This document shows, in pieces, positions 1-64,000 of a stretch of DNA of 64,000 nucleotides. Location of the stretch: assembly GCA_024305745.1 (NCBI GenBank), contig JAHRBS010000006.1, positions 2,110,501 through 2,174,500 on the forward strand, given 5' to 3'. Both the position numbers and the translations under genes were made by a program. The notes under the pieces were generated by a model. The model worked only from the letters and a program-made list of their open reading frames with translations, was not told where the DNA came from and made no database searches. Position 1 is the stretch's first letter. The number at the start of each line of letters is the position of its first letter. This stretch comes from Polyporus tsugae. Its lineage: Eukaryota > Basidiomycota > Agaricomycetes > Polyporales > Polyporaceae.

Positions 1-974
1 TTAGAGGATGGAGAGACAAAACCCACAGTGTAGGGAGGATATGGTTGCTGAGCCGCACCTCCTTGGTCAGGTGTGTAATGGGACGCGTAGACGAAATGTT
101 GAGGAGAAGGCGCGAGCAGGTATTTGGTAGGGTCGACATCTGGAACTGTGGTACCGGGCAAGAAAGTGATCCTCTGGGAGCTCAGCTTGCCGCATCCCGG
201 TAAGGCCGTGGTGAACCAGGCGAAGAGGCTGATGTCGGACGAATGCCTCATGATCTCGTACTGGAGCCGCAAGAATGCACGCCTCCCTTCGCCGTAGATG
301 GTGGGCATGCTGACGCCAAAGAGACCCATGAGGCAGTACGCTTCGTCCTCAACTCGGGTCGTGTTGCGTCGAGATGCCCAACACATGCGTACTGAAACGC
401 TGCAGCTGGATAACCTGACTTCCCGAGTGAGCACCTTCTGGTCAATACCTGTAACGTCCTGTAGGAGACCAGCAAGGTTCGCTTTTGTCCCCAGAACCTG
501 CCAATCTCCGGAGACGAAGACGACGATGGCGGGAGCGATCAGCTCTTGCAGCGTCCATCCACGAGTATGCCACCGGCTTTTCTGGAACGCCGACGTCCTG
601 GCGGCGAACTGACTGCTGCTGGGAACGTCCACGAGGTAGGCGTAGCAGACCTCCGCCTGAGCGTACCACCGGAACATGGAGTTAATGGCCTCGGAGAGCT
701 CCGTGCTGCTCGTCTTGTCGATGCAACAAGAGTCGATCCATACCCAGCGGAATCCGTGGCTCTCGGCGAGGACGCAGGACTGGTGGATTTTGGAGCAAAC
801 GAAGTCGCGCGGATTCGTGCCGTCGGCGCTGCAACGCGCGCCAATAGCCAAGAGCTCCTGATGGGTCTGCTCCTGGCCCTCCCAGGTATGAGAGAGGATT
901 GCATAGCCGTCTGTGATAGCGTCAGAACTGGAGAAGTAATGCAGTTCGGCGCGGTCTGTGCTTAGCAGCCACAT
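1..974 (-). CDS. HET-domain protein, N-terminal part (runs off the window)
   Basis: One uninterrupted minus-strand frame from an ATG at 974 to the window edge gives about 324 residues. It begins MWLLSTDRAEL, a start common in basidiomycete HET proteins, and shows the three family landmarks in order: ILSHTW near residue 25, RGWTLQELIAP near 130, and an EDEAYCLMGLFGV block near 205 followed by PTIYGEG. HET-domain proteins (PF06985) act in the cytoplasm in non-self recognition and heterokaryon incompatibility or related cell-death responses; the trigger of this copy cannot be told from sequence. The C-terminus lies outside the window. It is divergent to the P450 at 2695 and has no visible link to terpene chemistry. 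The identification is very secure; the specific role is unknown. Confidence 0.93.
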   Translation of the reverse strand, partial: MWLLSTDRAELHYFSSSDAITDGYAILSHTWEGQEQTHQELLAIGARCSADGTNPRDFVCSKIHQSCVLAESHGFRWVWIDSCCIDKTSSTELSEAINSMFRWYAQAEVCYAYLVDVPSSSQFAARTSAFQKSRWHTRGWTLQELIAPAIVVFVSGDWQVLGTKANLAGLLQDVTGIDQKVLTREVRLSSCSVSVRMCWASRRNTTRVEDEAYCLMGLFGVSMPTIYGEGRRAFLRLQYEIMRHSSDISLFAWFTTALPGCGKLSSQRITFLPGTTVPDVDPTKYLLAPSPQHFVYASHYTPDQGGAAQQPYPPYTVGFVSPSS

Positions 975-2615
975 TGTCACCGGGGTACTGCGGATCCAAT
1001 GCCATGTCAGCTACATCGGCCTGAGACATGAAGTCAACGTTACGTACAACGTGATTGGCCAGGAGAAGGTGTTGGGTCTTAGTGCAGTGATCCTGGCCGG
1101 GAAAAGGATTGGAATGCTGAAAGCGAGGTGAGAGTCACTTCATCGACCCCTTGGGCGGCCTGCCATAGAGTTTGATTTACCCCGCCAGACATGGAGCTCA
1201 AGCAATCACCGGTACCGGCACCCACCATACCACCCTAGTAGGTTTAGAGTGAACGACAATGGACACCTTGGTCTTGGCCCAAGTAAAGTTGAAACCGACT
1301 TGGAGGCTGTGGCGCAGCGGCAGACTCCGGGAGTGGCACTGGGAGTCTGCCGACCTCTGCCGACACTCGGGCCGGTCTTTGCCAGACGAAAAAACAACTG
1401 CAACTTGAACTTTTGAATTTTGAACTCCGTCAGAGTCCTTCCTCTTTCCCCCTACTCCAATTACCCTGGTGATAGCCTGGTATGCGAAATCAACGAGGTA
1501 CTACCAGCCAGCCAACCCTGTCAAAATCCCAATGTATCGTATGAAATCATAAGTATGTTCACGACCGCAAGTAGATGTACTTACTTTGATTCATTGCCAT
1601 TCCGTCAGATCACAAATTTTGTGCACCCGCAAGTCCTTATATGTATCCCTACCCAGCCAAGACATAAACATGAGACACACGTAAGTCCAACTATTCGGAT
1701 TGAACGTGGTCATCATTAATGATTAGGACGAGCTACGTATCCAGGCTGCCAGGACCAGGCACATATTCACTGTGTCCAAGAAGAATCTCGGTCGTTTTTA
1801 TCCGGATGAAAGTGGACCCGTGGACGCATTTATCGTCGACCGCGCGGACGGCAGTGTCCGACTGTGTCCGATAGAACATACAAGGCCCGCACATTCACCA
1901 TGCGCAGCCATGCGCCCGTCCTCGTTTTGATCGTTTCCCCTACACCCACAGATCTTTCGCGACTTCTTACCGGGGCTATACAGAACCACCCACACCACAT
2001 CGCTCTAAGAGCAGACTAACGTCGGACTTAGCTTACACGTTGGTACGATGACGCATGCGCATCGCTGTTGCTGTTGTGGGACAGTTTGTCCCTTGATCCG
2101 TTCATGAACGTGCTAACCCTTTTTTGGTTCCTATTTAGCAATGCCATGCGTTGGTTTGCAGGATTCACGGATCACCGAACGCGAGATTAATGCCATAAGT
2201 ATCCAGCACTGACGAGAAGGCAAGAAGATCGCTTAGAAGTTAGTCCCCGACTGGGTTCCTATTCACGCTCTCTGTCCTGTACGTCATCACCGCCCACCGC
2301 CCACAAAAGCTTTCACAGGGCCACCAGTCCATGGCCAGTGCTAGTGCGTGTTGGTTGGTCTACTCATCGGCTTATCGCTCACCATCGATGCCGCTTGACT
2401 CTTTTCCTCCCTCCTGGGAAGTAGACCTCAACTAGGCTTGCGCCCATTTCGCGACTCCAGGCCCAGTGGCGCATCATTTTATGCACGAAATTCCGACTCA
2501 ATATCAGCAAGTATAGAGATGTTAAGAGAAGCCGAAGAGTCGATGCATCGCCACGCGGTTGGCAAAGTCGTTTAGGCCGGGATCGTGGTGGGGAGACTTG
2601 GCCCTAAATACTTGT
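975..2615. other. intergenic region, divergent promoters
   Basis: No gene is recognisable on either strand; the short open frames have no family signature and no consistent splice sites. It separates the divergent HET and P450 genes and so should hold both promoters. A hairpin-forming inverted repeat lies at 1318-1352. Confidence 0.5.
1318..1352. repeat. 11-bp perfect inverted repeat
   Basis: The arm CGGCAGACTCC (1318-1328) is matched exactly by its reverse complement at 1342-1352 across a 13-base loop. It lies about 350 bp upstream of the HET start. It could be a small cruciform or a protein-binding palindrome; its function is unknown. Confidence 0.6.
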
Positions 2616-2623
2616 TATAAAAG
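2616..2623 (+). promoter_or_regulatory. TATA box of the first P450
   Basis: TATAAAAG lies 72 bases upstream of the ATG at 2695, a usual distance for a fungal gene with a short leader. Confidence 0.6.
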
Positions 2624-2694
2624 AGGTCCCCACTGCTGGTGTGCTTGCACTTTCCACCCAACCGGTTACCCGGACTCCGCAGTCACATCCTGCC

Positions 2695-4854
2695 ATGAAA
2701 CTCTCCCAGGCTATGGTCGTCGGAGACCTGCCCCTCCCTATAGTCGCCATCCTCCTCGTACTGGTCGTCGGATTATGGTATACCATTCTTAACCGTCGAC
2801 GTCTCCCGCTCCCTCCCGGACCAACGCGTCTGCCCGTACTGGGAAACATATTCAACATGCCGAGTGCCATACCGTCAGGGGAGAAGTACTACGAGTTGAC
2901 GAAGAAGTACGGTACGACCATGTGTTTCCGGCATCCGGTGTCTTGGATACTGACCGTGTGTGGCAGGCGACGTCGTTTATCTCTCGGTGCTCGGCAATCG
3001 TCTGGTCCTCCTTGGTTCCTACGACGCCGCATCAGAACTACTGGACAAGCGCTCGTCTAACTACTCGGACAGACCCCAGCCCGTCATGACAGACTTGTGA
3101 GTTCCTCCGCATCGTAGTCATCAGCGTTAGGCTTGAATATTGCCCCACATCCAGACTGGGAGCCGGATGGGCCCTCATCTTCAACCGCTACGGGGACCTG
3201 TGGCGGCGCCGAAGACGGGACTTCCACCATTTCTTCGGCTCACAGTCGATCGCGCAGTACCAGCACGTCCAGGAAGATGCTGCGCGACTGCTCCTGCGAC
3301 TTCTTACGCACAACCCAGAGGCGTTCTGGGACCATATACGCTTGTGAGCTGCTCATGTCTGCTCAATGTTAACGTTTTCAACGCTGACCGTCGAGTCGTC
3401 CATACAGTGTCTTCGGGTCCACGATACTGCGCATCGTTTACGGTATCAAGCCGGCGAACCCCAGAGACGAGTACGTCAGCCTAGCCGAAGCGTCTGTCAA
3501 GATTTTGGACAAGGCGTACACCCCGGGTAAATACCTCGTGGAAGTGTTCCCGTTCCTCAAGTACGTCCCGCAGTGGATGCCTGGAGCGCAGTTCCAGTGC
3601 GACGTGGCGGCGTGGAAGGTCACCATCGCAGACACGCGAAACAAGCTGTTCGATGCGGCGCTGGAGTTCATGGTGAGCCGATCCACGGTTTGATTCCGAC
3701 AGAGTGTGATAATTGGTCGTACGCAACAGCGCCGCGGAAATGCCCAGCCTTGTATCGTGTCGACCATGGTCGAACAGTCCGGCGCGAAAGGCGAGTGGTC
3801 GCCCGACAGCGACGAGCACGCTCGCGACGTATCCGGCATAGCGTATCTCGGTGAGTCCGTGAGCGGACTAAGGACTCGTGCCTCCCCACTGACGTTTCAT
3901 TGTGCACAGGGGGCGTGGACACCGTCAGCCCTAGTCATTCCGTCCATGCTTACATTGGATACTAACATTCACGCATATCAGCTTGTGGCGTCGTTCCAAA
4001 CCTTCCTCTTGGCGATGGCTATGTACCCCGACGTGCAGCGGAAGGCGCAGGCCGAGCTCGATGCAGTCGTCGGCCAAGACCGCCTCCCCCGGCTGTCCGA
4101 CTGCGACTCGCTACCGTACATCAATGCGCTCTACAACGAGGTGCTGCGCTGGAAGGTCGTCGGGCAGCTCGCGTTCCCACACCAGTCGCTCGAGGACGAC
4201 GAGTATAACGGGTACCTGATTCCCAAAGGGACAGTGTTCCTTGCGAACGTCTGGTGAGCAGCCACGGACTAGCCGCAGTAGATGATAGCTCGCTGCGAAT
4301 TAGCGTGTCCTTACCTGCCCTTTCTCTTCTAGGGCAATCTCGCGGGACCCGAAGCAGTATCCCGATCCGGATCGGTTTATGCCCGAGCGGTTCCTGAAGG
4401 ACGGAAAGCTCAATCCGGATGTCCGCAATCCTCGCGCGTTCGCGTTCGGCTTCGGAAGGAGGTGAGGTGTATTGTATCCGAAGATATCGTGGACGGCACG
4501 TCCGTCGCTAACGAACCCTGTCCCTTCGCTGCAGGAGTTGCGCCGGGAAGCACTTCGCCGAGCCGTCGCTCTTTATCGCGATGGCGAGCGTCTTGCACGC
4601 GCTCGTGGTCGATCCGCCACTGGACGAGCGGGGAAGCCCGCGGGTGCTGACGGACGATGATATCAAGATGGTGCAGTCGTTTGTGGCGTGCGTCTCTCCT
4701 CCAGAATCCGCCGTATATGGATGGGGGATGGACTGACACCGTCTTGCTGTGCAGGCACCCTGAACCACTCCAGTATAGGTTCCGGCCGCGGACCAGAGCG
4801 ATGCAATCTCTTGTGCTAGCTGACATCGCCAATGAGGCGGAAGGCGGGTTATGA
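2695..4854 (+). CDS. cytochrome P450 (intact, about 10 exons)
   Basis: Microsomal class II P450 monooxygenase of roughly 520-530 residues. The start at 2695 gives a short lumenal tail, a transmembrane helix around residues 14-32, basic residues and the proline hinge LPLPPGPTRLP. Conserved parts read in order through GT-AG introns: the WRRRRRDFHHFF helix-C region, PGKYLVEVFPFLKYVP, an I-helix GGVDT encoded by a 14-base micro-exon (3910-3923), the K-helix glutamate/arginine in NEVLRW, MPERFLKDGKL, and the heme loop FGFGRRSCAGKHF with the cysteine ligand. No frame break was found. It ends 155 bp from the convergent P450 at 5010-7131, which belongs to the same subgroup. It probably oxidises a lipophilic substrate, and the nearby sesquiterpene cyclases make a terpenoid a reasonable guess. 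I cannot assign a CYP family. The I-helix has GGVDT where its relatives have GGADT or AGADT. Confidence 0.9.
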
Positions 4855-5009
4855 ATCTCGTCGGCGCGAGAAGGTGCCTGATGGGATGGCGGTGTAACGA
4901 TTGTACAACAGATACTACGGCTTCTGTATCAATGGTTGATGTACACAGTACAGGTTCGCGGTTGTCATGTATAATAGTACTTCTGCTTCTCCTTTATTCT
5001 ATCACGGCT

Positions 5010-7131
5010 TTAGATACTGTCAGCGTCATCTTCGTTGTACGCCGCCCGAATCAGCGTCTCAGCCTCTGAGGACCGGGGCTTGATGACGCATTCGAAAGGC
5101 ATGGGGTATCTAGGCTGCGGGGTTAGCAAAGTACGGGACTAGAGCGACATGCAACAGACAGATGACACTCACGAGATAACGCCATGCGTCATCTTGATAG
5201 TGTCCTTCAGGTTGATGGGCTCACCGCGCGCATCGCGCGGCGCTTCGACCCACAAGGTGTGGAGAATGCGAGTCACGACGGCATAGACCGAGCCCTCTGC
5301 GAAGTAGCGGCCCGGACAGATCCTGTAACAGAGTGACGTTGAGGACAACTTTCCCCGATCATGCATGTGGAGTCAGCGCACCTGCGTCCATATCCAAAGA
5401 TTATCGTTGTGGGGTCTTGTACGCTCGGGTCCAGCTTTCCGTCCTTGAGGAATCTCTCCGGCTTGAACGTCTCCGGGTCCGGGTACAGGTTTGGGTCTCG
5501 GACGTACGCCCTGTGGTGCGACAGATGATTGGGCATGAGACATAACCTTTCGCTGTCCAGGAAACAAACTTACCAAGGGTTCGCTACGACGGCGGACCGT
5601 GCTGGGATCCGGAACCCCTTGTACTCATCTTCCTCGATTGACAAGTGTACGAGCGCGAGCGGCACAACGGGCCTCCAGCGGAGACACTCCTTGATGAGCG
5701 CACAGACGTACGGGAGATCGTTCTTGTCTGCGAAAGTAGGGAGACGGTTCGGACCGACGACGGCCTCGAGTTCGGCTTGGGCCCGCTTCTGAACTTCCGG
5801 GTAGGACGCCATAGCGATGTAGAAGGTCTGCAGGGTAGAAAGCGTCTGACGGTGTGTCCGGACGGTTAGCATGCATGAACTGCAACGTATAACATAACCT
5901 TGGAACGCACGGTATCGGCTCCACCTAGAAGTCAAATCTATGTCAGCCTGGCTCTTATATGCAACATTGGAGCTGTTGCTCACCCGCATACGCGGACGCG
6001 ATGGCGTTCTTGGAGAACTCTTCCTCCTCTACCGCGGCTTCACCGTCAAGGTGAGCCATCCGATCGAGGAGACCGTTCGCCATAGAGGGCAAGCCGCGGC
6101 CCTCACGCTATAAACCAGGGCAAGAACCTAGTTAGCGATATAGAGATGGAACGGCCGCTTCCCCTCACCAAGGCTGTCATGGCTGCCTCCCATGGCGCGT
6201 CTCGCATCTTGCGGACGATCGAATAACAGTCCGCCGCATCGCGCTTGAATTGCGTCCCGGGCAGGGGGTACGGAAGGTAGCGCATGATGGGGAAGGATTC
6301 GACGAGGTACTTTCCTGGCACGAAGAGCTGGGAGAAGGTCTCCATGGCCTTCTCGGCAATGCCAAGGTAGTCGGTTCCCTTCTCCTTGTCGACCTCGATG
6401 CCGTACCCCACCCGAATAGTGATGGTTCCGAACAAGCTAAGACAGTTCGCGTGTCAGTGAGCTCACGGGTAAAGCGATCACAGAGAGAAGGCTTACGCCC
6501 GGCCATGATGGAGGAAGTCTTTGGGGGTCTCGAGGATGCGGAGAAGGTACTTGGCTGCCTCGCGCTCTTGGATCGGACGGTAGCGCACGACAGCGTTCGG
6601 GTGCATGTACTCGTGGAAAAGACGTCTTGTTCGCCGCCACTGAGCGCCGTAGCTATTAACCGAGAAGAGCCATGTCCAGCCCGACCTACGGAGCGTATGG
6701 CGTCAGCGGATGACGTTAGTCATATCTTGGTAGGAAAGCTCTCACAGGGAGGCCACGCATGAGAAAAGCCTGTCGGAGTAGTTGGAAGAACGCTTCTCAA
6801 GCAAGTCAATGGCGGCCTGGTGTGATCCAAGCACGATCATTGGCTGTCCACAGGCATTGAGGTACACGATTTCTCCTACGGCGCCAGGTCAGAATAGATG
6901 AACATAAATTCAAGCCCATCGGAACGTACCGTATTTCGCATTTATGTCGCGGAATGCTGGTTCCATATCACGAGTGGGCACATCGAGGAAGTTGCCGATG
7001 ATAGGATAGCCTGGAGGACTCGGAGGGAGTGGCAACTTGCCAGAGGTCAACCGAGACTGTCTGGCCTTATACAGGAGCGCGACTACAACGACGACGGATA
7101 AAATGAACCACTGAGGGAGATCAGCTATCAT
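5010..7131 (-). CDS. cytochrome P450 (intact, multi-exon)
   Basis: Membrane-anchored P450 read on the minus strand. The start at 7131 (MIADLPQWF) is preferred to an in-frame ATG at 7170 because a TATTTAAA box at 7186-7193 would place transcription between them and the 7131 ATG has a good CACC context. It has an N-terminal transmembrane helix, the hinge KLPLPPSPPGYP, WRRTRRLFHEY, PGKYLVESFPIMRYLP, GGADT in a 14-base micro-exon (5911-5924), ECLRW (ExxR), FKPERFLKDGKL and the heme loop FGYGRRICPGRYFAEG. A last intron splits the end; the final exon carries PMPFECVIKPRSSEAET and stops at 5010-5012. Every exon joins in frame. The domain order matches the P450 at 2695, so the two probably arose by duplication. 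Likely an oxidase of the surrounding terpenoid cluster, by inference from position only. Confidence 0.9.
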
Positions 7132-7185
7132 GGTGGGGGAGGAGGCGGAGGAAGGGGACTGCACTCTCAAGAAACGTCGCGGAGG

Positions 7186-7193
7186 TTTAAATA
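7186..7193 (-). promoter_or_regulatory. TATA-like box of the minus-strand P450
   Basis: TATTTAAA on the minus strand, 55 bases upstream of the ATG at 7131. It supports that start over the ATG at 7170. Confidence 0.5.
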
Positions 7194-8599
7194 CACTGTT
7201 GGAGCCATCGCGGCACGACTTGCCATTGGAGCGGCGGCGCCAAGACTCCTGCCAGAGATAGTCCTGGGTAAGAGGTTCGCATTCGTCTCAGAATACCTGG
7301 GGAGACGGTCCAAGTCATGTGTGGGGAAGGTTTCTGCATTATAGGAATGCGTTAGCACCGGATACGCACGCAGTCACTGGGGGAAGACCTTAGCTTACCG
7401 CCCCAGGAGCGCCATGCAGTCAGTAAGGTGCCTCCTTCATAACGCGTACATGCCTGTTTCCAATGAAACGCGGATATCATGACTGGAGTTGACGTGTGTA
7501 GTACCCCTTCCGACGTGTCCAAAGGCCACGGGTCATGCATCGACATGCAAGGATTACGAAGTCTGCTCCGACGGCGCTAAATGGCGGCCGAGAAGGGAGC
7601 TTTGACAGGGGATTGGAAGACGTAGCATGCTTCTATCCGCACATTGGCAAACACCAGTGAGAATGCGATAGGGCTATTAGGGTTCGGCAGAGGTACGGGT
7701 TTATCCATTAATATTAGGTACTGCACGGGATCCTGTCAGGAGACCTTCGAAGAAGAGTGGACCCGAACGTACTGTCCGATTTCAAGCCAATGTGCTCCCA
7801 CGACGAGTGGCTACCAGTCGGATCAGCTTCTGTGAAACATCGAGAAGGCAGTACATACGACTGTTTTTGAGGTTTCGCAGTCTCCAGTGCTTGACGCTGG
7901 TCATCAAATAGAGTGTATCTGTACCATGTGTGGGGAGCAACTCGGTTCGCGACACTGGTCGTGAAACTAGACTCACGATTGACCGTAACAGTGGGCCCCC
8001 GCGGCAGTTGCCCCAAGGATCCAGCACCATAATTCGGACATCCCCTTCTCGGCCTCCGCTAGAATGGCCTCTCGCAGGTTGGTCTTAGAATGATGTGTAC
8101 CTGCATACTTATGAGTATAGAATCGACGAGAAACTGGTACTCAAACAAACTTACCTATAAATCTGCCCGGCCCCCCGCCGTGTCCAGGCCGGTGCAACGA
8201 AAGACTCGACGTCAGTGATGATATTGCCTTTTAGGCAATATCATTAATTGGGCGGCTGCGGAGACGGTCGGGTTCAGTAACCTCGAACTGGGAAGCTGTA
8301 TGGAACCGGATTATGTCCTAAGGCTCAGCGCTCAGCTTCGATGTCCGGGTCCGAGTACGAGACCCCGAACCATTACGTTCAAATTAACCGTGTAAACTCT
8401 ACCGCCATAGAAGGATCGTCCATAATCGCAGCTAGCACGGACCGATATCGCAGCCTGCGGGGACCGAACTTTGATACGGCAGTCGACTGGCTTCCAACAT
8501 AATTACCTGGGACGAAGCTTAACGTTAGGTACAGTACTTTACCAGAACACGACAAGTAGAGGGCCTTACGAGATTGACCGTATCCAACAGACTGTGCTC
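7194..8599. other. intergenic region with a strong hairpin
   Basis: No defendable gene on either strand. The only clear structure is the 12-bp-arm palindrome at 8218-8244. The region lies upstream of the intact P450 at 5010-7131 and downstream of a decayed P450 fragment, so it may contain further unrecognisable P450 debris. Confidence 0.4.
8218..8244. repeat. 12-bp perfect inverted repeat, 3-base loop
   Basis: ATGATATTGCCT (8218-8229), a TTT loop, then the exact reverse complement (8233-8244). This would form a tight hairpin in either strand. It is not next to an intact gene end; the closest feature is the P450 fragment at 8600. Origin and function unknown. Confidence 0.75.
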
Positions 8600-8880
8600 C
8601 TCGCATGTAAGTTGGATCATCACATGCACGCCACGGTGGCGAAGATTGAAGCTTCAGCTTCGGCAAGGTAGCGGGCCGAGCGGATCCTGTGAAGCAAAGC
8701 CGGTAGGACAGCCAGAAGCAGAGTCGACGATCACGGGGGAGAACGAGATACCTTTGCTGTGGCCGAAAATGATACCGGTGGGATCTGTTACACTTGGATC
8801 CAGCTTTCGGTTCTTTGAGGAAACGCTCCAGCCGGAACGTCTCTGGATCTAGATACAGCTTCAAAATTTGAACGCACGCT
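8600..8880 (-). pseudogene. cytochrome P450 remnant (C-terminal exons only)
   Basis: Minus-strand remains of a P450 of the local subgroup. LYLDPETFRLERFLKE matches the PxxFxPERFLKDGK region. A frame change follows, after which another frame reads KLDPSVTDPTGIIFGHSKG, the stretch before the heme loop, with GHSKG where relatives have GYGRR. After an intron-like acceptor the heme exon reads IRSARYLAEAEASIFATVA, clearly homologous to ICPGRYFAEASLF in the neighbours, but the cysteine heme ligand is replaced by arginine. No convincing upstream exons are seen. A dead fragment; the exact ends are approximate. Confidence 0.75.
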
Positions 8881-9882
8881 CTGGCACCATATTCTTGAAC
8901 AGACGCGGTGACCTATGACAGATCAGGCGGGTCCTGGGTATGGCGATATCAAAGTTTTGCGGCATGGAGAGTATCTACAGTTGGACAGTGAAGAACGGGT
9001 GCGGTCAGTAGGATATCAACGCACAGCTACACTTGACGATGCGTCAGCTGGTCTTTTCTCAGGACTGCAAATACGACCTACTTACAGGCCGCAGCGGCGG
9101 ACTCCGAACGCACTTCTATTTTGTGGCTGCTTCACCGACGAGGCAGCTGCCGCTTCACGCTTGGAGCGTGCGTCTGGCATCCACGCCGGGACAAAGCGTG
9201 TATCTGACGTGTTCTTGTCGCTGCACATTGATCATTCCGAGGTTCTGATTCAAAATGAGTTTTTCGCTGAATGGGACGCCGGCTTGGAGGACAACTCACC
9301 ACTGTATGTTTTATAGGGCCGTAGTCGATCGCCAGACGGCCATTTTATCCCCACAGGAGCGGCTGTACAACTCCGCTCTGGTCAAGATGGCCTGTCGTGA
9401 ACCGCTCTCTGATTTCGATGGCCAAGACACAGTGGACGGTCGGGGTCAAGACAAAACGCAGCCACGTGGCACTGCGGGAGTTGCCGATGGCGAACCAAAA
9501 GAAGTTTGCACCTGGATTCGCTCCTCCCGCGCCCCACATCCAGTTTCCGCCGGACTCGGTGGACCCCGTATTCGCCATCGATGTTCAGCGCTTCGATACA
9601 ATATGTTTCGACGGTAGGAAGGGCAGGTGGGCCCCATGCCGATACAACTCATGTTCTACAGGACACGTTCCACACGGCCCACGCCTACTGCAACGCGGCG
9701 GCCACGCCTACAGCTCGTCCTTACTTTTGAATTTCTTGCTCCATTTTGACTTCTCTTCCACATCGTTCTCTCTTCCACAGCTCTCGGACAGGAAGTCGTT
9801 GGACGTAGGTGAGTAGCGTCTATTTTTACCACTGCCATCATCCATCGGAATTGTCGTCGCTCATCGTCCTTTCAGGAAACCA
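8881..9882. other. intergenic region upstream of the F-box gene
   Basis: Open frames occur on both strands but none shows a family signature. The CT-rich stretch at about 9730-9880 is consistent with the promoter and 5' leader of the F-box gene starting at 9883. Confidence 0.4.
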
Positions 9883-11532
9883 ATGGCGACTACTATCTTT
9901 CTAGACCACCAGCGCCCCGCCACTCCACCCACTTTTACTCCCCTACGTCTGCTCCCAGGGCAAGCAACAAAGCGAGAAGTGTACAAAAGCTACGTCCGGG
10001 CTCAGCGGACGGCCCACAACAACTCCATCACCATCCATCGTTTTCTCCCTCCCGAGATCCTTATGGAGGTCTTCGCTCATATCGTGCCAACGTCCTGTGC
10101 AGCCATCAATCTCCTGCATGTATGTCGCAAATGGCGGTACGTAGTCATCAAGACCCCGGAGTTCTGGTCGGACTTACTCCGCATCCCTGCCGTCACTCGG
10201 GCGGCCGTTCGTGGGGACGCGAGCGGTATCGACCGCTTTCGGACGTTTCTCCAGCGATCGGCTCCCATCAGAATCGCATTCAACGCATCCTGTCTTCCCC
10301 CGCACGTCTCGCAGGTCATCGGCGCGCACCTGAACCAGATCGGAGGGCTCAAAGTTCGCGTCAGTGGCGATGAGGCTGTGGCGCTGTGCAGCTGGCTCAG
10401 AGCCGGCATGCCCCTGCTGCAAGAGCTCGAAATATTCCACAAAGCTACGTGCCCTCTCGAGCCGGCGGACCGGAACGCGTTCCGCTCGCTCCAGTGCTCC
10501 GATGCGGCCCTGTCGCGGCTTCGAACCCTCCGTGTGTCCCCCGCGTTCTTCGTTCCCGGGCTTGCCGTCCAGTCTCTCCACACCCTCCACATCGGAGGCT
10601 GTTGCTGCGATGACTGTCGTGGAGACGCCAAGGCGTACACGCTAGAGGACCTGTCGTCTTTCCTGAGGCGGTGTCCATCCCTTTCCTGCATCAAGTTCTC
10701 GTTGGGTTCGGAGCCACTCCATTGGCCCGCAGGAGTATCTCCGGGCGATCCGGTTTCCCTCTCGTCGTTGAAAACCCTCACATTCGAACATTACGAGGTC
10801 GACTCTCTTCGCGATGTGCTTTCAAACCTCATTATACCCCCAACGGCGATCGTCCGAGTCACCTCGGAGAACTTTGCCCAAGAGGGCGGGCCCTATTTCC
10901 CCTCGTCTCTCCGCAAGCTGCCTCTCCCATGGGAGCTGCGCTCCCTGCGAGTCGTCGTCTCCACGTGCAGCTGCGACCTCCTCGGCGCGAACCTTAGGAC
11001 CGAGTCTGGGAGGATCAAGATCGGGTGGAAGACGCTCGGCGTCCTGGGCCGCCGCACGGACATCTTCCGCGAATTCGCGCACCTCTTCACGTCCCCCGCC
11101 GTCTCGCGCCTCCACATCTCCGTCGCGTCCAACCTGTACCCCACCTGCCTCGACAGCTGCCGCGTGGCGGGCCTGCTATCGGCGTTCCCGCAGCTGACGT
11201 TCCTGCGGGTGGGCCGGAAGTGCCACGACGTGTTCAGGTACCTCGCGCAGACGGACTCGGGCCCGCTCCCGTGTCGCCACCTCGACCATCTCGTCGCGCT
11301 GTGGAGCGTGTCGTGGGAGGAGGAGTTCTGGACGAGCTGCGACCTAGTCGAGAAGACGCTCGCGCACCGCGCGGCGCTCGGCTCGCGGCTGGCAATCCTG
11401 GACCTGAGGTTCCGGAGGCTGTACGGGCTGAAGCAAGGGCAGGGGGATGTGAATCTGGAGGAGATCAGGAGTGGGCTCGTTCGGCGATTGCGCCCGCTGG
11501 CGGGCATGGTTGTGGTCACCATAGAAATGTAA
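9883..11532 (+). CDS. F-box protein, single exon, 549 residues
   Basis: An intronless 549-residue frame. Residues about 52-95 form an F-box: RFLPPEILMEVFAHI, then a cysteine/leucine segment with LLHVCRKWRYVVI and TPEFWSDL, the usual basidiomycete pattern. The rest is leucine-rich without obvious repeats, as in the very large agaricomycete family of F-box proteins. F-box proteins bind Skp1 and bring substrates to SCF ubiquitin ligases; the substrate is not predictable. It sits between P450 remnants and the terpene cyclases, but such genes are scattered through these genomes and I infer no role in the cluster. No frame damage. Confidence 0.88.
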   Translation: MATTIFLDHQRPATPPTFTPLRLLPGQATKREVYKSYVRAQRTAHNNSITIHRFLPPEILMEVFAHIVPTSCAAINLLHVCRKWRYVVIKTPEFWSDLLRIPAVTRAAVRGDASGIDRFRTFLQRSAPIRIAFNASCLPPHVSQVIGAHLNQIGGLKVRVSGDEAVALCSWLRAGMPLLQELEIFHKATCPLEPADRNAFRSLQCSDAALSRLRTLRVSPAFFVPGLAVQSLHTLHIGGCCCDDCRGDAKAYTLEDLSSFLRRCPSLSCIKFSLGSEPLHWPAGVSPGDPVSLSSLKTLTFEHYEVDSLRDVLSNLIIPPTAIVRVTSENFAQEGGPYFPSSLRKLPLPWELRSLRVVVSTCSCDLLGANLRTESGRIKIGWKTLGVLGRRTDIFREFAHLFTSPAVSRLHISVASNLYPTCLDSCRVAGLLSAFPQLTFLRVGRKCHDVFRYLAQTDSGPLPCRHLDHLVALWSVSWEEEFWTSCDLVEKTLAHRAALGSRLAILDLRFRRLYGLKQGQGDVNLEEIRSGLVRRLRPLAGMVVVTIEM

Positions 11533-13216
11533 AAAGGTTTGTGCTCGCTGTTCTTCGTCGTGGATCAATGTATATTACTGCATCCAAGTTCCCACATTAC
11601 TTATATTCTGTTCGCTTGCCGGGTCGGAGCCGTCACAGTCCACGCGTGTCCCAGCGGAGTAGCGTACTACTAGTCACTGCGTTTCTACCTAAGTAGCAGA
11701 GGGATATCAAGACCCAGAGACTTCGAGTCTTGTAAGTATCCGAAGAGTAGTGAATAGAGCGAGAGTATCGCGGTGCAGACACGCCGATGGAGGCCCCCTT
11801 CGATACTCGCTGCAGGATACGTGCGAAGATTCAAAGTCGCGTCTGTATTAGAGGATATGGTTACGTCCCGACGTCTCGACTCTCGGGGGTCTTAATACTT
11901 TCACTACTAGCCGCGTATCATCAGCTCCTAGTCGTTCCGTTCACGACTTCGAGTCTTCACTCTGGAACTCGTCGTATGTTCAGCTTCACATCACGTTCAG
12001 GGCCTGCGCCTTATATGCTGGCGAATCTGCTTCGTTTCCAGTCATCGAATCTGGCTGATCGAGTGATTTACATGGAATTACTCATGCAGCGAGTCGCTCA
12101 CCTTACGCCCGCTCCTCTTATTTGGCATCTACTAAGGCTCTGAAGATGCCCTCGCCGCCCCGAAACTCTTCAATATCCTCTTGCTGTTATCGAAGGGCGG
12201 GGGATCTATTTGATTCTGAGGAGAAGTGTGCCATGCAGGGGAACCAAAGTATGTCCTCGTTCGGCCCTCATTCAGCTTCAAGTTGATGATCTCGAACATA
12301 TCGTTGAATATTCTGAGATCTGGTTATGTCGTTTTTCCTCATTCGTTCTCCACTCCCTGCGAGATCGCCACTGCCTTCAAGATTTGACGCATCAGAAGAG
12401 TATCGCGAGCTGACACTCCGAGTGTCATGGGGTTCTGATACTTTTGCGATCATGCAGTGACTCGGAGTCGTCCTTGGGCGCTTCTCACTTTTGGACCGAG
12501 ACCCTCACGACGTTCCACTGGCATTGGGAGTGTCCATCTGCATTGTTCTTTCTTCAGTCACTGGATATATGCTCTGTGGTTCATCTATCAACGGTTCTTC
12601 TGTTCAGCTTGGAGATGTTGCTCGAGTCACAGACTCGGGAGTACCACGGGTAAGTCGACTTCCTTTATTTTACGTCTCCGGCCAGTTGAACATGTGCGTT
12701 GGCAGTATTTCCTGTGGCATGGATGGTTCTAGCCGGCAGAGATTTGTAAGGCCTTCGTCACGCACACAAAATCAGGATAGGCTCGTACGTCCTCGTACGT
12801 CGTTAGTCTACACAGTGGCTTTAGGACGGAGTTCGGCCAGCGCACAGCTGTGGGGATGTTCATGGGATGTATGGTACGTTCTTTCCTCTTGACGAATGGC
12901 GTTGTAGCTACCCTCAAAGTTTGCGCCAATATAGGGGACACACACTGCTCGCAGCATCGTGGCGCAACTCCCTGTGGGACCTTCAAGCCGGTGAAAGGCT
13001 AAAGAACGCCGAATCGGTACGCCACTGCGCGGGTTCAGCGGACGTTGCTTACTCGGCTTCCTGTTGGCGTCCAGGTAGGCTCCCGCTCCAACTTCATGCT
13101 CAGCACAGAGTATACAAGGCTCCATGCTATCGCTGTCTTACACCCCGGAGACCCCACCTTGCCTCCATCGCGCTTCGTAGCCACAGATCGGTAGTCTGCC
13201 CCCCCAGTCCGTCCTT
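11533..13216. other. intergenic region upstream of the first cyclase
   Basis: No gene is recognisable. The sequence from about 11700 to 12650 repeatedly carries GACTC/GAGTC-containing words (for example CTTCGAGTCTT near 11720 and 11947), which gives it an odd low-complexity feel, but no clean repeat unit can be defined by eye. It should contain the promoter of the cyclase gene starting at 13217. Confidence 0.35.
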
Positions 13217-14897
13217 ATGGCTGTTACACAAACGCATGACAGGTGAGTTCCACCGTTCAACGGCTTTTCCGCGATGGACTCGCCCCCATCGATGTGCCCG
13301 AGACCACACGAAAATATGCGCCTTGCGCTATTGTACTGTGGGCATCATATTTTATTTGCTCAACCTCATTGTATAGGCAATGTGATAACATCGTCGTCGA
13401 CTTCGGCGGCGTACTGTTCACCTGGTCCGCAAACACGATGACTCCAGTCCGCCCCAAGCTCCTCCGCCACATCTTTTCCTCATCTATCTGGTTCGAGTAC
13501 GAGAGGGGCAACATAACTGAGCAAGAGTGCGTGCAACTCGTCGCGGCCGAGTTCTCAGTCTTCGAAGTGGACTTTGCCCGTGCGCTCAAGAACGCGCGTC
13601 GGTCCATCCGCCTCAACGACGCGGTATTCGACCTCTTGCGCAACCTGAAGAAGCGCACTGGCATCCGTAGCTTCGCCGTGGCGAACATCTCGAGCTCGGA
13701 GTGGGACCTCCTCCGGCGCAAGATGGAGCCCGAGGTTTGGGCGCTGTTCGATCACATCTACACGTCCGCGGACATCGGCGAGCGCAAGCCTAACCTTGGC
13801 TTCTTCAAGCACGTTCTTGAATCTGCGGATATCAACCCTGCTCGTACGGTTTGGGTGGATAACAGAGCGGAGAATGTCGTTTCCGCCGCGTCAATTGGCA
13901 TGAATGCCATGACGTTCACAACCGCCGAGGAGCTGTCTCATGCGCTCACCGCGCTCACCCGGGACGCCGTCGCTGACGCAGAACGGTGGATGCGCGGCCA
14001 TGCGCGAGAAATGTGGTCTATCACCGATACTGGCGTTGCGCTCGAGGAGAACTTTGGACAGCTCCTGATTCTGGACGTCACCAAGGACGCGAGTCTTGCC
14101 AACATCGTCGCGCCTACGAGGCTCGCAAACTTCTTCAGAGGTGCGTCCGAATTGTATTGCCGTTTGCTCGAGTGCTGATCGATGCTGCAGGGAGAACCGT
14201 CCTCACTACCGTCACCTTCCCCAACGACCTGAACACTACGTCAACGGCATGCATGGCGTTAGGCGCCTTCCGGCAGGAAGTGAAGGACGATATCATAGAC
14301 GAGATACTGTCGATCAAGACCGGTGAGGGCCTTGTTCCGACGTACTTTGACAACACCCGCCCTCGCATAGGTACATTCCCCCCGTCGCATTCGCTTGCTG
14401 AGACTGTATGACGAGCTTCCATACACCCAGATCCTGTCGTCAACGTCAACGTTCTCACCTTTTTCTGCTTGAATGGCCGCGGTCATGAGCTCCCCGAGGC
14501 GCTCGACTGGGTACACTCCGTCCTGCACGCGCGCGCGTACGAGCACGGCACGCTCTACTTCCCCTCCGGCGACGCGTTCCTCTACTTCCTCTCGCGCCTT
14601 CTCGCCGTGTCCCCGGCTGTGCGTCAGCGCCTCAGCAAGCTCTTCGCTGAGCGTGTTCAGGAGCGCTCCGGCGCGGAGGGCGACGCGCTCGCGCTCGCGA
14701 TGCGCGTCGTCGCGGCGGCGTCTGTCGGCGTGAGGGCGGCGCGCGATTACGAGAAACTGCTGGCGATGCAGGAGGAGGACGGGTCGTGGCCGGTGGGGTG
14801 GATGTACAAGTATGGGTCGAACGGGGTTAGGATTGGGAACAAGGGGTTGACGACGGCGATGGCTGTCGCGGCGATTCGCAAGTATGGGGTGGTATAA
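13217..14897 (+). CDS. HAD/class II terpene cyclase fusion, catalytically degenerate paralogue
   Basis: Four exons (13217-13242, 13377-14140, 14191-14370, 14431-14897) join to exactly 479 codons including the stop, 478 residues. The N-terminal half is a HAD-like domain (VVDFGGVLFTW near residue 15, GERKPNLGFF near 145). The C-terminal half is a class II terpene-cyclase-like domain (MWSITDTG, FPNDLNTTS, QEEDGSW, GVRIGNKG). The architecture is that of the AstC/drimenol/albicanol synthase class, which cyclises farnesyl diphosphate by protonation. Compared with the tandem copy at 16061, several key residues differ: the class II acid in DxDTT is Asn (codon 14232-14234), the HAD motif II serine is Ala (FAVAN against FAMSN), motif IV DD is DN, and motif I DLGD is DFGG. 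The start is chosen because ATG 13217 spliced at 13243/13377 gives the frame and mirrors the short first exon of the neighbour. Open frame and splice sites are intact. It may be a pseudoenzyme, a partner subunit or an enzyme with changed chemistry. Confidence 0.85.
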
Positions 14898-16060
14898 GGT
14901 GAGGGCGTGCTCGACTGTCTGCTAGGTCTCCATGGCGTTGACATTGCTCATCGAAACTCAGATGGTCTCGGACATGCTGGTTGTGATGATCCACTTGTGG
15001 TGGTGGAGACCCCGTTTCAATAGGTGTGTGATGGTTGACCTCCACCTCGTTAAGTGTGGTCTGACGTTCTCCACAGGCATCGATGTGAATGCACATGTAA
15101 GACCAAACGGCTGGGAATAAATTTGTGTTTACCGGTAGGACGGCCTGCCGAAGAGCGTTCAGGTGTGTCCGGGCTTCCGGGGGATCCACGTTGCGGCCGA
15201 CGACCTCCGCAGACGACCCAATGATCTATCTAAGTGGGTACGTAAGTGGTAAGTAGGTGGCGACTGCATCTGCCATATGCGTCTGGTGGATGGCTTGGCA
15301 TGTAAGTACACTGTCAGACATCCCGCACTGGACTGTCGCTGGAAGGCGCACCTGTAGAAATCCAGGGCGAAACCAGTGGTCAGCTAGAAGCTAACGATTG
15401 TAGATATCCACATTGTGACTAGCGTTTCGTGACACAGATCTAATGCTTGCTTCTTCCGAGTATCCTCCGATTCAGCGCTTCATCGGATATCCAACGTTCA
15501 GGTCGATCTCGGGCATGGGCGTTCTATGGAGGCGTCAACCGGTTCGTTATTGGAAGATGTCAAGCGGTGAGTTAGTAGTACTGTCATTACTAAAAGCTTC
15601 AACCAAATTCACATCCTTATCTGCTGACGATAGAATCGGGGCCACGGCTACAAAATTCGCAGGGCAAGTTATAATCTGGCGTCACCTTGATCCCTTCTAA
15701 GTACGAAGAGTACATATGGCTTCCATGCTGAGCAATATTTATTGCCTGTTGAACTCGGTTGTCTGATTGGAAATGTCCATAATCTATTTCATGCATGCAC
15801 CCACAGGCTAATCCCGAGCTAGTGTTTCACGTTCGTGTATGAGGACCAATTGGAGTATCATTTTGGAAATGTGCAAGCGGAAGCTACACAGCGTCGGAGG
15901 GCACGTTCACCAAGCCCAAGCGAAAACATGAGGATTGCATAACGCCTCGGTGGCAGCGATCCCGCGGGCTTCAGCTTCATTGGCCGGCGTGAGACCGTCG
16001 AAACGTTGCATTGGAAACACAACATTCGTATCGACGTAGCATATATATGCGAGCTATGTC
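14898..16060. other. spacer between the two cyclases
   Basis: About 1.16 kb without a recognisable gene. It separates the tandem same-strand cyclase genes and should hold the promoter of the second. A CATATATATG stretch lies at 16040-16049, only about a dozen bases before the chosen ATG at 16061. Confidence 0.4.
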
Positions 16061-17719
16061 ATGCCTAGTCGGTAAGTCTGTTCATCTTTCCCTGCTCACT
16101 CATCTCGCCATGCACGCTCACGTTCCACTCGTCAGACAATGTGACAATATCATCATCGATCTGGGCGATGTGCTCTTTACGTGGACTATGCGGAGCTCAG
16201 ACCCTCACACTCTCGTCCCGCCAAAGAAGCTTCGCAGGATGCTGAACTCTGCCATTTGGTACGAGTACGAGAAAGGCAACATAGAGGAAGAGGAGTGCTA
16301 CGCGCGCCTCTCCTCCGAGTACTCCCTCTCCACGTCCGATATATCCACTGCCATCCGGGCTTGCCGCGCCTCCCTACGAGCCGACCGCGAAGCATTTGCG
16401 TTCTTCCGGGGTCTGAAAGCGAACAGCGGCGTGCGGCTCTTCGCCATGTCGAACATTACCGTTCCCGACTGGGAGGTCCTCAAGATGAAGATGGTGGCGC
16501 AGGATTGGGCCCTCTTCGACGACATCTTCATCTCGGCTTCGGTGGGTGAACGCAAACCAAACCTTGGATTCTATCGACACGTCATCGACTCGACTGGCAT
16601 CGACCCTCGGCGGACGGCGTTCGTGGACGACAAGGTCGCAAACACCTTGACTGCTATGTCGTTCGGTATGAAGGGTTTCGTCTTTACCGGACTAGAGCAG
16701 CTCTCGCGATGGCTTCAACAACTTCTTCGTGACCCAGCCGCCGAGGCTGCGAAGTGGCTGCGGGCCCAGCCGAAGCCGATATGGTCTGTTACGGATACCG
16801 GGGTCACTGTGCAAGACAGCTTCGCCCAACTGTTTATCCTCGAACTTACGGGGGACAACAGTCTCGTCGAGGTGGCGAGGCCCTCCCGGCTCAACAACTT
16901 CTTCATAGGTGAGACTCCTGCCGCCATACATATCGTTCCTTCGCTCACCTACCACACCTTGATGGCCCGGGCAGGGGATGGTGTTCTCACATCCGCCAAA
17001 TTCCCAGACGATTTGGACACAACGTCGCTCACATGTACCGTCCTAGACCACTTCACCGCGGAGGTGAAGAACGAGATCATAGACGAGATGCTCAACTACA
17101 AGAACCGCGACGGCATCATGCAAGTGTACTTCGCCGACGATCGTCCCCGATTTGGTGAGTGCAGAACACCCACCTTGTCTCAGAGCTTCCTCGGACGTCT
17201 AAGATTGTGGCCACAATCTTAGACCCGTGCGTATGCGTGACCATCCTCGCGTTCTTCTATGCCAACGGCCGCGGAGACGATCTCCCCGAGACGCTCGAGT
17301 TCGTCTACAACACCCTCGACAACCGCGCGTGCGATAACGGGACCGCGTACTATCTCGGCGGCGACCCCTTCTTCTTCTTCCTCTCCCGACTCCTCCGTCT
17401 CTCAAAGTCGGCTTCCCTCAGAGAGCGGTTCAGCGCACTCTTCGCGGAACGAGTCCAAGAGCGCTTCGGGTTACCAGGAGACGCGTTGACGTTGGCCATG
17501 CGCGTCCTCGCTGCGGCCTCAGTCGGCATACGTGACGTGCAGGACTATCAGCGACTATTGTCGCTCCAGGAGGAGGATGGGTCGTGGCCGTTGGGATGGA
17601 TGTATATCTATGGGCTATCCGGGGTTAGGATTGGGAACAAGGGCTTGGCGACAGCTATGGCGCTTGCAGCGATACAGAGGTACAGAGCATGCTTGAAAGT
17701 AGGAGCTGGGGGGGAGTGA
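16061..17719 (+). CDS. drimane-type sesquiterpene synthase (HAD/class II cyclase fusion)
   Basis: Four exons (16061-16071, 16136-16908, 16975-17154, 17223-17719) sum to 487 codons, 486 residues, with the same intron positions and phases as the gene at 13217. The first exon is only 11 bases and encodes MPSR up to the split arginine codon. HAD half: IIDLGDVLFTW, FAMSN (motif II), GERKPNLGFY (motif III lysine), AFVDDK (motif IV). Cyclase half: IWSVTDTG, FPDDLDTTS at 16998-17027 with the expected catalytic Asp at 17016-17018, LQEEDGSW, GVRIGNKG. Known relatives (AstC of Aspergillus oryzae, fungal and bacterial drimenol/albicanol synthases) protonate farnesyl diphosphate with the DxDTT Asp to form a drimane skeleton, and the HAD domain can remove phosphate. 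Probably cytosolic and likely the core enzyme of the cluster. The product (drimenol, albicanol or a diphosphate) cannot be read from sequence. Confidence 0.9.
17197..17224. repeat. 28-bp perfect palindrome across a 3' splice site
   Basis: GTCTAAGATTGTGG is followed directly by its exact reverse complement. The palindrome ends two bases into exon 4 of the drimane-type synthase gene, so it contains the intron 3 acceptor AG (17221-17222). The tandem paralogue has an ordinary acceptor (CACCCAG) at the same place. Confidence 0.85.
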
Positions 17720-17973
17720 TGGCGATGTCGGTGGTGGTTCCTCCGCTCTGAAAAAAAACTTTGACGATGTATGGCAGTGCCCTTCATTGCTACTCGGGTG
17801 TGCTGAACGGATGACAACGTTGCTGATGTATCTCCCGCTGGTGCATAACTTTGATCACCTAGATTATACTGCTCCCGTAACGATCCTCTAGAATACGCTT
17901 AATGGACTATGGAAAGCCCTATTGCAGATGTCGCCCATGCAGCTCGCCAACGAGGACGAAGATTATTGGAAGG

Positions 17974-20057
17974 TTACTGAAGGTTGGCCCACTCGGATTT
18001 GATTATGGCTTCCACCTTCTCCGAGCGCGAGCTGATCTCGCACTCGAATGTTTCAGGGACACTACATAAATACGTGTTTGTTGGTGGCTAACATAACAAG
18101 ATGGTTGATCGACCAGAACTCACGACATGAATCCTGGTTTCATTTTGCCTTCAGGGAGCTTGGGTACTCCGGACACGTCGCAACGCGGTTTGATGGAGAA
18201 GGCGTGCAGCACCGACGCAACGGTGATAAAGAGCGACGCTTCCGCAAAGTGGCGTCCAGGACATATTCTGGGGGGCAAGCCGTGTCAGCGCATCCGTCGT
18301 AAGTAATTCGAAGTGCGCAGTACGCACCTCCGTCCGTGGCCAAAAGCGTAGAGTCTGGGGTCGAGAACATCGAGGTTAAGCCCGCTGTCTCTGAGAAAAC
18401 GTTCCGGGATGAAGTTATCCGGGTCGGGGTACATCTGCGGATCGCGGGAGATAGCCCTGAGAGGGGATATTGAGTACTTTCTCTGCAGCGACGCGAGTTC
18501 ACTCAGGTGCTCACCATGAACTAGCGAAAATCAACGATCCCTTCTGGATTGTGTATCCACGAAATACATCATCGCTCCGAGACTTGTGAGGGAACCCTAG
18601 GCCGATAATTGGCTTCCACCTCAACACCTCTAGAATTAGCGCTTGGATATAGGGGAGCGAGCCGAAGTCGGTCATCTGTGGTAGCCGGTCTCGACCCACT
18701 ATTGTGTCGAGTTCGGCTTGAGCTTTCTTCTGTGCCTCGGGATGGAGAACCATGGCGAGGAAAAAGACTTGTAGAGACGCGTGGACCTGTGGTGGGTGCA
18801 GGGCAAGGGATTAGTCCTGCTCGGGCTAGCTCCACATAGCCGACTGGTCAGATGTGCTTCTTACCGTATCGGCACCACCTGGAGTATTTGTTGAAAATTA
18901 GTGCAATACTGTGATGGTAAAATTCACAACTTACCCATGTATATGACGCCCGCTGCGTCTCGTGCGACTTGCTCGTCTTCCCATGTCATCTCTCCATCGG
19001 AGTGATCGTCTATCAAAGCGGACACCATGCACGGGTTACCCTCTCCGCGATGCTGCTCTATAAAGTGTGTTGTAATACTGTAGTATCAATGTTGAATGGG
19101 ATATCCACTTACCATGTTCTCCAGTGTTCTGTCGAAAGGCTCATTCCGCATTGCGGAGAAAGACTCCCTGTACAGTGAGGCATCTCGATGGAATGTCGCC
19201 TAAGGAAACCAAGCGGGCACATTCCGAAGGAGGGGAAACGTTTCGACTAGGTATTTTCCAGGTGCGAAAGCCGCCTCGAATGCCTCAGCGAAGTCAGCCA
19301 ATAGAGCAACAAATCGATTGTCGGCACCCGCGACATTGAGGCCGTACGTGATGTCCATAATCGTTGCGCCGACGAAGCTGTTTCGATGGCATCAGTCACG
19401 AATCAGAGAATTTGGATATGGCAGAACGCACAGGTAGAGATGGTCAACGAAGGCATCCGGGGTTTCAAATAGGCGGTTTAACAGCAGGCGGGTTTGCCTT
19501 TCCTGTGTCGAATGGAACTGAGAGACGGCTGTCGAGTCGAAGAACCGATGTAACACTTTCCGTCCTTGACGCAACGCTTGGCCATATGGAAGGAGAAGCA
19601 GGATCCATGAAATCCCGGACCTGTGGGGGACAGGGTGAGTCCGTAATACAGCCGGGCCCAGGAGTTATGCAGACACTCACAGCTCTGCCATAATAGACGA
19701 CTCCCTGTCCGAGTTGTTTGCGGAACGTGTATGAAACAAGTCGAAGGCAGTTGAATATGAGCCAAGGATGATCATTCGCTGCCCGAGGACGTTCAGATGA
19801 ACGATATCCCCTGTACAAGTGCGGTTCAGTCCAGGCGCGTCGTTAGAGTCTCAGAAAATTACTCACCATATTTTTGTGTAAGCTCGTAGAAAGCCTGTGG
19901 ATCGAGGGACTTTGGAAAGTTGAAAATGTTACCTAGAAGTGGTAGGCGTTTGGGGCCAGGGGGGCATATAAAGGGAACGATTACGATGAGCCGAATATGC
20001 AAATACTGCCAATCCACAGCCCAGGACTAGGACGATGACGGTAGAGGGTTCGACCAT
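17974..20057 (-). pseudogene. cytochrome P450 pseudogene beside the active cyclase
   Basis: A full-length P450 of the local subgroup, still recognisable from the membrane anchor (start 20057) to the final exon (stop 17974-17976). Preserved: hinge GPKRLPLLGNIFNF, RKVLHRFFD, PGKYLVETFPLL, GGADT in a 14-base micro-exon (18865-18878), LEVLRW, IPERFLRD, the heme loop FGHGRRICPGRHFAEAS and PETFECEIS. Two lesions break it. A six-base G run on the plus strand (19959-19964) shifts the frame just before the hinge. An in-frame TAG (19200-19202) interrupts NVPAWFP-ATFHRD. All intron boundaries still look functional, so inactivation is recent or partly a sequencing artefact (the homopolymer in particular). 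It lies convergent to the cyclase with 254 bp between them, so it may once have been its dedicated oxidase. Confidence 0.82.
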
Positions 20058-20693
20058 CCTGTGAGCGTCGAACCTAGAGGGAAAATGTCGAGGCGTACTG
20101 GTTGAATGCAGAGGGTCCGCTGGGGGGTGGTAGAAATCGCACTCGGGAAGAAGCAGGTAATAAATGGGGCTTGAAGCAACCGCGAGCAACCGAAGTGGTA
20201 TATTTCGCCGGAGAAAACAGGACTGACGGGGAACTCGTCTTATCGCCGTGAGCACCGGCGGCATCCTGGCGTTTGAACGACGTTCGCGTTGTCCTCATCG
20301 GAGCGCCGTAAGGCCCGGGAGGGAAATCAACAACCCTCCGAGTGCAGTGCGGCCTCCGCTTCGCTCGGTTGCAATGGCAGCTCGGAAGAATGGGGGGAGG
20401 ACAGCGACCCAAACTCGGAGCTGACCGTGCAGTTGTTGCAGACATCAGTAAACTTGAAGTCGTGATTGGGAGGAGAGATGGTGGCAATATAATAAGTCTT
20501 GGTCAACCGTCGTTGAAGCTAATAGTAAGTAACTTGACGCTGGAGCTCCTGCCTAATCGGACCTACGCGCATCTCAGCAGATTAGATTAGATGTCTGATC
20601 GACCACGAGTAGTCACGATTATCGGCTTCCCACCGCCGATCTCTCATCTCCTCCACCCTCACCCTGTGCTCATACTCCGCTTACATCCTCACC

Positions 20694-23125
20694 ATGGCCG
20701 CCCCAGCAGAATTTCTCAAGTTCATCGACGACAATGCGAACAAGTTCATCGGCCGTCTCGGCGCTGCCGTCGCCATCCCCAGGTGAGGCGCCTCCCAATG
20801 CCACTTTGTCCTCGCACGATCATTCATCCGATCCAAGCTGACATCTCAAGCCACTCCTCTTTTCCTGCAATTCCTTCCACGGATAACACAGTGTGAGCGG
20901 GGATGGGGCCCACCGGCCGGATTTGTTCAGGATGTCGGCGTGGCTCGACGGGCAGCTCAAGGACCTCGGCGTGACCACAAAGCTCGTCGACCTCGGCAAG
21001 CACATCATGGACGGGGAGGAGCTGCCGCTCCCGCCTGCAATTTTGGGCAGGATCGGGGATGACCCCAAGAAGAAGACGGTCCTGTTGTATGGACATTACG
21101 ATGTACAGCCGGTGAGTGTTCACCACTCTGAGTCCCTTGGTGAATATCGTGCGTTCGTGGTGGGAGTTGAGATCCAGTCCTCGAATTCGAGACCATTGGG
21201 CTGCACACTCTATGTGTAGGCAGCAGGGCTTGTCTTTTGCAAAATAAAGACCAAGGCACGTCTTGGGACGTCATCCTATTGCGTCTATGGACGAGCGAGT
21301 CCATTTGAACTCGAGTTCGCCCACGCAATCCGGCTTTTGGATTGAAAAGCCTTCGCAAAATCTGTGTGCTTCCTTTCCCGCGGCACGGCCCTGGATCGAT
21401 CTGCATATAGTCACCTATCTATTGCGGAATTTACACATCGTCCTGTGTCTGTCCATGTCCGAGCTTGAACGCGCCGATTCGAGCATACCGTCGCGGACAG
21501 TCCTTTTTTTTTTGCATTATGATGATCCGCTCAGTAAGAGCTTTCGAATCAGTCATCAGATACCGTAGAGTTGGAGACAAGGTGCATATAATGGACGGTG
21601 GGGTCACAGAAAGCTAATCGAGCCACTTCCACTTACCATCTCACCTGAAACGCTCCTATATTTCTCTTGCTCACGGATTTTTCAGGCTTCCAAGAGCGAC
21701 GGGTGGGACACTGAGCCCTTCAAACTGGTCGTCGAAGAGGAGACTGGCCGCCTTATCGGCCGCGGCTCGACGGACGACAAGGGACCCATCTTGGGCTGGC
21801 TCAACGTACTCGACGCTCACAAGGCACTTGGCCGCGAGCTCCCCGTGAACATACGCTTCTGCTTCGAAGGTATGGAGGAGAGCGGTTCTGAGGGCCTGGA
21901 CGACCTGATCAAGTCCGAGACCGCCAAGGGCAAGGATGGCTGGTTCGGTGGCGTCGACTGCATCTGCATCTCGGACAACTACTGGCTCAACACGCGCACG
22001 CCGTGCCTCACTTATGGTCTCCGCGGGCTCGTGTACTTCAAGCTGACGGTATCCGGCCCCGCACGCGACTTGCACTCGGGCTCATTTGGGAGGATGGTCC
22101 ACGAGCCGATGACGGACCTGGTTCAGCTCATGAGCAAGCTCGTCGCGCCCGATGGTACGATCCTCGTCCCTGGTGTCGAGGACCTCGTGTCCGTTGCCGA
22201 CGCTGAGGAGCGGTAAGTGTCTGCGGCACAATCGTCCGTGATGCGTATACTGATTCCGCGATTAGTGAGATCTACGAGAAGCTCGACTACTCCGTCAAGG
22301 ATGTGGAAGACGCCGTAGGGGCCCCGATCACCATCTCGACCGACAAGGTGACGGTGATCATGGGCCGCATGCGCATGCCCTCGCTCTCCCTGCACGGCAT
22401 CGAGGGTGCGTTCTATGGCCCCGGCGCCAAGACCGTCATCCCTGCATCCGTGTCTGGCAAGTTCTCCATCCGGTGCGCCGTCTTTTTCACGCCATTGGCA
22501 CAATCGAAGAGTAGTCAGTGCTGACATGGAAGGACGTGGGCAGGATCGTCCCGCCGCAGACCCCGGCGCTGATCGAGCCTCTCGTGTTCTCTTACGTCGA
22601 GCAGGAGTTCGCGAAGCTGAACAGCAAGAACAAGGTCAAGATCGAGAACCTGCACGACGGCAAGCCGTGGGTCGCGGACCACAAGCACTGGAACTACGAG
22701 GCGGCGAGCCGCGCGACTGAGGCACGTCCCATCTGTCTTACCTTGCGTGTGTCGCCATGCGGTGCTGACTGGGAGTACTTACATTTACAGGCCGTGTACG
22801 GGCGTTCGCCTGATTTGACGCGTGAGGGCGGCTCGATCCCCGTTACGCTTACCTTCGCGGAGAGCTTGGGTGTGAACGTTCTCCTCCTGCCTATGGGTCG
22901 TGGAGATGACGGCGCCCAGTAAGTTTATGTTGTAGTACTCGGTATGCCGGACGTGGGTTAAGCGCTATTCCTGCAGCTCGACGAACGAGAAGCTCGACCG
23001 CTCCAACTTCATCGAAGGCGTAAGTCGTTCATTTCCTGCACGATGTCGAGGACTCAACGCCGCGTCTTATGCAGAGCAAACTCTTGGGCACGTACCTCTA
23101 TGAGGTCGGCGCCATCAAGGCGTAG
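20694..23125 (+). CDS. M20 family metallopeptidase (cytosolic dipeptidase, DUG1/CNDP-like)
   Basis: Multi-exon gene starting MAAPAEFLKF at 20694 and ending EVGAIKA at 23125; the product is about 475 residues. The M20 di-zinc site is visible: GHYDVQP (His), GRGSTDDKGP (bridging Asp), EGMEESGSEG (catalytic and ligand Glu), CISDN (Asp) and, after the last introns, a GRGDDGAHS histidine. The central lid domain contains SGPARDLHSGSFG and the C-terminal KHWNYEAA segment. Homologues (yeast Dug1, mammalian CNDP2) hydrolyse Cys-Gly and other dipeptides in the cytosol, as in glutathione turnover. The second intron, about 570 bp (21113-21685), is long for this genome. This is a housekeeping gene inside the P450 block; a role in the cluster is not implied. 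Confidence 0.92.
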
Positions 23126-23653
23126 GAGCGCGTGTCTCGGATGTGAAGGTGTACGAGAAGGACAGAAGAAGTCAAAACGATCTGCACTGTATTGTGATGA
23201 GGTTTGCTTGCTTGTTTGTATCAATCTATCACTGCTGTTGTAGCCCTTGCCTTGCCGTTCCTGTTCGAGTGCTCAGAGCTCGATACCTGGATGGTCATGC
23301 CGCGTCTGGCTGATGGGATTGCTTGCGAGCCCGAGGAGTGGCGCAAGTTGGGGGAACCTTGGAAATGCTTGATCTCGAAAGTTAGGGACGCCACCGTAAA
23401 CGAATTGACAGAAGGGTGGCGGACATAAATCGAGGGAGCCTTTATGGTAAGCTGTTCTTACACATGGTGTTGACGTTTGACAATCCAGTCGCAGGCCTGT
23501 CTTTGCAGGGAGACAAGTCTAACGGATTCTGAACTCCCGCTCAGTCGCTCATTTTCTCCCCGTTGGTCAACTACAGTGCAGCATTGCCCGGTCCTTGGAG
23601 CCTCCGGAACATCTGGTCAAGTAGGTACGCTCTTCACTTATACTCCAAGCCGT

Positions 23654-23850
23654 TCAGCGTATGCGAACGAAGTCGATGTCAAGGTTCTCTAGGATACTGA
23701 GCTCAAATGCCGAGAATCTGTTGTTGATGTGGTACCGGTGGATAGACCCCTTTGGGAGCGTCCACCAGAACTCCCTGGAGAGCACACCGGTGCTGTAGGG
23801 GCGAGAAGTTGGGCCCTCGATGGGACCATCATCAGGCTCGCAACTTCAAC
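23654..23850 (-). other. possible orphan exon or gene remnant
   Basis: One minus-strand frame reads EPDDGPIEGPTSRPYSTG, then LSREFWWTLPKG, HINNRFSAFELSILE and NLDIDFVRI before a stop at 23654-23656. The composition (aromatic, ordered, few low-complexity residues) looks coding, but no start codon or convincing upstream exon joins in frame; an adjacent frame (about 23800-23990) carries VPAWQIWPADERFGG. I do not recognise the family. It may be the 3' exon of a decayed gene. Confidence 0.25.
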
Positions 23851-24281
23851 GGGGGTCAAGTTACCGCCTCCCAGTAGTACAGTTCCGACGCCAAGGCTCA
23901 AGCCCGTCGCCGTCCCGCCGAATCTCTCGTCCGCCGGCCATATCTGCCACGCTGGAACGGCGAAAAGGCTATGTTCCGGTTCGCTTACGCGCATGCACGA
24001 TCACGAGCTTCAGCGGGGAAATTAGACTTCAGTGTGTTCCTTAACACGATTGCTCATCGAGGTGGGTAGAACTCACTTCCAGCGCTGAGGTGGTTTGACG
24101 TTTAGTTAGTGCTTCAAGTTGCCACTGCTTGGCGCATCGTCTGACTACGAACGGCTCATCAAACCTCACAGATTGGCACACAAGCAACCCAGTCCGGAAG
24201 CAAGAGAATCATCCATTCCACACTACATTAATCCGTAACTGGGGTATCCTCCTCCTAACAGACCAACGAGCATCCAGCCAC

Positions 24282-24727
24282 TCAGAGCTGGACGGGAACG
24301 CAGCCAACGGACACGGCGCCGCCCTTTCAAGCAAACAGTAAGCCATCCATAATCCATACCATTCCGAACAAAAAGATGGGGATGCTTACGACGTTGTTGT
24401 TCTGGCAGCAGACGGGCTGCTGGGAGCACTGGGAAGTGATCTGCCCGCCGATGACGGTGACCGGGTTGCACTGGAGACCGATCTGGCCGGTGACGTCCTG
24501 GAGGTTGATTCCGAGGGCACCGAGGAGGGCGGAGCCCGCAGCAGAGTTGGACTGGGTCCCAAATACTGTCAGCATTCCAAACGCTTAGCTAGCTGAGAGA
24601 CGGGGAGACTCACGTTCTCGAAGCTGTTGCAGCATTGGATGTCCCCGGTGTTGCAGTCAGCACCACCAGCGAGCGCGAGGAGCGGGAAGGCGAAGAAGGC
24701 AGTAACGGCAGCGACACGAGCGATCAT
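24282..24727 (-). CDS. class I hydrophobin
   Basis: Small secreted protein in three exons. The start MIARVAAVTAFFAFPLLALAG is a signal peptide. The mature part shows the eight-cysteine hydrophobin pattern: C-x6-CC in DCNTGDIQCC, then a hydrophobic SALLGALGINLQDVTGQIGLQC, QC-x5-CC in SQCSQQPVCC, and a final VGC followed by VPVQL. The second exon is best spliced at the CAG before TCCAACTCTGC, giving NSFENSNSAAGS. Hydrophobins self-assemble into amphipathic films on aerial hyphae and fruiting bodies. The spacing between cysteines and the length fit class I. A TATAAAA box lies about 105 bases upstream. The stop is at 24282-24284. Confidence 0.92.
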
Positions 24728-24831
24728 GGTGAATGCGGTTGGTGAAGATGGTGGGTGGCTGGGGTGTTTGGTGCTGGAGTGCGAAAGAACAGCGACTGCG
24801 AGCTGACGATCCATTGCCCATCTCCCATAGG

Positions 24832-24838
24832 TTTTATA
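24832..24838 (-). promoter_or_regulatory. TATA box of the hydrophobin gene
   Basis: TATAAAA on the minus strand, 104 bases upstream of the hydrophobin ATG at 24727. Confidence 0.6.
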
Positions 24839-26367
24839 CCCGCAGATGGTGGTCTGTGCGTCCAAGTCCGTCTTCCAGCAGCCAGTTGATCCTCCGTGCC
24901 GCAAATTCGCCAAGGCAAATTTCTGCATGTAGCTATGTACGCGATGTCAAGATGTCCTTCATCGCCAGACAAAGACAACGCCAGGCCCGGTTTGGGGTCT
25001 AGCCTTCAAACGTGCATACCGGTACTTACGCGCCACCCTGAGCGAACATGCATGTTGACCTGCAGCATTCATTGCATTGGACTGTTCAGTCTGTTGGACT
25101 GTTTACGTGGTTCCCAATTCCTCTCGACGGGGACGGTGGAGTCTGGACACACCCGTGCATTGCTCAACGGAGGTGATGGACTATGCCAGACTGGCCGATG
25201 TTCGAAATTTCTCGATCGAGGCTGGCCTTGTCCACCGTCCCTCTGCGTGAAGTAGGCACTATTGGTGTCTCACAGCGCGGATTAGTCACCTTTACACCAC
25301 ACTCCCGAGCCGAGTCTTTGGCTGAGTACCGTTGAAAGAAAATAAGCACAAGTATTAACTTAGGCAGTGCTTAGCCACTTACGGAATGCTTGGCTAGTTC
25401 GTCGCTTCCCAGCACTTGTCTTTAAGTTGTCTCCGAGTTCATCCAACGTCCGATGATCAGATGAATTCCGAATTGAAACACCTGCGTCGGTCGAGGCTTG
25501 CAACAATTTGTCTCTGAAGCGAGATTCGTGATAGCGATTTATACACTTGGTAAGAATTGTTTAAAGGACCAATACAGAAGCACTGTGACTGAAGTATCTC
25601 AAATAATTCGTTAGTATTGGTGGACTAGTTGTATCTGATACCGTAAAAAGCATTGAGAGTGATTTTTGAGGATGAGTACTGAGTCCTGACAGGGAGGACA
25701 ACACAACGCCGGAAGCAAACCACTCAGAAGCGACGTTGTTGATTGATTGGCGCCTGTAGGATATGCTGAATCACCCCCGAGCCGCTTACAGAAATGTACG
25801 TACATATACTGTACATAAATAGCATGCCTGCCTTCAACTGGTCGCCCTTGAATGGAAGACACCACTAAGTATCAGCGTGTGCGGCTTGTCAGCGCTACTT
25901 AGCGACTTTCAAAAGTTTGATGCTCAGACCATAGCACCCTCACATTCGACACCGTGCACAAGACACCAGAGGAACTTTAAATGATGGGCACAAGTTGCCG
26001 ACCCAGCGCCATAGCGTATACTTCCGGCCTGCATGCGCTCCAAGGTCGTGGGTTGGCCTGCAGCTGCCGACGTCGACGACGTGCAGCTGTCTGAAGACAC
26101 ATCGCGTTGTGTGACCTGATTCGTGTGTCTGCATCTGAGTCCCAGCAGATCCTCTTACCACCAAGGGACCCAACGGACATCGATATCCCACCCACGAGAT
26201 GACTAGTAGGTCTCAGAAATTGCAGATGTGTGGTGATGATGTGTGGTGAAAGTGCCATATGCATTGGAACGACACAAATGTGTTAATGAGTCGATGACTT
26301 TGGAACGAATGGTTAACAACGACACAAACTTCCGGCTGCGTCGTGGATAGAGTCCGGGTCTCCCATG
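24839..26367. other. intergenic region, no gene seen
   Basis: About 1.5 kb upstream of the hydrophobin and downstream of the P450 at 26368. It is AT-richer than the surrounding genes and has only short frames with no family signature. Confidence 0.4.
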
Positions 26368-28527
26368 CTAATCAGATTGGGAGAGGCAAGAAGCGTGGAT
26401 GAGTCCGGCGTGTCCAGAAGAGCGTGGCTTGATGCTGCAAGGGAATGGAACCGGGTATCTGGAGGGCGCGACGCAACCCCATAAGCAGGAGAATGTAGCC
26501 CAAATGCGAAAAGCACTCACGAGATGACACCGTGCGACATCTTTGCCTCCGGAGCGATCGGCTTCCCGCGTTCATCCACCGCGTAGTCGATGGTGAGCGT
26601 GTGGAGGACCGAGGCGATCATGACGAATAGTGAAGCCTCTGCGAAGTGGCGGCCTGGGCAGATCCTGTGATTGCAGGCCAGTGGGTCGGAAATGAAGCGA
26701 TGATGCTGCAGGCGGGGAAAAGTCATTGCACATACCTGCGCCCATAGCCAAACACGAACGTGTTGGGGTCCTGTACGTCGGAGTTGATCTTGCCGTCCTT
26801 GAGGAAGCGCTCCGGGTTGAAGGTCTCTGGGTCGGGATAGACGCGCTCGTCACGGGAGAATGCATAAAGGTTCGCGATCACGGTGGAGCCCTTGGGAATG
26901 AAGTACCCGTTGAACTCGTCGTCCTCAAATGAGCGGTGAGGGACTCCGAGAGGGACTACGGACTGCCAGCGCATCGACTCCTTGGCAATAGCGGTGATGT
27001 AGGGCAGCGAATCACGGTCCCCGAAGTTGGGGAGGCGGTTCGGGCCCACAACGGCGTCAAGTTCAGCCCGCGCTTTGGCTTGGACTTCGGGGTAGCACGC
27101 CATGGCCATGAAGAAGGTTTGAACGGTGGAGATGGTCTGCAGGCACATTATTGTATCTGATCTGCAGCAGTGAGCATGCTTCGACACTTACGGTGTCAGC
27201 ACCAGCTGTATATATGCGCAGCAGAAGTTAGCACAGGGAAACATTAGGCGCTAACGATGTACCTACCGGCATAAGCAAGAGCGGATACGTCTCGGGCGAC
27301 GATCCGTTCTTCCGAGATGTCCGAGCCATCCTTGCGCTGGGCGTTCTCCATGAGCGTCGTCGCGATTGACTGCTCTGCCGTACCCCTTGCCTGTCATGCA
27401 CGCATGAATAGATATAGCGACTCCGCACACAAGTATCATGTAGACTTACCCAGGACTCCATCGTCCTCTCGAAGGGCGCATCGCGCATGTTGTGCGCAAT
27501 GTCCTTCCAAGCTGCTGCGGTACGCTTGAAGCCGGCACCGGGGAACCAAGCCGGAATGTATTTAAGGATGGGAAATGTCTCCACAAGAAAGGCCCCAGGG
27601 ACGAACGCCTCGTTGAACGTTTCAACCCCATTCTCCACGGCTGTCACGTATTGGTCGTTTTCGTCCGCGACTTTGATGCCATACGAGATGCGCATGATCG
27701 TGGATGCGAAGGACCTGTAAACGGCAGGAGTAAAACGTGAGTTAAGGTTTTTGCGGCAAAGACCCGAAGTAAGGTTAGACATGAGGAATGGAGGCACGTA
27801 CTGGCGGACCTGGTGGAGGAAGGTGTCGGGCTTCTCTAAAAGATTCTTCAAGAACTTCACTGCTTCGCGCTGCTGCAACGGTTGATACTGAGCGACCGCA
27901 TTAGGGTGGAAGAACTGGTGCAATTCCTTTCTCCTGCGGCGCCAAGGCAAGCCGTAAGGCATGAGCACGAATGTCCACTCCCAGCCGGAGCTGTGAAGGA
28001 CAACAAGCATCGGTCAGCGAAGCTCCACGTGAGCGGTCAAAAGGATGAGTTTGAGTGGAGGGGGTGTCACTCACAGTTCCCTCATCGGGGACGGGTGCCT
28101 ATCGGAGTAGTTTGCAGACCGCTTATCCAAGAGCTCCGACGCCACCTCGTGCGAGCCGATAATGATCATGGGTTGGCCGAGCGCGTCGAGATATACGACA
28201 TTGCCTGGTTGACGGTGCACGAGGCACTTAAATGAGGACGAAATTTTAACGAACGGGAGGAGAATGCTTACCGTACTTGTCGGTCATCTCCTTGAATCGT
28301 TGACCCATCATCGTGGTGGGCATATCTGCGGCATTGCCAATAAGCGGCAGAGGCTTCGGTCCGGGAGGGAAGGGGAGGCCGTTACGGGCACGCTGGCCCT
28401 TAAGGGATCGTATGACAAACCGGGATAAAACGAAAAGGAAAGAGAAGACGAGCAGAACCCAGGCAGGTTGGCTCACGGTGACCTTCAGCGCGGACTGGGA
28501 GACATGCGAAGCCATGTCGAGTCCCAT
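26368..28527 (-). CDS. cytochrome P450 (intact, multi-exon)
   Basis: Full-length P450 of the local subgroup. The start at 28527 (MGLDMASHVS) leaves a helical anchor at about residues 18-38 and the hinge GLPFPPGPKPLPLIGN. It reads in frame through SGWEW, WRRRRKELHQFFHP, PGAFLVETFPILKYIPAWFPGAGF, AGADT on a 14-base micro-exon (27192-27205), KESMRW, FNPERFLKDGKI, FGYGRRICPGRHFAEAS and a final exon with PVPFPCSIKPRS, stopping at 26368-26370. Unlike its relatives it has no intron before the AFSRDERVYPDP segment: that junction (NLYAFSRDE) is fused. No lesion was found. Probably active; substrate unknown, possibly the cluster sesquiterpenoid. Confidence 0.9.
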
Positions 28528-28641
28528 CTTTGGGACCGGAATTGGACGTAGTTGGAGTGGGAGGCAGAGAGTCGTGAGCGGGTGAGCTGAGACTTCTGAG
28601 TTGGGGAGAGGGAGAGCCTTGGGCAACTTCGAGCATGTGAG

Positions 28642-28648
28642 TTATATA
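28642..28648 (-). promoter_or_regulatory. TATA box of the P450 at 26368-28527
   Basis: TATATAA on the minus strand about 115 bases upstream of the chosen ATG at 28527. It favours that start over an in-frame ATG at 28626, which would leave almost no leader. Confidence 0.55.
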
Positions 28649-29439
28649 CGAAGTACCGAAGAAGCCGTTGCCGCGCATGGAGACTGGCGCTCTTTAATGA
28701 AGGACCGAACAACGGGTGGTGGTGTGTGACACCATGGGCGACAAATCCCATGCAGAATCGGGGCTCTAATCGAACAAGTTGCCGCCGGTAAGCCCGATGC
28801 GAGTGATATTTATGAATGCGTAGTTGAATCTACCTTCCCCGGCATCAGAACATCCGCAGGGACCAGGCACCAGGTCGCTTGGGGCCGTGTTTTTGTATTG
28901 GTTGCTGCGAGGCGCGATGTCAATCGGACTGTAAACCGGATCGGACAGAGCCAAATGTCAGCTGCACGCCGGATACATTGAAATAGGTGTTAGGTAGTCC
29001 TTTCACTCACCAAATAGTGGCTGCGTTCAAAGGCCTACTCGGGTCCAAGAAAGCCACAACAGCACTTGACCCGAACGTATGGTGCATATGGAGTCCGCTG
29101 GCCTTTGACGGAATTCATGTTTCAACGTCGAAACATACCACATACCCGGCCCCCGAGAACCAACAGCGATGCCGTCAGAGCACCGTAATCGCCAAAGTAA
29201 GTCAGTGGAGGATCAGTTCGCCTCGCTCGGTAAGCGCATCCACGGCGTCCGCGGATTGGAGTGGCAGTCCACGGTCAGCATCAGCTGCGGTTCGCCATCG
29301 AACCTCTCCCAGGCGGTTAGAAGGGTCACAGAGGAACCGAGATTATCCATTTTTGTACTGCAAAATCATTTCATGCGTTAGTATCTCTACCATCAGAACA
29401 CGAACTCTCCAAGGACCGAGATCCGGTACAATGCCCTCA

Positions 29440-31153
29440 AACTTGAGACCCACCAGGTATTGCTCAGTGAGCGCCTCGGCCGCGTCGGGACGCCGTCCGA
29501 TTGTGCAATGGAAAGTTGTCAGACACCTGCATTCACGGTAGCTAAGACGCTGAGCGTGAGAAGGAAGGAGAGAAGCAAGTCAGAAACATGTTAGACATGG
29601 CTTAGTTCTGCGCTAAAGCTTGGATAACACACGAGAAGAGGCCGTGCATCGTCTTCCTAGCCATCAGGCACATTTGGTTCCCGCCCTCATCTAATGGGCC
29701 GGCTGATCTGCGGTGGGGATGACCATGGAGAGGGGTACCTCCGCGAAGTAGTCGCTAGGGCATATCCTGTGCAGACGATCTCAGCTGTCGCAAGGAGATA
29801 GGCATCACTGAGAGTACGGAAATGGGCTTACCGATGTCCATATCCGAAGGTAAACGTCGTACTGCAGCCTCATATACGGCGGGTTGAGGCGGCCGACAGT
29901 GAGGAAGGGTTCGGGGATGAACGCTTCTGGGTCAATGTATACACGTGAATCACGAGAATACGCCCTGTACGAGGAGCCGTGTTGTTAGCCCAAGCTTCTG
30001 ACTTCATGGTAGCTGAAGCACGCACCATTCGGTTACAGCGAGAATAAAACCCTTTGGGATTAAGTCCCCTCTGCATTCATCGCCCCAAAACATTCTGTGA
30101 AGAAGGCCCGCGGAGCGACGGAGCGCCATCGAAGGTACCCTTTGCAAAGGGCTGAGATGTAAGGGAGGCTATCTTGATCTTGTAACCCACGAAGGCAGCG
30201 TGGGTCCCACCACTGCTTCGAGCTCGGCCTAGGCCTTCTTCTACACTTCTGGGAAAGATGTCACGGTCACGACGAGTAGCTGAATCGAGGACAGTGTCTG
30301 GGGATCGGCGGAGATTGAGGACTTGGAACTCCCAGTAGACTCGCCGTCATACTTACCGTATCCGTTTCGCCCGCAACACGAATTGGGTCGTCTCGGCTTG
30401 AATAATTGATAAACCTTTGTATCACACACCTTCATGTGTTACGGTAGCAATCCCCAACTTCTTCCTCTATACGAGCTGCTTCAGGATCTATTCTTGGGCG
30501 ACCCGCTCTCAGCACCGTCACTATCTAAGGATGGGACGTCCTCTCTGTTTGATACACTTGGTCAGCATTTTAACAAATGTACGCTGCTCGTACCGTAGCT
30601 TTCATTTTTGTATTCCAGGGACCCTTCAACAACCAGTGCATAATCCCCTCCCATACTTCGCCGTCGCGCTAAAACTGCGCCCCATCATGCATCCATGATG
30701 ACATACTGTTGTAACATGGGGAACACCTCCACGGTATACTTTCTTGACAGTCACGTCCGGGAATCTCTCCACCGTTTCCTCAGCGGTCCGCGTGTAGTCC
30801 CTTTCTGCCTCGTCAACTTCAATACCATATGCGATCCGCATAATGGTACAGCCGAACAAGCTGTGAAGACAGAAGTGAGGGCAACGGTGGGATGAAGTAG
30901 AGGATGGGGCGCACGCACTAGCGGATGTGGTCGACAAACTGCTTGCGATCGTCCATGAGCCGGCACACGAGGCGGTGAGCCTCGAACTTCTGCGACGACG
31001 ACCTGCATTGTATTGCCCAATCGCATTAGCATCGAAGAAACCATGTAACGGTCGCTGGCGCCTGCGGCACCACAGTCCGCATTTGAGGCGAGGGAGGACC
31101 CAATCGCGAGCGCACCCTCTCCCGTTGGCAGCCATGCGAATAACAGCATCCAA
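29440..31153 (-). pseudogene. cytochrome P450 pseudogene, 5' truncated and heavily decayed
   Basis: Pieces of one P450 are visible in order on the minus strand: SNWMLLFAWLPTGEG (helix-C exon start), PLHGFFDANAIGQYN then a frame change into EAHRLV and DDRKQFVDHIR, LFGCTIMRIAYGIEVDEAERDY, a K-helix-side exon with several stops (SFPEV-stop-KKA-stop-AELEAVVGP), RVYIDPEAFIPEPFLTVG, a heme exon RICPSDYFAEVPL that keeps the cysteine, and a C-terminal FHCTIGRRPDAAEAL. The two N-terminal exons (anchor, hinge) are missing; the SUZ-domain gene lies immediately beyond. Multiple stops and frame shifts make it certainly non-functional, and older than the other two broken full-length copies. Confidence 0.8.
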
Positions 31154-31241
31154 TTAGACGTCTAAACGGTATATGGTATGATCAGCAGTACAACTGCCGC
31201 AACTAACCTACACTCTACCAGGACGCGAGCATGAAGCGCAC

Positions 31242-32017
31242 CTAAGGCTTTCCGCCTCCTCTCCGCTTCCCTCGTCTGCTGCCAAACCCTCTCGAGTCGC
31301 CACCCTGACCTCTCCCATCCGGTGATGTTGCTTCGTGCTCTGCGATAGGAGGACCTTTGGGTTCTCGCACGATCTGGACTGGAGGGGGGCTCCGCTTCGG
31401 CGCACTGTTTTGAGTCTTCGGTTGACTCGGCTCGTTGGGTGTGCCCGGAGAAGGACTGTTGTCGCCGAATATACGATCGCGAGCGGCCTGGTATCGTGCC
31501 TCACGCTCGGCGTACGTGCTTGAGGATGCGTTCGATGATCCACTGCCAGCAGTAGGAAGGGATGATGCGGAGGATGAAGAGGAAGGGGACGCGGTGGGTC
31601 GCTTCAATATTTGAAGGGCAGGTTGAAAGGCCGCGGGCGGAGGAGATGTCGCTGCAGCACCACTTGTGCTTGAACCAGCTATGACGAGCTCGGGCATCGG
31701 CGCACGTTGATTACTGGGCAGGGAGGTATACAGGAAGAAGTGACAGCCGGGTAAGGTATCAAGCGGTGGTCATGGGAGATGTATGCGCACACTTACGCTT
31801 CCTCCCAAAGTCTTTGCGGATCCTCTGTCTCCTCCAACTCGTCGTCATCATCGTCCCAATCATCTCGCACGGTATCTGCTGCAGGCTTGGCGCGCCTTTG
31901 TACTGCGGTTGCCTACGAGAGTTACGAACTTGAAGGAGGTCGTTTTTGAGGCGGCGGCGCACGTACAGCTGGTGAGCCCCATGAATCGGCGGGAGCTGCC
32001 GACTTTGTTGTCGACAT
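31242..32017 (-). CDS. SUZ-domain protein (SZRD1-like)
   Basis: Three exons joined at a GTACGT donor and at GTAAGT give a protein of about 195 residues starting MSTTKSAAPADSWGSPA. After an acidic DDWDDDDDELEETEDP segment and WEEA comes the LQILKRP motif, a serine-rich linker, and YAEREARYQAARDRIFG, which fits the SUZ consensus. The tail is basic and glycine-rich (GRGQGGDSRGFGSRRGKRRGGG), as in SUZ-C. SUZ domains bind RNA and stabilise transcripts or ribonucleoprotein complexes, as described for the metazoan SZRD1/SUZD1 family, which shows the same order of acidic N-terminus, ILKRP and AREAxYAEARxRI-type motif. Probably housekeeping. Stop at 31242-31244. Confidence 0.8.
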
Positions 32018-33232
32018 TGCAGCGCAACGATTGTATAAGAGAAGCGAGGGAAACCTGGACGATGGACGATGATGGGACCAGGATGGGACACAGAACAGTG
32101 AACACGGACTCGGCCGCCGCCTCGGACGATGGAATGGCAAATAAGCGCCCCGTTATGCGGCTAAGCAACCCGGCTAGCGCCGCGCGCCAAACAGCCTCAA
32201 CACTGGCCAGTCACGGTGGCAGTCGTACTCGTATACATTTCAGTCTTATCATCTTGCTGCTACTCTGCTAGATATAACATAGCAGAGTGTATATATATAT
32301 CTCAACGCTGGGCCCCGCTTACCCTGATAGAAACCGTTTCCAAGTCCTTTTCCTCAACTGGATGAACCAAGCAGCTCCTCACCGCCCTTGCGTGACTGCC
32401 GGCACCCAAAATGATCCATGCCTGCTGTTCGGATGCGTTAGCTATAGGTCAGTTGGTTTTGCCTCCTGAGCAATGGACCTCTTGACGCTGATTATTTTTG
32501 AGTTTAGCATCGACTCCCGGCGTAGAGACAGACCGGAATGCCCAGTTCAAAGCTTCAGTACCTCAGGCTGTACGATCCCCGAATCTGGTTTCACACCAAG
32601 GTCCTGCAAATTCTCCTACTTCAATGGTACTACACCTTGTCAGAACTACTGTAGTACGCGCCAGCTGCCTAACTTACTCGCGCGCAGTGCTGCGATTCCC
32701 TTCGACGGCGGCACTAGTCCTGCCGGTAGCTTCGTCGTGAGTTCCGCAATAAGCGACTCCACACCAACGAGCGCGGCACTGACACCATTGTACACACTAC
32801 ATATACTCACAGCCTGCCGAATTCCTGTCGGTTCGGAGTCATTATTTGCCCACTCGGAGTGCCCATGTCAGCCGGCTGTTCGCACCGCCGAACCTCCTTC
32901 AAGTAATCATCGACACCAGACAGTCGTTCTGCAGGGAACGCGATCAAGCGTGATCTGCCCTGAAGCCTAAAATCGCTGTCCACTGACAGGTTTCTTCCGC
33001 CCACGTGTACTAACACCTTCCAAACGCCCCTCTCCCCGCGCCGGCCATCAACTTTATTCATGGAACTTGTTCCAACGCTCCATCGTGACCCTTGTCATCG
33101 AGTCGACACGGCCCAGCCGGTCCTCCAATTACCGACACTGTCACCCCTGGACTGCCCTGCCGTTCTGACGTACAATAGCCCGCTGCTTCTGCTTAAAAAC
33201 CGATAACATGTCGGCAACCGGACGTTCACCCC
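32018..33232. other. intergenic region between SUZ gene and P450
   Basis: Divergent promoter space of about 1.2 kb. No gene seen on either strand. A short AT-rich run (TATATATATAT, about 32292) lies upstream of the SUZ-domain gene. Confidence 0.4.
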
Positions 33233-35362
33233 ATGACGTTCCAGTCCCCCCTCCTGCTCCTGGCCGTCGGTGCCGTTCTGCTCCTCCTCGTGCAGAGGTT
33301 GAAGAAACGCTCATCCCCGCCGCTTCCGCCTGGTCCGCCAGCGCTGCCGCTCATCGGCAACGTACTCGACGTGCCCACCGACGGGCCTGCAGGCTTTCGT
33401 GACTTGTCCACAAAATATGGTGTGTCCACTCATTAGCCATAATACATTAATAATGTTGACCCCTTGTTTCAGGCGATATCGTGCACCTTGATGTCGCTGG
33501 CCAACCCATGATCGTCCTCGGATCGCAAGAAGCAGCCTCGGACCTCCTCGAGAAGAGGTCCTCGAACTACTCAGACCGGGCCCCCTCCCCCATGGTCGAC
33601 ATGTGCGTCATCCTCCTCGCCTTTCTCTCCGCGCGATTTGCTCAGGGACGAAGCTATCGTCCGCCAGTGCCGGATTTGGCTGGGCATTCACCGTGCGGGG
33701 CTACGGCTCGTTCTGGCGGCGCAGCAGACGCGCCTTCCACCAGTTCTTCAACCAGACAGCCGTGCAGAACTACACCGCCGACCACCGCCTTGAGGCCCAC
33801 CGTCTTGTGATGCGCCTCATTGACAAACCGGAGGCGTTCGTGCATCACATCAGGCAGTAAGTCACCTTGCCCCACCCTCGTCTGCTGCTTGTCACGCGGG
33901 CTGACGCGTGGCCGCAGCCTGTTCGGGTCCTCCATCATGCGGGTCGTGTACGGTATCGAGGTCGACGAAGAGCCAGTCGATTATCTCAAGATGGCAGAAG
34001 ACACGATGACGATTTTCTCCGAGGCGTTCCAGCCGGGCAAGTACCTCATCGAGACCCTTCCGTTCCTTCGCTACCTGCCTTCCTGGGTTCCTGGGGCGAC
34101 AGTGAAGCGCAAAGGTGTGGCCTGGCGGCCAGTGGTATGGAAGCTCGTCGAGGAGCCCTGGAAGTTTGTCATGGCTGCGATGGTAAGCACATTCCCACAC
34201 CTTCGCCGCCAGGCACCACGGTTCCACGGTGTACTCACGAGATTGTGGTCACAATGTGTAGAAGGAGGGTACGGCTCGTCCGTCGATGGCGTCTTCCCTG
34301 ATGGTTGACGTGCCCCAATCGTATGGCGAGAGCGACGAGGTGTCCGAAGAGGAAGACATCTACCGCGGTGCCACCGCCACAGCATACGCAGGTGAGCACA
34401 ATCACTCTATCAAGCTCTGATAGGAATGCCTTGAGCCGACGTGAGAAAACAGGTGGAGCGGATACGGTAAGAATGCCACAACGCGAGCAGTTCAATGGAA
34501 GTTGACATCATATCAAGACACTATCCACAGTTCAAACCTTCTTCCTCGCGATGGCGGCCCATTCGGAAGTGCTGAAGAAAGCGCAAGCCGAGCTCGACGC
34601 AGTCGTGGGGCCACACCGACTCCCAGAGTTCGAGGACATGAAGTCGCTCCCATACATCTGTGCCATTGTCAAGGAGCTACTTCGGTGGCGCGTCGTCGTT
34701 CCTCTCGGAGTCCCGCACCGTACCGTGGAGGACGACGAATACCGCGGATATTTTATCCCGAAGGGCTCCTTGCTTGTGTCCAACATTTGGTGAGCGTCCA
34801 TAGCAGGCCGCACTGTTCCGGACTTGAGCCTGATCTTCGTGGCTATCGCCGCATCAGGGCGATCTCGCGCGATCCGAACGTCTACAACGACCCAGACGCC
34901 TTCATGCCCGAACGGTTCCTTAAAGACGGCGAGTTGGATCCAGGCGTGCGCGACCCTGCCACGTTCTCGTTTGGATACGGACGGCGGTAGGTCTTCGTCC
35001 CTTTTTCCAATTCCACCTTTCGTTCCAAGTGTACTGAATCTGCGCGCCTTCGCGTCAGGATTTGCCCGGGAAGGCATTACGCGACTTCGGTCCTGTTCAT
35101 GGTCGCCGCCACTGTCCTGCACACGATGTCAATCACTGCACCGCTAGGCGAAGATGGCAATCCAGTCCGCCTGGAAGGGAAGATGACGTATGGGCTCCTT
35201 TCGTGAGTCGCGGACTGTATCCTGTTTCGGTGTTGGATTGTACTTATCCGATGGGACAACAGGTACCCGGAACAGTTCAAATGCGTTATCAAACCAAGGT
35301 CAGACGAGGCTGCGGCGCTCATTAAGGCGAGCTGTGGCAACTTTGAAGGGCTCCGTGAGTAG
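33233..35362 (+). CDS. cytochrome P450 (intact, multi-exon)
   Basis: Starts MTFQSPLLLLAVGAVLLLLVQ, a clear membrane anchor, followed by the hinge PPLPPGPPALPLIGNVLD. Exons join in frame through HLDVAGQPMIVLGS, FWRRSRRAFHQFFN, PGKYLIETLPFLRYLPSWVPGA, GGADT on a 14-base micro-exon (34453-34466), KELLRW, MPERFLKDGEL, FGYGRRICPGRHYATS and a last exon EQFKCVIKPRSDEAAAL ending with TAG at 35360-35362. The product is about 520 residues, with no lesion. Closest in layout to the other P450s of this block. Likely ER-anchored and dependent on a P450 reductase encoded elsewhere; substrate unknown, terpenoid by context. Confidence 0.9.
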
Positions 35363-35595
35363 ATTGTTTCGCAAGAGGAGTTTGCGAGTCCCATAAAATT
35401 AGATGAGCTATACGTAATAAAGTTAATCTCGTCCTGCCGCTGGCGTTCATTCCATCGACATGGGAAACGGGTGATACGCATTGACAGCAGAACACGTCCA
35501 CAATATTGATTGAATCGGCGTGAACATTTCTTTCTTTATTTGACCCACTGACTACACGCCACGCACTGTGCAAATACCATCGCGTTTCCTGGGGG

Positions 35596-36510
35596 TCACG
35601 GCCATGTCAAGAATCTGGTCGTCCGCCTTCGGTCGTCATCCGAACCACCGCGCACGGGCACCATGAACACCGTATCCTTGCGCCCCTTCCTCTTGAGCGG
35701 GCACGTGTACCCCTCCTTCAGAACAAACTTCTCCTCCCCCAGAAGGATAGACTCAGGCGCGAGCCCAACGGCCTTCTCGATCGAGAACACCCGAGCGAGC
35801 GCGGAACGCGGCCATGCCCCAGCCCAGAGCTCGAACTCGAATGGTGAGTTGACGGGATAGCCCGTGTCGTTGTAGACGAAGTCAAGGCAGTACACTTGCT
35901 CAGAGGGGTCCCCAGGGAAGAGCCGGACGGAGAAGTCGCTGTCTGGGATCGCATGGATGATGACGCCGCCTGCCAGTGAGGGATCCTTGAGACCGGATGT
36001 GGGCTTCAGCTGGTGAGGAAAACGAGTCAGCGAGCACGCACCCCGTTGAGTTGTTCGGCTGGGCCATCGAGGGTATCGCCGAGGTAGTATGCAGCAGGGC
36101 ATCGGCCAGGTCCAGCCTTCCCCCGGCAGGCTCGGAAGCGAAGAGGTTGTCGATATGAGGGTAGACTTCTTCATCGGAGGAGAACGACCGGAGCGTGTCG
36201 GTGTCGATTTCGCTGAGGATGAATATGTAATATCCATTCGAGGGAAACCGTACGCTGGGACCCGCTGACGGCAAAGGCCGGTGAGGACATCGCGCATGGT
36301 TGGGCCCGGGTTGGGCCCTGGCAAGGGTAGAACGCGGGGACAATAGCAGCTGCCATTTCTATAGCTCATTGGAGTCCGAAAGTCAGCTCGGAAAGAGGGT
36401 GAGTATGGGAAGCCATACCGTCTTAGAACGCGGAGTTGTATTACTGGACGTGAGCCACTGTCGAGGATAGGCCTAGAGATGCTGCTGGGATGATGAAATT
36501 TAAACGACAT
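35596..36510 (-). CDS. unrecognised protein, two or more exons
   Basis: I do not recognise this family. Two stretches look strongly coding: an upstream one containing GPSVRFPSNGYYIFILSEID, SDEEVYPHIDNLFASEP and DLADALLHTTSAIPSM, and a downstream one with KDPSLAGGVIIHAIPDSDF, RLFPGDPSEQVYCLDFVYND, FELWAGAWPRSALARVF and a basic end, stopping at 35596-35598. They lie in different frames and must be joined by an intron around 36000-36040. The start at 36510 (MSFKFHHPSS) is a guess. There is no signal peptide or membrane helix in the clear parts. It sits between two P450s on the opposite strand; nothing ties it to their chemistry. Confidence 0.5.
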   Translation of the reverse strand: MSFKFHHPSSISRPILDSGSRPVIQLRVLRRYGFPYSPSFRADFRTPMSYRNGSCYCPRVLPLPGPNPGPTMRDVLTGLCRQRVPAYGFPRMDITYSSSAKSTPTRSGRSPPMKKSTLISTTSSLPSLPGEGWTWPMPCCILPRRYPRWPSRTTQRGACSLTRFPHQLKPTSGLKDPSLAGGVIIHAIPDSDFSVRLFPGDPSEQVYCLDFVYNDTGYPVNSPFEFELWAGAWPRSALARVFSIEKAVGLAPESILLGEEKFVLKEGYTCPLKRKGRKDTVFMVPVRGGSDDDRRRTTRFLTWP

Positions 36511-37630
36511 TGCGAATGAAAGCTCGGCCTTCCGATATCTGATCCCAATGCGCACAACCATCTGCTACGAGTTCAAGGTGCGCTGCGGCACGAATGACAA
36601 CAAAGAGTGGAGACAACGCAAGAACAAACCAAGGCTTAAAGTTTTCAGAGGTATAATAGGGATCGGTATCGGATACGCCGGCTTAACACTGCATTGTCAG
36701 TACACCAAGCCGGAGCCCAGCTTAAGTTGGGGCTCAAGTACACGTGTGGCTGCCCACCGTCGTGCTGTATGCAAGGCTGAAGTTCTGAAAAGGACGAATG
36801 AAACGTGAGCTAGGGAGTGGGAGGAGCAACGCGCCAGGTGGCGGACTCAGGGTGGGTGCCAGGCCATGGGGGTGGCGGGACAAGCCGTGGGAAGTTCACG
36901 CTGGCTAGTGGCACTGGCACAGCAAGTCGCACTGGCAAATCCTCGTCAGTCCTGCTTCTCCAGCTCCGGGAACCAAGACCGTCTCTGCCACTATCCCTTG
37001 TCGACTAGTCCTCAGGATAATCCTCCTGATGTCCTTTTCCATTCATCGCTCGAGGGACTCTACCTTGTCCGATAGTATCCATCGTAGATACTCAGTCGGC
37101 ATTCGGGAAACTTATGCGCCGTCTCAGAACCCAATGCCCGGTCTTCTGCGCGGGGCCTATAATAACTTTGACATCGGATTAGATGTATATATGCCGCATA
37201 CCCCGTGAGTCCTTCTGGAAAACTTTAACTTTGACCAGGCAAATGCTGGGAGTTCACTCGCGGTGATAACCATGGGCAGCACGGCGGGCTTTTTCTTGCG
37301 TACTAGTTTATGTATGTCTCTCCATCGTCTTTCCGTTTCAATAATTTCGCTAATCTGTCGAAATGGATCCATCTCTTTCGTCCCAGTACCCCAGCCAAGG
37401 TCTGGGTATAACGACGCCGGTATTACACCGTTCTACTGATGCGGCTACTACCATTAGAATCACATTGCATTGACGTTCAGTCTGGCGCGTTATCTCATCC
37501 AACGCTCCACTGGATGAGCGGGTACTAAAGTCGCCGTAATGTACCTTCTTGGGAACAGATGAGAACGCCTTTGAAGATCTAGTTTGCGAATTCCTGCTGT
37601 ACATTTGAAGCCGAAGGCCCTCAAGGCTCA
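36511..37630. other. intergenic region upstream of the broken P450
   Basis: About 1.1 kb, no gene recognised. It contains GC-rich repeats of GTGGC-like words at 36850-36930 and the promoter of the P450 pseudogene. Confidence 0.35.
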
Positions 37631-37636
37631 TATACA

Positions 37637-37643
37637 TATAAGG
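37637..37643 (+). promoter_or_regulatory. TATA-like box of the broken P450
   Basis: TATAAGG within CATATACATATAAGG, 49 bases upstream of the ATG at 37686. The promoter still looks intact although the gene is not. Confidence 0.45.
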
Positions 37644-37685
37644 TGGTCACCAACACCCTGAGGCAAACTCTCTCCTCTTCCCGCC

Positions 37686-39832
37686 ATGGCTACCGACTAT
37701 CCATTCGGCTCCGTCTTTCGGATTGCGACGCCACTGTTTCAATTGTTCATCGTTGCATCCACTCTCGTCATCACCTTCTCCATCGCGCAATATCTCCGCC
37801 AGACGTATGGAAAGCGGCTCCCTCTTCCCCCCGACCCTCGTCCTCTTCCAGTCATCGGAAACCTCTTCGACATCTCGAAGACATTCTCCGCCCGCGAGTA
37901 TCCCGAGTTATCCAATAAATACGGTATGTCCTAGTCTCTGGGTACAGCTGTTCGATCTGCTAACGGATCACTCTGATCCAACCCATAGGTGACGTCGTCT
38001 ACCTCAGCGCCCTTGGCCAGCGCATTATCGTCCTAGGCTCATTGGAGGCGGCTAATGGGCTCCTGGACAGACGATCTGCAAAGTACTCCGGAAAACCATA
38101 TTCAGCGATGAGCGAGTTGTACGTATGAGCAGATTTCTGGTGCCGTTTATCGTGCTTACGGGCTGAACTCCTGAAGAATCCAACTCGAGTGGAGCGTCGC
38201 CCTTCAAAGCAGCAGCGGAGAAATGTGGCGCAAGCAGCGCCGAGGGCTTCACAAGTTTTTCAGCGTCACTTCAGCCGCGCAATGGAACGACATGCAGGAG
38301 AGTAGCGCCGCCAGTTTGCTCACGCTGCTTCTCGAAGACCCTCAAAGGTTCTCCGAGCATGTCCAATTGTACGTCTGCTACCATCGCTACTGTACGGCAT
38401 TCTGATTGGTTTTTGTTGGATAGCAATGCGAGTCGCCTACGGAATCTCACCCAAAGATCAACATGACGAGGCTCTCGCGCTCGCTATGGAGGGAGTAAAG
38501 ATCTTCACGGAAGCTTTTGTCCCAGGGAAATACCTGGTCGAGAGCTTCCCTATTCTTTAGTACATCCCTCCGTGGTTCCCTGGCGCAGGTTTCCGGAGGC
38601 TGCAAGATGGAGGCATACATACGAACTTGTTCGGAATAAGTCGTTTGACAAGTCTGTTGCTAGAATGGTGAGCGGCTCGTTTTCGACCTATTGGGAAGGT
38701 CCCTGACTTCTCGACTTCCGCAGCGCAAGGGTTCGTTTGAGCACTCCATGGTCACAGCCATGGTCACAGCCATGGTCAAAGAGGCGGAAGAGGAAGGGAC
38801 TTTTTCGCCTCAAGACGACGCTGTTGTACGGGGCGTTTCAGTCTCTGTACATCTCGGTACGCCGTCCTCCACGCCTCACGACTGTATGGAGCTCACACGA
38901 TATACCCGCGGTCCTCCTCAAGGGGGAGCCGATACTGTAAGTGTTTGGTACCGCGCAGAATACTTACTTTGCCGCCTCACTTATCCATTCGTTACAGACT
39001 CTAGCAACAATCCGGGTGTTCTTCCTTGCCATGACGCTCAACGCAGAAGCGCAGAAGCGAGCGCACGCCGAACTCGACGTAGTGATCGGTTCAGATCGTC
39101 TTCCTTCCCTTCGCGACCGCGAATTTCTCCCTACGTTGGGGCCCTAGTGATGGAGTGCCACCGGTGGCACCCGATCCTGCCCCTCGCGCTGCCCCGCACA
39201 TACACGGGCGAAGACGATGATGAGTACAATGGGTACCGCATCCCGAAGGGCTCGATCCGAGTCCTGGCAAACACATGGTACGCTTCGTCGCTTCCGAAGA
39301 TGCAGAGCAGTACCGAGGGAGAGCCCCTTTAGGGCATTCGCTCATGACCCGCATAACTACCCCGGCCCGGAGAGGTTCATGCCCGAGCAGTACCTGACTG
39401 GCGAGGGCAAGCTGAACCCTGACGTTCGTGACCCCCGCACGTTCACGTTCGGATACGGGCGAAGGTGAGTCACCTTGTGTTCTGTCTTCGTGACAATGAA
39501 CCAGTAAGCCGGATGCTCATCTCGCGATGCAGGGTCTGCCCGGGGAAGCGTGACTTCGGTGACGCAGCCGTTTGGATTACGATGGCGTCTGTCCTGCATA
39601 CCTTCAACATCGACCCCCCTCTCAACGAGAAGGGCGAAACCATTGACCTCATCTCATCCGCAAGTTTCATGAAGGCGTCTTGTCGTAAGTTGTCGAGGTT
39701 GATTTGGCTGCAGCGCTTGCACTCAAAACTGATACCATTACTCGACACAGTGCGCCGGAGGCTTTCCAGTGTAGGATTGGCACGCCCCAGTCTTCCACAG
39801 CGGAAGCCCTGATCCGCCAAACCGCAGCTTGA
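37686..39832 (+). pseudogene. cytochrome P450 pseudogene (stop plus frame shifts)
   Basis: Full-length copy with anchor (MATDYPFGSVFRI), hinge PLPPDPRPLPVIGNLFD, MWRKQRRGLHKFF, GGADT on a 14-base micro-exon (38933-38946), FMPEQYL, FGYGRRVCPGKRDFGDAA and a last exon ending TGA at 39830-39832. Damage: the start of the fourth large exon lacks about five codons before MRVAYGIS; an in-frame TAG at 38558-38560 splits SFPIL from YIPPWFPGAG; about 50 bases later the frame shifts into RWRHTYELVRNKSFD; a further shift lies between REFL and PYVGALVME near 39125. A 12-base tandem repeat (38747-38782) adds extra Met-Val-Thr-Ala units. The hinge has PPDP where relatives have PPGP, and the heme-loop tail is divergent (KRDFGD). 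Not functional as one polypeptide. Confidence 0.82.
38747..38782 (+). repeat. 12-base tandem repeat inside the P450 pseudogene
   Basis: Two exact copies of CATGGTCACAGC followed by a partial third (CATGGTCA). In frame it encodes repeated Met-Val-Thr-Ala. The related intact P450s do not have it. Probably replication slippage. Confidence 0.75.
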
Positions 39833-40520
39833 TCAAGGGTGGAAGCTAAGAACGCTGGATAGGTGTGTTTGTGTTTTTCGTTCGCGAATAGGTTCCGAAG
39901 GCTCAGTTACTGTTGCTCTCCTCGTCGTTCTGTGTGTTCTCTTGTTGATGTGCCTTGTACTCCAGTCCAGTATGTAGTATGTACTCCCTTTTCAGAGGCC
40001 TGCGAGCCATATGAACCCCGGTCTGATACTTGAGCCGTTTACTCCTCAGTAGCCAGTGGGCACAATGGTCTTCGGACGAACTCGTGATTAGTACATGGCG
40101 ACGGGGTGCTAATCATCTCCTGCGCAGCTCCGCTTCAGACCGCTGCGCTCGCGACGTCACACCCTTCCTCGGTCGCAAGTAGATTGCACTCCCGCAGCAG
40201 CCATACGCATGGTCAAACGAGCGTGATCCTATTAGTCGTACACCGGCGATATGTAGTCGCCCGCATAGAGTACAGTATGAGTCTACAAACGATTGAACGC
40301 CCCGGCGCACCTCGGCCAGTTCCAGGGCCTGCCGCCTCCGACTTCCTCCCTCCCGAATAATAACTTAAGTAAACGGCGTGTCCGAGTCACGCAAAGCATG
40401 GAAGCTGGGTCTTGGGGCATAAGTGGGCAACGTCAACGTGGGTATAGAAGCACGACCGGCCTGAGCCAGGCGCAGCGAACGAGGATGGGAATCATGGGAT
40501 CATGCACATGGTGGCGTGCG
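39833..40520. other. intergenic region, no gene seen
   Basis: Convergent 3' space between the P450 pseudogene and the membrane-protein gene. No coding signal recognised. Confidence 0.4.
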
Positions 40521-42815
40521 TCAAACGGGGAGCACGCGCTGCAGGTCCTTGGCGCTGTCCGCGGTGGGGAGGCCGCCCTCGAGCGTCTTCTGGTCCCAGT
40601 GGAGGTCGTGGTCGGTCTCGAGCTCCGTCGTCATTTTGATGTTGATCATCGAAGGGGGTCCTTCGGGAACCTGGCGGAGCGCGGGTGGCGCGTCAATATC
40701 CGTACAAATCTTTACGTTTCGTCGTCGAGGAGACCGCAGCCAGAACAGACAAAGTAGGGAGAACGGCTTACTTACCTGGGGCACGTTCCATGTCTCGGCA
40801 GCAGCGCGGCGTGTGGCGCGCTCGATGAAGTTGAGGCCGATCGACCCGTCGAAGGAGATGTTGCCGGGTTTCGCCTCTCGAGAGTTGAGCCTTTTCCACA
40901 TGGAATCGGTCAGAGAACGGCCAACGGTGACTTTAGGGATTCGACTTACGCGGCGAGAAGAGAGTTGGCGTAGACTGCGGGGTTAGTGCGAGCGTCAGTA
41001 CGGGATGGAAGGCGATATGGGGTGACAGGGAACGTACGTCTCGCGGCAATAACGTTGAAGAGAAGGTAGTACGTCGATGTGCCGTTTATGCTCGCCAAAT
41101 TCTAGCACGATGAACGTGAGAACGCCGCTACAGTGATCCGCGGAAACGGCACTTACCACGGCCAACGCGACAATATTGACGATGCTGCGCACTGAGCTAA
41201 GTCGCGATCGATTCAGCGGATGACCAGCTGCTTACCAGTGCAGCAGACCTGATGAAAGCGGTGTCAGTGGATGACCTATGTAGGGATGACATGAGAGACG
41301 CACCGGTATTCACGACGTAGATCACGAACAGGTCGAGCTTCGATTCCCTGCTAGTACATCTCAGCATGAGTCTGAAATCCATGTTCCATAGATTTCGACT
41401 TACTTGCTCGTTTCGCACCGCCGGCTGACACGGAGTACAATAAGAAGGGTAATGGAGAACACGAGATCCGCGGCCAGAGGCATGCCCAGGGTGGCAGAGA
41501 TGAGCCACTGGAGGAAACTGATCGGTATCTGGTGCAGGAACGCAGTCAACAAATAGCTCACTTTCTCGTTGTTAAACCCGGTGTAGTTCTGACTGAACCT
41601 GGGGAGGTAGATGCCGATGTCAGTATTCGAACAAACCTAGAGTTTTGGTAGTGCCTACGTCTTCATAGTGATCACTATAAGTAGTACAATTAAGACAGAT
41701 CCAAACGACGAACGACGCAATAGGAAACGCACCGATCGAGAACCCTGCAGAGGGCGATGCAGACGATTAGTACCAAGTGTATATATTCCGGAAGGGGGTG
41801 TGCGAACCTATCTCCGCCATGACAAGGAGAAGCTTCCATGGACGGTGAGCGACATCAACCTTAGATAACATCGAGTAACACATACCGCGAATATAACGAA
41901 TGGGCGGAAACGCGGGCCAGCTACAATCAGTCAGACTCGTATATTCGGAATGCTACTGCGGTCCAACTCACCCAAGTACGCTCGGCGCGCAAAGAAGCTA
42001 AGCAGATTGAGATGAGTGAGTGCGCTTCTTCGACAATCGGAGCAGACCCACAGCTGCGACGAGAATACAATTGTGCTCTGCCCAAGGACCGGAATTAGGC
42101 ACGTATCATCTCGTTTGCATGACGTTGCGGTACTTACGACTACGATTGGAAGCGCCTGTAATAATATTCAAAACGTCAATCGTACGAACTTGTCCTAGGG
42201 ATAGGTTTGCCACGCTGACTCACATCCAATGACCTGCATTATCGGCAAGTCAGTCGGTGAGCATGCTGTGTTGAAAGACCTCTTCTCACCAGACACCGTT
42301 CAAGAACGCCACAGGGTTGAGATAGTTCGTGACAAGGAAGTTGTAGCTATTTGCGAAACGAGTGTTAGCGACTACCACCTGAAAGGGAGGATTACCTCAC
42401 CAAAAGTGCATCGTCAAGACAGTATGGACTGTTTCAAATGTCCTGAAACACGCCGTCAGAAACACGCTCCCCGACAGTGGCGCCATATCAAATCCTACAT
42501 CACCAGGACCACCTGCACACATGTCAACGTAAGGCTCAAAACTGGGGATGAACTAATGGCGCTCACCAAAATCCGGATGAAGACGGCATCGGAAGGGAAT
42601 AGACGAAAGTACCGGTACAACTGATGCACACTCAGACCGTACAGTCTGCGAGGAGGCACATGTCAGTAGGGGCGAAGGCCTAAGGTAGGCAAAATAACAT
42701 ACACGAGACCGAAAAAGGTTCCCAGGAGATCCGCACCGAGCGTTTGGGGGATAATGGTTGCGATGGCTGCGAGAGCCGCATCGTTGACGGTGGTCGAGTT
42801 CGTGGGGCCGCTCAT
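40521..42815 (-). CDS. seven-helix membrane protein, DUF6534-like
   Basis: Many small exons on the minus strand. The first, from 42815, reads MSGPTNSTTVNDAALAAI then TLGADLLGTFFGLVLYGLSV with HQLYRYFRLFPSD, the first helix and loop typical of basidiomycete DUF6534 proteins. Next come VVLVMTFETVHTVLTMHF, CYNFLVTNYLNPVAFLNGVW, a short ALPIVV piece, and FFARRAYLG. The last helix region includes YANSLLAALNSREAKPG, followed by a cytoplasmic tail (FIERATRRAAAETWNVPQ, then VPEGPPSMINIKMTTELETD) and a stop at 40521-40523. Such proteins are plasma- or endomembrane seven-helix proteins of unknown function, many copies per agaricomycete genome. Exons between about 41000 and 42000 were only partly traced. 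A TATATACATATAT run at 42865-42877 lies just upstream. Confidence 0.75.
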
Positions 42816-43462
42816 GGTGGCCGACGGAGGGGGAAAGGCTCTGGACCAAGTCATCGCCCACGGGATATATACATATATTTTGGTCCGGGGGAAGACGCCT
42901 GTGCTGATTCCGCCGTCTTCCTGCGTTGTGAAGTTACATAAGGGAGGAATCGTGGCGTACCGTCCGTGGCATAAACGCAGTCGCTACCCTGCATCTTGTT
43001 CGGGATAGAATGGGGTGCCTTCCTAATCCACGCAACCGGCTCGTGGAATGAGTCCCACCTAAAGTATACAGACTGGTGAGAAGCAGGCCTTCTGACGCTG
43101 GGCCGGCCCCAATGCGAGGAGACGGGGGTGGTTCTGACGGTAAATTGCACCATGGAACCCGGCGAATCAGGACGGCCAAGGCGTTTTTCGTCTTTGCGTT
43201 CCCATGCACTGGTACATACTGACCGGCGGAACAGGGGATACTGTGTCGTGTGTCAGTTTGACCGATGGTGGGAGTCGTGGAACGGGTACGCCGGGTCGGC
43301 CAACGAGGAGCGGAGCGCTAACACCGCGTTAGAGCCGCACAAGTAGGCGTTTACACTTTGTTCCCGACCCTCGTCTTCGTCCCCGTCCTTGCCGCCGGCA
43401 ACGACCCTGTCTTTCATTATCACCTCGCCTCGTTACTACAGCGCCCCGCTTGCCTTTGATTC
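42816..43462. other. divergent promoter region
   Basis: About 650 bp between the divergent DUF6534-like and PEX39-like genes, no other gene seen. It contains TATA-rich sequence near 42865 for the minus-strand gene and a CT-rich stretch near 43360-43440 for the plus-strand gene. Confidence 0.4.
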
Positions 43463-44353
43463 ATGGATGCACAGAACTCCTCAACTCCTTCCGATGATCC
43501 GCTGGGGCGCTTTGCGAGCTACCCCTTCGCCGACGATGCCGAATACCAGGTGTATCCTGCTCCTTTTTAGTTCCTCGTGGATCACAGTAGCTCATACGAT
43601 TGTATGCTTGCAAGCAAGGTCTCACTGGCATCCTGAGCAGCGGTTCATTGGAGGGCAAATCGGAGGAAGCACGGGAGGAGCTCATACTTCGATCCGAGGT
43701 CTTCTACTTCAACCGGTGAGTAATTCCGTCTTCTGGAGATCGGGCACCGGTACCCGACGAATGAAGGTGGTGAAATGGATGTTCGTTGGAGGGAGAGACA
43801 TGCCGTCAGACTCTCTATGCTTCTGCCGTTCAATGCAAGATACCCTTCGTGCGTCAAAGTTCACCGTGATCCCGTCAAGTGTAGTGGATCACCTTTGCGG
43901 TATGGGCCATGTCATGCCTGTTCCCACTTGTCCTCATTTCCGACGCTCGTGGCAACTCGGTGTCCGTTACGCACCGCCCCCCATTCGTCCTCGTATGTAC
44001 TCAAAACACTTCCAGCGTATCTGGCGCATCTCTCGACCTGGATGCAGCACGTGCGTCCAGGACTGAATGTAAACTGGGGATCGGCTTCGTTCCTACTCCG
44101 GCGGCGCCCGCACCTCACCTGCAAGCGGAGGACCAGAAGCAGACCCTGACGTTTGCGCAACTAAAGGAGCTCATCGAACAGGGCAAAACAGACGAAATAC
44201 CGAACAACAAGCTCATACCCAACGTCCTGAGTGTAAGTTCATACCTTAGTCGCTTTGGCCTTCACTCTTAATGGCACCTCTCAGTCCGAAACTCCAAGCG
44301 AATCGAAGACGAGTGTTCGAAAGAAGCCATGGGAAGCGGATGCCACTGCATAG
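43463..44353 (+). CDS. small KPWE-motif protein, PEX39/DUF5572-like
   Basis: Four putative exons give roughly 140 residues. The start is MDAQNSSTPSDDPLGRFASYPF. The second exon (acceptor before CAAGGTCTCACTGG) reads GLTGILSSGSLEGKSEEAREEL. The third, best joined at the GTCCAG acceptor near 44063, gives TECKLGIGFVPTPAAPAP and FAQLKELIEQGKTDEIPNNK. The fourth gives SETPSESKTSVRKKPWEADATA and stops at 44351-44353. A FxQLxxLIExGKxxxIPxNxxIP block followed by a conserved KPWE is what I know from the DUF5572 family, whose yeast and human members were described as PEX39, a cofactor of PEX7 in import of PTS2 cargo into peroxisomes. The long third intron (about 340 bases) may hide another exon. Function is by family resemblance only. 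Confidence 0.68.
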
Positions 44354-44560
44354 GATTGTTATGGGAAGTATATATTCTAGGATGTATGATAAGTATATGA
44401 AAAGTCGTAACGTCCTCGATGCCAGTCGATTGTCGGTCTTGTGGTCTTATCGTCAAGCGCTACCACATGGTACCCCTATATCATTGAGTTGTGAGTACGG
44501 ATCGTCTCATAATGAACATGCTGAAAACCGCGCCCACCTTTGATAAGTACCACCACAGCC

Positions 44561-45190
44561 TCAGGGTTGAGCAGCCGCGCTACCGCCGCGGTAACGACAG
44601 AACGTTGGTCCAGGTCCATATACAGACGTATGCATGTGCATGTCTGCGTCCGGCCGACCCCCAGCCCATGTAGCTAAGGCTGCTGTCGTCGTCTCTCCCC
44701 GCTCCGCAAGGTTCAGACCATCGTTGTAGTTGCTGAATATCTCTGTCCAGTCTACCTCCAAGTCTCCGCAGGGATTGCCGCTGGTCCCGGGATACGATCC
44801 GATGATCTGCTCGCCACCGCTTAACAGGATCTTGACGGCCTCGATAGACAGTTCCTGGTGCGAGTTCTCAATCTTGACGACCTGTCCTGCATCATCTCTT
44901 ACGAGCCTCAGCAGACCGCCGGCCACGGCCTCCCTGAAGACTTTGCGGGACATCGGCAGCATGGCCGAGTCCGACTCATCGAGGAGGAGATTGATGCGGA
45001 CTCTTGGATCCACCATTACGGACTCGATCAAGTCCGCATCGATCTTGCGTGCTGTCCTCTTAGGCTCGAACTGCGGCGGTCCTGGTGGCTGGGTCGTGCA
45101 GTGCGTGGTTGGTGGTTGGGCGGGATTGCCACTCGTCGGTGCGTCGCCGCTCCAGTTGATGACTGCTTTCGGGTGGAGAGTGTTTTGCAT
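44561..45190 (-). CDS. unrecognised protein, about 210 residues
   Basis: One minus-strand frame from ATG 45190 (MQNTLHPKAVINWSGD) to a stop at 44561. TATAAAAG lies 81 bases upstream, which supports the start. The N-terminal 50 residues are proline-rich and basic at the end (PKRTARKID). The middle looks folded: DLIESVMVDPRVRINLLLDE, VFREAVAGGLLRLVRDDAGQ, LSIEAVKILLSGGEQIIGSYP and VDWTEIFSNYNDG. The last 40 residues are low-complexity and may in reality be intron, so the 3' end is uncertain. I do not recognise the family. No signal peptide or membrane helix. Confidence 0.5.
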   Translation of the reverse strand: MQNTLHPKAVINWSGDAPTSGNPAQPPTTHCTTQPPGPPQFEPKRTARKIDADLIESVMVDPRVRINLLLDESDSAMLPMSRKVFREAVAGGLLRLVRDDAGQVVKIENSHQELSIEAVKILLSGGEQIIGSYPGTSGNPCGDLEVDWTEIFSNYNDGLNLAERGETTTAALATWAGGRPDADMHMHTSVYGPGPTFCRYRGGSAAAQP

Positions 45191-45270
45191 TGTACTTGGT
45201 TGCGCGTGTGGTGATGTGGTGAGTAGAAAAGAGATACTTGAGGCGTTGCGACTGACGGAGATCCCTTGTG

Positions 45271-45278
45271 CTTTTATA
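45271..45278 (-). promoter_or_regulatory. TATA box
   Basis: TATAAAAG on the minus strand, 81 bases upstream of the ATG at 45190. Confidence 0.55.
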
Positions 45279-45760
45279 GGTCGTGGGGTGCGTGGCCGCT
45301 TTGCTGCGGTGGTGAGCCAAAGCGGCCAGTGGCGCGCCTGCAGCTCACGCTTTGCTCGAGGCAATTGTTCATTCTTGCTTTCTGCGAAGCATATCCCTTA
45401 ACGAGCCCTCAAGTGAGTACCGACAGTCACTGTCACCACGCTTCCTGATACCTGATCTACTAGTATAGCATAGTGGAAGCTTAAAGTTAGCATGCTTTTG
45501 TTCGTGTGGCTGTGCCGGACACAAGTTCTGCCATGGCACCGTTGGGCTGCAAAGTTTCAACAGTAGTCAATGACCTAATCCGAATATGAATATGCTGGTT
45601 CAGTACGTAAATCTGCATCTGTCGTCCTTCGCTGAAAGAGGAATCTCTGTCATCGGAGAAGGCACGACCGGCCGACGCCGTTGCTTCTCTCCTCACGGTC
45701 GGCTCACAGGAAACCCGACCCTTCTCTCTTGACTCCTACCATTTGCTGAGACGACTCGTT

Positions 45761-47749
45761 ATGCGCTCTCCCACAGAAGAAATTCGTAAACTGGAGATCA
45801 CCCTCCGCCATTACGAGGACGACTACGAGTCTCAGGCGATCAAAACCGGAAAGCTTCAGGCGGAGATCGTGCAGCTCAAGGCCACCATCGCTTATCTCCA
45901 ACAATGTCTCGAAGAGGAACGAGCGCAACGCAAATCGGAGTCAGCCCCGGCTGAGGTTTGTTTCAGCGTCCAATTATGTTGTGGTGGCCAACTAACTTGT
46001 AAGTACTGTAATCATGCGGATCAGCAACCAACTATGACCGGCGGAGCGCTGGCGTTGAACACTCCGCCAATGTCCGATCGCGGGAGCATCCCCCACCCAT
46101 TCTCGCTTGAAGACAGGATCCAAAGCCTGGAAATAACAGTTTCATCCTTGCCCTTGCGTCCTCGCAATGCCACAGTGGTACGTTGTCTCGATTGTCCCAG
46201 AAGGATGGCGTTCACTGAGTTACTACGAGACGTACCCAAAGAAGCGCAAGATCGCGGCTGATCGCGACCGATCGCACCATCGCCAACCATCGCCCGAAGG
46301 GAAGGCTGGCTCCTCAAATCCTCACAAGAGGGCAAAGTCTATCGTTCACGTCCTGGTACCACCGCTGAGCCCGGGAAAGAGGCGCGCGTTTTCCAGAGCT
46401 CTACTCTCCACTAACGAAGATGGGCTAGTCCGCACGGGTTCTTCAAGCGGCACGATGATCAAGCGCGAGCGAGATGATTCGATCCAGCCTCTCGCGGGGC
46501 GACAGTCCGTAGAGGCAGCTGCACACCGCACACAACACCTTCGCTCACCTTCGCGGGAGTTGTCATACTTGGACCCTCCAATCCCAACTCGTACCACGAA
46601 TGCTGCTCAAATGAGACCCCCAGCGCCTCCAGAGTCATCACTCTTCGTCCACCGCTCATCCTCACTTCGCACGGGTCTAAGAAACGGAACGAGTCGCATA
46701 CAAGGGGGTGGGGAAACGATCAGTAGACCGAGTGGAGATAGTCCTATTCATGACGGACAGGCATCTAACGGGCAGGTGACGCACATTGGCTCGCTTGTGA
46801 TACACTACGTCGGCTCACGAAACCTTCCGCTTTAGCGTGCGATACCATCTCCGGCCACGGAAGCAAAAAATCCTCCACGCGTGCTCCGCCCCCTTCCCCG
46901 CCGATCTGCACAGCTTCGCTCAATGGTATCTGCCCCAGAAAGCTCCGCCATCCGAGCTAGCGCGGACGCAGTCGATCGCCTTTGCGACATTCCATCCTTC
47001 GACGTCAAGGTCTCCGACAAGTCCCTCCTCGACAAAACCGCGAATCGCGCGCAGCTGTCAGTTGTATTGGGCGGCCCAGCGACGAGAACCTGTGTCTCCG
47101 TCAACGATCACAATCTGCTCTATCCCAGCCACGAGTTCCAGCCGTGGCGCCCAAGCAAGCCGGGAAAACCAGGGCTATTCTTGTACCCCAGCCCCGAGGA
47201 GCAATGGCAAGGAGACATACAGACCGTCTTTGTTGCGCTGTATATGGCGAAGTACCGGTACGTTGGTGAGTACAGGCTGACGGCGGCCGAGCCGCTGTCG
47301 CGTGATGAATTCACCGCGTTGGCACCCGCGGTGAGTGTGACCACCTTCGTTTGTGAATGTCTAGCGTATCGCTGCGTGTACTGACTTGAGCGCCATGGCG
47401 ATCGCGTGGTGGGTACACAGGTGAAGCAGAAATGGGCGGGCCATATTGCACAGACGGTGGTGTTCAAGGAGATCCGCGTGCGCATCGCGACGAGGCGGGA
47501 CAAGAGGCGCGAGGCGACCATGCAGGAGGTGATGGCTGTGGCCAACGATACCAAGAACTTCTTTAGAGGGACAGTGACTGCGGAGGACGTCTTGCGGGCA
47601 TACGAGAGCGGGGATGAGGTGAGTCTCCCTGTCGGCTTCATATCATATGTTGTGCTGACTGTCGCGCCTATCAGAGGATGCACCTATGGCGGATGGCGTG
47701 TGTGAGGTTCGATGAAGCCTTCTTGCGAGATTCGGTGGGCAGCCTATGA
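45761..47749 (+). CDS. coiled-coil / DUF6697-like protein, copy A
   Basis: First of two paralogues. The start at 45761 (MRSPTEEIRKLEITLRHYED) leads into a heptad-rich coiled coil of about 55 residues (LQAEIVQLKATIAYLQQCLEEE). A long, basic, serine/proline-rich middle follows, with YYETYPKKRKI and HKRAKSIVHVLVPPLSPGKRR, which look like nuclear-localisation stretches, and SRELSYLDPPIP. The C-terminal domain contains FDVKVSDKSLLDK, GKPGLFLYPSPEEQWQGDIQ, ALYMAKYRYVGEYRL, IRVRIATRRDKRREAT and a last exon MACVRFDEAFLRDSVGSL stopping at 47747-47749. This C-terminal block is the basidiomycete domain I know as DUF6697; function unknown. Copy B (51360) has the same order of parts. Possibly chromatin- or RNA-associated, from the basic regions only. 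Confidence 0.72.
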
Positions 47750-47856
47750 GCCATAGTATATCGGGGGTCAGGTTGGTTTGCGTGTCTCACCCAACGTATT
47801 GTAAGATGGACTATGTCAGCGCGAGAACGTTTTACGGGGTTATATCTGGACTTCCG

Positions 47857-47922
47857 TTGCTCGGTTCTTTTTTTTCTTTTTCTTAAATATACACTACGAA
47901 AAGAAGAAAAAGAACCGAGCAA
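47857..47922. repeat. 16-bp perfect inverted repeat with AT-rich loop
   Basis: TTGCTCGGTTCTTTTT (47857-47872) pairs exactly with 47907-47922 across a 34-base loop made mostly of T-rich then A-rich sequence, so the stem can extend imperfectly. It lies 108 bp past the stop of copy A and upstream of the convergent P450 end. It may shape 3' ends of either gene or be a relic of a small foldback element. Confidence 0.8.
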
Positions 47923-48329
47923 GATGAAGTGACTACTTTTCCCGACAGACTCACGCTTGGGTTAGGTTGGCGACAGGTCGCCTACAGTGCGCAATCTTAT
48001 TTGGATGCGCCTCGCGCATAAACATGGGCCGCTGTCTTCAATCCTTCCATCAACATCGACTTCTGTCGACCCCTGTCAGTGAACCAACGCGAAGTCTGAA
48101 TCATAGTAAAGATTCAAACTGCAGAGGCTGTACTATAGACCTAATATCTCTTTCACAAATTTCCACCAGTCGCTTTTGTCCCAGCAATGGTGCATCGGGC
48201 AACACCACTGTCCGCGCGAAAAATATCCTATACCTGACTCGAACCGTGAGAGGAGATCCGCTATGACGTTATCCGCCAAATTATAACAAAATAGTGTACA
48301 ATATACCCTCCAAATGTTTATCCTCAACT

Positions 48330-50695
48330 TCAGCGAGACGCGAGGCGAACCTTGAGGTTCATCTCAGGCTTCGAGGATTCGTGGCTGGTGACCGGATATG
48401 CAATACCTGCGAAGTTCCAGAAGATCGGCTTATCCGGTGAGAGCTCGAACTGGAAGTTGGACACGAGGGTGGAGAGGACGATCTCTGAGGATCACGATTG
48501 TGTCAGAAGGAGTAACGCGTTAGACAGGAAGCGTGTCGCTCACTCATTTCGAGCTGAGAGAACTTGAAACCGCTGGGTATAATTAACGAGGATAAGTCAG
48601 CCGAGAACGTCATTGAACGGTCGGGAATGAGAGCGCACATGCACGAATGCCCTCTGCTGATGAAAGTCATCCTGTCGCGCATGACGTGTCAGATGTACGC
48701 ATCGCAACACACGCGAAGTACGCAGTACGTACAAGTTGGCATAGATACCGGGGATGCGAGCATCCTCCACGGCCTTGGGCAGAGGCCGCAGCCACCGCTC
48801 CGGCTTCCACTCCCACGCATCCTCGCCCCACAGGGCTTTATTGGTGTTACACCCCCGCAGGTTGAGAAGGATATTCGTCCCCTTGGGGACTGGTACCTCT
48901 GTCATGACGGTGCCGTCGGTGCAGAGTAAGGGTTCAGAGAGCGGGATCACTGTGTCGACCGTCGCCCTGAAAATGACTGGACTGAAGTCGTTAGGAGTAA
49001 GCGATTGAAGAGCAACTCACTCTCTGGCACTGATATTTACCGGAGCATGCCTGAGCGCGTCTCAGTGCTCAGTCGCAGAGCATAGGATGGAAGGCCGGAG
49101 GAAAGGCTTACAGGCGGAGCGTCTCGCGACAGACCGCGTCAAGGTATGGCAAAGCGCATAGCTCGTCATACGGGATATCCCTGCCGTACTGCTCTTGAGC
49201 CTCACGCAACTCAGTGCGGAGTTTCTCTTGCACGTCTGGACTCAGGCAAGGGAGATGCAAGACCCGAGAGAGCGCGTTTGATGTGGTGTCCACGCCAGCT
49301 AAGATGAATGTTCTAGGTTCGCACCCAGTCAAGGGTCAGTCGAAGCTGGCGAGATGCGAAACACATTCAAGCCACGTACCCCATCTGCGAAAGGACCTCT
49401 TCTTCGGGGAGCTTATCTTCCTCGGATGCCTTCATGTTCTCCCTCACTATCGAAGTCATCACGGTAAGGATATGATCATCCGACAAGATAGCATATACGA
49501 CCGGGGACTCACACAGAACGCTCATGATGTCTTTCCCTTCTCCCACCGAATGCAAAAGTTCTGTGTCGCCCCGCTCGATCGCGACCTTCTTCGCGAGATA
49601 TATATCTCTCGCCGCTTTGCTCAGGGTATCCGTGAGGTTCTTCAGACGCTGGATTCTCGGGATAGGAAAGAGGTGAAGAAGGAAACGACGGAACCAGGGT
49701 GGACCGAGATATGGCAAGAATGGGGCGAGTTCTCGAACCACTGGCGTGTCATTCATTGCGGGCCTAGAAAGAGTGCCACGTGAGATTAGTTGATCCCATG
49801 CGGACGGCGACAGGAGGTACATGGAATACGAACTTCAATGCCTTGACAGTTTCCGCAAACTCATTCCGGGACTCGGACACCAGGGTGTCGAAGGAATAGC
49901 CGAGGCCACCCCGACCGACGAGCTCGAGTGCGGCGCGTCCCATCCATGCGAGGACGTCGAGGTCCTTAGGCTCGTCCTTGACTTGAGACCCAATGGCTAT
50001 CCGAAGCTACGTTGGTGGAACCATCAGAGAAAGTTGCAAGCACCGATTGGGGAAGCATCTTACTCTATCGGCGACGTGGTAAAACAGAGGCGTCAAATTG
50101 CGCATGTGTGCTCCCGAGAACACCGGGTTTAGCATCTTGCGCTGCTTCTTGTGAGCGGGGCCGTGCGTTGCCAATAAACCCGGGCCAAGGAGCAGGCCAA
50201 GCGCGCTGTCCAAACGTCAGGACTTCCGATGTGATGTGGGACGCCGGAAAATTAACAAACCACTCTGTTCTCTCTCCCCGGTAGAAGCTGTCCTGGTCCT
50301 TGACATAGATGCTATGCATCGCCTTCGGGTCGTAGACGTGCAACATTCTCGACTGTACAATGTGTTAAATACCAGTCCAGGAATTTCAAGCGGTGAAGGA
50401 ACCTACGCCGTAGAAACCGAGGCACTTGGCGAGCGGGCCATAAGTCTGGACGAAGTCATCGACGAACTTCCAACCATTATGGTTAAAGAGCTGGAACAAG
50501 TTCCCTATCGCCACCGTTTCGAGTCAGCCTTCATGTTCTTCAATGGACGTCGGTATCTGATGCACCTGAAACGATCGACCCTGACGGAGGGCCGGGTATT
50601 TTGTCCAACGGAGAGCTCACGAAGTAGTTCCGTACGAGACGCCACATAAAGTAGAGGACAAGACCCGACGCGGCTAGCACCGTAAGGTGCGTCAT
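48330..50695 (-). CDS. cytochrome P450 of a different family
   Basis: A many-exon P450 unrelated in detail to the block at 2.7-39.8 kb. The start at 50695 (MTHLTVLAASGLVLYFMW) is a membrane anchor; the hinge is KIPGPPSGSIVSG. Then FQLFNHNGWKFVDDF, HVYDPKAMHSIYVKDQDSFY, GPGLLATHGPAHKKQRKMLN (helix C), LAGVDTTSNALSR (I-helix), VCRETLRL (ExxR), WKPERW and the heme loop FISRGHSCIGFKFSQLEM. The loop is split by an intron whose removal restores the glycine after the cysteine. It ends KPEMNLKVRLASR with TGA at 48330-48332. All key residues are present. The HGPAHKKQRKMLNPVF and LAGVDTT style is that of large basidiomycete P450 families expanded in detoxification and secondary metabolism; I cannot give the CYP number or substrate. 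Confidence 0.88.
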
Positions 50696-51359
50696 AGGGG
50701 AGATAATGATAGGTGAAGAATGTGAGAGGAGGCTCTGAGGGTATGTATGAACCACAGCTCGACTTAGATTCTGTCAAGGTTAGAGACATAGGGTGACGGA
50801 CCGATGAGGCATCCACTTTACGTGCACGGGCATCATGTCCCGGATTCCGTCGGCAAGAGGTAGGCCCTTGTGTAGTGTTGCGATCCCACGATGGTGCATC
50901 CACGACAGTCAATAAAGGAAAGAATAAAACAGGAGTCACCAGGGCAGTGCTTCTCAAGGAGTGCACGCTATGTGCACGCAAAATCGCCGAGGCGGCGCGG
51001 CTGAGGTGCCAGCGAGCTCGTAGGCTTGTTTTCTGCTATGATTCGATGCTGCCGCCTTGCAAGGCATTTCGCTAGCACCAACGAGAAGTGTCAGTCTGTT
51101 CGCCTCTGTGATTCTGTGTCCAAGATAGTGTTGAACGGCATACCGTTGAGCAGTCCGCTAGTACCAACGGTAGTCGTGACGAACTTGACCGACGGAACTC
51201 GGCGCTAGATTCATGGTTCACGGGCGCCAATGCAGCCACATGCCACCGCAGCACGCACTAGTACTTAAGCAGTAACTTATACCAGCTCGGCGGCTCTCGT
51301 TCACCAACGCCCTCAAGTTCACCTCAGCCTAGCTCCTCACAGGCCTCCGTCCAATCGAT
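50696..51359. other. divergent promoter region
   Basis: About 660 bp between the P450 and the plus-strand copy B. No gene recognised; presumably promoters of both. Confidence 0.4.
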
Positions 51360-53421
51360 ATGACCGATCCCGGTGAAGATATCCAGGAGCTGAAATTGAT
51401 ACTTCAGCACTACAAAGAGGAGTATGGACGAGAGATTCAGCGGCTGCGCGACGACAACGTCCAGCTCAAGGCGAGGGTCGCCTACTTGCACCAGAAGGTC
51501 GATAAGCAGTCCGAGGAGCTGTTGAGACAGGCCTCGACGACCGGTAACTCCGAAAGTGGTCCTTCTGCGACGCGACCACAGCCTGACCCTGTAGTCCGGC
51601 CTAGCAATGTAAGCCGCTCTGTATCCCTTCAGCATTGCCATGATGACGACGGCACATTCACAGTTGACAGGGGAGCCCTCAATAAGTCATATACCGTCCA
51701 AATTGCACACGCCCCCTCTATCGAGTGCTGGGAGCACTCACGATCCACTTGTCGTTCACGACAGTGATGAAGATATAGGGGTGGAAGATTCGGATGTGCA
51801 ACATATTCATCCTCGCCCCGGGCCAGCAGTACGCAACCGCAGCATATCACAAGGATCATTTTCGTGACATACATTGCACAGGAACCATCCAAGAGGCGCA
51901 ACTCATCGCCAGAACGCAAACATATACTGGACCTCCTTCCGAGCCCTAGTTCCCCGATCAAGGACAAGGGCAAACAACCTGCATTCAAGAAGCGCAAATG
52001 CGATGTGTTCGTCCTGGTCCCATCGGAGCGAAAGCATTCAGTCAAGACCTCTCCAACTTCACCAAAGTTAGAGAGGAAACATGTCCCTTTCTCCCCTCCG
52101 AGACAACAGCTCTACGATCCTTGGGATGATTCGTCTGACTCATCGTTGACGAGCCTCTCCGACTACAACGACGACGACGATTCGTATCCTCCGAGTCGTC
52201 GTCCCGGCCCTGCCACTCTATCGAGAGAGCAAACCACTTCCAAGGGGCCGTTGCGTGTTGCGCAAAGACCTAGGTCTTCCGAGAGAGAGCTGACCTACTT
52301 CGATTCGCCCATTCCCATGCCGATGGAACTGGACGACGGCCGGGACTCGACATATGTCCCTTCGAGGCGGGCATCTCCTGTTCCGCCCACATCCGCAAGG
52401 GGCCCTTCACGAACGAACTCTTCTCAGAAGGTGGAGGCGCAGCCGAAGCCTCCGGCGCTGTCCAGCCCAGTGCGGTCAGCCACGATCTCCGGAAAGGTGA
52501 GGACCCCCACTCTACCTCTCGTGCCTCTCTGCTGAGGTCAACGTCACGATGCAGTCCTCTCCCACTCGTCCAGTACCCGGGCCCAGCACCCAACAACATC
52601 TGCCACAGGCTTCCCCGCCCCAACGACGTGTAACACTGCACGTCTCTCCCCCCTCCCCTGTCGCCGCGCCGCTGGATCGCTTGTCCGGGCTCACGCGCTT
52701 CGACGTGCACGTCGCCGACCCTGCCATCCTCCGGCCCTTCGTCAGCCGCAAGCGCTTTTCGGAGCTCCTTGGAGGGAGCACGATGCGGATGTGCGTGCCC
52801 TTGGGAGGGCGCAACTTCCTCTTCCCGACGCTCAAGCAGAACCCGCGCCTCCCCTCCGATGTCGGCCTGCCTGGGCTCCTGCTCCGCGCGAATATCGAGG
52901 CCGAGTGGAAGGGGGATGTGCAGACGGTCCTCGTGGGGCTGCGGGGCGCAGAGTACAAGTACGTGGGGGAGTACAGGCTGACACGTGGGGAGCGGCTGTC
53001 CGTGGACGAGTACAGGGCACTGTCGGGTCCGGTGAGCGTTGTTCGCGGCGATCTTCGAGTCATGATGGTGATGGGGGCTGATGTCGCGCTTCGGGACAGC
53101 TCCGCCGAAAGTGGGCGAATGGCGTCGTGAACAAGTCGAAGTTCAAGGACATTCGCGTGCGGATCCGGACGCGGCGCCAGCATAACCGCGAGGCGACTGT
53201 GGAGGAGATCGCGCTGGCCCTCGCGGACAAGGACAACAAGTGGGAGGTCTCGGAAGAGGACATCATGCAAGCATACCAGAGCGGGCAGGAAGTGAGTTGC
53301 GATATCCCCTTTTTCAGCCACTCGCTAAGTGTGGATCGGTGTTCAGCGGTTGCTTGTGTGGCGTATGCAGTGTGTGGGATTTGACGAGGCATTCCTTGCT
53401 GATCTTGTAAGCAAACTATGA
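51360..53421 (+). CDS. coiled-coil / DUF6697-like protein, copy B
   Basis: Paralogue of the gene at 45761. It begins MTDPGEDIQELKLILQHYKE with a coiled coil (LRDDNVQLKARVAYLHQKVDKQ), then KPTF-type basic pieces (FKKRKCDVFVLVPSERKHS), an acidic/serine stretch (DSSDSSLTSLSDYNDDDD), and SERELTYFDSPIPMPMEL, which matches SRELSYLDPPIP of copy A. The C-terminal domain has FDVHVADPAILRPFVSRKRF, GLPGLLLRANIEAEWKGDVQ, GAEYKYVGEYRLTRGERL, FKDIRVRIRTRRQHNREAT and ends CVGFDEAFLADLVSKL at 53419-53421. Intron positions near the end match copy A. Same direction as copy A, with the P450 gene between them, so the pair arose by local duplication. Function unknown. Confidence 0.75.
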
Positions 53422-56400
53422 CGCCGGGAATGTTTCGACCTAGGTGCGTTTTGGTTTGGAAATATTTGTATGATAGGAGTACGTTCCGGGATGGTTACCA
53501 GTGACTATGCGCACATCTTCCCAAAGCTATGAAGATCCTCGTTCCGCGTCCAGGCATGTAAAGGGTTGTAGCGTTGTTCTGACCTCACTTCAAGCCTGTG
53601 TACAAGGTCCAACATACCCATAATGAACCTGCGCCACGTATGGGAAGTAACGTCACGACCCAGCGCAGACGCGAAGTTAACTGCCAATTGGTGGGAAACC
53701 TATCCATTCGGCGCTGGGAAGACCAGCATGGCGCGACGTTCCATTCCATGCGACATTAACCCAAATCGTGGCGCCAGAGGTGGTTCCAGCATCTGGCGTA
53801 GTCCAAGAATGGTACCCTTGTGCCCTCAACTGTACATCGAGCAGGGAACTGTTCGACCGTCAGCTCTCGACGTTCACGCTCCTGAGTACACCAAATCTTT
53901 CGTAGACTCTAGTCCGATCCTGCACAATGGATGGGGGCAAAGCCTTATACCAGATCATGTTCTCCGCGGTCGGTCACCGTGTTTCCATCGAGAAGGGCGG
54001 TTGCTTGTCGGCGCCGGCCCTCAACTAGATCGGGCTGCGGCGGCAAACTTGGTATAGTAGCCAATAGATAGTCTTCGGGAGAGTGCGGTATCCAGGATGA
54101 TAAAGGTCGACTCCGGTGGAATTATCCAGCCATATGCATAACCCCACTCGGAGTGGCAACGGTTCGTCGCCTCGTCGCTCGGCTAAAAGTAAAACGGTGA
54201 CTCGCCCTTACTAAACAGCACATATATACGGAACGAGATGGCGAGGGTGCATGGCAGGTTGAACCTCACCGCGATCCAATGCGTCGCCGAATCCAGGTGT
54301 CAGCGGCGTTGAACGCCATTTTCCCATGCCCATTGGCAGGCAAACCTCGATATGTCAAAATTTGAAACAACTAATATAGGATGAGGTATTATCTTGAACT
54401 CAAAAAAGTATGCCTCCATGAGGACCAGTATAGCGGATCCGAGACGTGTGGTGGTTCTTGCAAAAAGAAAATGACATGAGGCACCCCGGCCGACGCGGCA
54501 TTTGCCGGAGGCTACATCCATCGGCGGCTGAGTTCCTTGACGTTGACAACACCCATCTCCTTCCCCGCCTCACCATACAACTTCCAACTTGAATGCTACG
54601 AGACGTTTGTCTGACACTCGCCCCCAAATAACGCGACTCCTTGTGCGAAAGTGCGGGCAACTTTCCCCCGATTCTGAGATCCGGTTCGCCGTGGGTCTCC
54701 ACTCTCAGGCTTCCTCCATGCTCTCGATGCACGCTCCGAACGCCTTACTTCTGTCGTTTGTGGCCAATCCATATGGCAGCAACGTTTCAGATTATGTCAT
54801 GCGTTGCTGCCTACATCGCGAAGATTTGGAAATGCCGCATTGCTGCGGTCGTGGAGACCGCCCGGCGCCGACGTTTTCCAGTCAATTCTTTCAAGATCCT
54901 TCCGCAGAACAGGTGACTCGGCCTACTTGGCCTCATTTCCAAAGGTTAGTTGCAATGTTATAACGCGTGGCTAGAAGTCTTCTCACGATGATGGACAGAA
55001 GTTCGTGAAGATTTCTTCAGCATCTGAGCATGTTCAGATGCGAACTTGATATGACGCCGCCGCACGGCGCAGAAAGTTTCGCCTCCCGGGTTGTTCAATC
55101 ATACGCCATTTGGTTCTATTCAATCTGCTGTATCATCTGGACGCGTTCTGGAAACCTTCGGAATGTCGGCGCGGAGTCTAGTCATTACTTTGGCCGTCCT
55201 ATGCCGTGATCTACGATTTCCACTGATACTAAATGTTGTCCCCCTGACTTCTTCCTCCATTCCCACAAGGCGTCCTTGACCCTCGCAGGCGCTCTAACCA
55301 TCTTGAAACACGCCGTCCTATTAAATAGTGATAGGTCGAGCTCCCAGCAATTCTCCGTCAAGCACAGCTTTCCCGTCTGTGGCCTCAGTCCAGTGCGTTA
55401 CCGCAGCAATCTTCTTCATAGACGGAATCTATACCTCGTCTGCCTTTAGCGTTGCTCATCCTCCGCTCCTCCCGGCGCCGCGAGCTTCTCATCCATCAGC
55501 TTCCTCCCGCGAGGGTGACTCCATCGGCGCCAAGGAGGCCGCACCGGCAGGCGAAGGCATCGCACCTGCCGCCTCCGGCGTGTGGTCTTCCCCTGAATGC
55601 CGTCCATCGCCGCATGACACGCTGGATAGACTCTCCAGGCATCCCCTCCTCCGTCCGCTTTGTGGCACTCGCCCCGGTCCTCGTCGCCGCCACTCCATGC
55701 TGCTACGTGCGTCTACAGGATCCTGCCTCGCCTGCGCTTCAACGTTTAGCCTGCGGCGTCCCCGCACGCAGGCGGGCTGTGCAGTCGCCCGAGTTGTGTG
55801 CGATGTGTGACCCTGTTCCGTTGTCACTTGTGTGCGCACACGCTGGATCGAGGGCGTATCGTGTCACCCCGCCACCGCTACAAGGTTCCAGTCCCCCGGG
55901 GTCCCCCAGCTGCATCCGGCCAGTACTCGGTGCCCGGACGATTTTTCACCCACTCCTCCATCTCCGCATGTCCTACATGGGGCTGCTTCCATCTCAGATC
56001 CCACAGGATCCCCCCAGGCACCTCGGAAGGCCAATATGTAGTAGTAGATGCAGCGTGGCGGGAGGAAGCGAGGAGAACATGTCAGGGTATTCGGTTTTTC
56101 CCCTTATCCAGGATCCCCAGCGTCCATTGGCACACATCTCTCATGGATTTAGTTCCGGGATAGACGACTGCACAGCCGCGCTGATTACTACATAGTTGGG
56201 GCGGGCGGTGCGGTTGCACGAAAGATTTTCGAGATTGGGATGTAAGATTGGCCCGCGCTGGGCGCGATTGTTCCCCTTTGTCCGCTGACTCCGCTCTTTC
56301 AGCGTTCGCCCTGCTTTGCGTGGCATAGACACCGAGATACATACATAGATCGCGACGATTGCAAATGGACCACAATAGGCGCAGTGCATTTAACCCCGTC

Positions 56401-56876
56401 GGAGCGCCTGCAGCGCACACGCGCCAGCTTGTTCGACTTGGCCACGGGTGCAGACGGGGGTAGTATGTTTCGGTCAGATGCTGGACGCCGGGAGCCAAGA
56501 GTGAAGCGAAACGGAGATTACATTGTGAATGTGAGCGTATTAGAGTTACACTGCGTTGCGACGTGTCTATGGATTGGAGAATGCGGAAGACCGGGTCTCG
56601 GGACGGCTAGAGGATACAACATGTTGCAGCGACGAAAACTGAAAAAAAAAAACAATTACACATTAAAGGGTCTCACGAGGAGGATGAGACAAGACGGGGC
56701 GAGAAGTGTAGATTGTGAGAGAGGAAATGGAGAAGTGACGAGTCCAGACAAAGCATCGCGAGAGATACGTGGCAGATTATGAGACGCAGATAACTCGAAC
56801 AAGAAAGCAAGATCCGGGAGCACCACCGCGCAGATGACCGTCCCTTTGAAACCCAAGATAAAGATACCGCAGATTA
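53422..56876. other. long intergenic region without a recognisable gene
   Basis: About 3.5 kb in which I see no defendable gene. Long frames at 54.6-55.0 kb and 55.3-56.2 kb are arginine-, proline- and serine-rich, overlap on both strands and have no family signature, as expected of GC-rich non-coding DNA. A run of twelve As lies near 56640. Confidence 0.4.
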
Positions 56877-59800
56877 TTATTGCTGATTTGAGGGCGGCAT
56901 GTTACCTGATAGTCGCAAAAACCCGTCAGCCGAAACGTCCTCCCCACACCAAGCGCGAAGAACAGACTCACCGAAGATGGTATACTGGTCCGGAACGTAC
57001 ATCGGTTGGTGGTGGCCATGGTGGTCGCCTGCCGCCGTGTGGTGCGCGCCTGTGTGGTGGTGCGACACCAGCTCGCCCATGTTGACCGGCATGCTGTAGT
57101 TGGTGTCCATCTGCCCGAGCGCCGAGTAGTCGTTCCAGTACTGCGGGTACCGCTGGCTCTGCCGGTCCGAGCCTCGGCCCAAGCTTGACCCCATCCGCTC
57201 GTCGACGAGCCCAGTGCTGTACGTCTGCGGCAGGACGGACGTCGAGATGCTCGCGGGAAAGTTCGAGAGCGCCGACGAGTCCGCGGCCCAGCGGTCGTAT
57301 GACGGCTGGATGTATGATCCGCTGGCCTGCGGCATGTCCAGCGAGAGCGAGTAGCTCTGCTGGGCGTGGCTGGGCGGCGGGGGCCCGTGGCTCGACTGAC
57401 CCTGACCTTGAGCTTGACTGGCGTTCGGGACGACGGGGTAGCTTGCGCTTGCCGGTTGCCGGTAGGCATGATCCTGGGCGACGGCCCTAGAATGTTCCGT
57501 GACCGCCACGTCTTCGAGGTCCTCTACTGCGCGCTTGTGTCTAGGCTCCGACACGATGCTGCGGAGGCTGGGGAGCTCGGACGGGCGTTCTAGCTGCGCC
57601 TTCACTCCCGTGAACAGTTCTAGGGCACGCCAGGCACTGGGCCAGAGGACGCTCATCCGTTTCAGCATATCCAAGCATATGTCAAGCCCGCGTTGGCCTT
57701 GGGGGTCGTCGGGGTACATGCGAACTAAGGAACGCCATTAGAATGAAGCCAAGAACTAGGAGTCGGTCACGAGGACAACTTACGTGTGGCGACGTGCATG
57801 ACAGCCGCGGTGAAGACATGGTAGCAGAGGAAGACGGATGCTCGCCTTGGGCAGTAGTACTCGACATAAACGGACACTGGGTCATTCGTCAGTATTGAAA
57901 GCACCTCAAACGGGCACGGCGACTTACCGATGTGTGCGATATGATTCGCGGCCTGCGCACACATATCATAATGTTGGCGTGAGTTGGCCCGAATCTCGGC
58001 CTCCCTCGCTGATGAGGCACTAGGCGATATCCTGAACGAACAGCTCTCAGTCGGTTTGCACAATAATGCGTTCAAAGTTAGAACTCACGGCTTGCCCGCG
58101 TCTGGGATGTGTCGGATGCTGCCAGAGCCAAACGTCAAGCACAGCACGACAAATAGGAAAAAAATTCTGCTCACAATGGACGGTGAAGCAGAAGCACTGT
58201 ACACCAATATTGCATGTGCAGCGTCAGGACGTGCGGAGGCGGCGGCGGGTTCTTCGGCGACGCAGGGTCAAACTGCAAGTGTTCTGGCAACTCGAGCGAC
58301 CACTTCGTCAACTGGCTGTCTAGCCGGACGAGCTCAGCAGGCCGGTTCCCCGGAGGCTTGATCGCATAGATGTTCTGGCATATCTGGCTCAGCACAAGGG
58401 CTGCAACACGTTTGTCAGCCATCAACCTCGGGCCCGAAATCCCAAGCACCACTCACAGAGCTTGGCCGACTCGTTGAAACACGACAGAATATGCCCAGGC
58501 GCTGGCGTGACCTCTTGCCCGTGCATCCCACCCACATCGTCCAGCACCGGCGGCGACAGGTGCGGCTGCCACAGCTCCGCCTCCTCGCCCTCCTCGACGC
58601 CGGGCAGCTCCGTGTCGAAGTCGCGTTCGGTGATCGCGACCGGCCGGCCGATGTAGGTGCACACGTACTTGTCCATCACGACGCACCCGTACCATATCCG
58701 TCTGCGCTCCTGCAGCTCCGCGCGCAAAAACAGGCTCCGCCCGCCCACACTCGTCCACTCTTCTGCACTCTTGTGTAAGCCGAGGTCCTGCGCCATCCGC
58801 ACGGCCATCCCGACATACAGCCACGCCTGCGCCATCGCACCAATACCGACCTCGCGATAGCCGAGTAGGAGCAGCGCCTGGCAGGTGCTGGGGCGGCTCG
58901 CGGCGTACGTCCGGTCCAGGATAACCTTGGCGTCCTCCATGTACTCATCTCCGGCGCTCCACATCGAGCCGTCGTCGGGAGGAGGCACGCCGGTGCGCGA
59001 AGAGTACCGCGCGGCGAGCGAGAACATAGCGAGTAGGAGGAGCGTCGGGACATGCCGTCCCCGCCGGTTCTGTGACGACGCCGAGACGGGCGATGCGGCG
59101 TCCGAGTAAGTCGATTCGCCAGAGTACGGCGAGTCAGCGGAGAGGTGACCTTTGCGGAAGTCTTCCATGAAGGTGGTTTTGTGGACAATCGGAAGCGCCG
59201 GGTGCACGTAAGTGAAGTACAGCTCGACCAGCAGCTCTTGGGTCGCGAGATCCGGTAATCGAGCAGCGAAGTCTTCGAATTGCTTCTTCGAGCTGCGTGC
59301 AGAAGGCGGCAGAGGAGGCCAGACTCTGGATGTGGGGAATCGCCTACAGACCAGCACACAGAAATTAGCCATTACGAAAATCATCGACCGCTGGAACTTA
59401 CCAGATTCCTCCCTCGTTCAGGTGACCATCCTTCCGTTCTTTGACGCCGAGCAAGTGCAGGCCGCTCATCTTCCCGTGAAACCTGACCTGCTCGTCCTCG
59501 TTCAAACTCAACTGCCCGATCGCCAAAGCCATCTCGTCTTCCCCGCTCTCCTCTGTCTCCTCCATGCTCTCCTCGGCGGTTCTCCGCCGTGGCGAGCGCG
59601 ACGATACTGACGAAGTCGAACGGCGCGAGATCTCAAGCTCTGCACCTCCATCCAAGCGCCTCCTCTGTCTCCTCGTATCGCTGCTCGCGGCCTGGCTGTC
59701 GGCAGCTTGTCGTGCAACCGCGTTCGTGGATGGAGGGAGCGCGCTCGGAGGCCTCGACGTTTCTTCCTCACCCTCTTCAACCGTAGCCGCAACTTGTCCT

Positions 59801-61592
59801 TCGGGAAGTAGCGTATCGCGATCAGCCGCCACAGCGTTCAGACGACTGATAACCCGGTCCTGCCATTCGTTGGAAGGGCTTTGAAAAATCGATCGTCAAT
59901 CACAAAAAGTCTGAGCGCACGTGCGGATACAAACACCGAAGCGATCAAACTTACTGCGTAGCGTGCGCGACATTGCCCTCGCTGCTTCCCTCGCGCTGCT
60001 CTGGTGCGGATGTCCGTGCGCGGCTGGCGGGGGCCTCGGCTCCGCGACTCCGCCCTTTGAAGCCGTACGGCGAGTTGTCGACGCGGTTGATGATCTCCTT
60101 CGCAAGTGGGTCCTATTTTTGCAGCGTGAGCATTCCCAGGAACGCACGACGTCATTGCACTGAATGTCGGAGCATATATGCGTGCGAGCCCCACGTTGGA
60201 GTAAGCATGAATAGCGCAGGATGCGTGAACGCGAACGCGTCTTTCCGGTGGCACGAATTCCCGAAGCACTGAGCAGAGCTTCGAACACACGCACCGGGGA
60301 GCAGATGCGTCATACAGACGCATTGCCACGCGGGAGCTCGGTACCGGACTCGTGCGAGCATTCCGGTCGCTGTGCATGCAGACCGGGCGACAGAAAAAAG
60401 GGACGTACTCACCTCCGCGAGATCCTCCAACATGCTCTTCGCTCGGCTGTCTTTGCTGCTGAGCAGGATACCTATGAGAGCTTCTGTCTGGTGCAGACGC
60501 GCTTCGATCGCGTCGATGTAGCCCTTGGGCGGGCCACGTTTACGAGAAGGCCCCAGGAACGTGCATTCTGCGAAGAAAGGAAGTTATGAGCTCACAACGC
60601 GTCATAGAGGCAGAGAAGTACAAAGGACGCGCGCGAGGGGTGGCACGACGGTGAGAGCCGCCCCCTCGCACAAGCACAAACCTTGCGCGACGCGCTCTCG
60701 AGAAAGGACGAGAAGGAAGCTTGTACGCGCGAACGGCGCGACCAATGGAGACGAGAGAAAATACGAAGAAGATATGAAACCACAAGGGTGAGGCGAAAGA
60801 GAACTTACGGGTGCCGAGCATGACGCAATTTCGACATGGGTCCTGGGGGTTGGTGCGCTCGCACTTGCACTTGCTCTTCCGGCACTGGTCGCATGCCTTG
60901 CTGCTACGGCGTCGGACCTGCTTTTCCGCGGCGCTCTTGCCGCCGAGGCCGGAGGCACCGTACGAACTGAGGCCCATACCACCGAGGCCTGCGCCAGGGA
61001 GGTCTGCGAGGTCATCGCCGCCGTCGTCGTCGTAGTCGTCAGTGAGGGCGAGCGGGTGGTGGTGGCCGCTGCCGTTTGCAGGAGACACGGGAGAGGGGAT
61101 GGTGTACCTGTCGATTCCGGCGGCCGCATACTGGGAGTGGACGCCGTACGAGGAGGAGGTCGGGGCGGAAGACGAGGGCCAGGACTGATGAGACATGAAT
61201 GTGAACGCAGTGGGGGAGGGGGAGGTGGGTGACGCGCTCGCAGAGAAGTCGGATGCACCGAAGCGGAAGAGGGACGGGATGTGGTTGGCGGAGGGGCCGG
61301 CGCTTGGGGAGGCGGACGACGGATTTACGTGGTGATCGTAATTTGAGAGAGCGGAGACGGGGGGAAGGTCTGGTGACTCCTCGAGTTTGATGGGTACCTG
61401 TGTGTGGCGCAAATGGGGGTTGTGCGCGTAAGACGGCTTGGGATCGTGTGTCGGGGGCGTGTGCCGAGAATGAGACTGTGTGGAGGGATGTTGGGATGTT
61501 GGGTTCTGGCGCTGGTGCTGATGCTGTGGCTGCTGGAGCGCATAGCGCATCGGGTAGGACGGGTAGGAGCCATGGGGGGGCGAATAGGTCAT
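56877..61592 (-). CDS. Zn2Cys6 transcription factor with fungal-specific domain
   Basis: Large multi-exon regulator. Exon 1 (start 61592, MTYSPPHGSYPSYPMRYALQ) encodes about 250 residues rich in Gln, His, Pro and Ser, then KACDQCRKSKCKCERTNPQD. With the splice after LGT the binuclear cluster completes as C-x2-C-x6-C-x8-C-x2-C-x6-C, followed by the linker GPSRKRGPPKGYIDAIEARL and a short dimerisation-type helix. A variable region with acidic and arginine-rich stretches follows. The fungal_trans middle-homology domain spans ELYFTYVHPALPIVHKTTF, LLLLAMFSLAARYS, QALLLLGYREVGIG, GMAVRMAQDLGLHK, RRIWYGCVVMDKYV and YIGRPVAITERDFDTELP. The tail is Gln/Ser/His-rich and ends GNMPPSNQQ at 56877-56879. 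A nuclear activator of the broad XlnR/Gal4 type. It is over 39 kb from the cyclases, so cluster control is not implied. Confidence 0.88.
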
Positions 61593-64000
61593 TAGGGTGT
61601 AGAGAGAGGCGAATGGAGTATACCAATGAGAAGCAGGAGGTTGGGAGAGGAAGAAGGGATTATGCGGGAGTTACGGTAGCGTCGAGGCGAGGGGAGGCAA
61701 GAGGAGTGACGGGGAGTGTCGAGGAGGATATGTATTCGCGGGCGCCAACGGGCCTGGTCAGATTCGAGTGCACGGCAGAGATCGAGACATACCGATGGTC
61801 CAAATAGACTTTGCGGGCCTGCCACTGGGTATCCACTGCAGTCGCACAAATTTTGCGGGTCCCGGGGTCTGGTCCAAGCGAGGGGTGGCGGAGGGAGGGG
61901 CTGCGGCTCGGCGCCCACCGCACACGTTCCGAACCCGACTCCAAGTCTGTGTTGGCCCAATTGGGGGACAGCGTCAGAGACTTGTCAGAGACTGCCACCG
62001 TTCTCCACTCGTCCTTGTCGCGCTCCGACGCTCACCTCGGACACTGCTAGTCGCCGACTGGCTGCCGTCTGCCGTTGGGCGCGCCGACACCCTCCTCTTT
62101 CGGTCCCGGAGGCGCGATCTGGATCTTCCCACGCGCGCAGACTCGCGTCCGACTTCTCCTCGTCTTCCGCGTGTTCGGGATTCCCTTTTGCACGTTGCCC
62201 ACCACAGAGCACAGAGAGCGAGAGCGAGAGAGGTCGTCGCAGAACACAGCAGCGTCCGCTGCGCTCTTCACGTCCGCCGCTCTACTAATCACTCGGCTAA
62301 GCACCCATCTCCTTTGAGTTAACCTGTCCGCGCTCTCACGTGTCCATCCTTCCTATGGTCGTTTCTTCGCACCGACGCCCTCTTCTTCTCCTCACACCCC
62401 CTTTCCTCGGGCCCTGCTCACCGCGGTATCGGGAAATGCTGTTCCGTCCTCCAACCTACGGCCTCCATGATGTCCTGACAATCTGGTCAGCTCATGTCAC
62501 CTCCGCAGCGTCTGGAACTCCTGTCCCCCTCGTTCCCTTTCGGATGTTTCGTCCTCGGCTTTCTCTCGCGATTCGCCTTACACGCCAACACTATTCGGGC
62601 TGTCCCGGAGCGCCTCTAGACTGTTATGCACCGATCGCCAGTCCGAGCAGATCGCGCTAATCGCCACCCGTATATCTCCAAAGAGGGCGAACGCATGGTT
62701 TTCTCTCCTTGAAACGAGAAGAAGCAGCGACATGTGTCCTCGCGCTCACGGCCCGCCCTCCCTTACCCCTCGGACGCCGGTTCGAGCGCGAGACCCTTCT
62801 TAGGAACACGCCCCTTTTAGCCGAGGACAGCGGCCGCCAGGCCCCTCGTCGTCGTACACTACCAATACTTAAGTACTGTCACTCCACACTGTTTCGCGCT
62901 GACAGTTGGCTCATATGAATTTTCGGCTGATTCCAGACTTTGTCAGTGCGTCCGCGTCATTCCTGGCTCCAAGCGCTGCAAAGTGACGCGCAGAGCTGGA
63001 CGGCGCTGTGTATGTAAGTACGTATACCTGAGGCGCACTACTCCTAACGTAAGTACGTAGGTCATGCACGCCACATCTGGCAGTTGGCCATGCGGCGGGT
63101 GTAGTCACCTCTCGCGACAGCGCTGTAGCACAAATTGGCCATATACAGTAGGCAGTTCGTGGAAACCTTGTCGCATGGACGTATGGATTTGCATGCTGCT
63201 GGGTCGCAATTACGTTGACGGACCCCCCTTTGTTTGCAGAGTACGTAACCCATTTCAACCTCCTTCGCGAGCTCGAGGCCAAGCCCACGTCGCCCTCCAT
63301 GTCACGCTCGCGTCCTGGCGCCGGCAGTCCTACTTGCCGTCTTTTACTTCGCTCATTTCTCCCCCAATTGGCCTCTGTCCGACAGCCACTGAGCCAGGCC
63401 CTGCCAAGGCCCTGCACCCACTTCTTCGCCGCGTCACGGGCGAGCCGATCCCCAAGTCCTGGCTGCGTACCAAAAGCGCAATATGGGAGGTGGCTACGGT
63501 CCGCCATGGCGCGGGAGCGGGGCGCCCTTTCGTGGTAAGGCTGCTCTCCCGGTCGATAGCAACGTGTTTCGACGGTGGCGACGGTGGCGGCGGTACCCCG
63601 GGCCGCCACTGCGGGCGGTGGTGGGCTCCATATGCGCCTTCTGCTCAGATTCTGATTGGGGCCCCAAAATGGGGGCATGCACTGCAAAGGCATCAGTTGT
63701 TTCGGCATGTCGGAAAGGCTGTGGAATTGATGAAGATCGCCTTGGGATTTCCCACTCCAGGTGGGTGGTTCGGAACGGTGCGGAAAACATACCAGATGAT
63801 CCAAGCCTTTCCAGATACAGGTCCCGGAATCGCCCAAGTTGCCTGACCCCTTTCCATCAAGAGAAAGCTTGCGAGAACATGTCCGTTTTTAGAGCATTCA
63901 CGTTACTTTTTCGCTTGGAGAAAACACTGATTTTCTTGCACCCATTGCAGCCGGGCCGACAGTCCTGGCATTCCAAGGGAATTCCAAGGGAGGAAATCCT
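61593..64000. other. upstream region of the transcription factor, no gene seen
   Basis: About 2.4 kb without a gene I can support. Frames of 180-310 residues occur on both strands but are shadows in GC-rich sequence, with no recognised domain. Short direct repeats are visible: GTAAGTACGTA at about 63015 and 63050, and a tandem ATTCCAAGGGA near 63972-63993. Long upstream regions are usual for regulators of this type. Confidence 0.4.

Follow-up and report, generated by a model that had tools for sequence, protein, structure and literature searches.

Gene A, located in the 64-kb stretch of DNA that was analysed (the window), is, as judged from its sequence, a conserved but deficient paralogue within the already known family of HAD-like terpene cyclases. 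In its TC domain, this natural and conserved protein bears the pair of changes known from laboratory mutants to inactivate the enzyme, namely Asn for the general acid Asp and Phe for the Tyr that hydrogen-bonds the acid. All members of one clade share these losses, and gene A has diverged no faster than its neighbour, gene B. Sequence comparison thus supports the view that gene A is a selected, catalytically deficient paralogue and makes neutral decay unlikely, because the losses are fixed in four genomes, the divergence is no faster than that of gene B, and the family-conserved sites are spared. As for its role, we tentatively favour a non-catalytic protein that works by partnership as the non-turning subunit of a dimer, a reading to which we give slightly less than an even chance; the dimer partner, the regulatory role and the loss of the phosphatase activity are what we infer from the features described below.

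The preliminary description of this locus proposed a cyclase paralogue that kept its reading frame but lost key residues in both domains, and much of it was reproduced here. The four exons (Table 1), separated by introns that are all of the GT-AG type (3/3), indeed give 478 uninterrupted codons and a stop. The spliced protein is matched by PF00702 at residues 49-183 (Pfam) and by AstC, the drim-8-ene-11-yl diphosphate synthase of Aspergillus oryzae, at residues 10-474 (E 3.9e-95); it also aligns with AsDMS, the drimenol synthase of Aquimarina spongiae, in both the HAD fold and the class II TC beta domain. Where DxDTT with its general acid Asp would be expected, gene A and three relatives carry DLNTT, and the Asn codon that had been reported was read as AAC again. 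Also as described, FAVAN and VDN of gene A correspond to FAMSN and VDD of gene B, so that neither the motif II Ser/Thr nor the second motif IV Asp expected of the phosphatase is present (Ala111 and Asn171). The motifs said to be kept were found as well: QEEDGSW, which agrees with the QW motif Qxx(D/G)G(G/S)W as defined in an excerpt of PMC5024094, and GVRIGNKG are common to A and B, and WSITDTG of gene A is WSVTDTG in gene B. The description had missed a second change in the TC domain, namely Phe367 in gene A against TAT (Tyr) in gene B; in the pair positioning the acid (Y361 and N324 in AstC), therefore, the Asn is kept but the Tyr is replaced.

Table 1. Positions in the window of genes A and B, of selected residues of gene A, and of the P450-like frames
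Feature	Position	Strand	Remarks
Gene A exon 1	13217..13242	+	spliced model
Gene A exon 2	13377..14140	+	HAD-like domain and start of TC domain
Gene A exon 3	14191..14370	+	carries DLNTT and head-group residues Tyr315, Arg320, Arg322
Gene A exon 4	14431..14897	+	Asn330, Tyr366, Phe367, QEEDGSW, GVRIGNKG, stop
Asp17	13399..13401	+	HAD nucleophile, aligned with AsDMS D43; kept
Ala111	13681..13683	+	replaces HAD motif II Ser (AsDMS S138)
Asn171	13861..13863	+	replaces second motif IV Asp (AsDMS D196)
Glu174	13870..13872	+	aligned with AstC D169 (salt bridge near TC-HAD interface); kept
Asn278 (AAC)	14232..14234	+	aligned with AstC general acid D273, AsDMS D333
Asn330	14448..14450	+	aligned with AstC N324; kept
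Phe367 (TTC)	14559..14561	+	aligned with AstC Y361, AsDMS Y427 (Tyr hydrogen-bonding the acid)
Gene B	16061..17719	+	exons 16061-16071, 16136-16908, 16975-17154, 17223-17719; 486 aa
P450-like frames	3694-4257, 5570-6028, 18511-18810, 26723-27187, 34445-34990, 38664-39332		Pfam

DFGG in motif I, on the other hand, had been counted as a lost catalytic residue, and this we rejected; the first Asp (the nucleophile) aligns with AsDMS D43 and the Gly with G45, which binds metal in AsDMS (excerpt of PMC12365925), and the change concerns the fourth position alone, where the alignment has Asp in 160/186 and Gly in 8/186 rows. The proposal of a selected pseudoenzyme consequently stands as far as a catalytically deficient paralogue with losses fixed in a clade is concerned, while its argument from motif I was wrong. 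The description also looked to dN/dS between the two copies for signs of neutral decay; dN is 0.377, dS is 1.71 and the ratio is about 0.22, a value that is near saturation and averages over old history.

Cyclisation by the gene A protein is strongly expected to be lost, because the published D-to-N and Y-to-F mutants of its relatives are dead. According to the excerpts of the papers cited in this paragraph, either D273N or Y361F abolishes the product of AstC, N324A of AstC is inactive, and AacA D270N loses cyclisation but still releases phosphate (PMC13244436), while D333N and Y427F of AsDMS are inactive (PMC12365925); a change of the second Asp to Asn in the DDxxE stretch of AstC had been noted in 2016 (PMC5024094). 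Crystals of AstC D273N (PMC13244436) and of AsDMS D333N (PMC12365925) hold FPP. In AsDMS, furthermore, Y373, R378 and Y426 are needed for phosphate recognition, and R380A leaves the activity unharmed (PMC12365925). Loss of the phosphatase activity of the gene A protein is likely but less certain: all activity is lost in AsDMS D196A but is merely reduced in S138A (PMC12365925), and AstC is devoid of phosphatase activity even though product selectivity is affected by its HAD domain (PMC13244436). This inactivity of AstC is not directly transferable to gene A, because AstC also has Glu in place of the nucleophile that gene A keeps; the HAD residues of AstC are given as Glu13, Asp166 and Asp167 in PMC13244436, whereas our numbering of the chain, anchored at D273N, reads Asn166. 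A residual phosphatase activity of gene A would be possible, given that the nucleophile (D17), the Gly (G19), the Asn (N112), the motif III Lys (K146) and the first motif IV Asp (D170) are kept.

The distribution of these losses was examined with three protein searches (the best 120 of 136 matches, the best 120 of 181, and 69 exon-4 fragments) and a 186-row alignment of 181 listed proteins, AstC, genes A and B, and two genes on another contig, C9. Both Asp columns are present in 179 rows, and removal of six HAD-only fragments (P0111, P0114, P0115, P0116, P0118 and P0119) and of the AstC crystal mutant left 172 natural rows. The acid position in these rows is Asp in 166, Asn in five (gene A, P0001, P0002, P0003 and P0168) and Glu in one. 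Gene A, P0001 (Ganoderma leucocontextum; 90% identical to gene A), P0002 (G. sinense; 83%) and P0003 (Dichomitus squalens; 75%) form one clade with a support of 100, whose placement relative to the adjacent branches has low support (19); the nearest proteins come from Ganoderma. Each protein of this A clade has Phe at the column of AstC Y361; the other rows of the 186-row alignment have Tyr (166 rows), Phe (P0101), Leu (P0062) or Ile (P0077), the last two within a gapped stretch, or a gap (13 rows). In the 69 exon-4 fragments, the same column is Tyr in 59, Phe in three, Pro in one and gapped in six; two of the fragments with Phe (P0182 and P0183) are nearest to the A clade, and the third (P0235) is doubtfully aligned. 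P0168 from Lactarius hengduanensis has DLNTT with the Tyr and the HAD motifs intact and is otherwise ordinary-looking, and P0167 from Suillus paluster has DLETT and misses part of the N-terminal region.

Across the 159 other members of the family, 60 columns reach a conservation of 95% or more; at these the A clade has four fixed changes, two of which fall among the three acid-network residues (P about 0.01, post hoc). An acid relocated to the position of AstC 324 was looked for as Asp and not found, the A clade having Asn there. We also considered whether the HAD loss is special and rejected this idea, since 30 of the 175 rows in which none of the four HAD positions is gapped depart from D/S-T/D/D, and these departures arise in several lineages, AstC and the A clade among them. 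As read from the alignment, then, departures from the phosphatase motifs arose often in the family, and it is the acid loss, not the HAD loss, that is the unusual feature. The HAD fragments P0030, P0032 and P0034 have the same Ala and Asn as the A clade, and Trametes/Cubamyces relatives (P0027, P0028, P0039, P0088, P0108 and P0121-P0125) have degenerate HAD motifs and keep DxD.

Selection was judged from the proteins, namely by a tree of 170 rows, the variability of columns, and simulated neutral replacements. In the tree, the distance between gene A and P0001 (0.148) is similar to that between gene B and P0011 (0.154), and those of A-P0002 (0.268) and P0001-P0002 (0.302) compare with 0.405 for P0012-P0023 and 0.536 for B-P0023; while the true orthologue of gene B in each species is uncertain, as G. 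leucocontextum has two B-type proteins (P0011 and P0012), these protein distances indicate that gene A is no faster-diverging than gene B. The columns varying within the A clade fall from 55 of the 97 least conserved columns of the family to 5 of the 60 invariant ones, as compared with 57/97 and 7/60 in the B clade. Among 20,000 simulations of neutral replacements, the mean BLOSUM62 score reached at least the observed one in 545 for A-P0001 and in none for A-P0002, and in 735, 13 and 1785 for B-P0011, B-P0012 and P0012-P0023, respectively; the replacements between A and P0001 are thus only weakly more conservative than neutral. The diphosphate-binding positions 309, 314, 316 and 360 of AstC (Y373, R378, R380 and Y426 in AsDMS) are invariant in the A clade, albeit that position 316 counts little, since R380A is harmless; the base D271 and the N324 position (AstC numbering) are also invariant. 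In contrast, three of the five invariant family columns that vary in the A clade (230, 257 and 446 in AstC) line the hydrocarbon pocket, where F257 is replaced with Leu or Trp and Y446 with Cys in single members; three of the six pocket columns among the 60 thus vary (P 0.005, chosen post hoc), against 1/7 in the B clade. Such a pattern would fit a protein whose folding and hold on the diphosphate are maintained, but whose geometry for cyclisation is not under constraint. The fold of A's orthologue is predicted to be intact, with the model of P0001 matching AsDMS over 452 residues; the rmsd of 19 over the whole chain probably comes from a different placement of the domains.

Gene B, which is 51.5% identical to gene A, has DLDTT, the HAD Ser and DD but also Thr328 at the position of AstC N324 and Ala172 at that of AstC D169. 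Its clade comprises six Ganoderma-type proteins (gene B, P0009-P0012 and P0023), all of which (6/6) have Ala at the latter position, where 154 of the 159 others have Glu or Asp; relative to AstC, N324 is replaced with Thr and W344 with Phe in this clade, and positions 447 and 450 hold Ile and Leu. Gene B is therefore itself atypical and, as a partner, may not be an ordinary active enzyme, because Thr occupies the N324 position, at which the Ala mutant of AstC is inactive. The window was searched for relics of additional copies of A or B, and none was detected at E 1; matches to the A/B flanks elsewhere in the window lie downstream of B only, in the region of P450-like frames. A scan of the A-B interval for bacterial promoters and terminators gave nothing above chance, with bacterial models that are ill-suited to a fungus.

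In the partnership that we tentatively favour, the TC domain of gene A, without the proton donor and its Tyr, would be dead for the protonation and cyclisation of FPP, and the HAD domain, which keeps the nucleophile but misses the Ser that binds phosphate and one of the Asp residues for the metal, would hydrolyse poorly or not at all. The predicted fold, the residues for the head group of prenyl diphosphates and the interface Glu are retained. A head-to-tail dimer was recently reported for the fungal family (PMC13244436), and gene A could serve in it as the subunit that does not turn over. In the AstC dimer, the HAD domain of the partner caps the TC site, with an R316-D169 salt bridge at the constriction (excerpt of PMC13244436). 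The HAD domain of gene A would likewise form a lid over the TC site of a partner that is active, gene B being the simplest candidate, and the cyclised diphosphate would be shaped there but left unhydrolysed. Both neighbours are unusual, gene A in the acid pair and gene B in its Ala and Thr, which hints at a possible shared enzyme. G. sinense has both the A and B types under consecutive tags (GSI_09300 and GSI_09301), and the contigs of P0001 (A type) and P0012 (B type) in G. leucocontextum are equally long. An obligate pairing of A and B, however, is not supported: among the matches listed, those of D. squalens include the A orthologue and other HAD-TC proteins (P0006 and P0007) without any member of the B clade, and those of G. 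adspersum include two B-clade proteins with consecutive tags but no A. A stricter version, in which a split terpene cyclase is assembled from A and B as a head-to-tail heterodimer, with the proton donor coming from B and the HAD lid from A, together with the interface Glu that is missing in the B clade, looks unlikely from the sequences; were it true, an unhydrolysed cyclised diphosphate would leave one site, and the live phosphatase of B would face the dead cyclase of A. A search of the open-access literature found neither a terpene cyclase made of one live and one dead paralogue nor an inactive product-controlling subunit for class II terpene cyclases.

Among the alternatives, the one that we regard as possible though doubtful is altered chemistry, in which gene A would still be catalytic, be it with a different acid, on a different substrate or at its HAD site, and the changed TC site would serve a reaction that needs no Asp donor. 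The invariance of D271, N324 and the head-group positions, the fold predicted for the orthologue, and the kept HAD nucleophile and Lys would all agree with this, but the acid and the Tyr are lost together, and the pocket that is nearly invariant elsewhere varies in the A clade; the drifting pocket leans against a tightly held chemistry on farnesyl diphosphate. The same replacements of F257 and Y446 would alter the pocket of a stand-alone binder, namely a sink or sensor that holds FPP or a cyclised diphosphate unconverted, and make this role rather improbable, even though the corresponding Asn mutants of AstC and AsDMS bind FPP in crystals and Tyr315, Arg320 and Tyr366 of gene A align with Y373, R378 and Y426 of AsDMS. 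We also doubt, somewhat more strongly, that a slow phosphatase is the real function of gene A with the TC domain as a scaffold. The five HAD residues kept, together with the reduced but not abolished activity of AsDMS S138A, speak for such a crippled enzyme; however, gene A has Asn where D196A deprived AsDMS of all activity, and the TC domain is conserved at least as well as the HAD domain in A-P0002 (84.5 vs 81.8% identity) and A-P0003 (78.7 vs 71.4%) and about equally in A-P0001 (89.9 vs 90.5%), albeit that P0001-P0002 shows the opposite (80.2 vs 83.6%).

Neutral decay, in which gene A is a pseudogene that has yet to break, is quite improbable. Catalytic residues are gone, the A-like copies P0238 and P0250 have a decayed appearance, and no intact A is among the matches listed for G. 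adspersum, but the losses are common to Ganoderma and Dichomitus proteins, the divergence is no faster than that of B, and the family-invariant columns are spared. Also, about 12.6 nonsense changes are expected under neutrality for the roughly 340 replacements in the A clade and none was seen, with the caveat that a copy has to be intact to be recognised as a full-length protein, so that broken ones would escape the listing. Least credible, and hardly worth entertaining, is a sequencing error or RNA editing, by which the transcript would really encode Asp; a single base separates AAC from GAC, but Asn278 is no sequencing error because relatives in three other species carry the same Asn in their records, and the separate Phe (TTC vs TAT in B) is beyond one edit. 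As for the decayed-looking copies, P0238 of G. leucocontextum is annotated as 230 aa, keeps DLNT and misses some stretches; its middle partly resembles gene A's own shifted frame, its decay is judged from the annotated protein, and its contig and that of the B-type P0011 are equally long.

With the non-catalytic partner as the tentative reading, gene A may be compared with known systems. AstC (PDB 22tz), which was identified by sequence and is not among the listed matches of the fold search (library to April 2026), has the two-domain HAD-TC architecture of gene A and shares its HAD substitutions (VAN and DN); according to excerpts of its description, it is a dimer without phosphatase activity whose HAD domain shapes cyclisation. 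AstC is nonetheless an active cyclase in which D271xD273 and Y361 are in place, whereas gene A has Asn and Phe by nature; the Asn in the PDB chain of AstC is there since the D273N mutant was crystallised. AacA from Aspergillus aculeatus and AncA/AncC from the antrocin cluster of Antrodia cinnamomea are, like gene A, fungal HAD-like terpene cyclases, but AacA is bifunctional as a cyclase and phosphatase, and the antrocin cluster encodes two dual-functional enzymes, as the title of the paper says (Angew. Chem. 2023); in the excerpts of these sources, no catalytically dead partner is mentioned. AsDMS (PDB 9m7d-9m7f), with which the drimenol synthase 9mhs was grouped as a comparison structure, is bacterial and, unlike gene A, active as the wild type. 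Inactive homologues that modulate an active one in a heterodimer are described in excerpts on GPPS.SSU of plant geranyl diphosphate synthase (PMC6651613) and on the prozyme of trypanosome AdoMet decarboxylase (PMC5201418), and inactive subunits control the product in plant prenyl-diphosphate synthases (PMC6651613). In these two cases the partnership has been shown, whereas for gene A it is proposed from sequence. The folds of GPPS.SSU and of the prozyme are unrelated to the HAD-TC fold. With gene A, the part played by the half that does not cyclise in a head-to-tail HAD-TC dimer would become directly testable; this half could set the form of the product, namely diphosphate, monophosphate or alcohol.

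A Pfam scan of 20 other open frames in the window revealed six cytochrome P450 matches at E <=0.001 and one at 0.009, and the P450-like frames around A and B look as in a terpenoid or secondary-metabolite gene cluster. Six-frame searches of the genome (43.2 Mb, 18 contigs) with the HAD part and exon 4 of gene A hit A, B, two further HAD-TC genes and one HAD-only gene, the last three on contig C9. One of the two HAD-TC genes (L009) has DVDTT and intact HAD motifs. The other (L010; 2156000-2159500) has intact DLDTT and degenerate HAD motifs (DVSD, FGTFN and VGHD), and is a possible diphosphate-releasing cyclase of the AstC type. The HAD-only relative (L011; 2614000-2618400) lacks a TC domain, has its motifs intact over 215 aa, and is perhaps comparable to AstI and AstK, the separate phosphatases of the astellolide cluster (excerpt of PMC5024094).
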